Shown here: positions 1-46,990 of the stretch, piece after piece
Position numbering within the stretch: position 1 is the first letter of the stretch
Layout of the letters: each line of letters begins with the position of its first letter
Assembly (NCBI GenBank): GCA_029570385.1
Contig: JAKPXD010000002.1
Coordinates: 1 to 46,990, forward strand
Direction: 5' to 3'
Origin: a bacterium
GTDB lineage: Bacteria > Patescibacteriota > Patescibacteriia > Patescibacteriales > Patescibacteriaceae
Length of the DNA stretch: 46,990 bases
Position numbers and translations under genes: made by a program
Notes under the pieces: model-generated
Told to the model about the DNA's origin: nothing
Databases searched by the model: none
The model's input: only the letters and a program-made list of their open reading frames with translations

Positions 1-533
1 CTCCAAGCCGCCAAGTTGATGGTTAAAAAATCAGGCCGATAATGACGATAATAGCTCACCGCCTGATCAATTAGTTGATGACTGGCAGCTAAAACCTGTT
101 CATTATAATCATTATTAAGCGGTGTGGCTATAACCCGATATTCAATTTCCGGATCTTGTCGTCCGCCAGCCAAGCACTCCACGACTAGTGGCAATTTTTC
201 AGTTTCAGTAAAATAGGCCTGCCGACGACCGGCCGACGACAACAATTCAGCTAAACCAGATTGGTCAGCTACTCCACCCAAGCCAGGAACCAAGCTGCTA
301 TCCTGACCGCTGCCAATCTGGCAATAAGCTTCTTTGGCTGAACCATTGCGTATCAACGGCGTTGCCAAAACTGCCAACGGATATTGTTGCAGGTAATCAC
401 TCAAGTTCGGCAATGCTAAATTAGTCAATAAATTACCTGGTCCCGGCGGAGCTACGCCCCAGCCGTCTAGCAAAACTAAGACTACTGAACTAGCTGCAGA
501 ATCATTATTTATTTTATCAGTTTGAACAGGCAT
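1..533 (-). CDS. Phosphoglycerate mutase-like (iPGM family) protein, N-terminal part only
   Basis: The gene starts with ATG at 533, six bases after the eno stop, and runs off the left edge of the window, so about 177 codons are visible. The N-terminus has the metal-binding LLDGWG motif of cofactor-independent phosphoglycerate mutase (3-PG to 2-PG, glycolysis), followed by a weak counterpart of the metal-ligand Ser region (NGSAKEAYCQIGSG, residues 63-76). At residues 109-113 TETEK appears, followed by a GGRQDPEIEYRV segment. In standard iPGM this part lies about 335 residues in, after the phosphotransferase domain. That central domain therefore seems to be missing. It is the last gene of a pgk-eno-PGM unit, which supports a glycolytic role. 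Alternatives are a phosphatase of the alkaline phosphatase superfamily or a degenerate enzyme; the C-terminal half cannot be seen. Confidence 0.75.
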   Translation of the reverse strand, partial: MPVQTDKINNDSAASSVVLVLLDGWGVAPPGPGNLLTNLALPNLSDYLQQYPLAVLATPLIRNGSAKEAYCQIGSGQDSSLVPGLGGVADQSGLAELLSSAGRRQAYFTETEKLPLVVECLAGGRQDPEIEYRVIATPLNNDYNEQVLAASHQLIDQAVSYYRHYRPDFLTINLAAW

Positions 534-539
534 AGCCGC

Positions 540-1808
540 CTAAAAATTGCCAGCTAATTGCAGCTCAATTTCCATTAAACGGTTATACTTAGCTAATCGC
601 TCGCCACGGGCAGTTGACCCGGTTTTAATATAATTAGCGCCGACAGCGACGGCTAAATCAGCAATAAAATCATCGGTTGTTTCACCGCTGCGATGAGATA
701 TCATAATCTTGTAATTATTCTGTTGAGCAACTTTAATACACTCTATGGTTTCAGTCACTGTTCCCACCTGATTAAGTTTGATTAAAATCGCATTAGCTGC
801 TTGACTGGCAATTCCTTGCCGCAATCTTGCAGTCTGAGTCACGAATAAGTCATCACCAATTAATAACATCCGGTCGCCCAATTCGGCTGTCAAATTTTGC
901 CAACCCGACCAATCATCCTCAGCCAAACCATCTTCAATAGAGATAATCGGATATTTTTCCGACCATTCTCGATATTTAGCCAGCAATTCCGCTGAAGTAA
1001 ACTGCCACTTATCTAATGAAAAAGTATAATAGCCAGTGGCTTCATCATATAATTCTGACGAACCAACATCTAAACCAAAACCAACTTGTTCTTTTGGCTG
1101 ATAACCAGCCCGCGACATCGCTTGAACAATCATTTCCATTACCTGCTCACTATATTCCATCTTGGGGGCATAACCACCCTCATTGCCAAGATTAGTGGCT
1201 AAACCAGCCTCTTGCAAAACCTTACCAAGAGCATGAAAAACTTCAGCGCCTAGACGAATTTTCTCGGCTACTGTGCTATTAATTAATGGCAAAATCATGA
1301 ATTCTTGAAAATCAACATTGGTATCCGCATGCTGGCCGCCATTAAAAATATTAAAACTTGGTGTTGGTAAACGATAATTATCGGTCGCGAAATCATAAAT
1401 ACTGGCTAGATAAGCATATAGTTCTTGACCGGTAGCCATGGCGCCGGCACGAGCGCAGGCCATTGATACCGCTAAAATAGCATTGGCTCCCAATTTTTCT
1501 TTATTAGCGGTGCCATCCAAATCAATCATTATCCGATCAATTTCCGGAAGATCAATGATTTCCTGACCAATTATTTTTGGCGCAATAACATCCTTAACAT
1601 TAGCCACCGCTTGTAAAACTCCTTTACCGCCATAACGATTTTTATCACCATCACGCAATTCATGGGCTTCATGAACACCTGTCGAGGCTCCTGACGGCAC
1701 ACTGGCCTTAGCGACTAAGCCATTATCCAGGGTTACTTTAGCTTCAACCGTGGGGTTGCCGCGCGAATCTAGAATTTCCCGAGCGGTCAATTGAACAATT
1801 TTAGCCAT
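540..1808 (-). CDS. eno: Enolase (phosphopyruvate hydratase)
   Basis: Interconverts 2-phosphoglycerate and phosphoenolpyruvate in the cytoplasm. The 422-residue length is normal for bacterial enolase. Visible family motifs are the N-terminal AREILDSRGNPTVE, the SGASTGVHEA loop, the metal ligands in the GLDVGSSE and SIEDGLAEDDW segments and in GDDLFVT, the catalytic lysine in LIKLNQVGTVTET, and the C-terminal SHRSGETTD loop. It starts at ATG 1808, 21 bases after the pgk stop, and the next gene (PGM-like) begins six bases after its TAG stop, so the three glycolytic genes are very likely co-transcribed. No Shine-Dalgarno is visible in the A/T-rich leader, as for most genes here. Confidence 0.98.
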   Translation of the reverse strand: MAKIVQLTAREILDSRGNPTVEAKVTLDNGLVAKASVPSGASTGVHEAHELRDGDKNRYGGKGVLQAVANVKDVIAPKIIGQEIIDLPEIDRIMIDLDGTANKEKLGANAILAVSMACARAGAMATGQELYAYLASIYDFATDNYRLPTPSFNIFNGGQHADTNVDFQEFMILPLINSTVAEKIRLGAEVFHALGKVLQEAGLATNLGNEGGYAPKMEYSEQVMEMIVQAMSRAGYQPKEQVGFGLDVGSSELYDEATGYYTFSLDKWQFTSAELLAKYREWSEKYPIISIEDGLAEDDWSGWQNLTAELGDRMLLIGDDLFVTQTARLRQGIASQAANAILIKLNQVGTVTETIECIKVAQQNNYKIMISHRSGETTDDFIADLAVAVGANYIKTGSTARGERLAKYNRLMEIELQLAGNF

Positions 1809-1829
1809 ACAGTTTTTCTATAATAAAAA

Positions 1830-3011
1830 TTAAATAATGTTTTTTAAACCCGGCATCGGCTCACCGCCTAAAAATGCCAACATCGCCCCGCCGGCCGTTG
1901 ATACCCAGTCAATATAACCAGCCATCTGAGTCATTTGTAGCGCCGCCACAGTTTCACCGCCACCAACTAATCCAAAAGCAGCGCCGCGCGACTGCCAAGC
2001 AATTTCTCTAGCTATAAACAAAGTGCCATTTTTATAATGCTCATTTTCAAACTGGCCAAGCGGTCCATTCCAAACAATAGTTTTACCCGTCTTAATCTGC
2101 CGACTAAATTCTTGTATAGTCGCCGGACCGATATCTAAAATTCTGTCCTGATCGCCAACTTGATTGATTAATCGCAAAACTGGCTGACTAGACGAATCGG
2201 CCACAATAACATCAATTGGTAAAACTAATTTTTTGCCTAGTTCTTTTATTAAACGCCGCGCTAAATCAATGCTTTCCTTGTCAACTAAAGATTGGCCGAC
2301 CTGATAACCTTGAGCCGCTAAAAAATTATTAGCTAAACCACCGCCAAGTAAAACCTTGGAAGCCTTACGGCCTAAGCGACGGATTAAGTGAACTTTACTG
2401 CCAACCTTGGCGCCGCCCAAAACGACAATCAATGGCTGTTTTGGATTGAGCGCTTTAGATAAATTAACAACTTCTTGTTCCAACAAAATCCCAGCAAAGC
2501 TTGGTAAGAAATCCTTAATGGCAGCCACTGAGGCCTGTTGGCGATGACTAACTGCAAAGGCATCATTGACATAAAAATCAGCTAAGCTAGCCAACTCTTT
2601 GGCAAAGTCACGATTATTTTCTAACTCGCCGGGCCAAAAACGTAAATTATCTAAAACAATAACATTCTCAGTAGCTCGGCTAATTTTCTGCCGCAAAACT
2701 GCCAAATTTTGCCCAGGCAAAAATTTAACTGGCCGATCTAAAAGCTGAGCTAATCTAGCAGCAATCGGCTTAATAGTTAGCGCCGTCTTAGCGCCAACTA
2801 TCAGCTTGCCTTTAACTAGCGGCTCGCCTAAATGGCTAGCGATGATTATTTTAGCTCCATGGTCTAATAATGCCTTAATTGATGGTAATGCTGCCCTAAT
2901 CTTATAATCTTCAACGATCTCCTGACCGTTGAGCGGAACATTTAAATCGAGACGCAAAAAAACTTGGCGGCCCGATAAATTTGGCATGGCGGAAATAGTG
3001 CGACTGAACAT
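1830..3011 (-). CDS. pgk: Phosphoglycerate kinase
   Basis: Transfers phosphate from 1,3-bisphosphoglycerate to ADP in lower glycolysis. The 393-residue protein has the standard two-domain layout: FLRLDLNVPL near residue 20 (substrate binding), the SHLGEP loop, the FVNDAFAVSHR segment with the conserved His/Arg, VVLGGAKVGSK at the hinge, and the C-terminal nucleotide-binding VGGGETVAAL and STAGGAMLAFL motifs. It lies four bases after the HtrA-like gene and just before eno, so it is an internal gene of the minus-strand operon. Nothing is missing in its length or motifs. Confidence 0.98.
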   Translation of the reverse strand: MFSRTISAMPNLSGRQVFLRLDLNVPLNGQEIVEDYKIRAALPSIKALLDHGAKIIIASHLGEPLVKGKLIVGAKTALTIKPIAARLAQLLDRPVKFLPGQNLAVLRQKISRATENVIVLDNLRFWPGELENNRDFAKELASLADFYVNDAFAVSHRQQASVAAIKDFLPSFAGILLEQEVVNLSKALNPKQPLIVVLGGAKVGSKVHLIRRLGRKASKVLLGGGLANNFLAAQGYQVGQSLVDKESIDLARRLIKELGKKLVLPIDVIVADSSSQPVLRLINQVGDQDRILDIGPATIQEFSRQIKTGKTIVWNGPLGQFENEHYKNGTLFIAREIAWQSRGAAFGLVGGGETVAALQMTQMAGYIDWVSTAGGAMLAFLGGEPMPGLKNII

Positions 3012-3015
3012 ATTT

Positions 3016-4101
3016 TTAAAATTGACAATTTAATTGACGATTTTGACCGGCGCGCTGAACAATTAAGCTCGCCCGATTGCCAGTCTTGTAGCCTTGTAAA
3101 ATTTCATTGATAGCGATCTGACCATCAAGATTAATCTCGTCAATACTTAAAATTATATCACCAGCCTTAAGACCAGCCTTATCCGCTGAGCTGCCAGCAG
3201 TCACCTGATTGACCAACAGGCCGCTCCTTTCAGTGGAAGAACGATTCAAATCAAAATACTCAATTCCTAAAACAACCCGCTTGAAATTACCCATGGACAA
3301 TAAACTATTAAGTCCAGATTTAATATAATTGGCTGGAATAATCTTTCCTTGACTATCAACTAAACCAAACAGATCGCCTTGACCGTTAAAAATAGCTGAG
3401 CTAGGCCAAACGCTAGAGAATGTCCAGCGATACCACAAAATATCGCTGCTAATAATATTATTATTTTGATCAGTTGTTACTCGCTCTAACCACACAGCTT
3501 TAAGACCGCCCAAATTATCTAAATTATACATTAATTGCCCTGGCCGACTCCAACCGACTTCACCTAATTTAACGGGTGATAAATTAGCTGCCCCAGCTAA
3601 ATGATAGAAAAATAAACCGGTCAATGGATCGCTAGTTTTTTGATCAATTTTATAAACCTTGCGGTTACCGGCGACCACTGCTAAATCTGACCAGTTATCC
3701 AAATCAGCCGAACTAACCACCCAGCCATCGCTAGTTGCCACCCAACCGCCAGCTAGCGGTTGATTGAGATTATACAGATTATCCTGTTTGATCGGCGCCG
3801 AGGTGATGCGATCCGCTTGACGGAAAACTTTAACCAAGCTTAATGATAAACTCGGTTGCAAACTAGCTGCTTCATTATACTCAATAGCCGCTGGCCGCTT
3901 AGTTGTTGAGCTTTGATTAATCGCCATTGGCCAACCGATAGCGTTTTGCCCCGATAACGTTGCTGAAGTCAATAAATTGGCTTGCTCAATAGCAAAAAAA
4001 TACTTAACCATCACCAGAGCTAAAATTAAATTAACAACAATGGCCAAAATCCACCAAATTAAGCTAAGAGAAATCTTTTTGCGAATCAAAGTCGAACTCA
4101 T
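3016..4101 (-). CDS. HtrA-like membrane protein with PDZ domain, catalytic triad lost
   Basis: One membrane helix (about residues 14-37) is followed by a trypsin-like HtrA domain (about 100-265) and a C-terminal PDZ domain (about 278-355; AGSSADKAGLKAGDIILSI). The fold is recognisable from GGWVATSDGWVVSS, TSDPLTGLFFYHL and VKLGEVGWSRPGQL, which match the HtrA blocks around the catalytic residues. All three catalytic sites are altered: the TNxHV histidine block reads SSADL (131-134), the aspartate in the DxxTDLAVLKI-type block is G162, and the GNSGGP serine block reads NGQGDLFG (239-246). It is therefore probably an inactive protease homologue anchored in the membrane, perhaps a PDZ-based binding protein. 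It sits 14 bases upstream of pgk in the same operon. The triad reading rests on visual alignment. Confidence 0.8.
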   Translation of the reverse strand: MSSTLIRKKISLSLIWWILAIVVNLILALVMVKYFFAIEQANLLTSATLSGQNAIGWPMAINQSSTTKRPAAIEYNEAASLQPSLSLSLVKVFRQADRITSAPIKQDNLYNLNQPLAGGWVATSDGWVVSSADLDNWSDLAVVAGNRKVYKIDQKTSDPLTGLFFYHLAGAANLSPVKLGEVGWSRPGQLMYNLDNLGGLKAVWLERVTTDQNNNIISSDILWYRWTFSSVWPSSAIFNGQGDLFGLVDSQGKIIPANYIKSGLNSLLSMGNFKRVVLGIEYFDLNRSSTERSGLLVNQVTAGSSADKAGLKAGDIILSIDEINLDGQIAINEILQGYKTGNRASLIVQRAGQNRQLNCQF

Positions 4102-4117
4102 AAAAATATATATTAAA

Positions 4118-4873
4118 TTAAAACCATTTAGCGGTTAGTAAAACCACCGCTAACAATATTATTAAAATTAAAAACTGATAGCGCAAACGGCGAGCAGTAT
4201 TAGTTTTTAACAAACTTCCGCGACCAATCTGGCTGACAACATAATAAGCGATTAGTAACAAATAAGCCAAGACTAAGTGGGAGCTAGGTAAAAAGTAAAC
4301 TGCCAAAAATATCTGGCCACCAATCAGCCACTGCGTTAAAACCACTGGCCAATGAGTTGATAACGGCAAAGCTAATGTTTGATAGTCTAACCATAAAATT
4401 AGACCGGACAAAATCAGCCACCATAACCATGACCACCAAATCGGCCAAGCTAAAAAGGCTTGCCAACCATAAAGAGTGGCGGCAGCCAACCAAATAGTTA
4501 ACAAATTAATAGCATTAACCAGACGCCGCCAAGCTGCCGGTGGCTTTTGTTCCAACCAGGCTGTCCAACCGCGACGCCAATAAGCTAACTGAATGGCTGC
4601 GGTGGTTAAAATTAATAATTGCCGAATAAATGAACTATTGACAATGGTTAAAAAACCGCACCAAGCCAACAAATTAAGAGTCGGAATTAACCAAACCATT
4701 AATTTATATTTTGGGGAACGGTTACTTAAAGAAAACCAGACAATGGCTAAAAATAAAATTAACCATAGCGCTATGATCCAATATAGATATTGAACCCGCC
4801 AATTAATAATCTCAAGACCGATAAAAACGGCTAAACCGCTGAGAATAATTTTTTTGTTGACTGGCGTTATCAT
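4118..4873 (-). CDS. Tryptophan-rich polytopic membrane protein, unknown
   Basis: A 251-residue protein that is hydrophobic along nearly its whole length. I count about seven or eight membrane helices separated by short basic loops (RRGWTAWLEQKPPAAWRR near residues 100-117 is the longest). Trp is strikingly frequent, for example in the stretch WPIWWSWLWW. I recognise no enzyme motif and cannot assign a family. It lies between the slipin gene (9 bases upstream) and the HtrA-like gene (16 bases downstream), so its products may work together at the membrane, but that is only an inference from order. Two ORFs that overlap it on either strand are shadows. Confidence 0.7.
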   Translation of the reverse strand: MITPVNKKIILSGLAVFIGLEIINWRVQYLYWIIALWLILFLAIVWFSLSNRSPKYKLMVWLIPTLNLLAWCGFLTIVNSSFIRQLLILTTAAIQLAYWRRGWTAWLEQKPPAAWRRLVNAINLLTIWLAAATLYGWQAFLAWPIWWSWLWWLILSGLILWLDYQTLALPLSTHWPVVLTQWLIGGQIFLAVYFLPSSHLVLAYLLLIAYYVVSQIGRGSLLKTNTARRLRYQFLILIILLAVVLLTAKWF

Positions 4874-4882
4874 CTTTATTTT

Positions 4883-5617
4883 TTATTTAAAACCATCCAG
4901 CGCCCGCAAAGCTTCAACCGGAACAGCAAAAACTATGGTATTAGATTGATCGGAAGAAATATCGTTAATAGATTGCAGTGTTCTTAAATGCAGCGCCCCA
5001 GGAATCGCCGACAAGATCTGTGCTGCCTTGGCGACATTTTCTGCTGCCGCCATTTCGCCTTCGGAATTAATAATCACTGCACGCTTTTCTCTTTCCGCCT
5101 CTGCTTGTTTAGCAATAGTTCTTTCCATCGTTGGTGGCAAACTGACATCTTTAAGCTCAACATTATTAACTTTCAATCCCCAAGCATCAGTCTCTACATC
5201 AACAATTTCCCTAATTCGATCGGCAATCTTCTCTCGGTTGGTTAATAATTCGTCTAAAGTAACTTCGCCAACAATATTACGCATTGTTGTTTGAGCATAC
5301 TGCGAAATGGCATAATAAAAATTCTCCACTTCAATCACTGCCTTGGCGGCATCAAAAACCTTATAGTACAAAACGGCATTAACTGTAACTGACACATTGT
5401 CTTTGGTAATGGCTCGTTGATCAGGCACGTCAACAGCCTTAACCCGCATATCCACTTTTTGAAAACTCTGAAAAACCGGAATAACCAAACGCCAGCCTGG
5501 CTCCATAATCTGGCTAAAGCGACCCATAGTAAAAAGCACGCCGCGCTGATACTGATTAATCTGACGCAAACTGGCTAAAAGCAAAGCCACAATAATAACC
5601 AAGAAAATAATCCACAT
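4883..5617 (-). CDS. SPFH/band 7 (stomatin-like, slipin) membrane protein
   Basis: An N-terminal membrane helix (MWIIFLVIIVALLLA) is followed by the SPFH domain: INQYQRGVLFTMGRF, the PGWRLVIPVFQSFQKVDMR block, VDVPDQRAITKDNVSVTVNA, and the typical TLDELLTNREKIADRI and DAWGLKVNNVELKDVSLP segments, then a coiled-coil Ala/Glu-rich part and a short tail. Slipins form oligomers in the inner membrane and often partner with NfeD or membrane proteases; here the nearby HtrA-like pseudoprotease may be a functional partner. I chose ATG 5617 because it gives the usual slipin N-terminus and avoids overlap with pilT. A GTG at 5668 would add 17 residues and overlap pilT by 32 bases. Confidence 0.92.
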   Translation of the reverse strand: MWIIFLVIIVALLLASLRQINQYQRGVLFTMGRFSQIMEPGWRLVIPVFQSFQKVDMRVKAVDVPDQRAITKDNVSVTVNAVLYYKVFDAAKAVIEVENFYYAISQYAQTTMRNIVGEVTLDELLTNREKIADRIREIVDVETDAWGLKVNNVELKDVSLPPTMERTIAKQAEAEREKRAVIINSEGEMAAAENVAKAAQILSAIPGALHLRTLQSINDISSDQSNTIVFAVPVEALRALDGFK

Positions 5618-5636
5618 AAATATTGTCTTAATTAAA

Positions 5637-6680
5637 TTAACGCCAATAAGAAGCCCCCGAATCGCCACGCTGATAAGCTCTGGCCACTTCTGGCGATATC
5701 TGTTTAGTCATTAATAATTGTTCAACTGCCCGATTAAAAGAAATCATGCCTTCACGTGACGAAGTTTGAATAATTGAGGGGATCTGCTCTAATTTCTGAC
5801 TGCGTAAAAGATTGGCAATGGCCGGAGTATTAAACATAATTTCCCGGACAGCCACTCGCCCCCCAGCCGTAGCTGGCAATAAACGTTGAGAAATAACCGC
5901 CCTCAAGCATAATGATAATTTGGTGGCAATTTGGCCTTGTTGATAAGCTGGAAAGGAACTAACAATTCTGGATAACGCCTCGACCGCCGTGCTGGTATGC
6001 AAAGTAGAAAAAACTAAGTGGCCGGTTTCCGCCGCAGTCAGCGCCGCCTCCATTGTTTCGTTATCACGCATCTCGCCGACCATGATGACATTAGGATCTT
6101 GCCGCAAAACATATTTAAGAGCAACCGCAAAATCATTAGTATCAATACCGATTTCCCGTTGTTCTATCAAACAGCGCTCATTTTTAAAAATATATTCAAT
6201 CGGTTCCTCAATAGTCACAATTTTCCCCTGCCGCTCACGATTAACAATGCCCAACAGGCTGGCAAGGGTCGTTGACTTGCCAGAACCGCACGCGCCAACT
6301 ACTAAAACTAAACCATCATTCAAAAAAGCTAATCGTTGTAAATTCTTATCTAAACCAATATCTTCTGGATTAGGAATATCACTAGAGATTAAACGAGCGG
6401 TTAAACCAATAACCCCTCGTTGATAATGAAGATTAATTCTAAAGTGGCCACCAGCGATTGCCTGCGATATGTCCAGTTCTTTATTGTCTTCTAACTTTTC
6501 AATCAACCGTTCATCTAGAAATCCCTTAACTGCCTTGGCGAGTTGATCAGCGTCAATTATCTCATCGCTAATTTTAATTAATTGTCCGTCAATTCGTAAA
6601 TATGGACAACTGCCGCCAACCAAATGGACATCAGAGGCTCGACGGGCAATTGCCTGCTCAAAATAAATTTTTAAATCCAT
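5637..6680 (-). CDS. pilT: PilT-type twitching/retraction ATPase
   Basis: Hexameric ATPase of the type IV pilus retraction family, cytoplasmic. After the N-terminal PAS-like part (ARRASDVHLVGGSCPYLRIDG) come Walker A (GACGSGKSTTLASLL), the Asp box and Glu (EEPIEYIF, QREIG), Walker B with the PilT signature VIMVGEMRDNETMEAALTAAETGH, and the His box FSTLHTSTAVEALSRI. About 347 residues is the normal PilT length. I chose ATG 6680 (MDLKIYFEQAIARRASD). The upstream TTG would place the start inside a TATAAT promoter element. PilT is usual in CPR cells and suggests a retractable pilus; no other pilus gene is in the window. It leads the operon down to eno. Confidence 0.93.
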   Translation of the reverse strand: MDLKIYFEQAIARRASDVHLVGGSCPYLRIDGQLIKISDEIIDADQLAKAVKGFLDERLIEKLEDNKELDISQAIAGGHFRINLHYQRGVIGLTARLISSDIPNPEDIGLDKNLQRLAFLNDGLVLVVGACGSGKSTTLASLLGIVNRERQGKIVTIEEPIEYIFKNERCLIEQREIGIDTNDFAVALKYVLRQDPNVIMVGEMRDNETMEAALTAAETGHLVFSTLHTSTAVEALSRIVSSFPAYQQGQIATKLSLCLRAVISQRLLPATAGGRVAVREIMFNTPAIANLLRSQKLEQIPSIIQTSSREGMISFNRAVEQLLMTKQISPEVARAYQRGDSGASYWR

Positions 6681-6698
6681 AATAGTAACTTTGGGCTT

Positions 6699-6704
6699 AT
6701 TATA
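6699..6704 (-). promoter_or_regulatory. Extended -10 promoter of pilT
   Basis: On the minus strand TGC precedes a perfect TATAAT, forming an extended -10 element 18 bases upstream of the chosen pilT ATG. No good -35 is seen at 17 bases, but an extended -10 can work without one. It lies between queH and pilT and gives a very short leader. Confidence 0.55.
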
Positions 6705-6724
6705 GCACGGCAAGACAGAAAAGA

Positions 6725-7270
6725 CTACTGACGGCTAAAACGACAGCCGCAATATTTTTGCCGATATAATCCATACTGTTTGGATAACTTAATTGACTGC
6801 CGATAGCCGTCGGCTTGCTGAAAATCGGTTGGTAAATAATTAGCTCTAGTCACCCCGGCGGCGATTAAACCAATTTTATTGATTGCCTCCCGATCTTTAT
6901 AGGGGCTGACCGTAAGACTAGTAGCAAAATAAGCGCAGCTCTCTTGATCGGCTAACTGAGCCGTCCGGCGTAATCGCCATTCGTAGCATAACTGACAACG
7001 ACGACCGCGCTCGGGTTCAATAGCTAACGGTTTAGCCATTGTTTGCCAATCTTCAAAATCAGTATCATCAACAATCAGAGATAATCCGTAAATCTGTGCC
7101 AATTTCTGAGCTGCTGCTAGCCTTTCTTGCCATTCGGCTATCGGCTCAATATTGGGATTATAAAAAAGCAACACTACCTGATAATCTTCCATTAATCTAT
7201 TGGCGGCTACTGTGGCGCACGGTCCACAGCAAATATGCAACAATAATTTTGGTTTATGTTTTTTAGTCAT
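6725..7270 (-). CDS. queH: Epoxyqueuosine reductase QueH
   Basis: QueH (DUF208) reduces epoxyqueuosine in tRNA to queuosine, the last step of Q synthesis, using an Fe-S cluster. The 181-residue protein has the family cysteines: HICCGPC near residue 14, RRCQLCYEWRL near 90, and a C-terminal YCGCRFSRQ. The conserved FYNPNI and FATSLTVSPYKD segments are also present. It replaces the unrelated QueG. The window also carries queA (24141-25202), the preceding step, so the cell appears to make Q from a late precursor. It lies 4 bases downstream of the DUF167 gene. Confidence 0.95.
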   Translation of the reverse strand: MTKKHKPKLLLHICCGPCATVAANRLMEDYQVVLLFYNPNIEPIAEWQERLAAAQKLAQIYGLSLIVDDTDFEDWQTMAKPLAIEPERGRRCQLCYEWRLRRTAQLADQESCAYFATSLTVSPYKDREAINKIGLIAAGVTRANYLPTDFQQADGYRQSIKLSKQYGLYRQKYCGCRFSRQ

Positions 7271-7273
7271 AAT

Positions 7274-7564
7274 TTAATTAATGGCAACAATAGTTTTAAA
7301 ACCGCTGGTCCGGCCATGGCTAATCGCCAAACGGCTAACCGGACAATTTAACTCTTTGGAAAGCCAGACTAGCAAAGCCTGATTAGCGCGATTATCCACC
7401 GCCGGCTCATTTAAGCCTATTTTCCAACGACCATCCGCTAATTGGCCCCGCCAACCGCAGTGGGGACAATTAGCCGTCACTTTGACCATTAATTGCCATT
7501 TCTGCCGATTGGCAATCATGGAACGCCAAGCAACTAAATCCTGGGCTGTCGGCTGGTTAACCAT
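7274..7564 (-). CDS. DUF167 (YggU-like) protein with inserted CxxC
   Basis: A 96-residue protein whose second half follows the DUF167/UPF0235 pattern: LMVKVTANC, then DGRWKIGLNEPAVDNRANQALLVWLSKEL (start and end of the family's core helix) and ISHGRTSGFKTIVAI. The function of DUF167 proteins is not settled. Unusual here is CPHCGW between the first strand and the DGRWKIGL strand, a zinc-knuckle-like CxxC pair, and an N-terminal extension of about 25 residues. It heads the minus-strand operon and diverges from the secreted protein gene at 7643. Confidence 0.8.
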   Translation of the reverse strand: MVNQPTAQDLVAWRSMIANRQKWQLMVKVTANCPHCGWRGQLADGRWKIGLNEPAVDNRANQALLVWLSKELNCPVSRLAISHGRTSGFKTIVAIN

Positions 7565-7584
7565 AAATTATTATTAAAAATAAA

Positions 7585-7629
7585 TTCACCTTTAGCTAAA
7601 AATCGGCTATAATTATGTTATTAACATAA
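7585..7629 (+). promoter_or_regulatory. Promoter with palindromic operator candidate
   Basis: A -35-like TTCACC (7585-7590) is 17 bases from a perfect TATAAT (7608-7613). The expected start point, about 7620, is the centre of a perfect inverted repeat TTATGTTA-T-TAACATAA (7613-7629), which also touches the divergent DUF167 leader. This is a good position for a repressor site acting on the plus-strand gene at 7643. Regulator unknown. Confidence 0.55.
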
Positions 7630-7642
7630 CATCTTTTGACTT

Positions 7643-9142
7643 ATGCGTAAAATAATAATCAGTGGTGGAATTATTTTGTCTGCTATCTTGTCCGTCTATT
7701 TTGTAATATCGCCCGCTAGCGCTGCCAGCCCCTTTGCCGGCAAAATTTTATTAGCCGTTGAAGGGCATGGCGAGGCTTGGTATATCAACCCGACTGATGA
7801 AAAAAAATACTATCTGGGTCGGCCGGCCGATGCTTTTCGCATTATGCGCGGTTTAGCCATCGGTATCAGCAATGCTGACTTTTCTCTCTTAGAGAATAAG
7901 CGGCTAGCTTCAGCCAAGGTCAAAAGATTGTCTGGCCACATCTTGTTAAAACCGCAAGATCAGGGCAAGGCTTATTACTTTGAACCCAGTCAACGGAAGC
8001 TCTACTATCTAGGTCGGCCGGCCGATGCTTTTCGCATTATGAAAGAAACGGCCGTCGGCGCTACTAATGAACATATTGATCCTATTCCTACTGGCATAAT
8101 CAATACAGCAGCTAAAACTAACAATCCAAACACCAAACTTTGGCGCTGGCGCTATGCTGGCCGAGATTATTCTATCCAACTAGACTTGTCAACTAAGTTA
8201 TATGACTACTACCGGCAACAATCCAAAGTTTTTACTTACACTGGCGACAATTTACCTAGTAATTGGCGTAATCAATATTATGGTCAGTTTTTAAACAATG
8301 CTTCACAAGATAATATTATTCGCCAAATCACTGAACAATTACAAAAACAAGCAACGACCAACCAATTAACTGCCGACCAAACGGCTGAGCTAGCGGCCGC
8401 TTTTATTCAATCTATTCCTTACGACCAAAACCGCAGCGATTTAATCCAACAACCAAATAATCAAATCACACCCAATTACCCTTATGAAACCCTCTATTTA
8501 AATCGAGGCGTTTGTACTGATAAAGCCCTATTGGCCTGGTTAATTTTTCGTAAGCTTGGCTATGGCGTGGCCTTATTGTCTTATCCTGAAGCTAATCATA
8601 TGGCTGTTGGTATCGCCTGTCCTCAGCAGGCTGCTAATTATTCCACTGGCTATTGCTATATAGAAACTACCCAATTTTATCATATCGGCTTGCTACCCAG
8701 CAGTATTAACGGCCAGGCCGCCAGCAGTAGCTCAGTTACATTGCCAAGTTGGCAACCAAGTGGTAATCTAGCAGAACCCCTTATCTATCAAGCAACCGCC
8801 GGCAAAAATTATGGCGGGCTAAGCAACCTGCAAGCAACTCTTAGCCAAATTAGTGAACAAAAAATCGCCAGCGACCAATCGCGACAAATCATTAACCAAC
8901 AACAAGTTGAATTAAGCCGCCGGCAAACCGAATTACAACAACAGCAGCAGCAACTGGAACAATACCGCAATAGCAACCAAATTAACCAATATAACCAACT
9001 GGTCCCCATCTATAACCAAGCTGTTCAAGCTTATGAACAATTCCGTCAATATTACAATCAATTAATTGAACAATTCAATCAAACGGTGGCCCGCTATAAT
9101 CAATTATTAAATAGTCTCCAACTTAGCCAAAGCAATGACTAA
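7643..9142 (+). CDS. Secreted protein: two LGRPADAFRIM repeats, transglutaminase-like domain, coiled coil
   Basis: A signal peptide (about residues 1-27, ending ASAA) is followed by two copies of a roughly 50-residue repeat (GKILLAVEGHGEAWYINP ... YYLGRPADAFRIM), known from many CPR cell-surface proteins. Residues of about 210-355 look like a transglutaminase/cysteine-protease fold: catalytic Cys in NRGVCTDKALLAWL, His in EANHMAVGI, and an acidic residue in CYIETTQF. The C-terminal 100 residues are a Gln/Asn-rich coiled coil (LQQQQQQLEQYR). I infer an exported peptide- or wall-modifying enzyme. Its last 8 bases overlap the cca start, so the two genes are probably translated together. ATG 7643 has no SD. 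Confidence 0.85.
   Translation: MRKIIISGGIILSAILSVYFVISPASAASPFAGKILLAVEGHGEAWYINPTDEKKYYLGRPADAFRIMRGLAIGISNADFSLLENKRLASAKVKRLSGHILLKPQDQGKAYYFEPSQRKLYYLGRPADAFRIMKETAVGATNEHIDPIPTGIINTAAKTNNPNTKLWRWRYAGRDYSIQLDLSTKLYDYYRQQSKVFTYTGDNLPSNWRNQYYGQFLNNASQDNIIRQITEQLQKQATTNQLTADQTAELAAAFIQSIPYDQNRSDLIQQPNNQITPNYPYETLYLNRGVCTDKALLAWLIFRKLGYGVALLSYPEANHMAVGIACPQQAANYSTGYCYIETTQFYHIGLLPSSINGQAASSSSVTLPSWQPSGNLAEPLIYQATAGKNYGGLSNLQATLSQISEQKIASDQSRQIINQQQVELSRRQTELQQQQQQLEQYRNSNQINQYNQLVPIYNQAVQAYEQFRQYYNQLIEQFNQTVARYNQLLNSLQLSQSND
7817..8041 (+). repeat. 30-bp identical direct repeat inside the secreted protein gene
   Basis: Bases 7817-7846 and 8012-8041 are identical over 30 bases (codons for GRPADAFRIM), 195 bases apart. 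With one mismatch the match extends 9 bases further left. Identity at synonymous positions indicates recent duplication or gene conversion of the protein repeat. Confidence 0.9.
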
Positions 9143-10625
9143 ACCCGACTCTCTTCCACAAACTAGCAAAAGCAATCAAGCCGGTAAACAATGCTTATCT
9201 TCACTGCCTGATTTCGTACAACAAGCATTAATAATCCTACAGCAGGCCGGTTTTGAGGCCTTTATTGTCGGTGGCTGTGTTCGTGATTTATTAATGGGCC
9301 ACCAGCCTAAAGATTGGGATATTACTACTAATGCCCGACCAACTGATATTCTGGCCGCCTTGCCGGACAGCAAATATAAAAATAGTTTTGGCACTGTTAT
9401 CTGGCCGATTTATTTAACTGATAGCACTGAAGTTTTAGAAATCACTACTTATCGCAGTGAATCTGACTACGATGATCATCGCCACCCTAGTGAGATAATT
9501 TTTGAAGATAAATTGGAAAATGATTTGAGCCGTCGCGATTTTACTATCAATGCAATGGCTATGAATCAAAATGGCGACATTATCGATTATTACGGCGGAC
9601 AAAAAGATCTGCAACAAGGAATTATCCGCACAGTCGGCGAACCGGCTGATCGTTTTAAAGAAGATGCTCTGCGCTTATTACGGGCTGTGCGCTTTAGCAA
9701 CCGCTTTAATTTTATTATTGAACCTAAAACCGAACGAGCGATGATTAAGTTAGCCGGCAGTATTAAATTCATTGCTAACGAACGTATCCGTGATGAATTA
9801 ATTAAAATTCTAGCCGGACCACAGCCGTATGAAGGTATTAAAAAACTGCATGAAACTAAATTGCTTCAATATATTCTGCCTGAATTGGAAGAAGGCGATG
9901 GGGTGGCGCAAAATCATCATCATATTTATACTGTTTTTGATCACAACCTGCTATCGCTCAAGCATTGCCCCAGCCAAGACTATTTGGTCCGCTTAGCTGC
10001 CTTATTACATGATGTTGGCAAACCTCGCGCCAAAAAAACTATTAATGGACAAACTACTTTTTATAATCATGAATATATCAGCGCCAAATTGACTCAAAAA
10101 ATTATGACGAGGCTGCGCTTTTCCAACCAAGAGATTAACCGCGTCGTTAATTTAGTGCGTAATCACATGTTTTATTATAATGTCGGCGAAGTTACCGAGG
10201 CCTCAGTCCGTCGCCTCATTGCTAAAACCGGCGAACAAAATCTGGCCGATTTAATTGATTTGCGCATTGCTGACCGGCTTGGTTCCGGCACAGCGAAAGC
10301 CAAGCCCTACAAATTGCGCCACCTGGAGTATATGTTTGATAAAGTTCGTCATGATCCCGTTTCAGTTAAAATGCTAAAAATCAATGGCACCGACTTAATG
10401 CAAAAATTCGGCCTAGAACCTGGGCCGCAAATCGGCGCTATACTAGATGTTATCTTAGCTGATGTTATTAATAATCCTCAACTTAATGAACGCGAAGTCT
10501 TGTTAAAACTGGCTCAACCGCTGATTAATCTTAACCTGGCCGAATTACGACAACGAGCCAAGACAGTTATTGCCGAAGAACGCTCTCTGGAAGATCAGCA
10601 ACTTAGACAACAGCACCGAGTTTAA
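9135..10625 (+). CDS. cca: CCA tRNA nucleotidyltransferase with HD domain
   Basis: Adds or repairs the CCA 3' end of tRNAs. The head domain carries FIVGGCVRDLLMGHQPKDWDITT (start and end given by GGCVRD and DWDITT, the metal-binding DxD), then RRDFTINAMAM and the EDALRLLRAVRFSNRF motif. The second half has an HD phosphohydrolase domain (ALLHDVGKP near residue 296, later NLVRNHM). Length 496 is typical of HD-containing bacterial enzymes. It is directly relevant here because tRNA-Val at 19517 lacks an encoded CCA, whereas the other three tRNAs encode it. The ATG overlaps the upstream stop by 8 bases; tRNA-Ala follows 89 bases downstream. Confidence 0.96.
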   Translation: MTKPDSLPQTSKSNQAGKQCLSSLPDFVQQALIILQQAGFEAFIVGGCVRDLLMGHQPKDWDITTNARPTDILAALPDSKYKNSFGTVIWPIYLTDSTEVLEITTYRSESDYDDHRHPSEIIFEDKLENDLSRRDFTINAMAMNQNGDIIDYYGGQKDLQQGIIRTVGEPADRFKEDALRLLRAVRFSNRFNFIIEPKTERAMIKLAGSIKFIANERIRDELIKILAGPQPYEGIKKLHETKLLQYILPELEEGDGVAQNHHHIYTVFDHNLLSLKHCPSQDYLVRLAALLHDVGKPRAKKTINGQTTFYNHEYISAKLTQKIMTRLRFSNQEINRVVNLVRNHMFYYNVGEVTEASVRRLIAKTGEQNLADLIDLRIADRLGSGTAKAKPYKLRHLEYMFDKVRHDPVSVKMLKINGTDLMQKFGLEPGPQIGAILDVILADVINNPQLNEREVLLKLAQPLINLNLAELRQRAKTVIAEERSLEDQQLRQQHRV

Positions 10626-10714
10626 CCTAATATCGGCTTGACGAAAAATTGTTTTATTGGTATTGAATTAGATAACGATTAAGTAAGTGTCCGCTAAAAA
10701 TCTAATAATAGTCA

Positions 10715-10788
10715 GGGCTTATGGTCTAGTGGTACGACACTGCATTCGCATTGCAGAGACGCGAGTTCGATTCTCGCTAAGTCCACCA
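10715..10788 (+). tRNA. tRNA-Ala (anticodon CGC)
   Basis: Acceptor arms GGGCTTA and TAAGTCC pair with the alanine identity wobble G3:U70. Anticodon stem CTGCA/TGCAG encloses TTCGCAT, giving CGC for GCG codons. The T stem is GCGAG/CTCGC. CCA is encoded (10786-10788). It marks the left edge of the codon-atypical DUF3160/CapA block. Confidence 0.96.
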
Positions 10789-10920
10789 TCACTGTTTTAA
10801 AAATGGACAAAACTCCCCTTTCAACCCCTGCTTGGGAACCCATTAAATTATTCGCCGCGAGCACGACCGTCGCCCCAAACTATCAGAACGACCATAAACT
10901 CTCAAAGCTAGCCAATATAC

Positions 10921-10926
10921 TATAAT
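10921..10926 (+). promoter_or_regulatory. Possible -10 element upstream of DUF3160 gene
   Basis: A perfect TATAAT lies 30 bases before the ATG at 10956, in an A/T-rich stretch. I found no convincing -35 at 16-18 bases. The 166 bases between tRNA-Ala and the gene hold no other supported feature. Confidence 0.4.
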
Positions 10927-10955
10927 TAAATTTATCTAAAATTAATTCCAAGAAT

Positions 10956-13265
10956 ATGGCCAAACACAATTTTAATCAACCAATGCCTGATAGTCCTGAT
11001 GGTTCTCCAATACCACCAACTACATCCAAACCAAAACCTAGAAAAACTTTTTGGATTATCTTGGGAATTTTAGACATAGTTGTTATTGTTACTCTGGTTA
11101 TTTATTTGGTATCGCCAAAATCAGAGCAAAACATCATAAAGGAAGTGTTTGAAACTATTTACCAACCCACCGTGGCATTCGCTTCCAAATTCGCCACCTA
11201 CGAGGACATACCGGTCAATATCAACCCGAAAGTTCCGGCTTATTCTGTTGACCCCAATCTGAGCAATATTACTAATGCCAACGATTTTATTTTTTCTGAT
11301 GCAGCCAAAAATTTGCTTATTAAAAACGCTTTTGTGGTGAGGCCATCTTATCATAATGAATTTTTCTCGCTTTACGAAACAAATCGCTATGACTATATAC
11401 CGAGTTTTATTACCACCGACTCGATGCTTCACAATTATCATTTGATGTTTGATTTCTTACTTAAGCAATTAGAGGAACAAAAATTAGCGGCTGAATTAAA
11501 ACAGCTTAATGCTAATATGCTGGCTGAATCATTAAATCAATATAATAGCTTAAAAGGAACAGAATGGGAAAATGCCGCTAAAAGAAATGTCGGCTTTTTT
11601 GCGGTCGGCAGTAAACTATTAGATTCCTCAGTAAATATTCCATCAATTGTCGCTAGCGAAGTTAATCAAGAATTAGCGCTGATTGCCGCTCACCAAGACA
11701 TAGAAAAATCGCCTGTTATGAATATTGGCAGCGAACAAAACACGATTATTGACACGCCGCAGGGCCAGCAATCATTAGAAGCATTCAAAGAAGATTATTC
11801 GCAATACATTCCCCGAGGTCATTATGACAAAACCGAACAATTGAAGGCCTATTTTAAATCAATGATGTGGTATGGTCGCCTTACCTTTAGAATGAAAAAT
11901 AATGACGAAGTAAAATCGGCACTACTGATTACTCTAGCGCTTAATCAAGAAAATAATCAAAACAGCTGGAATAAAATTTATGAACCAGTCAATTTCTTTG
12001 TTGGCAAAAGTGACGATATCACTTATTACCAATTTAAAGATTTAGTTGAACAAGTATATGGCGCCAAGATGACCATTCAATCAATACCGGGCGATAACAA
12101 TAAATTCGCCTCTTTAATCAAGGCAACAGAAAGCTTGGAGCCACCACAAATAAATTCAATACCGATTTTAAACTCGACCATTCAGCCGGATAGAGAAGAA
12201 GAGGTCAAGGGATTTAGATTTATGGGTCAACGTTTTACCATTGACGCGGCTATTTTTCAAAGATTAGTAGTTAGAGAGGTCGGACCGAAAGCAGAATCTT
12301 GCGCCAATGCTCCGTTTAGAAACGGCAGAATGTTGCCAAAAGGATTGGATATTCCGGCGACTATGGGCTCTGACGAGGCCTTGAATATTTTAAAAACACA
12401 AGGCGAAACGCAATATGCCTGTTATCCGAAAAATATGTCCACCATGCAGACATATCTTGCTGCATTACCAACTGAAAATTGGACGCAAAATTTATATTGG
12501 GGTTGGCTACACCAGCTCCGTCCGCTTCTTGATAAAAAAACAAGTGGCTACCCAATATTTATGCAAAATAACGCCTGGGTCAGAAAAGAACTTAACACAT
12601 TTTTAGGTAGTTGGTCGCAGCTAAAACACGATACTATTCTTTATGCTAAACAGGTTTATGCTGAGCTCGGCGGCGATGGTTCTGAAGAAAAAGACGATCG
12701 TGGCTATGTTGAACCCAATCCTTATGTTTATGCTCGTCTGGCCTCGCTTTTACGAATGACCAAAGAAGGACTAGAAACGCGAGGATTGCTAACGACGAGC
12801 ATGAAAGACAATTTAAATAAAATGGAGCAGTTGGCAATGTCGCTCAAGACAATCTCGGAAAAAGAATTGAATAATGAAAAATTAACCGATGATGAATACG
12901 AACTTATCCGTTCATTTGGCGGACAATTAGAGCACTTCTGGCTTGAAATAAATAAAGACGAGCCTCAGTATAAAGAGTTAGGACAAAAACATTTCTTAGA
13001 CCAAAATCCCGCCGCCATTATCGCCGATGTGGCCACCGACCCGAACGGTCAAATTTTGGAAGAAGGTATCGGTAAAATCTTTGAAATTTATGTGGTGGTA
13101 CCGATTGATGGCCAATTAAGAATTGCTAAAGGCGGAGTATATTCTTATTATGAATTTACTTGGCCGATGGCGGACAGGCTAACTGATGAAAAATGGCGCG
13201 AATTATTAAATTCGGAGACAGCTCCAGCTCTACCATCTTGGACTAACGCTTTTGTCGCCGAGTAA
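10956..13265 (+). CDS. DUF3160 family membrane-anchored protein
   Basis: A cytoplasmic Pro-rich N-terminus and a single membrane helix (about residues 31-50) anchor a large extracytoplasmic domain of the DUF3160 family. Typical segments are YDYIPSFITTDSMLHNYHLMFD, RFMGQRFTIDAAIFQRLV, GLDIPATMGSDEAL, and LYWGWLHQLRPLL followed by MQNNAWVRKELNTFLGSWSQLKHDT. The function of the family is unknown; proteins of this kind are found at the surface of archaea and CPR bacteria. No catalytic motif is clear to me. It is followed 5 bases later by the CapA-like gene, so the pair is an operon. Arginine codon use differs from neighbours: I count AGA/AGG for 13 of 24 Arg, against 2 of 33 in cca. Confidence 0.88.
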   Translation: MAKHNFNQPMPDSPDGSPIPPTTSKPKPRKTFWIILGILDIVVIVTLVIYLVSPKSEQNIIKEVFETIYQPTVAFASKFATYEDIPVNINPKVPAYSVDPNLSNITNANDFIFSDAAKNLLIKNAFVVRPSYHNEFFSLYETNRYDYIPSFITTDSMLHNYHLMFDFLLKQLEEQKLAAELKQLNANMLAESLNQYNSLKGTEWENAAKRNVGFFAVGSKLLDSSVNIPSIVASEVNQELALIAAHQDIEKSPVMNIGSEQNTIIDTPQGQQSLEAFKEDYSQYIPRGHYDKTEQLKAYFKSMMWYGRLTFRMKNNDEVKSALLITLALNQENNQNSWNKIYEPVNFFVGKSDDITYYQFKDLVEQVYGAKMTIQSIPGDNNKFASLIKATESLEPPQINSIPILNSTIQPDREEEVKGFRFMGQRFTIDAAIFQRLVVREVGPKAESCANAPFRNGRMLPKGLDIPATMGSDEALNILKTQGETQYACYPKNMSTMQTYLAALPTENWTQNLYWGWLHQLRPLLDKKTSGYPIFMQNNAWVRKELNTFLGSWSQLKHDTILYAKQVYAELGGDGSEEKDDRGYVEPNPYVYARLASLLRMTKEGLETRGLLTTSMKDNLNKMEQLAMSLKTISEKELNNEKLTDDEYELIRSFGGQLEHFWLEINKDEPQYKELGQKHFLDQNPAAIIADVATDPNGQILEEGIGKIFEIYVVVPIDGQLRIAKGGVYSYYEFTWPMADRLTDEKWRELLNSETAPALPSWTNAFVAE

Positions 13266-13270
13266 ATTAA

Positions 13271-15013
13271 ATGTCCCCCAAAATCATCTGGCCAATTATT
13301 GTTCTTCTGGCGGCTCTGACCGTTGGGTTGGTCGTTAATTATTATCAGTCTTGTGATAAAAATCAAGCAAGACCAAATAATCTAACGCCCAATAATCAGG
13401 CCCGCAACGAAAAACAATTTTTAGATTTTTTATCAGAAAAAAAGCAACTTCCTCAAGCAAGCCAGGAAGTTTCTATGATTGCGGTAGGCGATATTTCATA
13501 TTCACGAGCCGTAGAAAGAATGGTGAAAAGACAAAACAATATCAATTACCCTTTTCTTAAAATTCGCGATTATTTAAAAAACGCTGATTTAGTTTTTGGT
13601 AATTTGGAAACGCCAATCACACCAGGAGCGGAAATCCCCGACTTTGCAATGATTTTTAGATCAAATCCCGGCACTGAGCAAGCGTTAAAACAAGCAGGAT
13701 TATCTATCGTATCATTAGCTAATAATCACACGCCAAATTTTGGAGAAAAAGGGTTAAACAATACTTTTAATTACCTGAATGCCGTTGGAATTAAATATGT
13801 CGGCGCCGGACTAAACGATCAAGAAGCCTACCAGCCGATTTATCTTGATCAACAGGGAATAAAATTGGCTTTTTTAGCTTACAACGACACTGATGTAGTG
13901 CCCAACCATTATGAAGCGTCAGCAAATCGCGCCGGAACAGCCTTTATGCGCATTGATAAACTGTCCGAAGCCGTGCAAGCAGCCAAACAAAATGCTGACT
14001 TGGTTATTGTTTCTATGCACTCTGGCGTTGAATATGTTGAAAAACCAAACAATTCACAAATTAATTTTGCTCATGCAGCCATTGACGCCGGCGCTGATTT
14101 AGTTATTGGCCACCACCCCCACGTAGTCCAAACATTAGAAAAATATAAAGGCAAATTTATTTTTTATAGTTTAGGTAATTTTATTTTTGATCAACCGCAA
14201 TCAGCGGAAACCAAAGAAGGGCTAGCTATTAAAATTTACTTTACCAAAAATGGCCTTAGTAAAATTTCTCTCTTGCCGGTGGTAATGAAAAATCTGGCTC
14301 AACCCGAAGCAGCGGATAAAGACAAAGCCGCTAAAATTTTACAACGCTTAGACTTTCCATTAGCCAACCAAGATGTTTATATGTGGAACCAGCATAATTT
14401 TGAAAAGACAGTGCGCAAAATCATCTATAACGACGCGTTTAACAATAATAAAATTATCACCAAGCAAGAACGGGCAGATTTAGATAATAATTCGGTTTCT
14501 GAAAATTATAATTTAGCCAATGGCCAATTAACAATTACAGAAAACGAAAAAATAATTTGGCAATCACCCAGCGACTGGTGGATAGATAATTTTGTTTTGG
14601 CTGACTCCAATAATGATGGGATTACAGAGATAAATTTATCTCTTTGGAAATCCGGTAGTTTTGGCGCATCAAAACCATTTTGGATTGAAGAAAATGATGT
14701 CAGCGTAAAAAATCATTTTTTTGTGTTAGGTTTTAGCGACGGTTCAATTAAACAGCTTTGGGGTTCTTCAAATCTTCCTGAGCCGAATTGTGAATTCAAA
14801 ATTGCTGATGTTGATAATGATGGGAAAAACGATTTAGTTGTCCTTGAAGGAGATTATGGGCAAAAGCCACAATGTATTGGCAACTATCTTGCTGTTTGGA
14901 AATGGAATGGTTGGGGTTTTACCAACGAATGGCGAAGCGCGAAAGGTAATTTTGCTAATTTAGACATTGAAAACCATGACGGCAAAAATTATATTATAGT
15001 TGATACTCCATAG
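13271..15013 (+). CDS. CapA-like metallophosphatase-fold protein with FG-GAP-like C-terminus
   Basis: N-terminal signal anchor (about residues 5-25), then a CapA/PgsA domain (about 65-350) with the metal-binding motifs of the calcineurin-like fold: IAVGDISYSR, VFGNLETPIT, SLANNHTPNFGEKGL, VSMHSGVEY, and VIGHHPHVVQ with SLGNFIFDQ. Family members take part in poly-gamma-glutamate capsule synthesis or act as exported phosphodiesterases; the substrate here is unknown. The last 150 residues contain calcium-loop-like repeats DSNNDGITEINL and DVDNDGKNDLVVL, as in FG-GAP/VCBS beta-propeller blades. It is co-oriented with the DUF3160 gene 5 bases upstream and shares its higher AGA use (4 of 13 Arg). 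Confidence 0.9.
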   Translation: MSPKIIWPIIVLLAALTVGLVVNYYQSCDKNQARPNNLTPNNQARNEKQFLDFLSEKKQLPQASQEVSMIAVGDISYSRAVERMVKRQNNINYPFLKIRDYLKNADLVFGNLETPITPGAEIPDFAMIFRSNPGTEQALKQAGLSIVSLANNHTPNFGEKGLNNTFNYLNAVGIKYVGAGLNDQEAYQPIYLDQQGIKLAFLAYNDTDVVPNHYEASANRAGTAFMRIDKLSEAVQAAKQNADLVIVSMHSGVEYVEKPNNSQINFAHAAIDAGADLVIGHHPHVVQTLEKYKGKFIFYSLGNFIFDQPQSAETKEGLAIKIYFTKNGLSKISLLPVVMKNLAQPEAADKDKAAKILQRLDFPLANQDVYMWNQHNFEKTVRKIIYNDAFNNNKIITKQERADLDNNSVSENYNLANGQLTITENEKIIWQSPSDWWIDNFVLADSNNDGITEINLSLWKSGSFGASKPFWIEENDVSVKNHFFVLGFSDGSIKQLWGSSNLPEPNCEFKIADVDNDGKNDLVVLEGDYGQKPQCIGNYLAVWKWNGWGFTNEWRSAKGNFANLDIENHDGKNYIIVDTP

Positions 15014-15312
15014 TTTTTTATAGCTGCCGTAACCACGAAGCCAATAATCCGACCAGAGAATCTCAATTTCGTTCATAAAAATCATGCTTTAATATGGTGC
15101 TAATAAGTTTTTAAGCAGCCAATCGCGTTATAATATTCTCCCAAACAAGCAATGATTCTCTAAAAATTATACTAATAACCGTAATCTTTTTCTCTAGACT
15201 AGCCTTTCACTATTGTTTTTATTTTATTAAGTGATATATAATTAGCATACGGGTGAGTTAATTGGCCAAAGATTTTATTTATACCAAGCTTAACTTATAC
15301 TAAATACCATTT
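15014..15312 (+). other. Intergenic region before tRNA-Pro
   Basis: About 300 A/T-rich bases without a supported ORF. It contains several -10-like sequences: TATAAT at 15129-15134 and 15237-15242, and TATACT at 15296-15301, which is 11 bases before the tRNA and likely its -10. No convincing -35 partners and no repeats of the flanking tRNA ends were found. Confidence 0.5.
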
Positions 15313-15389
15313 CGGGGTGTGGCGTAGTTGGCTAGCGCGCAGCGTTCGGGACGCTGAGGTCGCCCGTTCGAATCGGGTCACCCCGACCA
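15313..15389 (+). tRNA. tRNA-Pro (anticodon CGG)
   Basis: Acceptor CGGGGTG pairs perfectly with CACCCCG. The anticodon stem CAGCG/CGCTG holds loop TTCGGGA, anticodon CGG for CCG codons. The T arm is CCCG/CGGG with TTCGAAT. CCA is encoded at 15387-15389. A terminator hairpin follows. Confidence 0.96.
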
Positions 15390-15395
15390 GATTAT

Positions 15396-15425
15396 AAACA
15401 CCATAGTCTTATATGGTGTTTTAAT
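15396..15425 (+). terminator. Intrinsic terminator after tRNA-Pro
   Basis: Perfect stem AAACACCATA / TATGGTGTTT with a 6-base loop, followed by a T-rich tail (TTTTAATTT). It separates the tRNA-Pro transcript from uvrA, which has its own promoter. Confidence 0.8.
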
Positions 15426-15480
15426 TTGCACTATATTATTTATTTCTTTTCTCAATAATTCTAATAACAATTAACCATCT

Positions 15481-15509
15481 TTGACTAATTGCCTATTTCC
15501 CGCTATAAT
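15481..15509 (+). promoter_or_regulatory. Promoter of uvrA
   Basis: TTGACT (15481-15486), a 17-base spacer and a perfect TATAAT (15504-15509). The start point near 15516 gives a leader of about 27 bases before ATG 15543, and rules out the upstream TTG at 15489 as the translation start. No LexA-like box was recognised. Confidence 0.8.
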
Positions 15510-15542
15510 ACCAATTTAATTGAGCTAACTTATTTTATTGAT

Positions 15543-18416
15543 ATGACCACTAAAACCGTCTCTCAAGATTGGCTGAAAATTCGCGGCGCCCGCGTTAATA
15601 ATTTGCAAAATATTGATCTAGATATTCCGCGCGGTCAACTGGTGGTTATTACTGGTCTATCTGGATCGGGCAAGTCATCGCTGGCTTTTGATACCATCTA
15701 TGCTGAAGGCCAACGCCGCTATGTAGAATCGCTCTCCGCTTACGCCCGCCAATTTTTAGGCTTAATGGATAAACCGGATGTTGATTTAATTGAGGGCTTA
15801 TCTCCGGCTATCTCTATTGATCAGAAATCGGCCTCGAATAATCCGCGCTCCACTGTTGGCACCATTACGGAAATTTATGATTATTTGCGATTACTTTACG
15901 CTCGGATTGGTCAACCGCATTGCCCGGTTTGTGGCGACCCTATTAAAGCCAATACCGTTGACGAAATAGTCGATCAAATAATAAAACAAGCTACCGGTCA
16001 AAAGATTGCTATTTTATCGCCACTGATTCGTGATAAAAAAGGTGAGCACAAAAATGTTTTACTAGCTATTGCCCGAGCTGGTTTTAGTCGCGTTCGCTGG
16101 GATAATAATTTATATGATTTGGAAGAAGCCCAAAATTTAACCGTTGATAAACAAAAAAAACATAACCTATCTATCGTCATTGATCGACTGACTATTAATA
16201 ATGATAAGAGTTCTTATAGCCGTTTAACGGAAGCAGTTGATAAAGCTTTAGATTTGGCTAACGGACTAGTTGCTACCCTTGATTTAAACCAGACCGAGGC
16301 TGAAGAAAAAATTTATTCACAACATTTCGCTTGTCCGCGTTGCAATATTAACCTGCCGGAAATTGAGCCGCGCAATTTTTCTTTTAATTCACCGCATGGC
16401 GCCTGCCCACACTGTACCGGACTAGGTACTAAACTGGAGATTATTCCTGAACTAGTTTTTAATAATAATTTAACTATCGCCCAAGGAGCTGTTCGCCCTT
16501 GGTCACATTACGGCTATTCCAGACAACTGTGGATGACGCGAGTTATCGGCGCCGTGGCTAATGAATACGGCTTTGATCTTAATACACCATTGAACAAGCT
16601 GACTGCCAAACAGTTAGATATCCTAATGAACGGCACCGGTGATTTAGTCTATACTCTACCAAGCACCGCTGGGATGAATCAATTAAACGTTAAATTTGAA
16701 GGCGTTATTCCCAACCTCTATCAGCGTTATCAGCAGACTGAGAGCGATTTTGTCCGCACCGAAATTGAAAAATATATGCGGACCATTCCTTGTTCAGTCT
16801 GTCACGGACAGCGGCTCAAACCAGAATTTTTAGCCGTTAAACTGGCTGGCCAATCAATCTATGAATTAACCGAGCAGACTATTGCCCAAAATTACACTTT
16901 CTTTAAACAATTAATCGCTAACAAAAAATTAACTGCTAAACAAACCCAAATTGGTCGGCTGATTTTTAAAGAGATTATTAGTCGTCTACAATTTTTGCTC
17001 AATGTCGGTTTAGATTACTTATCTCTTAATCGTCCGGCCACCACTCTGTCCGGTGGCGAAGCGCAACGCATCCGATTAGCAACCCAGATTGGCTCGGCTT
17101 TAACTGGCGTACTATATGTTTTAGATGAACCATCTATCGGCCTACACCCCAAAGATAATGATAAATTAACTGACACTCTAAAAAATCTCCGCGATCTAGG
17201 CAACAGTGTTTTAGTGGTTGAGCACGATAAAGCAACAATGCTGGCGGCTGATCATATTATTGATGTCGGGCCAGGCGCCGGTAAAAACGGCGGTCAAATC
17301 ATTGCTCAAGGAACGGCTAAAGAAATCATGGCTAATCCGAAATCGCTAACCGGCCAATATCTATCCGGTAAAAAATCTATTCCAATCCCTAAAAAATATC
17401 GGGCTGGTAACGGCCATTACTTAACTATTATTGGAGCCCGACAAAATAATCTACAAAACCTAACTGTTAATTTTCCGCTTGGTAAATTTATCGCTATCAC
17501 TGGCGTTTCTGGTTCTGGTAAATCAACTTTGGTGACCGACATTTTAGCTCGTGCCCTTAAACAAAAATTTTACCAAGCGCTGGAAGATCCTGGTCAACAC
17601 GAGCGTATTGACGGATTACAATATATCAATAAGATTATTGAGATTGATCAATCGCCCATTGGCCGCACACCACGCTCCAATCCCGCCACTTACACTGGAG
17701 CGTTTACCCCGATTCGCGATTTGTTCGCCAGCCTGCCCGAAGCTAAATTACGCGGTTACAAATCTGGCCGCTTCTCGTTTAATGTTACTGGCGGCCGCTG
17801 CGAAGCTTGTCATGGCGACGGGCTAGTCAAAATTGAAATGCAATTTTTACCTGATGTTTATGTTACCTGTGAAGTCTGCCATGGCCAGCGCTACAATCAA
17901 GAAGCCCTGGAAATTCACTATAAAGGTAAAAATATTTACGAAATTCTGGAAATGACCATTGAGGAAGCTCTGGAATTCTTTACTAATCAGCCAGCCATTA
18001 AAGATAAACTGGCCGCTCTCAATGAAGTCGGTTTGGGTTATATTAAACTGGGCCAACCGGCCACCACTCTGTCCGGTGGCGAAGCGCAACGCGTTAAACT
18101 GGCTACCGAACTGGCTCGCAAGAGCACGGGTAAAACTCTCTACATCCTGGATGAACCAACCACCGGCCTCCATTTTGCTGATATCCATAAATTGCTAGAA
18201 GTTCTCCAACAATTAGTTGACAAAGGCAATACCGTCATTGTTATTGAACATAACCTAGATGTTATTAAAACCGCCGATTGGTTAATTGATTTAGGTCCAC
18301 TCGGCGGTCAAAAGGGCGGTCAAATTATTGCTGAAGGCACTCCACTAGAAATTGCCGCTAATCCCCAAAGTTTTACTGGACAATACTTAAAAAAAATCCT
18401 GCCAAAAAGTCAATAA
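15543..18416 (+). CDS. uvrA: Excinuclease ABC subunit A
   Basis: DNA-damage recognition ATPase of nucleotide excision repair, working with UvrB and UvrC (not in the window). The 957-residue protein has both ABC modules: Walker [15 protein letters not shown] and [14 protein letters not shown], two LSGGEAQR signatures, and Walker [13 protein letters not shown] and [11 protein letters not shown]. Zinc-binding cysteine pairs appear in CPVCGD, CPRC/CPHC and in the second module CEACHGDG / CEVCHGQR. Length and motif order are normal. ATG 15543 is preferred because the longer TTG frame begins within the promoter. No SD is seen. rplS follows 89 bases downstream with its own -35 element. Confidence 0.98.
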
Positions 18417-18420
18417 AATC

Positions 18421-18449
18421 TTGACAATACCCCTAAAATTACCTAAGCT
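18421..18449 (+). promoter_or_regulatory. Likely promoter of rplS with adjacent inverted repeat
   Basis: Perfect -35 TTGACA (18421-18426), 17-base spacer, weak -10 TAAGCT (18444-18449). The -10 is also the left arm of an inverted repeat TAAGCT-aataa-AGCTTA (18444-18460) that spans the start point and could be a regulatory site. Confidence 0.5.
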
Positions 18450-18505
18450 AATAAAGCTTAACCAAATAAGCGCTATTTTTATCAGCCGAAAATTACTATA
18501 AATTT

Positions 18506-18904
18506 ATGACCGAAACTAAACTAGTCGTTGCGGCAACCGAAGAACAGCCGACTAAAACTACTCTGGGCGATCTAAAACCGGGCATGACTGTCCGTATTTA
18601 TCAACGCATCAAAGAACTCAATCCCAAGGGCGAAGAAAAAGAGCGCATCCAATATTTTGATGGGTTAGTTATCGCCTGCAAACACGGCCGTGAAGCTGGC
18701 GGCACTGTCACCGTCCGTAAGGTTTCCAATGGTGTTGCTGTAGAAAAAATCTTTCCAATTAATTTACCAACGATTAATAAGGTAGAAATTAAAAAGCAAG
18801 CTATTGTCCGTCGGGCTAAGCTGACCTTTTTGAAAAAAGGTTACAAAAAACGGCTTAAAGATATTAGCGAAAAGAAAACAGCTATCGCCAAAAAAGCCGC
18901 TTAA
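18506..18904 (+). CDS. rplS: 50S ribosomal protein L19
   Basis: L19 sits at the interface of the 30S and 50S subunits. The core is clear: DLKPGMTVRIYQRIKE, IQYFDGLVIACKHG, TVTVRKVSNGVAVEKIFP, and the basic RRAKLTFLKKGYKKRLK tail near the C-terminus. At 132 residues it is slightly longer than usual because of a short N-terminal extension (about 18 residues) and a Lys/Ala-rich tail. It has its own -35 element at 18421 and is followed by tRNA-Leu only 7 bases after the stop, so the two may be co-transcribed. No SD in the leader. Confidence 0.97.
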   Translation: MTETKLVVAATEEQPTKTTLGDLKPGMTVRIYQRIKELNPKGEEKERIQYFDGLVIACKHGREAGGTVTVRKVSNGVAVEKIFPINLPTINKVEIKKQAIVRRAKLTFLKKGYKKRLKDISEKKTAIAKKAA

Positions 18905-18911
18905 TCGGCTT

Positions 18912-18998
18912 GCCGAGGTGGTGAAACTGGTAGACACGCAAGCTTGAGGTGCTTGTGAAGGAAACTTCATGCAGGTTCAAGTCCTGTCCTCGGCACCA
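18912..18998 (+). tRNA. tRNA-Leu (anticodon GAG)
   Basis: Acceptor GCCGAGG pairs with CCTCGGC. The anticodon stem CAAGC/GCTTG holds loop TTGAGGT, anticodon GAG. A long variable arm, typical of class II tRNA-Leu, is present (GAAGGAAACTTC). CCA is encoded at 18996-18998. Confidence 0.95.
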
Positions 18999-18999
18999 C

Positions 19000-19025
19000 T
19001 ATAGAAAGCCAATTCGCTTTCTATA
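19000..19025 (+). terminator. 10-bp hairpin after tRNA-Leu, terminator-like
   Basis: Perfect stem TATAGAAAGC / GCTTTCTATA with a 6-base loop, starting 2 bases after the tRNA CCA. The downstream sequence is A/T-rich but lacks a clean T-run, so it may be a 3' processing or pause signal and not a strong terminator. Confidence 0.5.
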
Positions 19026-19057
19026 AAATTTATAAAATTACTTTTAAAACTAAACTT

Positions 19058-19432
19058 ATGTTGGAGCAATTTAGGCCACAAGATTCTCAACGGGAATCTC
19101 AAGAAGCCACAACCGAAAATAAAGTCGGTTTAAGCTTAAGTCTTTGTATTAAAAACATTTTAGAGGGTAAAGTTAAAGAAGAAGAGGTTAAAGAAATTAT
19201 CGCTGGCACTAGTTTTGCACCGGAAAAATTTGATGAACTCATTGATTTGTACAAAAAATCTTATTGGTACGATAATCCAGAGGAAGGAGAAGCTATTGCG
19301 CGACGCTTATTTGCGGCTGGTAAAATTAAACAACCGAGAATGGAGGGCGGTAAAATCCATAGCATCGCTGAAGGTCACTGGCTTGATGCCGAAGACGCAG
19401 AAGAAGAATACAAAAAACGTATAATGGAGTAA
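19058..19432 (+). CDS. Small acidic protein, unknown
   Basis: A 124-residue soluble protein, rich in Glu and Lys, with no membrane helix. The middle (IIAGTSFAPEKFDELIDLYKKSYW) and the end (DAEDAEEEYKKRIME) are predicted helices. I recognise no family. It lies between tRNA-Leu and tRNA-Val and could be transcribed with them; the leader has no SD and no clear promoter. The codon pattern looks coding, and a second frame inside it is a shadow. Its function cannot be inferred from neighbours. Confidence 0.7.
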   Translation: MLEQFRPQDSQRESQEATTENKVGLSLSLCIKNILEGKVKEEEVKEIIAGTSFAPEKFDELIDLYKKSYWYDNPEEGEAIARRLFAAGKIKQPRMEGGKIHSIAEGHWLDAEDAEEEYKKRIME

Positions 19433-19454
19433 TCTTCTGATTTCTTGATTAAAT

Positions 19455-19513
19455 TTTATTCTCTGCAGTGAGGTCTTTTTGGGCTCGCGAATTTTCTCAC
19501 CACAGAGAGTAAA
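19455..19513 (+). repeat. Long imperfect hairpin before tRNA-Val
   Basis: Arms at 19455-19472 and 19496-19513 (18 bases each) pair at 15 positions, plus a G-U, with a 2-base mismatch, around a 23-base loop. The right arm ends 3 bases before the tRNA-Val 5' end. It might terminate the upstream gene or direct tRNA 5' processing. There is no T-run after the right arm. Confidence 0.7.
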
Positions 19514-19516
19514 TTA

Positions 19517-19591
19517 GGGCGCATAGCTCAGCTTGGTTAGAGCGCTTCGTTTACACCGAAGAGGTCCTAGGTTCAACTCCTTGTGCGCCCA
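19517..19591 (+). tRNA. tRNA-Val (anticodon TAC), CCA not encoded
   Basis: Acceptor GGGCGCA pairs with TGCGCCC. Anticodon stem CTTCG/CGAAG holds TTTACAC, anticodon TAC. The T stem CTAGG/CCTTG has one T-T mismatch. After the discriminator A (19591) the sequence is CTC, not CCA, unlike the other three tRNAs here. The next ORF starts 11 bases on. Confidence 0.93.
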
Positions 19592-19602
19592 CTCATAACC
19601 TT

Positions 19603-21297
19603 ATGACTTTTCTTGATATTCAAATCTACAGTGGCATCAAATTAATTTTGGTGCTTTTTGCCATCTTGGCAACCTACTTAATTATTAAGAAAAAAAATCC
19701 TCTCTACTTGTTAATCGCTTTTGGACTAACTTCCGCTAGCACCTACTTTCTCTGGTCTAATAACCTCCAATTACCTCTCTGGGGTTTACAGGGCGACGAA
19801 TTGACTATCGCCGCTATGTTCAACACCTTTGCCAAAATCGGCCTCGGCGCTGATTTTAGCTACCACCATCTACCACCATTCTACCCGCCGGCTAGCTTTT
19901 GGCTTTTTGGCCTAATTGGCCGTTTTTTCCACTGGAACGGCATCATTATGATTAAGGCAGCCGCCACAACCTTCTTATTAATTTTCCCGGCAGTGGTATA
20001 TTTATTGCAACGTCGTCTTTTTAGCAATATTCTAGATGATAACCGTCTCAACACTCTCTTAGCTGTCTTGTCCCCATTATTGATTATGTCCGTCTTGGAT
20101 AAAGATTTAATGCTAGGCAAGCCCTATGAAATTGTTTCAGCAGTAATGGTTATACTATGGACTATTAGTCTTCATTATCAGGCGATTGGTCAACGTTGGA
20201 AAATTTGGCTACCTATTGTCTACGGCCTGGCCGCTGGCTTAATTTTCATGACTTATTATCTATGGCTAATCTTTGCCGCGATAGCCTTTATTTTAATGGG
20301 GCTACTAGAAAACAACCAGCACAAGCTTCGTTATTTCTGGCGATTGGGTCAAACCGCCGTAGTCGGCTTGATTGCCACTTTACCATTCACCGGACCGTTA
20401 ATAGGCAGCTACTTAAAAAATGGCCTAGAAAATTGGCAGACTGTCTTTTTTACACCTAGCGGCTTAGATCTGTGGCTACCAATGTTCCAATTAACTAGCT
20501 GGACTAATCTAATTTTACTATTCGGTCTAGCTACTTTAATTTATTATCGTCGTCAACCAATCGCTAAGCAATTACTTTATTTATTGTCCACTTCCTTTAT
20601 CTGGTGGGTTGGCGGCCTGTTATTGCTACTAATCTGGCACAAACCTTTCCAAGAATTCCGCGGCTTTTACGTCTGGGCGCCAACCATCTTAGCCTTAGGC
20701 GCGGCCTACGGCCTGAGCCGACTATGGAATTATTATCAGGTCAACCAAAAAGCAAACTATTTAATAACACTTGCCCTACTTAGTCTGCTTTATTTAATCA
20801 GCCAATCGTTCTTCGGTTTCTTTATTGATCATCCGGCTATTAAAAATCGACGCCTTGAATCTCGTCAAGCTGACCCAGCTATTATTCAATTGGCTAACTA
20901 TTTAACGGCTAATCCAATATCGCCCCACGAGTTGACCCTAGAAACCACTCCACAACTTTTAGCTTTTACCCCGATTAATAATTTGCTCTATTTTAATCAA
21001 CATAACGGCCATCCGGCTTCAATATTTTCTGAGCGCTATAACTATGTTCACAGTTTAGCGGCTGCTAAAACAGCGGCTGAGTTAGAGCAAAAAATTAAAC
21101 AATGCCCTTTTGGAAAATTAAAACGCTTGATTTTCTACAGCGACCAAAAATACTATTATCTCTATTTTCATTTAGACGAATTTATCAGCGGCATTAAAGA
21201 AGCAGAACTCAAATTTGATCGCCAATTATTCATTTCGCCATATTTTACAACCACCTATCAGAACAACGGCTACTATGTTATTGAAACCCAAGAATAA
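19603..21297 (+). CDS. GT-C fold membrane glycosyltransferase (arabinofuranosyltransferase-like)
   Basis: A 564-residue integral membrane protein with about 11-12 helices and a C-terminal soluble part of about 150 residues. The first periplasmic loop carries GDELTIAAMFNTF and LPPFYPPASFWLFG, which resemble the acidic GT-C motif and the LPPYYPP segment of AftA-type arabinofuranosyltransferases that use polyprenyl-phosphate sugars. A later loop has WHKPFQEFRGFYVWAP. I infer transfer of a lipid-linked sugar outside the membrane, perhaps to a cell-surface glycan; donor and acceptor are unknown. It starts 11 bases after tRNA-Val and its end overlaps tsaE by 23 bases. Confidence 0.7.
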   Translation: MTFLDIQIYSGIKLILVLFAILATYLIIKKKNPLYLLIAFGLTSASTYFLWSNNLQLPLWGLQGDELTIAAMFNTFAKIGLGADFSYHHLPPFYPPASFWLFGLIGRFFHWNGIIMIKAAATTFLLIFPAVVYLLQRRLFSNILDDNRLNTLLAVLSPLLIMSVLDKDLMLGKPYEIVSAVMVILWTISLHYQAIGQRWKIWLPIVYGLAAGLIFMTYYLWLIFAAIAFILMGLLENNQHKLRYFWRLGQTAVVGLIATLPFTGPLIGSYLKNGLENWQTVFFTPSGLDLWLPMFQLTSWTNLILLFGLATLIYYRRQPIAKQLLYLLSTSFIWWVGGLLLLLIWHKPFQEFRGFYVWAPTILALGAAYGLSRLWNYYQVNQKANYLITLALLSLLYLISQSFFGFFIDHPAIKNRRLESRQADPAIIQLANYLTANPISPHELTLETTPQLLAFTPINNLLYFNQHNGHPASIFSERYNYVHSLAAAKTAAELEQKIKQCPFGKLKRLIFYSDQKYYYLYFHLDEFISGIKEAELKFDRQLFISPYFTTTYQNNGYYVIETQE

Positions 21298-21739
21298 CCA
21301 ATTGCTGGTAGAATACTATGCGCCCACCGTTCGCCAAACGGCCAGCTTGGCTCGCCAACTGGCTAAAAACTGGCAAGGTGGCCAGATTATTGCCCTGTCT
21401 GGAGAATTGGGTACCGGCAAAACATCCTTTGTGCAATCAGTAGCCAAATACTTAAAAATCGCTCAACCATTAGTCAGTCCGACTTTTACTATTTGGCAAG
21501 AATACGATTGCCAGCATCCGACTATTAAAAAACTGCTACATATTGATGCCTATCGTTTAACTGGCGGTCAAGATTTACAAAATTTAGGGATTACTGATTG
21601 GGTTAAACAACCGAACTGCTTGATTATTATTGAATGGCCGGAAATAGTGGCTGATTGGCTACCTCAACAAGCTAAAATTATTAACTTCCAACATCAACCG
21701 CCAGGCCGACTTATCAGTTGGCTCGAACCACGAATTTAA
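21275..21739 (+). CDS. tsaE: tRNA threonylcarbamoyladenosine biosynthesis ATPase TsaE
   Basis: TsaE supports the TsaB-TsaD complex that makes t6A37 in ANN-decoding tRNAs. The 154-residue protein has the P-loop GELGTGKTSFVQSVA, the switch segment SPTFTIWQEY, HIDAYRLTG, and the Walker B-like CLIIIEWPE. I chose ATG 21275 (MLLKPKNNQLLVEYY), which overlaps the preceding gene by 23 bases; an in-frame TTG further upstream would add 20 residues not typical of the family. No tsaB or tsaD is in the window. Confidence 0.95.
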   Translation: MLLKPKNNQLLVEYYAPTVRQTASLARQLAKNWQGGQIIALSGELGTGKTSFVQSVAKYLKIAQPLVSPTFTIWQEYDCQHPTIKKLLHIDAYRLTGGQDLQNLGITDWVKQPNCLIIIEWPEIVADWLPQQAKIINFQHQPPGRLISWLEPRI

Positions 21740-21750
21740 TCTCGGCCGCC

Positions 21751-21779
21751 TTGCCAAAATCTATTTTATTGCCTATACT
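21751..21779 (+). promoter_or_regulatory. Promoter of the DksA-like gene
   Basis: TTGCCA (21751-21756), 17-base spacer, TATACT (21774-21779). The expected start near 21786 gives a leader of about 33 bases, with a small hairpin GAAGA-atta-TCTTC and no SD. Confidence 0.75.
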
Positions 21780-21818
21780 TAAATCAGCAAGAAGAATTAT
21801 CTTCCCCTTATTTTTATT

Positions 21819-22187
21819 ATGAAACCAGAAACTATTCAAGAAATTAAAGCTGAACTCTTGCGCATCAAACAGGAAACTGAAGAAGCCCTGAAGGTTTTCG
21901 CTACCAAAGATTCTGGCAATGCCAATGACTTTACCAGCACCTTCCCGGATTATGGTGAAGAAAATGATGAAAACGCTCAAGAGGTTGGCCAATATTCTAC
22001 CAATATAGCGACCGAGAATATTTTAGAAAAGACTTTGCGTGATGTTAAATCGGCTTTGAAAAAAATCGATCAAAATACTTATGGTATTTGTAAATATTGC
22101 CATAAAGAAATTGATGAAAAAAGGTTGCTAGCTCGGCCATTCTCTAGCTCGTGCGTCAAATGCAAAAGCCAGCTGCAAAAAAACTAG
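21819..22187 (+). CDS. DksA/TraR family C4 zinc-finger protein
   Basis: A 122-residue protein with an N-terminal helical hairpin (IKAELLRIKQETEEALK, then ENILEKTLRDVKSALKKI) and a C-terminal C4 zinc finger: CKYCHKEI and CVKC, with the family's YGIC and RLLARPFSSSC segments. DksA-type proteins bind RNA polymerase through the secondary channel; TraR-like short members act similarly. The classical DksA DxxDxA tip is not evident, so the precise activity is uncertain. It has its own promoter at 21751, and its stop lies just before a terminator-like hairpin inside the overlapping lspA gene. Confidence 0.9.
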   Translation: MKPETIQEIKAELLRIKQETEEALKVFATKDSGNANDFTSTFPDYGEENDENAQEVGQYSTNIATENILEKTLRDVKSALKKIDQNTYGICKYCHKEIDEKRLLARPFSSSCVKCKSQLQKN

Positions 22188-22687
22188 CTATTCGTCGCCA
22201 TCCAGTTCGAGCAGCCCTATTTAGGGCTGTTTTGTTATTAATAATTGATCGCGCTCTCAAAATAATCTCATTAATCTATTGGTCACAAAATCATGTCCAG
22301 CTTAGCGGTTCTTTTTCTCTAACCTATAATCTCAATCGCCGGCTCTCCTTTTCTTTACCGGGCAATGGGCCATTATTTAATTGGTTATTAATATTTTTGG
22401 TTATTGGATTAACTATTTACAGCCGACAAGCAATAAAAAAACAACCGTCACGATTGGATGGTTGGCTATGGCTATTAGCTGGCGCCTATAGTAATCTTTA
22501 TGACCGCCTAGTTTATGGTGGAGTGATTGATTATCTAACTAGCTGGTGGACAGTTTTTAATTTGGCCGATGTATTAATTGGCATTGGTCTAATTAGTCTG
22601 CTTTGGCCTAAGACTAATCAAAATTCTAGCGCCAGCCCTCCTGCTTCAAACCATTCTCAGCAGCGTCCACCTGAGCCTCTTGCTTAG
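22160..22687 (+). CDS. lspA: Signal peptidase II (lipoprotein signal peptidase)
   Basis: Membrane aspartic protease that removes signal peptides from prolipoproteins. Four membrane helices are visible. Family motifs are IIDRALK in helix 1, the Asn-containing LTYNLNRRLSFSL, and the catalytic aspartates in YSNLYDRLVYGGVIDY and TVFNLADVLI. ATG 22160 overlaps the DksA-like gene by 28 bases; a GTG at 22151 is also possible. A terminator-like hairpin (22211-22235) lies inside codons for the first helix. The C-terminal 20 residues (SSASPPASNHSQQRPPEPLA) are low-complexity and are read over the 3' end of rnc on the other strand, a 62-base convergent overlap. Confidence 0.9.
   Translation: MQKPAAKKLAIRRHPVRAALFRAVLLLIIDRALKIISLIYWSQNHVQLSGSFSLTYNLNRRLSFSLPGNGPLFNWLLIFLVIGLTIYSRQAIKKQPSRLDGWLWLLAGAYSNLYDRLVYGGVIDYLTSWWTVFNLADVLIGIGLISLLWPKTNQNSSASPPASNHSQQRPPEPLA
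22211..22235 (+). terminator. Terminator-like hairpin inside the 5' part of lspA
   Basis: CAGCCCTA / TAGGGCTG inverted repeat followed at once by TTTTGTT. It stands 24 bases after the stop of the DksA-like gene, the expected place for its terminator, but is within lspA coding sequence. It could attenuate lspA transcription. Confidence 0.6.
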
Positions 22688-23321
22688 ACATGCCATGGCC
22701 ACGGCTAATCAAACGATCGTCTAAATATAATCCGACTTCAAAAGTCTTTTCATGGTCAGGACCGCTGGACGACAAAACTTCATAGTGGGGCGTAAAACCA
22801 TAGGTTTCCTGAGCCCGTTCTTGAAAATAAGACTTCGGATCCAAATAAAGCTTATTCTTAATAATATTGCCGAGTTTAGTTAAAACTAATTGATTAATCA
22901 CCCGCTGGGCGACATTCCAGCCTTGATCTAAATAAATAGCTCCAATCAAGGCCTCCATGGCATCGGCTAAAATATACTGTCGCCCTTTAGAAGCTGTTTC
23001 TCTGGCTTCACCGCGTGATAAAAATAAATAGTCATCCAGATGAATTTCTTTAGCAACCTGCGACAATGTTTTGGCATTAACTAATGCCGCTCGCCAATCA
23101 GTTAATTCGCCCTCGGCTTTATCCGGATAATTCAAAAACAAAAACTCCGTCACTATCAATTCTAAAACGGCATCGCCTAAAAATTCCAGTCTTTCATTAT
23201 GGCTAACTGGAAAATTATTGTGCTCATTTAAGTAAGATCGATGAACTAGGGCTTGAGTCAATAATTTGTCGTCTTTGAACTCAACTCCCAGCGCCCGAGC
23301 TAACTGCTGTTGGTTGGTCAT
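22626..23321 (-). CDS. rnc: Ribonuclease III
   Basis: Cleaves double-stranded RNA, including rRNA precursors. The nuclease domain carries the signature NERLEFLGDAVLELIVTEFLF (HNERLEFLGDAVL core) with the catalytic acidic residues, and DAMEALIGAIYLDQG. A C-terminal dsRNA-binding domain follows (DPKSYFQERAQ ... YEVLSSSGPDHEKTFEVG ... GHGMSKQEAQVDAAENGL). Length 231 is typical. It is the third gene after rpmF and nusB (5 bases from nusB). Its 3' end overlaps convergently with lspA by 62 bases. A hairpin-rich transcript class in this window would be a natural substrate, but that is speculation. Confidence 0.97.
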   Translation of the reverse strand: MTNQQQLARALGVEFKDDKLLTQALVHRSYLNEHNNFPVSHNERLEFLGDAVLELIVTEFLFLNYPDKAEGELTDWRAALVNAKTLSQVAKEIHLDDYLFLSRGEARETASKGRQYILADAMEALIGAIYLDQGWNVAQRVINQLVLTKLGNIIKNKLYLDPKSYFQERAQETYGFTPHYEVLSSSGPDHEKTFEVGLYLDDRLISRGHGMSKQEAQVDAAENGLKQEGWR

Positions 23322-23326
23322 AATAG

Positions 23327-23800
23327 CTATTCGGCTGGCATCGCCTCAGCTGTTTCTGGCTGGCCCTTGGGCTGCTTATCAATATCTTTAGGCGGAATCT
23401 CTTTAAAAACCGCTCCGAGTACGCCATTGACAAACCGCCCGGAAGCGTCGCCGCCAAAACTCTTAGCCACCTCAATCGCCTCATTAATCGCCACTTTGGC
23501 TGGAATATTCTGGTCAAAAACTAGCTCATAAGTGCCGATACGCAAAATATTGCGATCTACCGGTGTAATTTGATCAAGCGGCCATTCAGTCGCATATTTG
23601 ACGATATAATTATCAATCGCTGGTAAATTAGCCACCACCCCTTTGACTAAATCATTGACAAAACCATGATCGTCAAACTCGGGAGCAAATTGCTGAAAAC
23701 TTTCTTTAACCAAATCTTCTAATTTATCTTTTTGGCCATTAAAATCCCAGCAGAACAAAGTCTGCATGGCAATAGTTCTGGCCAGATGACGATTAGCCAT
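23327..23800 (-). CDS. nusB: Transcription antitermination protein NusB
   Basis: NusB binds boxA RNA with S10 (NusE) in rRNA antitermination. The 157-residue helical protein has [20 protein letters not shown] at the start, [24 protein letters not shown] (core PxxxIxxVDRNILR) and the C-terminal [26 protein letters not shown], all strongly conserved in NusB; a short Pro/Lys-rich tail is extra. It lies 4 bases after rpmF and 5 bases before rnc, an operon of ribosome-biogenesis genes driven by the promoter at 24100. Confidence 0.97.
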
Positions 23801-23804
23801 AATA

Positions 23805-24062
23805 TTATTCGGCTTTTTTAGCCTTAGTTGCTTTGTCTTTGGTGGCTGGTTTGGCCGCCTTGGCTGGCTTAGCGGTTTTACCAGCAGCTGACTTCACTTT
23901 AATCACTTGACGCCCTTTATAAGTGCCGCAAAAAGCGCAAGCAGTGTGCGGTAAAGCCATCTGGCCGCACTGTGGACATTTCACCAAAGTTTTAGCCTTA
24001 AGAGCGTGATGTGACCGACGGCCACGAGTTTCACTCTTGGTCCGCTTCTTCATTTGAACCAT
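23805..24062 (-). CDS. rpmF: 50S ribosomal protein L32
   Basis: Small zinc-finger ribosomal protein. The N-terminus [21 protein letters not shown] matches the L32 start (R-rich, HHAL). The zinc finger is [22 protein letters not shown] (CxxC ... CxxC). An Ala/Lys-rich tail of about 30 residues extends the protein to 85 residues, compared with about 60 in many bacteria. A start at Met4 (24053) is possible, but the first Met fits the family alignment. It has its own strong promoter and heads the rpmF-nusB-rnc unit. Confidence 0.95.
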
Positions 24063-24099
24063 ATCAATAATTTAAAATTAATAAACCTTAGCGTTGTTT

Positions 24100-24128
24100 A
24101 GTATAATGAATACTAGTGATTTCGTCAA
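24100..24128 (-). promoter_or_regulatory. Promoter of rpmF-nusB-rnc
   Basis: On the minus strand TTGACG (24128-24123) is separated by 17 bases from TATACT (24105-24100). The start point near 24093 gives a leader of about 30 bases. It lies between queA and rpmF, so the ribosomal genes are expressed independently of the queA-ruvB block. Confidence 0.8.
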
Positions 24129-24140
24129 CTTAATCATTAA

Positions 24141-25202
24141 TCAAACCAAGAGCATAGCGTCGCCATAACTAAAAAATCGATAATGCTGCTCGACCGCCTC
24201 TTGATAGGCTTGTTTAATCAGCTTGGTGCCGGCCCAAGCCGATACCAGCATAATCAAACTAGATTTCGGCAAATGAAAATTAGTCACCAGTCCACCCAAT
24301 AATTTAAATTTAAAACCAGGATAAATAAAAAGATTAATCGGTGCTAACCAGTCCTTATCGGCTGGCTTGTCAATAAATTTGGCAACCACGCCTTCTAAGA
24401 TACGCACCGCTGTGGTACCAACAGCAATTATGCGTCGACCTTGGCGATGATAATTAATAAGTTTATTGATGGTTTCAGCCCTGATGTCTACCATTTCATC
24501 ATGAAGCCGTTGATCTTTAATGTTTTGTTGTCTCACCGGAGCGAATGTTCCTAGACCAACATGCAAAGTTGCTTCAATAATATCTACTCCTTGATTCTTA
24601 AGCTGCCGCAACAAAGTTTCAGTAAAGTGTAGCCCCGCAGTTGGCGCAGCTACTGACCCGATTTTATCGGCTTTCGCATAGATAGTCTGATAATCATTAA
24701 CGGCTCGCTGCAGGCCAATCTGATCAGTCTTAATATAAGGCGGTAATGGCATTTGCCCCAAACGATAAATAGCTGACCAGAAATCAGTCCCCGTTTGATT
24801 GAATTTCACCACAAAGACTCCGTCAGTCTCAGCGGCCATGATCTCAGCTTGCAAATTATCCCCCAAATCAACAACCAAACCGATCCCGGGACGCGTCCCG
24901 CCAACTAAGCAACGCCAATATTCTCCATTATTGGGCTGAGATAATTTTTGTTCTAGCAATATTTCAATCCGACCACCGCTACCGACTTTATGTCCCAATA
25001 GCCTGGCTGGTAAAACTTTGGAATTATTAATTAATAAAACATCGCCAATTTGTAAAAAGTCGGGCAATTGACTAAAAATGGCGCCCTGCCTGAACCCGGT
25101 CTGTCGATCAACAACCATTAACCTAGCCTGATCACGCGGCTCAGCCGGCGTCTGCGCAATTAATTCCGGCGGCAGATAATAATCAAAATTGGCTAAATCC
25201 AT
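24141..25202 (-). CDS. queA: S-adenosylmethionine:tRNA ribosyltransferase-isomerase QueA
   Basis: Transfers and rearranges the ribosyl group of SAM onto preQ1 in tRNA to give epoxyqueuosine. The 353-residue protein has the family segments FDYYLPPELIAQTPAEPRDQARLMV (PPELIAQxP core), GDVLLINNSKVLPARL, TAGLHFT near residue 190, LHVGLGTFAPVR, and TNFHLPKSSLIMLVSAWAG. Length is normal. Together with QueH (6725-7270) it gives the last two steps of queuosine formation. It lies 2 bases after ruvB, as part of a tatD-to-queA minus-strand operon. Confidence 0.97.
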   Translation of the reverse strand: MDLANFDYYLPPELIAQTPAEPRDQARLMVVDRQTGFRQGAIFSQLPDFLQIGDVLLINNSKVLPARLLGHKVGSGGRIEILLEQKLSQPNNGEYWRCLVGGTRPGIGLVVDLGDNLQAEIMAAETDGVFVVKFNQTGTDFWSAIYRLGQMPLPPYIKTDQIGLQRAVNDYQTIYAKADKIGSVAAPTAGLHFTETLLRQLKNQGVDIIEATLHVGLGTFAPVRQQNIKDQRLHDEMVDIRAETINKLINYHRQGRRIIAVGTTAVRILEGVVAKFIDKPADKDWLAPINLFIYPGFKFKLLGGLVTNFHLPKSSLIMLVSAWAGTKLIKQAYQEAVEQHYRFFSYGDAMLLV

Positions 25203-25204
25203 AA

Positions 25205-26233
25205 TCAGAATAAACCGGCTGGCGGCATAATGCCTAAATGATTATAAGCCAGGACCGTGGCTTTGCGACCGCGTGGCGTTCTTTCTAAAAACCCTAATTG
25301 CAGAAGATAGGGCTCGTAAACATCTTCAATCGTCATTAACTCTTCACCGGTTGCGGCAGCTAAAGTATTGAGACCAACCGGACCGCCGCCAAATTTCTCA
25401 ATAATAGTAGTTAGCAAATAACGGTCAACCTCATCTAATCCCAAATCGTCAACCGCTAATAAATCAAAAGCCTGCCGACATAAAGCTAAAGTAATAGCTC
25501 CAGTGCCGCGCACCTGGCAATAATCACGGACTCTTTTTAGTAGACGATTAGCAATCCGCGGCGTTCGGCGAGCCCGATCAGCAATCAAGCTTTGCGCCTG
25601 CGGTTCTATTTCCAATTGTAAAATTTTAGCATTGCGACTAATAATTTTTTGTAAATCATTCGAGTTATAAAAATCTAATCGATAGACTATGCCGAAACGA
25701 TCCCGAAGCGGCGCTGACAATGAGCTAACCTTAGTGGTGGCGCCAATTAAACTAAAATGCGGTAAATCCAACCTAAGAGTTCGCGCTGACGGTCCTTTGC
25801 CCAAAACAATATCCAAAACTCGATCCTCCATAGCTGGGTATAGTATTTCTTCAACGCTATGCGGCAGACGATGAATTTCATCAATAAACAATAAGTCGCC
25901 ATCTTGCAGATTAGTCAAAATGGCCGCTAAATCACCAGACTTTTCAATGGCCGGCCCGGCAGTTACTCGTAAATTAGCCCCTAATTCATTGGCAATAACA
26001 TAGGCCAGTGTGGTCTTGCCCAATCCAGGAGCGCCATATAGTAAAACATGTTCAATATTCTCACCGCGCGACTGAGCGGCTTGCAAAAATATCTCTAAGC
26101 TTTGCCGGACAGCTGGCTGGCCGACATATTCCGACAATTTTTTTGGGCGCAAGCTCAAATCTAAATCTTGATCGCTGGCATCACTTAAATCAGCCGCCAA
26201 TAAATGGTCACGGCTATTACTATTAACAGACAT
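25205..26233 (-). CDS. ruvB: Holliday junction branch migration helicase RuvB
   Basis: AAA+ motor that drives branch migration with RuvA. The 342-residue protein starts with the usual [13 protein letters not shown] region, then Walker [21 protein letters not shown], Walker [12 protein letters not shown], sensor 1 [20 protein letters not shown], and the C-terminal winged helix ([20 protein letters not shown]). Nothing is missing. RuvA and RuvC are not in the window. It follows the DnaQ-like exonuclease by 4 bases and precedes queA by 2; ruvB-queA adjacency is common in bacteria. Confidence 0.98.
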
Positions 26234-26237
26234 CGGC

Positions 26238-27074
26238 TTAAAATAATTTTGGCTTATCAGTAAAACCGCTAGCTGATTTCTTAGTTAACGGCAAATTGTC
26301 TTTAGTAACCGCCACAGCGCCACTCTTTTTCGGGAACTCGCCTTGCAATGCTCGCTCCACTATTTGTTTAGTTTCCGGAGAAAAATCAGCGCCAATAATC
26401 CACTGCAAAAATCCCGGATCAACCTTAACTACATCAGCTAAAGAGCGGTCTTTGTGTTTAGAAAAATTCAAATAGGCTTCACCGCCACGCCAATAAAAAC
26501 GCTTTTCTTCATCAACATAACGGTCGTCTGGAGCCTCGCTAATCTGACGGATTGTTTGATAGTCATATTTAATTAGCTGCTGATCTAAAATTTCTACGCT
26601 AGCATGAACATCGGCTAGAGCACTATGGGCATCAACTAGCTTCTTTTGACAATAATATTTATAAGCCGCTTCAAGGTCGCGCGGCTCCATGGCATGATAA
26701 ATTATTTTGCTGTCAATAATTTGTTTTTTGGTGAAATTAAAATCATAACCGGCGCGCAAGAACTCTCGCCGCAACATTGGCAAGTCAAAATTGGCAATAT
26801 TAAAACCACCATAATAACAGTCATTAAAAACATCCCATATCTCCTGAGCTTGTTCACGAAAAAGCGGCTTGTCCACTAAATCAGCGTTGGTTAAACCATG
26901 GATAGCTGTAACTTCGCTCGGAATGTCAATCTCAGGATTAAAAAAAATATCTTTTTCAATAACCCGACCATTGGGCAATATTTTAACAAAAGCCAATTCA
27001 ATAATCCGATCATAAGCTAACGCCAACCCAGTCGTCTCTAAATCAAAAACCACCAATGGTTTATCTAAATTCAT
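26238..27074 (-). CDS. DnaQ-like DEDDh 3'-5' exonuclease
   Basis: RNase H-fold exonuclease resembling the epsilon subunit of DNA polymerase III. ExoI motif [10 protein letters not shown] lies at the N-terminus, ExoII in [13 protein letters not shown], and ExoIII with the general base in [11 protein letters not shown]. The C-terminal 100 residues ([19 protein letters not shown] ... [13 protein letters not shown]) form an accessory domain seen in several stand-alone DnaQ-like proteins. I chose ATG 27074, which directly precedes the ExoI strand; an upstream TTG (27113) would overlap the preceding gene. Whether it proofreads for a replicative polymerase or acts in repair is unknown. Confidence 0.9.
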
Positions 27075-27100
27075 GACGCTTAAAATGTGCTTAAAGTCAA

Positions 27101-27817
27101 TCATGAGCCGCAAAAATTAAAATTATTTTGGAGAGCAGTCCGCGAATTAATAAATGTTTCAAAAATAATTGTTTGTGTCGTATATAAATCCCTACGCAAT
27201 ATCTGATTATGAGTGATATACTCGTCTAAAATGGCGCGCTTGTCCTTGTCATCGGCTGCACGATAAGATTTTAATAAAGCGGCGGTTCTCGGTGCCAATT
27301 GTTGATAATATTGAACATTAGCCGCCCGGACATCCCTGACATATTGACTGTTCAAGGCCCGAATCTTCTTAAAGAATCCCTGCTGGCAAGCATTCATTTC
27401 GGTTATCCGACTACGATAGGCCAATTGAGCATCACGAATAGTGTTGCCAGTCGGTGATGTACTCAACTCACAAATTACTTCCATATCCAAAGTCCTGGTA
27501 TCGCAACCATCAACCTTGCCGCATAAATTAATCTGTAAATTATCAAGAGTTTCGTTAACTACCTGACTGTCGCCCACCTTAGAATCAAATGGCATGCGGC
27601 GCTCTTGTTGAGTAGATCCAGTCAAATCGCCCCTGTTAATCAGATTAGCCTTAAGCAATATTGTCTCAACGGTTTCAAGACTATAAATTTTACTATCCAA
27701 AACATTAAATCTTATAAAACATTGGGTTCCGGCCTCAGCTTGGGGAATAAAACCATTAACTCCGCCAACCAGAGTAATGGCGGCGACTAAACCTAATAAA
27801 TATAAGCTTTTTTTCAT
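27101..27817 (-). CDS. Secreted protein, unknown
   Basis: A 238-residue protein with a clear signal peptide (MKKSLYLLGLVAAITLVGG, likely cleaved after AEA near residue 29). The mature part starts GTQCFIRFNV and has about seven cysteines, including a GKVDGCDTR cluster, which suggests disulfides outside the membrane. The second half is helical and basic (YVRDVRAANVQYYQQL). I recognise no family. ATG 27817 is preferred to a TTG eight codons upstream because it gives a standard signal peptide. It lies between the Wzy-type fusion gene (38 bases upstream) and the exonuclease. Confidence 0.75.
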   Translation of the reverse strand: MKKSLYLLGLVAAITLVGGVNGFIPQAEAGTQCFIRFNVLDSKIYSLETVETILLKANLINRGDLTGSTQQERRMPFDSKVGDSQVVNETLDNLQINLCGKVDGCDTRTLDMEVICELSTSPTGNTIRDAQLAYRSRITEMNACQQGFFKKIRALNSQYVRDVRAANVQYYQQLAPRTAALLKSYRAADDKDKRAILDEYITHNQILRRDLYTTQTIIFETFINSRTALQNNFNFCGS

Positions 27818-27855
27818 AAAATAAATTAAAATTATATTCAACTAATACAAAATAA

Positions 27856-30180
27856 TTATAGCAGGTTTCTTGGCTGTCGACCAATTTTTAATAAAATTGC
27901 CACCAACAACCAGAGCCAAATCAATCCGCTATGTAAACTCCACCACCAATGATCTAAAGACATTAGCCAAATAATCGCCGTTGCTAATGGCCAGACTATT
28001 AATCTGTGCTTTCCAACTGCGACTATTAACACTAACAGGCCAACTAACAACCAACCGCCAGCCAGCCAGCCGATTTCACTAACTGCTAAAACAAAAGCAT
28101 TATGAACTGGCTGATAAAGCCAGGCCGGTCCAACAACCGCTGATTGCTGACTTAAAAAACCAGTATAATTGCCTAAACCCACTCCCAGGGGGTGATTTTT
28201 TAGAACTAACCAAGCTTGCCGGTAGCCATCTTGACGCTCAATTAAAGATTTCTGTTCTAAGCGCGTCTGGCCAGTTAAACGGCTATGCCCCAAATCGTGA
28301 AATGGCCACAACCATAAACCTAGCCAAACTGTTAAGCTAATCAAAAAAATAACCAGAAATTTACGATTAACCTTCGATTGGCGCGTTGTCAATAAAATCG
28401 CCGTCAACCAACCAATAAATACCGCCAGCCAGGCCGCTCGGCTCCAGCTAACAAGCATTGCCAGCGACCACAGACCGATGCCGGCGGTTAAAAAACCGCG
28501 AGCTAAATTACTGCTGAGACGACGCCAACCAATCATCGCCAACAAAACAGCCATGGCCATAACCGCTCCTAAAATATTTGGCTGATCAAAACTGCCATAA
28601 GCCCTGAGCCAGCGCCCGGTTACTTGTCCCCAGGAATTAGTCGCTTCAATAACGGCCACGCCTAAATCGCCAGGCAAGTGGGCAGCCAAACCTAGCCATT
28701 TATTAGCTACGGCTTGCTGAGTAATAAATTGACTGATACCTAAAATAGCCGGAACCGTCAACCCAATTAAAATACAACTGAGCCAGCGACGCAACGGCCA
28801 ATCTGACCAAGCCAATAAACACCACCAGCCACCGCTCCAAATCATCAACTTAAGCAGACTAAAAACAGCCAACTCCAGCTGCACGCCATTAATTAATAAG
28901 CTAATACCGCTAACTAACCATAAACCAATAAGCCAATAAATAAAATATTTATCCAACCGACTTAATCGCAGCTGTTTTTGGGGTTTAGCTAAGTAGGTAG
29001 CCAATAAAGCCATAACCAGCAGGATATCGCTGGCATAAAGACTAATTGTGCCGTATTCCCAAAAAACACCGCCTAAATTACCGGCTTTAATAATCCAACG
29101 CGTTGACCACGGTATGACTATACACAACGCCAGGCACAATAATTGGCTAATTTTAATTAACCAGCTATGGCTAGGACGATAATCCGACGGATCAGCCTTG
29201 ATCTTTTCTATAAATCCGGTTTTTATTTCTTTCAAGGCAACCAACAGACGTTCGCGAAAATGATGACGACGATCAATAGTGTGCAGTTTGATTACTGTGG
29301 TGTCCACGACCACTCGTTGATCTTTATTCATTAAATCTTTAACCGCCAATGGCAAAAATCGTTGTTGCCAATACATCATTGTTTTCTCCCAGGGAGCAGC
29401 TAGCCAAGCAGTTAACCTAGAAACAACAACAGCGGCTCGGCTAACAAATTGCCGATTAATCGTTGGCGAATAACTACCGGGACGCCAATTAGGCAAATAA
29501 GTTTTTAGCCACGGATTTTGCTTAATAAGCCTAGTATAACTAATACCTTGTTCAACCAACGGTCGTAAATTAGCTAGCCAATAAATATAATACCAATCGG
29601 GACAACCGGCCTCATCAGGCAATTTGAAACGATCAATACGCAGGTTATTGTTAGACAGCCAAAAACTAAGGCAGATTTTATCGCGACGATTTTCCGGCGT
29701 TGGCCGCAAACCGCATAGCTGCAATCCAAGCACCGCCCAAAAACGACACACCCACAAACAACCCGGACGAGTGATAATAAATAAATCAATATCACCGCTG
29801 GCTCGGAGATTATAGGCTCCCATCAAATTGGCTAAAGCCACAAACTGAACACCCGGCAACCAGCGTAACCAATTAGCTATACGCTGCGCCTTTTTAAATT
29901 TATAAACTGACACTGGATAGCGCTGTTGTCGACATTCAATCACCGCTTCCTGGCTCGGTAAATAATAATAACCATTTTTTTCAGCTAACTGACCGACAGC
30001 CACTAACTGCGCCAATGATTGACGGACTGTTAGTAAATCAGCTTTATACGGCAAAAATGACCAAACCTCCCATTGACTAAGTGGGTATTTAAATAGGGAA
30101 AAATAGACCACCGTTTGCAGAATAGCCGCTTCAATATTCCAATCAGCCTGTTGTCGGCGCTCTACAAAACGACTAACCAT
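27856..30180 (-). CDS. Nucleotidyltransferase-like domain fused to O-antigen ligase (Wzy/WaaL-type) domain
   Basis: The 774-residue protein has two parts. Residues 1-330 are soluble: a winged-helix-like start (VVYFSLFKYPLSQWEVWSFL), then a Pol-beta-type nucleotidyltransferase signature ASGDIDLFIITRPG (Asp130 and Asp132) and a GLRPTPENRRDKICLSFWLS segment that recurs in CPR proteins. Residues of about 345-765 form 10-12 membrane helices with the O-antigen ligase/polymerase pattern: GSFDQPNILGAVMAM, LVSWSRAAWLAVFIGW, HPLGVGLGNYTGF, and YQPVHNAFVLAVSEIGW. I infer a membrane glycan ligase or polymerase with a cytoplasmic nucleotidyl-transfer or binding domain. The fusion joint shows no frameshift. 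It lies 3 bases after rmuC. Confidence 0.8.
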   Translation of the reverse strand: MVSRFVERRQQADWNIEAAILQTVVYFSLFKYPLSQWEVWSFLPYKADLLTVRQSLAQLVAVGQLAEKNGYYYLPSQEAVIECRQQRYPVSVYKFKKAQRIANWLRWLPGVQFVALANLMGAYNLRASGDIDLFIITRPGCLWVCRFWAVLGLQLCGLRPTPENRRDKICLSFWLSNNNLRIDRFKLPDEAGCPDWYYIYWLANLRPLVEQGISYTRLIKQNPWLKTYLPNWRPGSYSPTINRQFVSRAAVVVSRLTAWLAAPWEKTMMYWQQRFLPLAVKDLMNKDQRVVVDTTVIKLHTIDRRHHFRERLLVALKEIKTGFIEKIKADPSDYRPSHSWLIKISQLLCLALCIVIPWSTRWIIKAGNLGGVFWEYGTISLYASDILLVMALLATYLAKPQKQLRLSRLDKYFIYWLIGLWLVSGISLLINGVQLELAVFSLLKLMIWSGGWWCLLAWSDWPLRRWLSCILIGLTVPAILGISQFITQQAVANKWLGLAAHLPGDLGVAVIEATNSWGQVTGRWLRAYGSFDQPNILGAVMAMAVLLAMIGWRRLSSNLARGFLTAGIGLWSLAMLVSWSRAAWLAVFIGWLTAILLTTRQSKVNRKFLVIFLISLTVWLGLWLWPFHDLGHSRLTGQTRLEQKSLIERQDGYRQAWLVLKNHPLGVGLGNYTGFLSQQSAVVGPAWLYQPVHNAFVLAVSEIGWLAGGWLLVGLLVLIVAVGKHRLIVWPLATAIIWLMSLDHWWWSLHSGLIWLWLLVAILLKIGRQPRNLL

Positions 30181-30183
30181 AAC

Positions 30184-31254
30184 TTAATCATTTTGTGGCC
30201 GATCTATTTCTAATGGCGCTACTTGAGCCTCGGCACCGGTAATCTTAACAATATCGCGATCAACTTTCTTAAACTCTTGATAAGCATGATTATAATGATT
30301 AACCACGGTTCCCAGTCCATTTCCTAGCTTGCGCAAAAATTCTTCATACGAGGCTAAATGCCGAGCCAATTTTTCCACATTAACTTTAATAGTCTTGGCA
30401 TTCTCTTCAATCTGCAAAGCCTTTAAACCTTGCAAAACCGTCTGTAAATAGGCTAGAAAGCTCGTTGGCGAAACAATAATAACATGCTTATCCCGAAAGG
30501 CATATTCAATCAGATCTTTGGTTTCAATTTGAATAGCCCCAACCTTATTAACCAATAAATCATAATAAATCGCCTCGGATGGAATAAACATAAAGGCAAA
30601 ATCCATAGTTCCTTCGGCCGGCCGGACATATTTGCTTGTTTCATCAATCCGATTTTTTAAGTCTTGTTTAAAAGATTTCTCCAAATTAATTCTCTGCTCA
30701 TCGTCTTTAGTATTAAGAATTTTCTCATAATTTTCTAATGAAAATTTAGAGTCGATCGGAATTAACTTATCGCGAACAAAAACAACAGCATCAACAATCT
30801 CACCATTCTTAAAAGGATATTGAACTTGAAAAGTGCCGGGTGGTAAAACATTTTTTAAAATTTCTTCTAAAAAATATTCACCAAGAACGCCGCGCTGCTT
30901 CGGATTTTTTAAAATATCCTGCAAACTCTGCAGCTGGCTGGAAAAGCCAAGAATCTGTTTATTGCTGGATTGCAGCTCAGTTAAATTGCGAGTTACATCA
31001 CTAAGCAGCCGATTAGACTGATTGGCGATAGATTGGACCGCGTTCATAGTATTTAGATACTGATTTTGACTGGCTTGATGAGTTTCACGCAATTTCTCAT
31101 CTAATAGATTTTTTAACTCACTGTTTTGTGTCACCAATAAACCCATTTTCTCCTGTAAAGCAATTAGCCTACCACCGCTATCACGCTTAGTTACTATGAG
31201 CCAGACTAATACACCAATTAACAAAACAACGGCGATAGCCAAAATTATTTCCAT
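30184..31254 (-). CDS. rmuC: RmuC-type DNA recombination protein
   Basis: An N-terminal membrane helix (IILAIAVVLLIGVLVWLIV) is followed by a coiled coil (about residues 30-105) and the RmuC nuclease-like domain: QRGVLGEYFLEEILKNVLPP, VDAVVFVRDKLIPIDSKFSLENYEKIL (DAVV ... IPIDSKF core), FAFMFIPSEAIYYDLL, and VIIVSPTSFLAYLQTVLQGL. RmuC limits inversions at short inverted repeats in E. coli; a link to the palindrome-rich genes here would be pure inference. ATG 31254 avoids the 11-base overlap with tatD that the TTG at 31269 would cause. Confidence 0.95.
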   Translation of the reverse strand: MEIILAIAVVLLIGVLVWLIVTKRDSGGRLIALQEKMGLLVTQNSELKNLLDEKLRETHQASQNQYLNTMNAVQSIANQSNRLLSDVTRNLTELQSSNKQILGFSSQLQSLQDILKNPKQRGVLGEYFLEEILKNVLPPGTFQVQYPFKNGEIVDAVVFVRDKLIPIDSKFSLENYEKILNTKDDEQRINLEKSFKQDLKNRIDETSKYVRPAEGTMDFAFMFIPSEAIYYDLLVNKVGAIQIETKDLIEYAFRDKHVIIVSPTSFLAYLQTVLQGLKALQIEENAKTIKVNVEKLARHLASYEEFLRKLGNGLGTVVNHYNHAYQEFKKVDRDIVKITGAEAQVAPLEIDRPQND

Positions 31255-31258
31255 ATAA

Positions 31259-32110
31259 TTACCAATCAATATTAAATAAATTACGAGCGTTGTCAGTCGT
31301 TATATCAGCAATCCGCTCCAGCGACCAGCCTTTTAATTGCCCAATCCGTTCCGCCGTTAAACTAACCAAACCAGGCTCATTGCGCTGGCCGCGAAATGGT
31401 GCCGGCGTTAAGTAGGGACAATCAGTTTCCACTAAAAACTTATCCGCCGGTAATTTTTTAATTAAATAATCCCAGTCATGAGAAAAGGTTATGAGGCCGT
31501 TAAAAGATATTAATAAGCCAATAGCAAAATATTCGTTAGCCAAGCTCTCGTTACCGGAAAAACAATGAACCACTCCCCAAGGGCGAGATACCGGTAATAG
31601 CTGGCGGTATTGGCGGCGAAAATCCTGTAGTAATGGCAATAAATCATTATGAGCATCGCGACAATGAAGAATAACCGGTAATTCACGCTTGGCGGCCAAG
31701 ATTAATTGCTGGCTAAGGACTTGTTTCTGTTTGTCCTTAATCTCGTCTGGCGTGACATCAAATTCATCTAAATGATAATAATCTAAACCAACTTCGCCAA
31801 TTGCCACCACTTTGCTGAAGTCGGCTAGCTTGCCATAAACTTCACTATCAAACTCTTCGCCACGCGTTACAAAACTATAATCATCGCCCTTAACGCGGGC
31901 AGCAAACAAATGGGTTGGATGCAGACCAACCGCTGCCCAGACTCCGTGTTCGTAACGATTAGCATAATCAATCGCTCGCTTGGAAGTCCGCGCCTCTGAA
32001 CCGACTAAAATCATGCCGACGCCGACCTCTAATGAACGCTTAATCACTTCATCACCATCGTCCTTAAAGGCATTAAAATTAACATGAGCATGAGTATCAA
32101 CTAGGCGCAT
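31259..32110 (-). CDS. tatD: TatD family metal-dependent DNase
   Basis: TIM-barrel hydrolase with 3'-5' exonuclease activity in studied members. Metal ligands are visible in the N-terminal LVDTHAHVNF, in VAIGEVGLDYYHLD, HCRDAHNDLL, HCFSGN, and the C-terminal VETDCPYLTPAPFRGQRNEP. At 283 residues it is slightly longer than usual owing to a short insertion near residue 80. I chose ATG 32110; an upstream TTG gives six extra residues not found in the family. It is the first gene of the minus-strand block that runs to queA. A -10-like TATGAT is upstream, but no firm promoter could be assigned. Confidence 0.96.
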   Translation of the reverse strand: MRLVDTHAHVNFNAFKDDGDEVIKRSLEVGVGMILVGSEARTSKRAIDYANRYEHGVWAAVGLHPTHLFAARVKGDDYSFVTRGEEFDSEVYGKLADFSKVVAIGEVGLDYYHLDEFDVTPDEIKDKQKQVLSQQLILAAKRELPVILHCRDAHNDLLPLLQDFRRQYRQLLPVSRPWGVVHCFSGNESLANEYFAIGLLISFNGLITFSHDWDYLIKKLPADKFLVETDCPYLTPAPFRGQRNEPGLVSLTAERIGQLKGWSLERIADITTDNARNLFNIDW

Positions 32111-32213
32111 AAACAAAAAATTATCCAAATAAAACTAAAGCCTCAACTAGCTTTAATCTATCATAATTTACTGGCTTCGTCCACCCTGTTTAGCCCATAA
32201 AATAAGCCTGCGC

Positions 32214-32242
32214 TTGACAAGCCAAAGAATTAATGATAAGTA
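32214..32242 (+). promoter_or_regulatory. Promoter of the hairpin-packed small gene
   Basis: Perfect TTGACA (32214-32219), 17-base spacer, TAAGTA (32237-32242) preceded by TGA, giving an extended -10. The expected start point, about 32249, is the first base or so of a hairpin TGTCC-ctaaata-GGACA (32248-32264), so the RNA would begin with a stem. Confidence 0.65.
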
Positions 32243-32287
32243 CAAAGTGTCCCTAAATAGGACAAAAAATAAAAAGGAGGCAATAAA

Positions 32288-32524
32288 ATGCCGATCGTTT
32301 CAATAAGTCAGGGGTTGTCTTCGGATGACCTACACGTCACGGCACTGGGGTGCAAAACAGTTGAAGAAGCAGATATCATTTTGAACCACCCTCAATGTGC
32401 TGAGACCACCAGACAGATGGTGGTCGCCAAGATCAAACTCTTTGACAAAAAAGAGTTCAACCAAGTCGACGAAAACTATCACAGCGACATTGTCGCTGTG
32501 GCTAAACAAAAAAACGGCGGCTAA
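32288..32524 (+). CDS. SD-led 78-aa ORF tiled with RNA hairpins
   Basis: ATG 32288 is preceded by AAGGAGG, one of only two strong Shine-Dalgarno sequences I see in the window. The 78-residue product is hydrophilic and unrecognised (LHVTALGCKTVEEADIIL, VVAKIKLFDKKEFNQV). The sequence is more GC-rich and C-ending in codons than its neighbours. The transcript folds into successive local hairpins: GGTTGTC-TTCG-GATGACC (32313-32330, a UUCG tetraloop), GCAC/GTGC (32342-32353), GACCACC/GGTGGTC (32404-32425), AACTCTTT/AAAGAGTT (32436-32457), CACAGCGAC/GTCGCTGTG (32480-32500). The TAA stop is in the loop of a further hairpin (32515-32533). It could be a protein gene with selected mRNA structure, or a structured RNA with an incidental ORF. 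Confidence 0.65.
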   Translation: MPIVSISQGLSSDDLHVTALGCKTVEEADIILNHPQCAETTRQMVVAKIKLFDKKEFNQVDENYHSDIVAVAKQKNGG

Positions 32525-32533
32525 AAGCCGCCG
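32515..32533 (+). terminator. Hairpin with the stop codon in its loop
   Basis: Perfect 7-bp G/C stem CGGCGGC / GCCGCCG; the 5-base loop TAAAA begins with the stop codon of the 78-aa ORF. No T-run follows, so it is more likely a 3'-protective stem than the terminator proper. Confidence 0.8.
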
Positions 32534-32552
32534 CACAAAATCAAGTTCTTAC

Positions 32553-32593
32553 GGGACATATCCGGCTCGCCGGCTCTATGTCCCTCTTTTTTT
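32553..32593 (+). terminator. Strong intrinsic terminator of the 78-aa gene
   Basis: Outer stem GGGACATA / TATGTCCC, inner stem CCGGC / GCCGG, followed by TCTTTTTTT. It is the clearest terminator in the window and closes the unit that starts at about 32249. Confidence 0.92.
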
Positions 32594-32663
32594 AATAATC
32601 TTAACTGTCTAGGAACTTAACAACCAATAAGATAAGCAAACACTAAAATAATAACCTTATAAT

Positions 32664-33179
32664 TTACCACAATGCTTGCATCTGCTTCAGCACCACTGGT
32701 AAAAGCGGCCACAAAATCTTGCCGATAGTCATTAAATAGGGAGCAATTATTGATTGACTTAATTGCTGGCCAAGCTCAGTGCTAGTTGGTAAATAACGGC
32801 TTAAAAAAAATAGAATCAATGACCAAGACAAAGCGGCCTCGGCTAAATTTAGAACACCGCCCAGCAACCGATTGGCTGTCTTCATTAGTGGAATAATCGT
32901 TATAGCCTCCCAAACCCCACCCAAAAAAGAGAACGCCCAAGCCGTCAAATTGCTGGCGACAAAAAATAAAATAATAAAAATCGCAATTTTATTAATTAGC
33001 CAAGATTCAGAAAAATGTTGTACTAGCCAATCAAAAACAACCAAATAATAGTGGCTAGCTATCCAAGCGCCGACTACCAAACCGATAAGCGAGCCAACCA
33101 CCTTAAATAAGCCACGCCGCAGACCAGCTAAAAAAGCTAAGCCCAAAACGACGATAAAGAAAATATCAACTGCCAGCAT
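32664..33179 (-). CDS. CvpA family membrane protein
   Basis: A 171-residue protein with four membrane helices. The start (AVDIFFIVVLGLAFLAGLRRGLFKVVGSLIGLVVGAWIA, core LAGLRRGLFKVVGSLIGL) and the ITIIPLMKTANRLLGGVLNLAEAAL segment follow the CvpA pattern (colicin V production). CvpA proteins are conserved inner-membrane proteins linked to envelope homeostasis; their biochemical role is not settled. It is transcribed after metG, 8 bases downstream, and ends about 70 bases from the terminator at 32553, which may also limit convergent transcription. Confidence 0.85.
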   Translation of the reverse strand: MLAVDIFFIVVLGLAFLAGLRRGLFKVVGSLIGLVVGAWIASHYYLVVFDWLVQHFSESWLINKIAIFIILFFVASNLTAWAFSFLGGVWEAITIIPLMKTANRLLGGVLNLAEAALSWSLILFFLSRYLPTSTELGQQLSQSIIAPYLMTIGKILWPLLPVVLKQMQALW

Positions 33180-33187
33180 ATTATTTA

Positions 33188-34627
33188 TTATTTTTTAAAA
33201 TTATTATTAAACTGATCAAAACGCGGAAATAACGGCTTCGGCTTGCCGGTTATTGGTTGACTAAAAAAATTAAGGATTGTCTTAGCTGTAGTTGGTAAAA
33301 ATATTTGTAAACAATAGGCAGCGTCCACTAAATCTTCCACTAAGGGTTGCAGACTCTTTTGCGCCGCGGCTGTTTCCAATTTCCAAGGCTGCTGCTCGGT
33401 TAATTTTTTATCAATCTGCCGATAAACTTGCCAGATGTAGCCGACTGCTTGATTAAACTGCCAGTTTTCAACTGACTGAATAACTTTTGTATACAGCTGG
33501 CCAATCTTTGGTGCTAACGGATTGAGACCATTTTTCCAAGCCAAATTGCCTAGTCGGGAAAATAAATTACCTAGACCATTAGCCAAATCAGCCTGATAAA
33601 CTTCCATAAATCGTTCATCAGTATAATCGCCGTCATCACGGTCATTAATCTCCGCTAACAAATAATAGCGAACAACATCAGCGCCAAATTTCTCCACTAA
33701 CTCCACCGGCGAAATGACATTGCCTAAACTTTTGCTCATTTTTTGACCGCCAGCCGTAATAAAGCCATCAATAAAAATCTGCCGACTAGCTGGCAAACCG
33801 GCTGACATCAACATCGCTTGCCACATTAATGCTTGCGGCCGCAAATTATCTTTACCGGCAATCTGCACCGCCGGCCACCATTGATTAAATTTTTCCGGTT
33901 TATCTGGCCAACCAATAGCTGAAATATAATTAACTAAAGCATCAAACCAAACATACATTACCTGTTCCGGATCATCCGGTACAGCTACCCCCCAGGGTAA
34001 TTTGCTAACTAGACGAGAAATACTAAAATCCTGCAGACCGTTAGCTACAAAATTGCGAATTTCTTTTAAACGATTAGCCGGCACGACAAAATCCGGTTGA
34101 CTATCATAAAGCTTAAGTAATTGATTTTGATATTTGGATAGACGAAAAAAATAATTCTCTTCATCAATCAATTCCAGGTCCTGGTCGGGATGCAGCGGAC
34201 AATGACCGTTTTCTAATTCGGAATCAGTCTTTTCCATCTCGCAACCAACACAATATTTAACGCTATAATGTTGTTTGTAAATATCGCCGCTAGCTAAGCA
34301 ACGTCGCCAAAATTCTTGCGCTGCCGCCTGATGATGCTGATCAGTGGTGCGGATAAAATTATCGTAGCTTAAATCAAGCAATTTTTTTAAATCGTTAAAA
34401 CTGGCGGCTAATTTGTCGCAATAAGCTTGAGTTTCCAGGCCCAACCCTTGGGCTTTACGCCAAACCTTTAAACCATGTTCATCGACGCCAGTATTAAAAA
34501 AAACATTATCGCCGGCCAGACGATGAGCGCGAGCCAACGCATCAGCTCTAACTATTTCTAAAGCAAAACCGAGATGCGGCTCGGAGTTGATATAAGGCAA
34601 GGTGGTGGTTAAATAAAATTGAGCCAT
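33188..34627 (-). CDS. metG: Methionyl-tRNA synthetase
   Basis: Charges tRNA-Met. The 479-residue protein has the class I layout: YLTTTLPYINSEPHLGFALE at the N-terminus (HIGH-equivalent is HLGF), the zinc/CP segment YCVGCEMEKTDSELENGHCP, the anticodon/catalytic strands VMYVWFDALVNYISA, and KMSKSLGN. The C-terminal tRNA-binding (Trbp111-like) domain found in longer MetRS is absent, as in many small genomes. The last residue of HIGH is Phe and not His, which is unusual. A promoter (TTGCTT-17-TAAAAT) is just upstream. cvpA follows. Confidence 0.96.
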   Translation of the reverse strand: MAQFYLTTTLPYINSEPHLGFALEIVRADALARAHRLAGDNVFFNTGVDEHGLKVWRKAQGLGLETQAYCDKLAASFNDLKKLLDLSYDNFIRTTDQHHQAAAQEFWRRCLASGDIYKQHYSVKYCVGCEMEKTDSELENGHCPLHPDQDLELIDEENYFFRLSKYQNQLLKLYDSQPDFVVPANRLKEIRNFVANGLQDFSISRLVSKLPWGVAVPDDPEQVMYVWFDALVNYISAIGWPDKPEKFNQWWPAVQIAGKDNLRPQALMWQAMLMSAGLPASRQIFIDGFITAGGQKMSKSLGNVISPVELVEKFGADVVRYYLLAEINDRDDGDYTDERFMEVYQADLANGLGNLFSRLGNLAWKNGLNPLAPKIGQLYTKVIQSVENWQFNQAVGYIWQVYRQIDKKLTEQQPWKLETAAAQKSLQPLVEDLVDAAYCLQIFLPTTAKTILNFFSQPITGKPKPLFPRFDQFNNNFKK

Positions 34628-34645
34628 AAATCATCTAATAAGCTT

Positions 34646-34674
34646 ATTTTATCATCGGCTAGGAGTAAAAGCAA
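34646..34674 (-). promoter_or_regulatory. Promoter of metG-cvpA
   Basis: On the minus strand TTGCTT (34674-34669), 17-base spacer, TAAAAT (34651-34646). It fits between the rlmN stop (34677) and the metG ATG (34627), giving a short leader without SD. Confidence 0.6.
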
Positions 34675-34676
34675 TT

Positions 34677-35678
34677 CTAACCGGCCAATTGGCCACAAGC
34701 CCCGATTACTGCTTGACCCAAGCTGTTGCGTTCAGTTACTTTATAGCCGTGCCGCTGTAAAATATTGGCAAAATGGCGACGCACCTTGGCCTGACTAGGC
34801 CTAAACTGACCAGCTCCGGGATTATAAGTCAACAAATTAATGACTAATAAATTTTTGGGGAAATCAGCCAGAAAGTCAGCTAGCTCTTCGGCCTGGACCA
34901 GGCTATCATTAACTTGATCTAACAATAAATACTCAACCATAACTCGCCGATTGGCCACCTGAGCATAATTTAAAAAAGCCTGTTTAACAGCTGCTAAAGC
35001 ATAGCGGCGATTAATCGGCATTAAACGACGGCGTAATTGATCATTAGCGGCATGCAGCGACCAGGCTAATTTTATCTGTTGGCCATACTTAGTAAGCTGT
35101 TTCAATTCGGGCACTAAACCGACCGTGGAAATCGCTATATGTCGCCAACCGATATTAAAACCGTTGGACCGATGCAACCACTCAGTAGCCGTTAATACTG
35201 CGGCTAAATTAAGCAGCGGCTCACCCATGCCCATAAAAACCAAATTATCAATCCGCTGACCCGTCACAGCCAATAACCTTTGCCACAGTAGCGCCTGCTC
35301 AACGATTTCGCCAGATGATAAATTGCGCTGAAAACCTTGTTGTCCAGTGCTGCAAAATTGACAGCCTAGCGGACAGCCGACCTGTGATGATAGGCAAACG
35401 GTTCGCCGACCATCGCCATGACGCATTAACACGGTTTCAACTCGCTGGCCATCGCTAAAAATTATCTGTGCTTTTTGGGCTTGATCATTATCCTGACCAA
35501 AAATTCGAGCCTTAATATCTAGCGGACAATTATCAGTTAGCCACTGACGATCAGCCGCCGATAAAGTCGTAACCGCTGACCAATCAGTTACGAGTTGCTG
35601 AAAAACCGCTTGTTCTAATTGCCGCTGGCGAAAAGCTGGACGGCCAGCTAAAAATTGTGACCAGGCTAACCAATTCAT
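34677..35678 (-). CDS. rlmN: 23S rRNA (adenine-2503-C2)-methyltransferase RlmN
   Basis: Radical SAM enzyme that methylates A2503 in 23S rRNA and A37 in some tRNAs. The 333-residue protein has TVCLSSQVGCPLGCQFCSTG (Fe-S cluster CxxxCxxC), NLVFMGMGEPLLN, ISTVGLVPELKQL, LAWSLHAAND, and the C-terminal catalytic Cys in AVIGACGQLAG; the other catalytic Cys would be the one preceding the cluster region. Lengths and motifs are normal. It is divergent from ftsK, with both leaders in 35679-35810. No SD is visible. Confidence 0.96.
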   Translation of the reverse strand: MNWLAWSQFLAGRPAFRQRQLEQAVFQQLVTDWSAVTTLSAADRQWLTDNCPLDIKARIFGQDNDQAQKAQIIFSDGQRVETVLMRHGDGRRTVCLSSQVGCPLGCQFCSTGQQGFQRNLSSGEIVEQALLWQRLLAVTGQRIDNLVFMGMGEPLLNLAAVLTATEWLHRSNGFNIGWRHIAISTVGLVPELKQLTKYGQQIKLAWSLHAANDQLRRRLMPINRRYALAAVKQAFLNYAQVANRRVMVEYLLLDQVNDSLVQAEELADFLADFPKNLLVINLLTYNPGAGQFRPSQAKVRRHFANILQRHGYKVTERNSLGQAVIGACGQLAG

Positions 35679-35717
35679 AAAATACTAAAATTAACACCAT
35701 CAATAATAAAATAATAG

Positions 35718-35746
35718 TTGTTGAAATTCATCAGTAATGGTATACT
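35718..35746 (+). promoter_or_regulatory. Promoter of the ftsK operon
   Basis: TTGTTG (35718-35723), 17-base spacer, TATACT (35741-35746) preceded by TGG (extended -10). The start near 35753 gives a leader of about 58 bases that contains the hairpin at 35761-35799. Confidence 0.6.
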
Positions 35747-35760
35747 TTCAACATCAAGAA

Positions 35761-35799
35761 AGCAAGCTTCAACCGCCGCTTCCAGCGTTTCGGTTGCTT
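35761..35799 (+). promoter_or_regulatory. Leader hairpin upstream of ftsK
   Basis: AAGC and CAACCG pair with CGGTTG and GCTT, with an inner CGC-ttcca-GCG stem. The hairpin ends about 12 bases before the ATG and is not followed by a T-run. It could control ftsK translation or mRNA stability. Confidence 0.5.
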
Positions 35800-35810
35800 A
35801 TTAATAGGAT

Positions 35811-38336
35811 ATGGCTAAACGGAAAAAACGTAATTTAAATGCTAACCAGCCTGGACTGGAATATTTATCTTTGGGCGGACGCAGCCTTAGTGCCGAGTCT
35901 AAAAAAAGCATCAGTGCCATTGTGCTAGCTCTGCTGGCAGCCATCAGTCTACTAAGTTTAATTAAGCCAGAGGGCCTAATCGGCCAATATTTGTATAACG
36001 CCATTAGTCAACTGCTCGGCTGGGGACGCTGGTTTCTGCCGATATTTCTACTGGCTTTGGCCGTCTTTATTTATTATCGGGAACGATTGCGCATCACAAC
36101 CATTAAATTTGTCGGCTGGGGGTTGCTTTTCGCCGGCCTACAAAGCTTCTTTCATTTTTGTCTGGCCGAAAATCATTGGCACAGTTACATTGCCGACGGT
36201 CAAGGCGGCGGTTATGTCGGCTATGGTCTAACTTGGGGATTGACTAGTCTTTTTGGCTATTGGTCTAGTTTAGTATTAACTATTGCTATTTTAATTATCA
36301 GCCTAATTTTTATTTTTAATACCAACTTAAGTTGCTTGTTAGGACGACGCAGTATCTTTAATAAAGTCCTAATTGAACCATTAATAAGCGGCTGGCATTA
36401 TATTATCAATCTCTTTCGCCGCGCTGATAATAAAAATTTATCACCCGAAGAAGAGCTGGCTACCGTCTATACATCAGAACCTGAATTAAACGAGTTGCTC
36501 GATAACCATCAACCCGAAACAGCCAAAATTAAGCCGCTGCCAACAACCGCTAAAACAACCGTTCCGGCTGATAACGAAACTAAAAAAGATAAACCCAGCA
36601 AGACTACTAGCAAGATTGATTTGCCGATTGATCTGTTGGATCGCCAACTGGACAAGCCGGAAAGCGGCGATACCGTTATTAGTGCCCAACGTATTAAAAC
36701 AACATTGGAAAATTTTGATATTCCAGTTGATGTCGCCGAAATCACTGTCGGCCCGACCATTACTCAATACGCTATTAAACCAGCCGATGGCATCAGGTTA
36801 GAAAAAATTACCGGTCTGGCTGGTAATCTATCAATGGCCTTAGCCTCGCCGCACCCGATTCGTATTGAGGCGCCAATTCCCGGCAAGTCATTGGTCGGTA
36901 TTGAAGTGCCCAATCAGACTATCGCGACTGTTGGGCTACGCGATATGCTTGATAGCCCCAACTTCCGCCAACGCAAAAATAATACCATGATTGCTCTAGG
37001 CAAAGATGTTACTGGTAAAGTGTGGATGGAAGACCTAGCTTCAATGCCCCATCTTTTAGTGGCCGGCACTACTGGTTCCGGTAAATCAGTTATGCTTAAC
37101 TGCATAATTCTAAGCCTAATCTACGAGAACAGTCCAGAAGATTTACGATTAATAATGGTTGATCCCAAAAGAGTTGAGCTCAGTATTTATAACGGCATCC
37201 CGCATCTGCTAACACCGGTAATTAATGAAGCGAGTAAAACCATCAATGCCCTAGGCTGGGCCCTTAACGAAATGAGCCGCCGCTTGGAAATGTTCCAAAA
37301 AAATCACGCTAAGGATATTAAAAGTTTTAACCAGCAATTCCCTAACCAAAAAATTCCCTATATCATCTTTATTATTGACGAGTTGGCTGATTTGATGATG
37401 ATGTCGCGTAAAGAAGTTGAGGCTAGCATTATTCGTTTAGCGCAAATGTCGCGCGCTGCCGGTATTCATTTGGTATTAGCCACTCAGCGGCCGAGCGTTG
37501 ATGTTATTACCGGCGTCATCAAAGGCAATATGCCGGCGCGTATCGCTTTTACCGTCGCATCACAAGTTGATTCACGGACAATCTTAGATACCGCCGGAGC
37601 TGAAAGGTTAATGGGTAAGGGTGATATGCTTTTTAGCTCGCCACGTATCGCTAAACCAGTCCGCATTCAGGGCGCCTTTGTCAGTGAAAACGAAATTAAA
37701 CGAGTAGTTAATTATATTAAGGCTCGCAGTGGCGAACCGCAATATCTCAAAGATGTTATTGAGAAACATAGCGTTCCTGATTTACCCAATGGCGGCACCT
37801 TGACTACGACAACCATCAATGGTGATGATGATTTATTGGAAAAAGCTAAAGCAGCGGTGATCAATAGCGGCCGAGCTTCAGCCACCTATCTGCAAAGAAT
37901 GTTCAAAATTGGCTATCCACGAGCCGCTAGCTTATTGGATCAGCTGGAGGAACAAGGAGTTATCGGACCGGTTAATGGCGCTAAGGCTCGAGAAATTTAT
38001 ATTAGTCCTGAGGAATATCAGGCGCAAAAAAACCAACCGGTAAGCGGCCAACCATTGCATAACCCCGCCACCAGTTCAATGCCGGACAATTTTTTAGTCA
38101 ATGAAATCTGGTCAGACCATGAACCGAACGAAAACGATTCTGCTGATGATGCGATACAAACTGACACTGCCGACGATCAATTGCCGTTAGCTGCCACTGA
38201 AAAAATTCTAGCCGATATTTATAGCGAAGAACCGACTAATCAAAATGATGACGATGAAGAAGACAACCAAAATCAATCAGAACAAGCGCTGGAATTTGAT
38301 GACGATGAAGATCAAGAAAAATACTTTAGTCAATAA
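35811..38336 (+). CDS. ftsK: DNA translocase FtsK/SpoIIIE
   Basis: Septal DNA pump for chromosome segregation. Four or five N-terminal membrane helices (about residues 30-175) are followed by an acidic Pro/Thr-rich linker and the motor domain: alpha/beta parts (TVGPTITQYAIKPADGIRLEKI), Walker A AGTTGSGKSVMLNCI, DPKRVELSIYNGIPHL, Walker B YIIFIIDELADLMM, and LVLATQRPSVDVITG. The gamma winged helix follows (AKAAVINSGRASATYLQR), then an unusually long acidic tail of about 100 residues ending in DDDEDQEKYFSQ-like sequence. Length 841. It leads an operon with hsp20, the DUF3006-like gene and vanW. Confidence 0.97.
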   Translation: MAKRKKRNLNANQPGLEYLSLGGRSLSAESKKSISAIVLALLAAISLLSLIKPEGLIGQYLYNAISQLLGWGRWFLPIFLLALAVFIYYRERLRITTIKFVGWGLLFAGLQSFFHFCLAENHWHSYIADGQGGGYVGYGLTWGLTSLFGYWSSLVLTIAILIISLIFIFNTNLSCLLGRRSIFNKVLIEPLISGWHYIINLFRRADNKNLSPEEELATVYTSEPELNELLDNHQPETAKIKPLPTTAKTTVPADNETKKDKPSKTTSKIDLPIDLLDRQLDKPESGDTVISAQRIKTTLENFDIPVDVAEITVGPTITQYAIKPADGIRLEKITGLAGNLSMALASPHPIRIEAPIPGKSLVGIEVPNQTIATVGLRDMLDSPNFRQRKNNTMIALGKDVTGKVWMEDLASMPHLLVAGTTGSGKSVMLNCIILSLIYENSPEDLRLIMVDPKRVELSIYNGIPHLLTPVINEASKTINALGWALNEMSRRLEMFQKNHAKDIKSFNQQFPNQKIPYIIFIIDELADLMMMSRKEVEASIIRLAQMSRAAGIHLVLATQRPSVDVITGVIKGNMPARIAFTVASQVDSRTILDTAGAERLMGKGDMLFSSPRIAKPVRIQGAFVSENEIKRVVNYIKARSGEPQYLKDVIEKHSVPDLPNGGTLTTTTINGDDDLLEKAKAAVINSGRASATYLQRMFKIGYPRAASLLDQLEEQGVIGPVNGAKAREIYISPEEYQAQKNQPVSGQPLHNPATSSMPDNFLVNEIWSDHEPNENDSADDAIQTDTADDQLPLAATEKILADIYSEEPTNQNDDDEEDNQNQSEQALEFDDDEDQEKYFSQ

Positions 38337-38345
38337 TTTTTTAAT

Positions 38346-38762
38346 ATGACCAAAACAACTTCAACCGCCAACCAATCAGCCCGCCGGACTACTCAATCCA
38401 ACGAAGCTGCCGATTGGTTGACAATCAGTGGCCATGAAGGCCAATTGTCCTTAGATATTTATCAAACTGAAAAAAATTTAATTGTTAAATCTACCATTGC
38501 TGGCGCTCGACCGGAGGAAATCCAAATTTCTCTCAAGAATGATCTTTTAACCATTCGCGGCAAACGCGATCTGCCTGAAGATATTGCTGAGGCTGATTTT
38601 TTATTCCGAGAATGTTATTGGGGTCCATTCTCTCGTTCAATTATTTTACCGGTTGATGTCCAAGCCGATAAAATCAAAGCTACAATGGATAACGGTGTTT
38701 TAACCATCGTCTTGCCAAAAGCCCCGCAAGCTAAACAAATCGTCATCAAGGTTAAGTCTTAA
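38346..38762 (+). CDS. Hsp20/alpha-crystallin small heat shock protein
   Basis: ATP-independent holdase chaperone. After a short N-terminal arm, the alpha-crystallin domain runs from about residue 38: LSLDIYQTEKNLIVKSTIAG, IQISLKNDLLTIRGKRDLP, FRECYWGPFSRSIILP, and VDVQADKIKATMDNGVLTIVLPKAP (start and end). The usual C-terminal I-x-I motif appears as IVIKV. At 138 residues it is typical. It follows ftsK by 9 bases and precedes the DUF3006-like gene by 5, so it has no separate heat-shock promoter that I can see. Confidence 0.93.
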   Translation: MTKTTSTANQSARRTTQSNEAADWLTISGHEGQLSLDIYQTEKNLIVKSTIAGARPEEIQISLKNDLLTIRGKRDLPEDIAEADFLFRECYWGPFSRSIILPVDVQADKIKATMDNGVLTIVLPKAPQAKQIVIKVKS

Positions 38763-38767
38763 TCAAT

Positions 38768-38983
38768 ATGCATTGCCAATTAACATTAGCTCGCCTTAAC
38801 CAAGACCAGGCGATTTTAACCGATAAATCTGGAAGAAATTTTATTTTTCCAACCGATCAACTGCCCGCCGGTAGCCAGCCTGGCACAATTTTAACCTGCC
38901 TGCTTATGAACCCCAGCCAGCCCGACAGCGCGGATCAACAACTGGCTAAAGATATTCTCAATGAATTACTGAAGATAGACTGA
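38768..38983 (+). CDS. DUF3006-like small protein
   Basis: A 71-residue protein with the pattern LARLNQDQAILTDKSGRNFIFP followed by TDQLPAGSQPGTILTCLL, matching the short DUF3006 beta-barrel-like family (acidic/aliphatic strand, LP, then a GxxL turn). The function of DUF3006 is unknown; in many bacteria it neighbours surface or secreted proteins. Here it lies 5 bases after hsp20 and 1 base before the VanW gene. The TGA stop shows that TGA is a normal stop in this genome. Confidence 0.65.
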   Translation: MHCQLTLARLNQDQAILTDKSGRNFIFPTDQLPAGSQPGTILTCLLMNPSQPDSADQQLAKDILNELLKID

Positions 38984-38984
38984 C

Positions 38985-40895
38985 ATGCCTATCCCCAAAT
39001 TAAAAATTAAAAAAATTACCGGCCATAAAATAATTTGGCCAGTAATTAGTTTAATCATTGTTGGCTTAATTATCACCTCTGGATACTTAGTTATCGACCA
39101 TTTTCAAGAACGGTTTTATCCAAATACTATAGCGGCCGGTCAAGATATCTCTGGCTTAACCAAACAACAAGCCAATGATTTATTACTAGCCCGCTGGAAC
39201 AACTTGGTTGAACAAGGCTGGACTTTCCAAATTCCAACCAAAACAGTCACTATCTATCCAACAGCTAGCCTGACTGAAGGCGCGCCGCCGCTCCTGTCAT
39301 TTGACAATATTGCTACTATTAATCAAGCCTGGGAGAATAATAGAGCTGATGTATGGTGGCAAAAATTAAATAAAATTATCACCGGCTGGCTATTTGGCCG
39401 CCGGACTAAAGCCGTTATCGCCATCAATGAAAAATTGCTAATCCAAGAATTACAAGCTAACTTCCAATCGCTAATCACCGCCAGCCAGCCAGCTAAAATT
39501 ACCGTTCATCAAGATGGCACCTACCAAATAACTCCAGAAATAACTGGTCAAATAATTGATTATCCATCTGGTCTCAAAGAATTCGGGCAACAGCTCTTAG
39601 AATTGCAGCAACAACCCATCACTTTAAATATCAATGACGACCAACCGTTAATCCAACAATCATTAATCGGCAACCTTCAACCGGCAATTGAACAATATCT
39701 TTCTCTAGCCCCAATTAAACTAACCGCCAGCAGTAGTGATTGGTCAATCAACCAGGCGGTCTTAGCTGACTGGTTAGCTTTAGAAATACAGGCTGGTCAA
39801 ATCACAGTCGGTCCGGCCAGCAGTAGTATTAGCCAGTATTTAACCACTAAACTGGCCACCGAAATTGATCATGAGCCACAAGCCGGTCAATTTCAAAGAT
39901 CAGGCGGGCGGTTAACTCAATTTCGGCCAGGTAAAGACGGACAAAAGCTCAATGTCGCATCTAGTTCAGAAGCTATTAGCCAGGCTATACGGTATGGCAC
40001 TTCAACTGTCCAATTAATTATTGATGAAATCAAAAATCCTCTTAACGATACTGATCCGGCTAGCTTAGGTATTGTTGATCTACTCGGAACTGGCACCTCT
40101 ACTTTTACCGGCTCGTCAGCCAATCGTATCCATAATATTAAAATCGGCACTAATCAGATTAGCGGTCAATTAATTGCTCCAGGGACTGAATTTTCGGTGG
40201 TTAAAACTCTGGGCGATATTAATGCTGCTGCCGGCTATAAGCAAGAACTGGTTATTAAACAAAATAAAACCGTGGCCGAATATGGCGGCGGGTTGTGCCA
40301 GGTCGGCACTACGGTTTTTCGAGCTGCTCTGGCTAGTGGCCTACCAATCACTCAACGACAAAATCATTCATATCGTGTCAGTTATTACGAGCCGGCCGGC
40401 ACCGATGCCGCTGTTTATGACCCTTGGCCGGATCTGCGCTTTATTAATGATACCAATAATTATCTTTTAATTCTTGGTGAAATCGCCGGCAATCAATTAT
40501 CATTCAGCATTTGGGGCACCAAAGATGGACGCGTGGTCCAACAGACTAAACCAATAATTTATAATATCGTTAAGCCACCGGCCAAACAGATAATTGAAAC
40601 TGACACTCTGCCGGCTGGCCAAATAAAATGCACTGAGAGAGCCCACAACGGCGCTGATACCTATTTTGACTATACCGTTACTTATGCTAACGGCGAAACT
40701 AAAAGCAAACGCTTCAGTTCTCACTATGTTCCCTGGAGAGAAGTCTGTTTAGTTGGCAAAACTACCGCCAGCACGACTACTGCGACAACAACACCGCCGA
40801 CGACCACCACACCGGCCATTACCACTACACCAGCCGTTAGCTCAACCCAGCCGATAGCCACTAGCACGCAATCACAACAACAAGACGAGCTTTGA
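38985..40895 (+). CDS. VanW family protein with peptidoglycan-binding-like domains
   Basis: A signal-anchor helix (about residues 17-36) is followed by two PG_binding_4-like domains (ISGLTKQQANDLLLARW ... ) and a VanW domain at about 380-530: IGTNQISGQLIAPGTEFSVV, YGGGLCQVGTTVFRAAL, NHSYRVSYYEPAGTDAAVY, and LRFINDTNNYLLIL. A G5-like or beta domain follows, and then a Thr/Pro/Ala-rich low-complexity tail of about 45 residues. VanW proteins are cell-envelope proteins of unsettled biochemical role, often with a conserved Cys, as here (Cys in GLCQVG). It ends the ftsK operon; its TGA stop is in the loop of the terminator hairpin. Confidence 0.9.
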   Translation: MPIPKLKIKKITGHKIIWPVISLIIVGLIITSGYLVIDHFQERFYPNTIAAGQDISGLTKQQANDLLLARWNNLVEQGWTFQIPTKTVTIYPTASLTEGAPPLLSFDNIATINQAWENNRADVWWQKLNKIITGWLFGRRTKAVIAINEKLLIQELQANFQSLITASQPAKITVHQDGTYQITPEITGQIIDYPSGLKEFGQQLLELQQQPITLNINDDQPLIQQSLIGNLQPAIEQYLSLAPIKLTASSSDWSINQAVLADWLALEIQAGQITVGPASSSISQYLTTKLATEIDHEPQAGQFQRSGGRLTQFRPGKDGQKLNVASSSEAISQAIRYGTSTVQLIIDEIKNPLNDTDPASLGIVDLLGTGTSTFTGSSANRIHNIKIGTNQISGQLIAPGTEFSVVKTLGDINAAAGYKQELVIKQNKTVAEYGGGLCQVGTTVFRAALASGLPITQRQNHSYRVSYYEPAGTDAAVYDPWPDLRFINDTNNYLLILGEIAGNQLSFSIWGTKDGRVVQQTKPIIYNIVKPPAKQIIETDTLPAGQIKCTERAHNGADTYFDYTVTYANGETKSKRFSSHYVPWREVCLVGKTTASTTTATTTPPTTTTPAITTTPAVSSTQPIATSTQSQQQDEL

Positions 40896-40915
40896 GAGCT
40901 CGCCTGGTTGTTGTT
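40876..40915 (+). terminator. Terminator of the ftsK-vanW operon, stop codon in the loop
   Basis: Outer arms AACAACAA / TTGTTGTT and inner stem CGAGCT / AGCTCG; the loop includes the VanW TGA stop (40893-40895). The 3' arm is T-rich on both strands, so it may also stop the minus-strand candidate RNA. Confidence 0.7.
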
Positions 40916-41065
40916 TATACAAATTAACTCCGGTAGGGCAGGCAAGAAACTTTTCTCTAGGACAGACCCAGTCTCAACCAGATACAGCTTACAGAAAAAT
41001 CCCCATGCTTGTCGTGCCTAACCCACCGCAATTAACTTACTAAAGCAACTCTTTTTTAAGTTGAC
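40876..41065 (-). ncRNA. Candidate structured RNA of about 190 nt, family unknown
   Basis: A near-consensus promoter on the minus strand (41071-41099) predicts transcription from about 41065. The region has no ORF. The RNA would contain a 6-bp hairpin CAACTT/GAGTTG near its 5' end and a 13-position long-range stem pairing GGTGGGTTAGGCA (around 41034-41022) with TGCCTGCCCTACC (around 40944-40932), with one mismatch and two G-U pairs, enclosing about 80 nt. The 3' end would be the hairpin at 40876-40915. Size and rod shape recall 6S RNA, but I see no feature that proves it. tmRNA, SRP RNA and RNase P signatures are absent. Confidence 0.5.
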
Positions 41066-41070
41066 CTAGA

Positions 41071-41099
41071 ATCATAGCACAAAATAAAAATACTGTCAA
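41071..41099 (-). promoter_or_regulatory. Strong promoter of the candidate ncRNA
   Basis: On the minus strand a perfect TTGACA (41099-41094), 17-base spacer, TATGAT (41076-41071) preceded by TGC (extended -10). No ORF lies downstream on this strand for over 190 bases, except opposite to the VanW gene. Confidence 0.75.
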
Positions 41100-41124
41100 G
41101 AGTACCCAAGCTTAATATAAAATA

Positions 41125-41158
41125 AAAACAGAGCGACTAATTGAAGCCGCCCTGTTTT
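41125..41158 (-). terminator. Bidirectional-looking terminator after the 1286-aa gene
   Basis: AAAACAG and CTGTTTT flank a stem in which CAGGGCGGCT pairs with AGTCGCTCTG (two G-U pairs), 6-base loop. T-runs occur on both strands; on the minus strand TTTTTATTTT follows. It lies 10 bases after the stop of the minus-strand gene and isolates it from the ncRNA promoter. Confidence 0.88.
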
Positions 41159-41167
41159 AAGACTAAT

Positions 41168-44100
41168 TTAACCTCTTTGTCCACCTCGCTTATAAAGTAT
41201 ATCTTGCCGACTGTTAGCTTGAAAATCAATCACCTGTTGTTTAAGCCATTCATTGCCGGCAGCCGTAATTTCTACCCGATTATTCTTTATGGTCCATCTG
41301 GCTGGTCTAACATTGCCAAAAGTAAAATTTAAAACACGCTGCCATGATTTTAGATCATAACCAAAATAAGCTGTTAGACCACCATTAATTTGGCATTCAA
41401 AGCGCTTAATGATTTCATTCCAATCCTTATCAATGTTTTCAGCAACAAAATTGCCATTTTCGTCTTTTCTCAGCTGAGGACCAATCTCATTAGCGCTATT
41501 TTCTCTTTTATATTCTGACCGTCCAGGCTGACCAAACCCCTCTTCTCCTCGTCCCTTGTAACCACCCTGATTAAAATCTGACCACATTTCTACGACTGAT
41601 CGGCCATGAGCATAATAATTAAAAGCCCTATCACCATTAGTATCTAACCAAGCTCCATGAACATAGTCAATGGCTTCTTGACCGTCAGATCCGCGGGCAT
41701 ATTTAACACGGCGACCCAAATTGACATCGGCGCCAGCGCCAATGTTATTCTCTGGATCAACTCCGCCAATAGCGGCCAGCATGGAAGCCTTAATCATTGA
41801 ATTGGCTCCAGAAGTTGGAATATGGCGTGGTTGATCACCGCTCGGATAACGACAAACTACATCCAAAAATTGCATAAAACGAACTGACAAATGAAAACCC
41901 GGGTGATCAGCCCAGCGCTCCGTGTCCCATTCAATTCGACCCAAAAAGGCATCCTTTTCTGGTTTATTCTCTATCTCATCTAGCATTTTTGCCAAATAAT
42001 TATCCGACATTCCTTTACAATCAGCATCATTAGATAACATAAAAATGTCACCATTAATACCAGACAGCTGTATGGAACGCAGAGCCACATCGTGAACATC
42101 CTTAATAAATTGACCATGAATATTAGCTCCTCGCTCCTTAATCATTACTTCTCGAATATATTCCTGGTTAAACGCGGCAATTTGCAATTGCGGAAATTCA
42201 CTTTTTATTTTATTAATCTCAGCAATGGTTTTTTGGATTTTTTGTAATTTATCCGGATCATTTTTATCGTCATCAAACCAATTAACATTCAAAACAAAAA
42301 CTGTTTTGGCTAGAACTGCCTTATCTTGTTTAGAATATAATTTTAATGTTCTATAAATATTCTCTGATTCATACGCAGCTCCAACAGCCATACAAACCAT
42401 TAATTTAGTATCTTTTGGTAAATTGCTTAATAACTGATCGGCTTCAACCACTTGATTAATATTATTAAAATGTTCTGGTTCTCTGGTTTGTTTCTGCTCA
42501 AAAAACCAATCTAACTCTTGCTGTTGTTCTAATTTGGCTTGTGGATCATTCTTTAATCTAGGAGAAAAATACTTCTCATAGCTAGTTTTTTCTTCCTTAG
42601 ACAATTCTTGACTATGATAGCCATTATATTTAATAAATTGCTCAACTATTGCCGGTTCTAGCGGCCGCCGACCCATAATCGGAATAATCGGCGGAACTTC
42701 CCAAGTTGTAACGGCCGGAATATCAATACTATGAACTATTTCGTTAATAATAGTGGAGCCATCAGGCATACCTTGGCCAACTTGAGTGGCTAAAATTCGT
42801 ACCGCCTCAGCACCATTCTCAACTGATCCCATAGTTTGAGCCACTTCCATAAATTGACCGGTAAATTTAGTCACTCCGTTGGCATGGCTAAATAGGCTGG
42901 CCGCCAGACTGCCCTTGGGAATAACCGCTAAGCCATCAGAATTGATCGGAATCTCAATAACCTGATTTTGCGTACCCTTGGATAAAGATAATAACAATTT
43001 AAGTCCGCCATTTTTAATTAGCTGCTGGGCATCCGCGGACAATTTTTGACCAGCCAATGTATGATACGAACCATCAGGAGCCATCTTTTGCATATTTAAT
43101 AAAATATTGCCATCTTGGTCTAATCCACTACCATATTTACCGCCCCAAAAAACCCGCAACTCATTCTTATCAAAAGATTTAGTGTCATTATCATACCATA
43201 GCCGTCGAACAATATTGGTAAAATTTTTCTTGTTTTGTTCAATCACTTCTTGAGCGCCCAGCGATCCCGCCACTCGATTTTCCTGGGTTAGCCAATTGAT
43301 ACCGTGTTTGGCCAAATCAGCTTGTGATTCGGCTGATAATTGTCCATTAGTTAACCGCAAATCGCCAATCAATTTTTTGCCACCGCTAAAAATACTAAAT
43401 TCGCCATCAGCCTCTGGCCGAATTTCAGTGCCGACCGGCACTTTGAATTGATGATCACCAATCCTAACTAGCTCTTGGGCTTGTTGCAGTTTCGGCTGAC
43501 CAAAAATCATTGCCCTAGCTTTTTCTAGCAATGTTACGCTTTGATGACCGCTAGTCGGCTGCCGTCCTTTTATAGCTCCTTCAATCAAACCTTGTTGATC
43601 GGAACGGAAAAAACTAGCCGCCTCTTGGAAAGCTAAGCCAACAGCAAAGCCAATACCGGCCGCATTAATTCCAGTAGAGACCATCCTCGCTTTACGCATT
43701 TTATTAAATAAACGATCTTTTTCTGCAATACCATTATCTCCGCCTAACAACTCTTGTTTTTTGGCCTCAATCAAACTGTTAAGATAATCATCAAGATTAC
43801 CATCAACAAAATTAAGTTTATCGTGATCGGCCAAACGTCTTAAAGTAACCTTAAGCCGAGCTCTGGCCAAATCAAGCTCTAAACGCTCTTGCTCAACATT
43901 AGTCAAATTAGAAAAAGCAATTAAATCTATCTTTTGTTGATCGGATAAACGAATTCGAGCCTCTAAGTCAGCTAAATTAGTTACAACCTGTTTAATTTCA
44001 GCCTGATTATCGGTATCAGCTTCATTAAAATTAATTTCCAAGCCGGATAAAATATCCACCGATTTAATGGTCTTGTAATTAAATTTCTCCATTTCTTGGC

Positions 44101-45028
44101 GTCGAACATCATCTTTCTTAAATCTTTTACCCTGGGCCATCTCCCGACTATGCTGCTTTCTTTCTCGTTTTAATTCTTGAGATTCGCGCATGGCTGCTAA
44201 ACCACCGGTTAATAAAGCACCTAAACCTAGGCCACCCAAAGCTCTAGCCGCCATTTGGCCAGCTGTTTGGCCTAAACTAACCGCTGTGGCTGTAGCCGCG
44301 GCCACAGCCAATCCTAGAGTTGATTCATTAATTAACGCTCCAATTTTAGTCTTGCCCAGTTTTTCTAAAATACGATCAACTTTATTATATTTAGCTTCAG
44401 TACGCACTCCACTAACAGCTCGACCAACAATAATCTCTAAATCATAATCTAATTTGGCTAGACCGGATTGATGGTTTAAAGATTGTTTAGCTTGTTTGGC
44501 GATGGCTAATAGATTATCGGCGCAACCAACCTTAAGTCGACCATTTTTATCATCAAAATCGGGCAAACTATTTAATAATCTAACTTTTTCTTCTTCCAGC
44601 TCAGTTTCATTAATTTCCCCAGCCACAAACTTATCAATCAAATTACGCAGTGAGTCGCTAAAAATTTTATCTTCAGGCGTTTCACCAATAACGCGCCGAC
44701 TTTCACCGGCCTCTTGGTGAATCATTTCGGCATGATCAGCCATAAAACGATCAACGATAGCCTCTTGTTCAGCGATAAATTCATCTTGACTACCTTCAGC
44801 TGCGGCAAAAAGATTACCAGATTCCAAAATTTGTTGTCTGGCTGTATTAATTTCTTTCTGACGATAATAATTTCTCGCCAGATTATGTTTCCAAATTTTT
44901 TTCAAAAAACCACTAAAACCCTTAAGACTCTCCTTGTCAGCCGTCATTTTAGCCTCGCCAGCGTCAATTGCTTGATCATCAATCGCTTGAGAATTGTCAA
45001 TAAAGGCTACTCTTAATTTCTCGGCCAT
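41168..45028 (-). CDS. Giant membrane-associated protein with C-terminal GT-A glycosyltransferase-like domain
   Basis: The 1286-residue protein begins with a long charged helical/coiled-coil region (residues 1-230), hydrophobic Ala/Gly-rich stretches at about 235-278 and 450-472 that are likely membrane helices, a middle domain of unknown fold (about 480-860), and a C-terminal domain (about 870-1200) that looks like GT family 2: KLMVCMAVGAAYESE, FVLNVNWFDDD, a metal-binding SNDADCKGM near residue 1000, HIPTSGANSMIKASMLAAIGG, and NIGAGADVNLGRRVKYA. I infer transfer of a sugar in the cytoplasm near the membrane. Acceptor and donor are unknown. It follows the DUF5663-like gene by 19 bases and ends at a strong terminator. 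The shadows on the plus strand are not genes. Confidence 0.8.
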   Translation of the reverse strand: MAEKLRVAFIDNSQAIDDQAIDAGEAKMTADKESLKGFSGFLKKIWKHNLARNYYRQKEINTARQQILESGNLFAAAEGSQDEFIAEQEAIVDRFMADHAEMIHQEAGESRRVIGETPEDKIFSDSLRNLIDKFVAGEINETELEEEKVRLLNSLPDFDDKNGRLKVGCADNLLAIAKQAKQSLNHQSGLAKLDYDLEIIVGRAVSGVRTEAKYNKVDRILEKLGKTKIGALINESTLGLAVAAATATAVSLGQTAGQMAARALGGLGLGALLTGGLAAMRESQELKRERKQHSREMAQGKRFKKDDVRRQEMEKFNYKTIKSVDILSGLEINFNEADTDNQAEIKQVVTNLADLEARIRLSDQQKIDLIAFSNLTNVEQERLELDLARARLKVTLRRLADHDKLNFVDGNLDDYLNSLIEAKKQELLGGDNGIAEKDRLFNKMRKARMVSTGINAAGIGFAVGLAFQEAASFFRSDQQGLIEGAIKGRQPTSGHQSVTLLEKARAMIFGQPKLQQAQELVRIGDHQFKVPVGTEIRPEADGEFSIFSGGKKLIGDLRLTNGQLSAESQADLAKHGINWLTQENRVAGSLGAQEVIEQNKKNFTNIVRRLWYDNDTKSFDKNELRVFWGGKYGSGLDQDGNILLNMQKMAPDGSYHTLAGQKLSADAQQLIKNGGLKLLLSLSKGTQNQVIEIPINSDGLAVIPKGSLAASLFSHANGVTKFTGQFMEVAQTMGSVENGAEAVRILATQVGQGMPDGSTIINEIVHSIDIPAVTTWEVPPIIPIMGRRPLEPAIVEQFIKYNGYHSQELSKEEKTSYEKYFSPRLKNDPQAKLEQQQELDWFFEQKQTREPEHFNNINQVVEADQLLSNLPKDTKLMVCMAVGAAYESENIYRTLKLYSKQDKAVLAKTVFVLNVNWFDDDKNDPDKLQKIQKTIAEINKIKSEFPQLQIAAFNQEYIREVMIKERGANIHGQFIKDVHDVALRSIQLSGINGDIFMLSNDADCKGMSDNYLAKMLDEIENKPEKDAFLGRIEWDTERWADHPGFHLSVRFMQFLDVVCRYPSGDQPRHIPTSGANSMIKASMLAAIGGVDPENNIGAGADVNLGRRVKYARGSDGQEAIDYVHGAWLDTNGDRAFNYYAHGRSVVEMWSDFNQGGYKGRGEEGFGQPGRSEYKRENSANEIGPQLRKDENGNFVAENIDKDWNEIIKRFECQINGGLTAYFGYDLKSWQRVLNFTFGNVRPARWTIKNNRVEITAAGNEWLKQQVIDFQANSRQDILYKRGGQRG

Positions 45029-45047
45029 ATAATTACAACTAGTTAAC

Positions 45048-45353
45048 TTAACCCAAATAAGATTGCCGGAAAGCTGCCAATTCTCTGGCTAAAATTGCCG
45101 GTAAATCAGGAATATTTTGAGCAAAAAATTTTTGCAATTCTTCATTTCCAGCCTTTTTATCTATAATAACTTCTAACTCTGGCAATTTTTCTTCCGGTAA
45201 CTCGGCAACTATGGCCGCCTCTAGGCGATCGTTAAGCCTGTCGGTTAAATCTTGAACCAATTGATCCCGAATCTCTGGTTCTAGTTGATCAATTCCTTGA
45301 GCTACCAATAATTCATCGACAAATTTATCCAATGATGGTGAGAGAGTTGACAT
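45048..45353 (-). CDS. Small helical protein, DUF5663-like
   Basis: A 101-residue acidic helical protein (LDKFVDELLVAQGIDQL, IRDQLVQDLTDRLNDRLEAAIVAELPEEKLPELE). The pattern of a leading LxxFxxxLL helix followed by a DLxxRLxxRLxxAIxxxLP segment is common in CPR genomes and annotated as DUF5663; its function is unknown. It sits directly before the giant glycosyltransferase-like gene and is probably co-transcribed with it. No SD and no convincing promoter. A family assignment by eye is tentative. Confidence 0.65.
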   Translation of the reverse strand: MSTLSPSLDKFVDELLVAQGIDQLEPEIRDQLVQDLTDRLNDRLEAAIVAELPEEKLPELEVIIDKKAGNEELQKFFAQNIPDLPAILARELAAFRQSYLG

Positions 45354-45410
45354 AAGACAAATTTAAAAAATAAACTAATTTAAGTCTAGCGATAAAATAA
45401 TAAAAAATCA

Positions 45411-45436
45411 AATAAAAAGGCCGTTGATTAACGGCC
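45411..45436 (-). terminator. Terminator of the 284-aa gene, stop codon in the loop
   Basis: Stem GGCCGTT / AACGGCC, 4-base loop; the TAA stop (45430-45428) overlaps the loop. On the minus strand the stem is followed by TTTTTATTTGATTTTTT. Same stop-in-loop arrangement as at 32515-32533 and 40876-40915. Confidence 0.9.
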
Positions 45437-46282
45437 GTTGTTAGGAATTTCTACCAACCAGACTTTCTGGTGGTAGATTTGGGTACTATCATAAATAAAA
45501 TGCTGATTAAGATCAGCGATACTGCAAAATATCAGCTGATCTTTTTTAATCAGGGGGTAACACTTACCCCCGTCCCAGTCAATAAAGACCGGGTCGGCTA
45601 CGGCAATCACGCCGTATTTTTTGGGCAAGAAGGTTGTTAAAAACGCTTCCGCCCACTCGGCCTCGGGTATCATTAGGCCAGAGGCGCTAATCTCGGTAAT
45701 CACCTCTTCCAGTTTTTCACCCGAAACCTCTATTAACACAAATTGACGCACCTCCCGACTTGGGAGGGTGGTTTTTTTGTGTCTAAACCAGCCATAGCCC
45801 CAATATTGGGGTGAGTACTGGCTAGCCATGCTAGCCAGGCTACTGTTTTCATCAATGGCTAACCAAAATTTTTGGTTAACCACTGGACAGGGTCGCCGGC
45901 GGTTTAACTTTCTTTCTAATTCATAGAAAGAAATTAGCCCAACCAGAGGGGCTATGAAGAGACCCAAAGATGCCGATAATGCACACAAGAAATACAAGAT
46001 TACTATGGACATGTCAGCCCATAATAGGGCAACGATAACCGGCCAAATATTACCGTAGTCTTTCCAGGCTATGGGATAGTTGGCTCTGAAAAAAGATTCA
46101 GCCATGACGGCTAATCTTTTTTCACAGAAAAACAAAATTATCGCTAGCAATACCATTAATGCTAGCGTAGATCCCTTGGTCAATGTCGCTTGAGCTCTCT
46201 CCGAGAGCACAAAGAATATGACCAGATTGCCAAGAGACAAAATGGCCAATACCAGGATCGACAAAATTCTGATAATTTTCAT
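45428..46282 (-). CDS. SD-led membrane protein gene tiled with RNA hairpins
   Basis: ATG 46282 follows GAGGAG at 6 bases, a strong SD. The 284-residue product has about four N-terminal membrane helices (to about residue 120) and a cytoplasmic C-terminal domain (FWLAIDENSSLASMASQY, RQFVLIEVSGEKLEEVITEI, KKYGVIAVADPVFIDWDGG); I recognise no family. The coding sequence is packed with local hairpins, for example GGGGGTAA/TTACCCCC (45553-45571), CTGGCTAGC/GCTAGCCAG (45818-45838), TTTCTTTCTA/TAGAAAGAAA (45909-45933), a 12+4-bp stem (46087-46124) and CGCTAGCA/TGCTAGCG (46142-46167). It lies just downstream of the rRNA genes with its own promoter and terminator. The protein reads well (signal-like start, plausible helices), so I treat it as coding. 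Confidence 0.8.
   Translation of the reverse strand: MKIIRILSILVLAILSLGNLVIFFVLSERAQATLTKGSTLALMVLLAIILFFCEKRLAVMAESFFRANYPIAWKDYGNIWPVIVALLWADMSIVILYFLCALSASLGLFIAPLVGLISFYELERKLNRRRPCPVVNQKFWLAIDENSSLASMASQYSPQYWGYGWFRHKKTTLPSREVRQFVLIEVSGEKLEEVITEISASGLMIPEAEWAEAFLTTFLPKKYGVIAVADPVFIDWDGGKCYPLIKKDQLIFCSIADLNQHFIYDSTQIYHQKVWLVEIPNNGR
45437..46279 (-). repeat. Array of about 20 consecutive local hairpins in the 284-aa gene
   Basis: Further inverted repeats, by plus-strand position: 45451-45476 (11 bp, one bulge), 45505-45551 (GATTAA, GATCAGC and GATA nested stems), 45599-45616 (TACGGC/GCCGTA), 45736-45782 (ACACAAA/TTTGTGT around CACC-TCCC/GGGAGGGTG), 45798-45811 (CCCCAATATTGGGG), 45856-45882 (10 of 11 pairs), 45935-45954 (TAGCCC/GGGCTA), 46194-46208 (GCTCTC/GAGAGC), 46226-46250 (ATTGCCA/TGGCCAAT, one bulge), 46263-46279 (AAAATT/AATTTT). 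Arms differ from one another, so these are not copies of one repeat. Confidence 0.9.
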
Positions 46283-46323
46283 GATCTACTCCTCTTCTTT
46301 TTTTTATTTTTTAATGTTCTTTT

Positions 46324-46345
46324 GTCAATCAAAATCTAGATTGAC
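46324..46345 (-). promoter_or_regulatory. 5'-terminal leader hairpin of the 284-aa gene
   Basis: Perfect 7-bp stem GTCAATC / GATTGAC, 8-base loop. The predicted start point (about 46344) is at its outer base, so the mRNA would begin with the stem, followed by an A-rich unstructured stretch up to the SD. Confidence 0.65.
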
Positions 46346-46350
46346 TAATT

Positions 46351-46379
46351 AGTCTACAACAATTCTGGCTATATATCAA
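46351..46379 (-). promoter_or_regulatory. Promoter of the 284-aa gene
   Basis: On the minus strand TTGATA (46379-46374), 17-base spacer, TAGACT (46356-46351). A TTGACA nearer to the gene is part of the leader hairpin and lacks a good -10. Confidence 0.55.
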
Positions 46380-46403
46380 TACTTGCAACGATCGAATAAA
46401 AAA

Positions 46404-46541
46404 ACACCATAATTCTGGCGCTGACCTACTTTCCCAGGGCTTGATGCGACCCAAGTATCATCAGTACTGGAAGGCTTAACTACTGAGTTCGGGATGGGAT
46501 CAGGTGGAACCCTTCCGTTTGAAGCACCAGAATTATGGTGT
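46404..46541 (-). terminator. 5S rRNA processing stem and terminator
   Basis: A perfect 15-bp inverted repeat (46404-46418 with 46527-46541) brackets the 5S gene. On the minus strand the 3' arm is followed by seven T residues, so the same stem can mature the 5S precursor and end the rRNA transcript. Confidence 0.8.
46414..46531 (-). rRNA. rrf: 5S ribosomal RNA
   Basis: About 118 bases with the conserved 5S core on the minus strand: CCATCCCGAACTC in loop A/helix III, GTAGTTAAGC, and a terminal GGGAAAGTAGGTC. The 5' and 3' ends (TCTGGTG, CGCCAGA) pair as helix I. It follows 23S in the usual order. A 61-aa ORF read across it is not a gene. Confidence 0.95.
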
Positions 46542-46599
46542 CTTTTATATTTTATCGTCAATCAATGTTCAAATACAACCTTTAAAACAAAATTGTGGG

Positions 46600-46990
<391 letters not shown>

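Follow-up and report, generated by a model that had tools for sequence, protein, structure and literature searches.

The transcription unit at 32214-32593

The window, a stretch of 46,990 nucleotides, contains on its forward strand a single compact transcription unit at 32214-32593, read from the sequence as a promoter, a 5' hairpin, a strong Shine-Dalgarno sequence (AAAGGAGG), an ORF of 78 codons and a terminator. The flanking genes, one tatD-like and one cvpA-like, are both on the opposite strand. The predicted promoter (32214-32242) comprises the -35 hexamer TTGACA (32214-32219), a 17-nt spacer ending in TGA and the extended -10 element TAAGTA (32237-32242). It was not listed by a simple sigma-70 scan because the -10 is weak. 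The homologous gene of a second genome (G001, described below) presents TTGACA-N17-TAAATA, with the same -35 hexamer, spacing and TGA, and this conservation is better evidence for the predicted promoter than the scan.

The leader contains the hairpin TGTCC-CTAAATA-GGACA (32248-32264), of 5 bp and only -5.3 kcal/mol in the fold; a hairpin of different sequence was identified at the matching position of the G001 homologue. The Shine-Dalgarno sequence (32273-32280) lies within an open, A-rich leader and is followed by the ORF (32288-32524), with its ATG at 32288 and TAA at 32522-32524 and a product predicted to be all-helical. The unit closes with an intrinsic terminator (32553-32593), recognised from sequence and fold, formed by an 8-bp GGGACATA/TATGTCCC stem with an inner hairpin (32553-32584) and then a U run. 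The promoter, 5' hairpin, strong Shine-Dalgarno sequence and terminator named in an earlier note on this DNA are all present in the sequence, the promoter being matched in G001.

The 78-aa protein and its homologue

The genome with the window is that of a Candidatus Falkowbacteria relative, its MetG being 74% identical to that of UBA1359, the closest named record. A syntenic homologue was identified in G001, a second Falkowbacteria species of the same genus, at L009:3941-4192 (-), with E 1.5e-18 and 48-51% identity; it has the same orientation and adjoins tatD. Gaps between the two frames are whole codons, that is in-frame indels, and pN is 0.34 vs a pS of 0.87 (saturated). The small ORF suggested earlier is supported by this conserved protein, and on this alignment 32288-32524 is judged to be a real protein-coding gene under purifying selection.

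The earlier statement that the product matches no known family also held: Pfam, NCBIfam and PHROGs gave no match above cut-offs and a Foldseek search of the model against the PDB gave nothing below E 2. The AlphaFold model comprises five helices at moderate confidence (pLDDT 76.5, pTM 0.60). No homologue of the ORF was found in the other genomes of the order and class, where weak profile matches to distant candidates look like chance because they fall in unrelated longer frames or in frames with stops. A viral or phage origin was rejected, since neither viral contigs nor phages contained a relative and PHROGs gave no match. In the third member of the genus (G002) the assembly breaks here, one contig ending inside tatD and another starting just past the neighbouring gene, and therefore absence of the homologue from that genome was not concluded. 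The two G002 contigs, C43 and C47 (L020 and L027), break exactly at this hairpin-rich locus, and hairpins may hinder sequencing or assembly. The product is a small, genus-restricted and probably helical protein from a monocistronic gene.

Folding of the mRNA

The MFE fold of the whole unit has -121.8 kcal/mol vs -86.4 +/- 6.0 in dinucleotide shuffles (z -5.9). Hairpins tile the coding sequence and the stop codon on the forward strand (32312-32533): a UUCG hairpin at about 32312-32331, two 8-bp hairpins at about 32404-32425 and 32436-32457, a stem of 9-10 bp at 32480-32500 and a stop-codon hairpin at 32515-32533. These five and the terminator had been listed in the earlier note and belong to the best fold; the 4-bp hairpin 32342-32353, listed as well, does not. 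For the coding sequence alone, the stability was reached by none of 1000 synonymous-codon shuffles, which preserve protein and codon usage (z -4.5), and by none of 1000 dinucleotide shuffles (z -4.9). The coding sequence contains seven perfect stems of at least 7 bp (loops 3-8) vs 0.45 expected in synonymous shuffles (0/1000). Its GC3 is 0.56 vs a genome mean of 0.38 +/- 0.06, in agreement with the atypical base composition and codon endings noticed before; structure as a by-product of GC3 is ruled out by the codon-preserving shuffles.

The mRNA of the G001 homologue is equally structured (z -4.6, 0/1000 synonymous shuffles), and the two share no MFE base pair, which goes against the dual-function RNA with a specific fold first proposed for this unit. 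One alternative stem fits both genes: the homologue (H-P-D-I-V-R-V) is able to pair in the register of 32480-32500 (codons H-S-D-I-V-A-V), three double changes separating the two. It was not taken to prove that the fold is conserved, since the D-I-V codons (GAY-ATY-GTC) are near-palindromic alone and since one of several stems may coincide when both genes are under hairpin pressure. Rfam at gathering scores gave only rRNA and tRNA matches in the whole window, none of them at 32214-32593. The fold is generic and not a conserved RNA structure; from the synonymous shuffles and the turnover of pairs, the structure is of the GORS-like kind, extending over coding RNA and depending on sequence order.

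A hairpin-tiled gene class

The comparison comprises two whole genomes, the one containing the window (G000, 654 kb) and G001 (700 kb), part of a third species (G002) and two partial outgroups (G012 and G087). Segments of 120 nt were folded on both strands and composition was regressed out. The fold scores over 1266 genes are bimodal, most being near zero and a small set standing apart. This set, the hairpin-tiled class, contains about 16 genes in G000 and 19 in G001 (~16-20 per genome, of roughly 600); four further hits were omitted by judgement, namely L7/L12, an ORF overlapping 16S, a 49-aa ORF and one weak gene. Codon-preserving shuffles confirm most members, and the density of perfect stems (7 bp or longer) is 7.4 and 3.9 per kb for class genes vs 0.6 elsewhere. 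The message at 32214-32593 is hairpin-folded end to end because its gene belongs to this class, a membership missed in the earlier note because it is invisible within one window.

Most class genes stand alone: for 26 of 35, the nearest 60 nt on both sides are free of genes of the same strand, vs 210 of 1169 others. They are also inherited as such, since of 464 reciprocal best pairs between G000 and G001 both genes are in the class in nine and only one in two (9/11 retained; Fisher 2e-17). A heritable class of mostly stand-alone, hairpin-tiled genes is well supported. Its proteins are more diverged (median identity 49% vs 70%) and its pairing is not fixed: over the nine orthologue pairs 149 of 1642 mapped base pairs (9%) are in common, 104 of them with unchanged bases, and thus structure is maintained while individual pairs turn over. 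In the 167 kb of G002 that were examined, the five most structured genes include four of this set. The genes of ribosomal proteins, which are presumably expressed at high levels, are outside the class. Contamination was discarded as a source, the class genes having orthologues and sitting in long syntenic contigs.

Structure of the sense strand beyond that of the antisense strand, corrected for composition, is -0.47 in the class vs -0.02 in other genes and is seen in 29 of 35 class genes, a bias partly expected since genes were chosen by sense score, yet only two genes are structured on the antisense strand alone. A comparison of G+U between sense and antisense was set aside as confounded by composition, because other genes present the same difference. 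The start region of class genes (leader and first codons) is open and pairing climbs from about codon 5, which fits an RNA that is translated yet otherwise shielded.

Leaders of the class

The sequence AAAGGAGG, with at most one mismatch and at the right place, was identified in 28 of 1256 genes of both genomes; 23 of these 28 are hairpin-tiled vs 20 of the remaining 1228 (p 1.5e-32). An exact TTGACA is found in 20 of 39 class leaders vs 48 of 1117 others. A scan for promoter and Shine-Dalgarno sequence that was blind to folding gave mostly hairpin-tiled genes and one new member that the gene caller had missed. The 32214-32593 unit has the traits of the class: the TTGACA promoter, AAAGGAGG, a single cistron and a terminator.

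A third element was learned from the class leaders, TGTACTTTAAAAA / TGTTCTTTAACAA, which resembles the boxA of E. coli (TGCTCTTTAACA) and lies 22-64 nt upstream of the starts, beside the Shine-Dalgarno sequence. By leave-one-out, 25 of 32 class leaders score above 95% of the background, mostly above 99%, and both rRNA leaders, held out of training, score 14.8 and 15.6 (background 99th percentile 6.6). These boxA-like elements are putative NusB-S10 antitermination sites. The match of the 78-codon gene is weak: its leader contains TGTCCCTAAATA, the 5' part of the 32248-32264 hairpin, a degenerate match with a score of 1.6 that is reached by 7.7% of background leaders. No boxA-like motif was found in the leader of the G001 homologue, which, like the 78-codon gene, has a small hairpin there.

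Outside the genus the association was partly recovered. In G087, from another family, the motif trained on the Falkowbacteria genus marks 16 boxA-positive genes that are more structured (mean Z -1.7 vs 0.2, p 4.7e-6), mostly with an exact TTGACA and without a strong Shine-Dalgarno sequence. In G012, another genus of the same family, the class is weak, as is the link between Shine-Dalgarno sequence and hairpins in comparison with the Falkowbacteria genomes (3/15 vs 4/349, p 0.002). The window also contains nusB (23327-23800, minus strand; Pfam NusB, E 9.3e-37), the gene of the boxA-binding protein, which is outside the class and whose product would act in trans on the element. The whole genomes of G000, G001 and G002 gave no Rho (control genomes detected, 12/14), and therefore the classical roles of boxA, whether anti-Rho or Rho-dependent, are not directly applicable.

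Other members of the class

The sole other gene of the window like the 78-codon gene is found at 45428-46282 (-), probably the first hairpin-tiled unit of the earlier note. It encodes a 284-aa membrane protein of no Pfam family, adjoins the end of the rRNA operon, has the boxA-like AGAACATTAAAAA 38 nt before its start and is the most structured gene of G000 (Z -10.3). Elsewhere in G000, a hairpin-tiled gene of 189 aa (L048, C12:10576-11145, plus strand; synonymous z -6.5) carries the boxA TGTACCTAAAAAA and was missed by a codon-based gene caller.

The products of the class are NUDIX hydrolases, an inositol-phosphatase-like protein, DUF218, a membrane pyrophosphatase, LysM and glycosidase-like secreted proteins, lipoproteins, radical SAM enzymes and several unknowns; many of the genes are without an orthologue in the other of the two species. 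The class membrane pyrophosphatase is at G000:C3:38499-40682 (-), and its best match in G001 (39%) pairs best with another gene of G000, which suggests a pair of pyrophosphatases in G000, with armour on only one. Across G000 and G001, a T9SS type A sorting domain was identified in five genes, all of them hairpin-tiled members: L107 (G000:C31) 477-1814 and, in G001, C1:37943, C1:84650, C1:261134 and C5:50488. Such domains occur in 32 of 111 genomes of the order. A search for SprA, of the T9SS translocon, left its own control undetected and hence is uninformative on absence of the translocon. A separate observation in the window is the small heat-shock-like gene at 38346-38762 (+), where the antisense and not the sense strand is unusually structured (antisense Z -3.6).

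Interpretation

The best reading, held tentatively at somewhat less than an even chance, is that these are rRNA-style mRNAs with generic hairpin armour. The class itself is defined by a TTGACA promoter, an unstructured leader with the strong Shine-Dalgarno sequence that is rare in the genome, a tiled coding sequence and mostly a boxA-like element. Its mRNAs would be made in the manner of rRNA, processively from a strong promoter and, in the case of leaders with a boxA, by a polymerase modified by NusB-S10. The resulting transcript would not be tightly coupled to ribosomes and hence would be unprotected by them; hairpins may then act as generic armour against RNases, lengthening the life of the transcript, and the open leader with its strong Shine-Dalgarno sequence would admit ribosomes when available. 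Both the loose coupling and the protection by hairpins are inferred. In the 32214-32593 unit the 5' hairpin occupies the place that a clear boxA has in others. In designed eGFP mRNAs, structure of the coding sequence together with an open start raised functional half-life (PMC6883848). A bolder and unlikely extension is that such antiterminated and armoured mRNAs outlast the cell or exit from it, either kept in store during host-free dormancy or passed on to a partner cell; the latter would agree with the T9SS sorting tails, which only class genes carry.

The palindromes may instead be products of templated (quasi-palindrome) mutation, in genes that are transcribed strongly or were acquired recently, with no selection on structure. 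The stems are largely Watson-Crick, the antisense strand is structured as well and class genes are often accessory, with flat, alien-like codon use, all as this origin would have it. It is nevertheless unlikely, given the excess of sense over antisense structure beyond composition in 29 of 35 genes, the open leader and start region, the rRNA-like promoter, boxA and Shine-Dalgarno sequence that accompany the structure, and the very high rate that fast turnover would demand against purifying selection on the protein.

Regulation in the manner of suhB is likewise improbable. Under this reading, boxA beside the Shine-Dalgarno sequence would let the Nus complex hold ribosomes off, and the hairpins would be devices of pausing or attenuation rather than of stability. 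In E. coli suhB 6 nt separate boxA from the Shine-Dalgarno sequence, and repression of translation by the Nus complex is followed by Rho termination (PMC5725501). The class motif, 22-64 nt upstream of the start and next to the Shine-Dalgarno sequence, follows this precedent and NusB is encoded, but repression of suhB ends in Rho termination and Rho was not found in the three genomes; furthermore several members, the 78-codon gene included, are without a clear boxA, and hairpins across the whole coding sequence would be left unexplained.

A dual-function RNA, in which a specific fold has a function besides the coding of a protein, is very unlikely. Its folding is very strong, one stem is in register with three double changes and the stop-codon hairpin is at a matching place by eye; against these stand the absence of common MFE pairs with the homologue, the 9% of mapped pairs in common over nine orthologue pairs, mostly of unchanged bases, the lack of an Rfam family at the locus and the presence of the same property in about 35 unrelated genes.

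Genes or mRNAs that work in, or were taken from, another cell such as a host, armoured for transfer, are still harder to credit. The five of five T9SS type A genes in the class and the signal peptides or lipoboxes of several class products would suit them, but the promoter and boxA are of the organism's own rRNA type, its own 16S carries the anti-Shine-Dalgarno sequence and no host is known. Finally, an ordinary gene whose hairpins come from chance or from high GC3 is hardly tenable: its remaining single features (promoter, Shine-Dalgarno sequence, terminator) are ordinary, and it is refuted by the codon-preserving shuffles (0/1000) and by the statistics of the class.

If the preferred reading of rRNA-style, armoured mRNAs is true, the genes of a minimal bacterium fall into two kinds that differ in the physical form of the mRNA, operon genes nearly devoid of strong Shine-Dalgarno sequences vs stand-alone, rRNA-like, hairpin-tiled mRNAs with strong ones. 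Gene regulation in Patescibacteria would then have a new level, boxA would have a use even in a Rho-less genome, and the idea that coding-sequence structure sets mRNA life would have a natural test case in bacteria. The class is also a sequence signature for uncharacterised, possibly interaction-related genes. Gene finders that expect normal codon use from their training can overlook such genes, as a simple caller did with G000 C12:10576-11145.

Comparison with known systems

No description of such a gene class was found in an open-access literature library. The novelty concerns the gene class as a whole, every single ingredient having precedents. The first are the boxA/NusB-S10 leaders of rRNA operons and suhB, which like the class combine a strong promoter with a boxA-like element, here TGTTCTTTAACAA / TGTACTTTAAAAA, common to the organism's own rrn leaders. 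The differences are that the boxA-like elements of the class lead hairpin-tiled protein genes, that Rho was not found and that the boxA of the 78-codon gene is degenerate. SgrS and RNAIII are dual-function small RNAs, in which a folded RNA contains a small ORF. The 78-codon unit is alike in this arrangement and differs in having no conserved functional fold, a conserved protein and a property common to many unrelated genes. In the GORS of persistent RNA viruses and in the structured genomes of ssRNA phages, coding sequences are structured throughout and pairing is generic rather than conserved. The class is alike in both respects, whereas its members are cellular bacterial mRNAs from a defined gene subset, with common leaders and no viral relatives found. 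The designed eGFP mRNAs (PMC6883848) share with the class the structured coding sequence and the open start region; the class differs in being natural, bacterial and known here from sequence alone.

Follow-up and report, generated by a model that had tools for sequence, protein, structure and literature searches.

Protein genes tiled with hairpins form a class common to sister species of Patescibacteriota

The stretch of DNA analyzed here (the window; 46,990 nucleotides) belongs to the genome G000 of a member of the Patescibacteriota and carries a protein-coding ORF whose sequence is filled with closely spaced, mostly perfect hairpins. This feature is not a single odd gene; it marks a class of genes that G000 has in common with a sister species. 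As an explanation, we rank first, and give an even chance of being correct, a class of accessory genes under a gene-specific, RNA-level pressure for local mRNA structure that extends from the start codon to the stop codon.

The hairpin-tiled gene of the window

The ORF occupies positions 46282-45428 of the minus strand (855 bases, 284 codons) and encodes a 284-residue protein with hydrophobic N-terminal helices. As read from the sequence, an AGGAG ribosome-binding site (46289-46293, minus strand) lies six bases 5' of the ATG, and an intrinsic terminator with a 7-bp stem and a T tail (45419-45436, minus strand) overlaps the stop codon. Upstream on the same strand lies the 5S rRNA gene (46413-46531). 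With a T run after its terminal stem, the rRNA transcript probably ends ahead of the ORF; co-transcription of the ORF with the rRNA is hence unlikely. Downstream, likewise on the minus strand, follows an unstructured DUF5663 gene (45048-45353). In the sister species G002, the DUF5663 gene directly follows the 5S rRNA gene, with no hairpin ORF in between, which makes the window ORF an extra, accessory gene in G000.

The ORF contains six stems that pair perfectly over at least 8 bp and enclose loops of 3-15 bases. All lie on the minus strand and are given here by their window positions: an 8-bp stem with a loop of 3 bases (45553-45571), a 9-bp stem with a loop of 3 (45818-45838), an 8-bp stem with a loop of 3 that forms the core of a 16-nucleotide imperfect pair at 45853-45885 (45860-45878), a 10-bp stem with a loop of 5 (45909-45933), a 12-bp stem with a loop of 14 that is itself partly paired (46087-46124), and an 8-bp stem with a loop of 10 (46142-46167). 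A nested set at 45503-45553 (minus strand) adds 9-bp arms (45509-45517/45535-45543) and 8-bp arms (45503-45510/45546-45553), which are separated by longer spacers than those of the six counted stems. When imperfect inverted repeats are included, 25 pairs occur in the 1.2 kb around the gene, and on the mRNA strand about 59% of the bases in the gene and the adjoining DNA find a partner no more than 80 nucleotides away. The preliminary description of this region had located the hairpins correctly, and its count of about 20 adjacent inverted repeats is reasonable once imperfect ones are admitted; its loop range of 3-10 bases, by contrast, has to be widened to 14.

The excess of stems is large by either null model. 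Synonymous-codon shuffles of the ORF contain 0.35 perfect stems on average and none of 100 reached six, while shuffles preserving codons and dinucleotides contain 0.61, with a maximum of three in 200. The chance figure of 0.1 proposed earlier was therefore too low, but the conclusion drawn from it stands. The folding energy of the ORF gave a z of -7.6 against synonymous shuffles and of -8.7 against shuffles that preserve the protein, the codon counts and the dinucleotides at codon junctions. The remaining scored ORFs of the window ranged from -3.4 to +1.8, so that the gene falls well outside the range of its neighbors, the next most extreme value being -3.4. With a z of -8.7 when codon and dinucleotide content is fixed, and with the class described below present in two independently assembled species, an origin by chance or as an artifact of composition or assembly has a negligible probability, even though the sequence of the window gene itself has no homologue to confirm it.

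A palindromic repeat family was considered as a source of the hairpins and rejected. As had been proposed from the letters of the sequence, the arms are mutually unrelated, and a DNA search of the whole genome with the region gave no match besides that region and one of its own palindromes.

No homologue of the window protein was found in 61 relatives, in the family (at E-values up to 5), in genome contigs, in viral contigs, or among phages, plasmids and PHROGs; Pfam gave a sub-threshold match only, and matches in the PDB at an E-value of 0.37 were dismissed as noise. AlphaFold, run on the single sequence, returned a poor, low-confidence model (mean pLDDT 46.5) in which the N-terminal helices expected from the earlier inspection are visible. 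Taken together with a codon use unlike that of the neighboring genes (GC3 0.50 vs. 0.28-0.42), the lack of homologues and the poor model would suit a non-coding structured RNA locus with an accidental ORF. The frame, however, is open over 284 codons, has its best codon score in its own frame and is preceded by a ribosome-binding site, and purifying selection acts on the proteins encoded by class members; we regard a non-coding locus as very improbable.

A class of structured genes and its borders

Genome-wide, the predicted folding of mechanically called ORFs was scored over 653.5 of the 654.5 kb of G000 and over most of the genome of the sister species G001, with 8-10 shuffles per ORF. The score d is the energy per 100 nucleotides below that of synonymous shuffles; for ranking, the values of sense and antisense were added, and ORFs with a d below -10 were taken as outliers. 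By this measure 15 of 537 ORFs in G000 and 12 of 555 in G001 are outliers, which corrects the preliminary description of one gene. Among controls, a convenience set of ORFs around hppA from 80 genomes of many phyla, one of 645 fell below -10, and its frame is doubtful; 400 kb of G012, which represents another genus of the same family, contained none, and the sole ORF below -10 in 50 kb of Escherichia coli is an unannotated frame.

The class comprises a membrane pyrophosphatase (hppA), two Nudix proteins, an inositol-phosphatase-like protein, several secreted or lipoprotein-like proteins and many proteins of unknown kind. Its proteins are under purifying selection (pN/pS 0.24-0.39). The window gene, an ORFan, owes its assignment to the class solely to its own folding score. 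A bias toward membrane proteins was discarded as a class feature, since hydrophobic segments are present in 50% of the class and in 40% of the other proteins. Also excluded from the class was a 78-codon ORF of the window (32288-32524), transcribed opposite to both of its neighbors; it carries three perfect stems and ends in a further stem rich in G+C, but its overall folding score is modest.

Several loci deserve separate mention. In G001, three adjoining hairpin-tiled genes on the same strand, one of which encodes a LysM-like protein, occupy C3:62564-65429. An 18-bp perfect stem with a 10-base loop lies at positions 926-971 of L048 (G000 C27) within a 149-codon gene common to G000, G001 and G002. 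The hairpin-tiled genes G000 C31:477-1814 and G001 C1:37943-39232 encode secreted repeat proteins whose C-terminal domains resemble, by eye, Bacteroidota-like sorting domains, which are odd in a genome so small.

Averaged over the class, the folding profile is normal 5' of the start codon, falls within the first 40 bases of the coding sequence, stays low until the stop codon or terminator and returns to normal beyond it. The structure thus changes at the ORF borders. Most genes neighboring class members fold normally, including some that lie close by on the same strand. Synonymous choice contributes -6.6 of the effect in the class; the order of the amino acids adds about -1.0 (compared with -0.3 in controls), a slight lean of the proteins themselves toward hairpins. 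Intergenic DNA contains 19 non-terminator stems in 27 kb of G000 and 19 in 36 kb of G001, where 6-7 are expected, an approximately threefold excess at a density that is nevertheless far below that of the hairpin genes.

Hairpin genes tend to be stand-alone, mostly accessory units: a terminator of their own lies within 90 nucleotides in 59% of them (11% of other genes), and 24% are flanked on both sides by genes on the opposite strand (6% of other genes).

Accessory units of this kind, which look inserted, might owe their hairpins to a function of the DNA itself, with cruciforms or single-stranded hairpins serving the transfer, uptake or replication of mobile genes. One of the Nudix genes is pertinent here. 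It is structured in G000, G001 and G002, whereas its paralogue is not, and its DNA is identical between L208 (G002) and G001 C1:193074-194759, with a neighbor that differs by 2%, although third positions otherwise differ between G001 and G002 by a median of 36%. This identity suggests either a recent exchange or a mis-binned contig. Against a role of DNA structure speak the halt of the hairpins at the borders of the coding sequence, a preference for G-U pairs on the mRNA strand that is described below, the failure of three class members to match any viral contig and the failure of the window gene to match phages or plasmids. We therefore consider this explanation improbable.

Turnover of hairpins around conserved proteins

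Among 449 reciprocal best pairs of G000 and G001, 14 and 8 members, respectively, are outliers, and five pairs are outliers in both species (odds ratio 80, P = 7e-7). Outliers are more frequent among the faster-evolving orthologues. While the trait is kept, the positions of the hairpins are not. Stems are retained across orthologues (paired fraction 0.607, 0.566 expected) to no greater extent than in control genes, and compensatory double changes in stems occur at chance level in alignments of class orthologues (184 observed, 190.8 expected). The more closely related pairs of G001 and G002, for which part of G002 was used, agree in that stem positions are not retained. The absence of covariation and the unconserved positions rule out conserved cis-acting RNA elements, and a reading of the hairpins as specific, conserved structures has to be abandoned.

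The hppA gene illustrates how structure can be gained around a conserved protein. In G000 it has a d of -8.3 and a z of -16.5, while its G001 relative has a d of +0.8, and the 35 homologues tested, with identities of 44-59%, range in d from -1.6 to +1.7. Since these homologues are unstructured, the structure arose in the G000 lineage; inheritance from the protein family or from a donor is thereby ruled out. The gene (G000 C3:38499-40682; L074/L075) has its closest relatives in the searched collection among Bacteroidota-type proteins (59% identity), which suggests that it was acquired by horizontal transfer, and its hairpins stem from synonymous sites.

RNA-level pressure or a mutational footprint

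Turnover of this kind is also what a purely mutational process would leave behind. DNA-polymerase template switching (sequence-directed mutagenesis) can perfect chance quasi-palindromes and requires no selection on RNA; the process is documented (PMC8794818; PMC4060949) and has been proposed for nematomorph mitochondria (PMC6649704). Class genes would then be enriched through weaker constraint or through hot spots created by their stand-alone transcription opposite to their neighbors. The stems are mostly perfect Watson-Crick pairings and equally strong on both strands, amino-acid order makes a small contribution, a location opposite both neighbors is more frequent for hairpin genes, and outliers are commoner among the faster-evolving orthologues, all of which fits template switching. 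The nearly equal structure of sense and antisense strands, in particular, is a prediction of a DNA-level origin of palindromes and counts against a reading at the RNA level.

Other observations speak against mutation as the sole cause. Such stems are far scarcer in intergenic DNA, although it is under less constraint; the flanks of hairpin genes are normal; and hppA is conserved as a protein, yet it is among the most affected genes. Stems with a single non-Watson-Crick position number 122, with about 48 expected, and among the near-perfect stems of this type G-U is found at that position in 35 cases and A-C in 13 (9.6 and 7.7 expected). As G-U and A-C are mirror images of each other on double-stranded DNA, the excess of G-U points to the mRNA, an asymmetry of moderate strength (P about 0.01 by our own approximation). 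Changes confined entirely to one arm, as template switching should leave them, were found in one of 11 informative stems (0.6 expected), a small sample. On the other side, and counting against the RNA-level reading, runs of at least three adjacent changes are somewhat commoner in two of three hairpin pairs.

A pure mutational origin consequently takes second place, as a serious but less probable explanation, behind pressure at the RNA level, and both may act together. Of the two causes named in the preliminary description, selection on mRNA structure is thus favored by the confinement of the hairpins to the coding sequence, their mostly synonymous basis, the G-U preference and the normal folding of most neighbors and of the Nudix paralogue; template switching is less favored, but may still help to create stems.

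Under the favored RNA-level explanation, the pressure would be generic and gene-wide, and the identity of individual hairpins would be irrelevant, so that hairpins turn over and each orthologue carries a set of its own while the protein is kept. The ORF-wide structure would most likely hold the translation of class genes low and/or shield an mRNA that carries few ribosomes from endonucleolytic decay; RNase Y is present in G000. Some of the perfect stems exposed to this selection may originate from template switching. Damped translation, or protection of a poorly translated mRNA, is probably the purpose. A more specific version, in which selection on generic structure, irrespective of any particular hairpin, keeps accessory genes folded throughout their ORFs as a form of class-specific regulation or mRNA protection, possibly with the folding read as a class mark by the machinery of RNA decay or translation, is more speculative, and we hold it to be somewhat unlikely.

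Evasion of Rho was discarded as a purpose because no recognizable Rho is present in the genus (G000-G002). Weak matches to Rho models in six other genomes of the family (G003, G004, G005, G006, G009 and G012) resemble ATP synthase subunits and often come as two nearby hits; such matches are missing from G000-G002, and the genus may hence lack ATP synthase.

Genes of extreme structure beside normal ones, in sister species and with stems that turn over, form a natural set for testing function. They make testable the question of whether generic structure in coding sequences acts on translation or mRNA decay, or is the footprint of template switching. If the structure is selected, synonymous sites in a minimal genome carry a signal at the scale of the whole gene; if it is mutational, a gene-specific hot spot needs explaining.

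Within coding regions, local folding of the RNA is as a rule only faintly marked and spread over the whole genome. RNA viruses possess genome-scale ordered RNA structure that is generic along the coding sequence and needs no conserved elements, but there it concerns whole RNA genomes, whereas here single genes of a DNA genome are affected. In E. coli operons, mRNA structure characterizes ORFs as a whole and predicts how efficiently they are translated (PMC5318159). The class described here resembles this case in that structure is specified by the sequence, extends over the whole ORF and shifts at its borders; it differs in that the structure is extreme (z of -8 to -16), limited to a small set of genes and only presumably linked to translation. 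Prokaryotic coding sequences hold more short inverted repeats than expected, a surplus ascribed to sequence-directed mutagenesis (Ladoukakis and Eyre-Walker, as cited in PMC4060949). Both cases concern short, perfect repeats of this type within coding sequences, but that surplus is reportedly small and genome-wide, whereas here a few genes have a very large excess and ordinary genes are near normal. Joint action of template switching and RNA-level selection has been proposed for RNA genes (PMC8794818). The mitochondrial genes of Nematomorpha contain many inverted repeats of up to 284 bp, nearly all perfect, within functional protein genes, with positions gained and lost between species and some genes spared (PMC6649704). 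Location inside functional protein genes, turnover of positions and the sparing of some genes recur in our class; in contrast to the nematomorph repeats, its stems are short (8-18 bp), often contain G-U pairs or mismatches, as the 122 stems with one non-Watson-Crick position (about 48 expected) attest, and occur in few genes of a bacterial chromosome.
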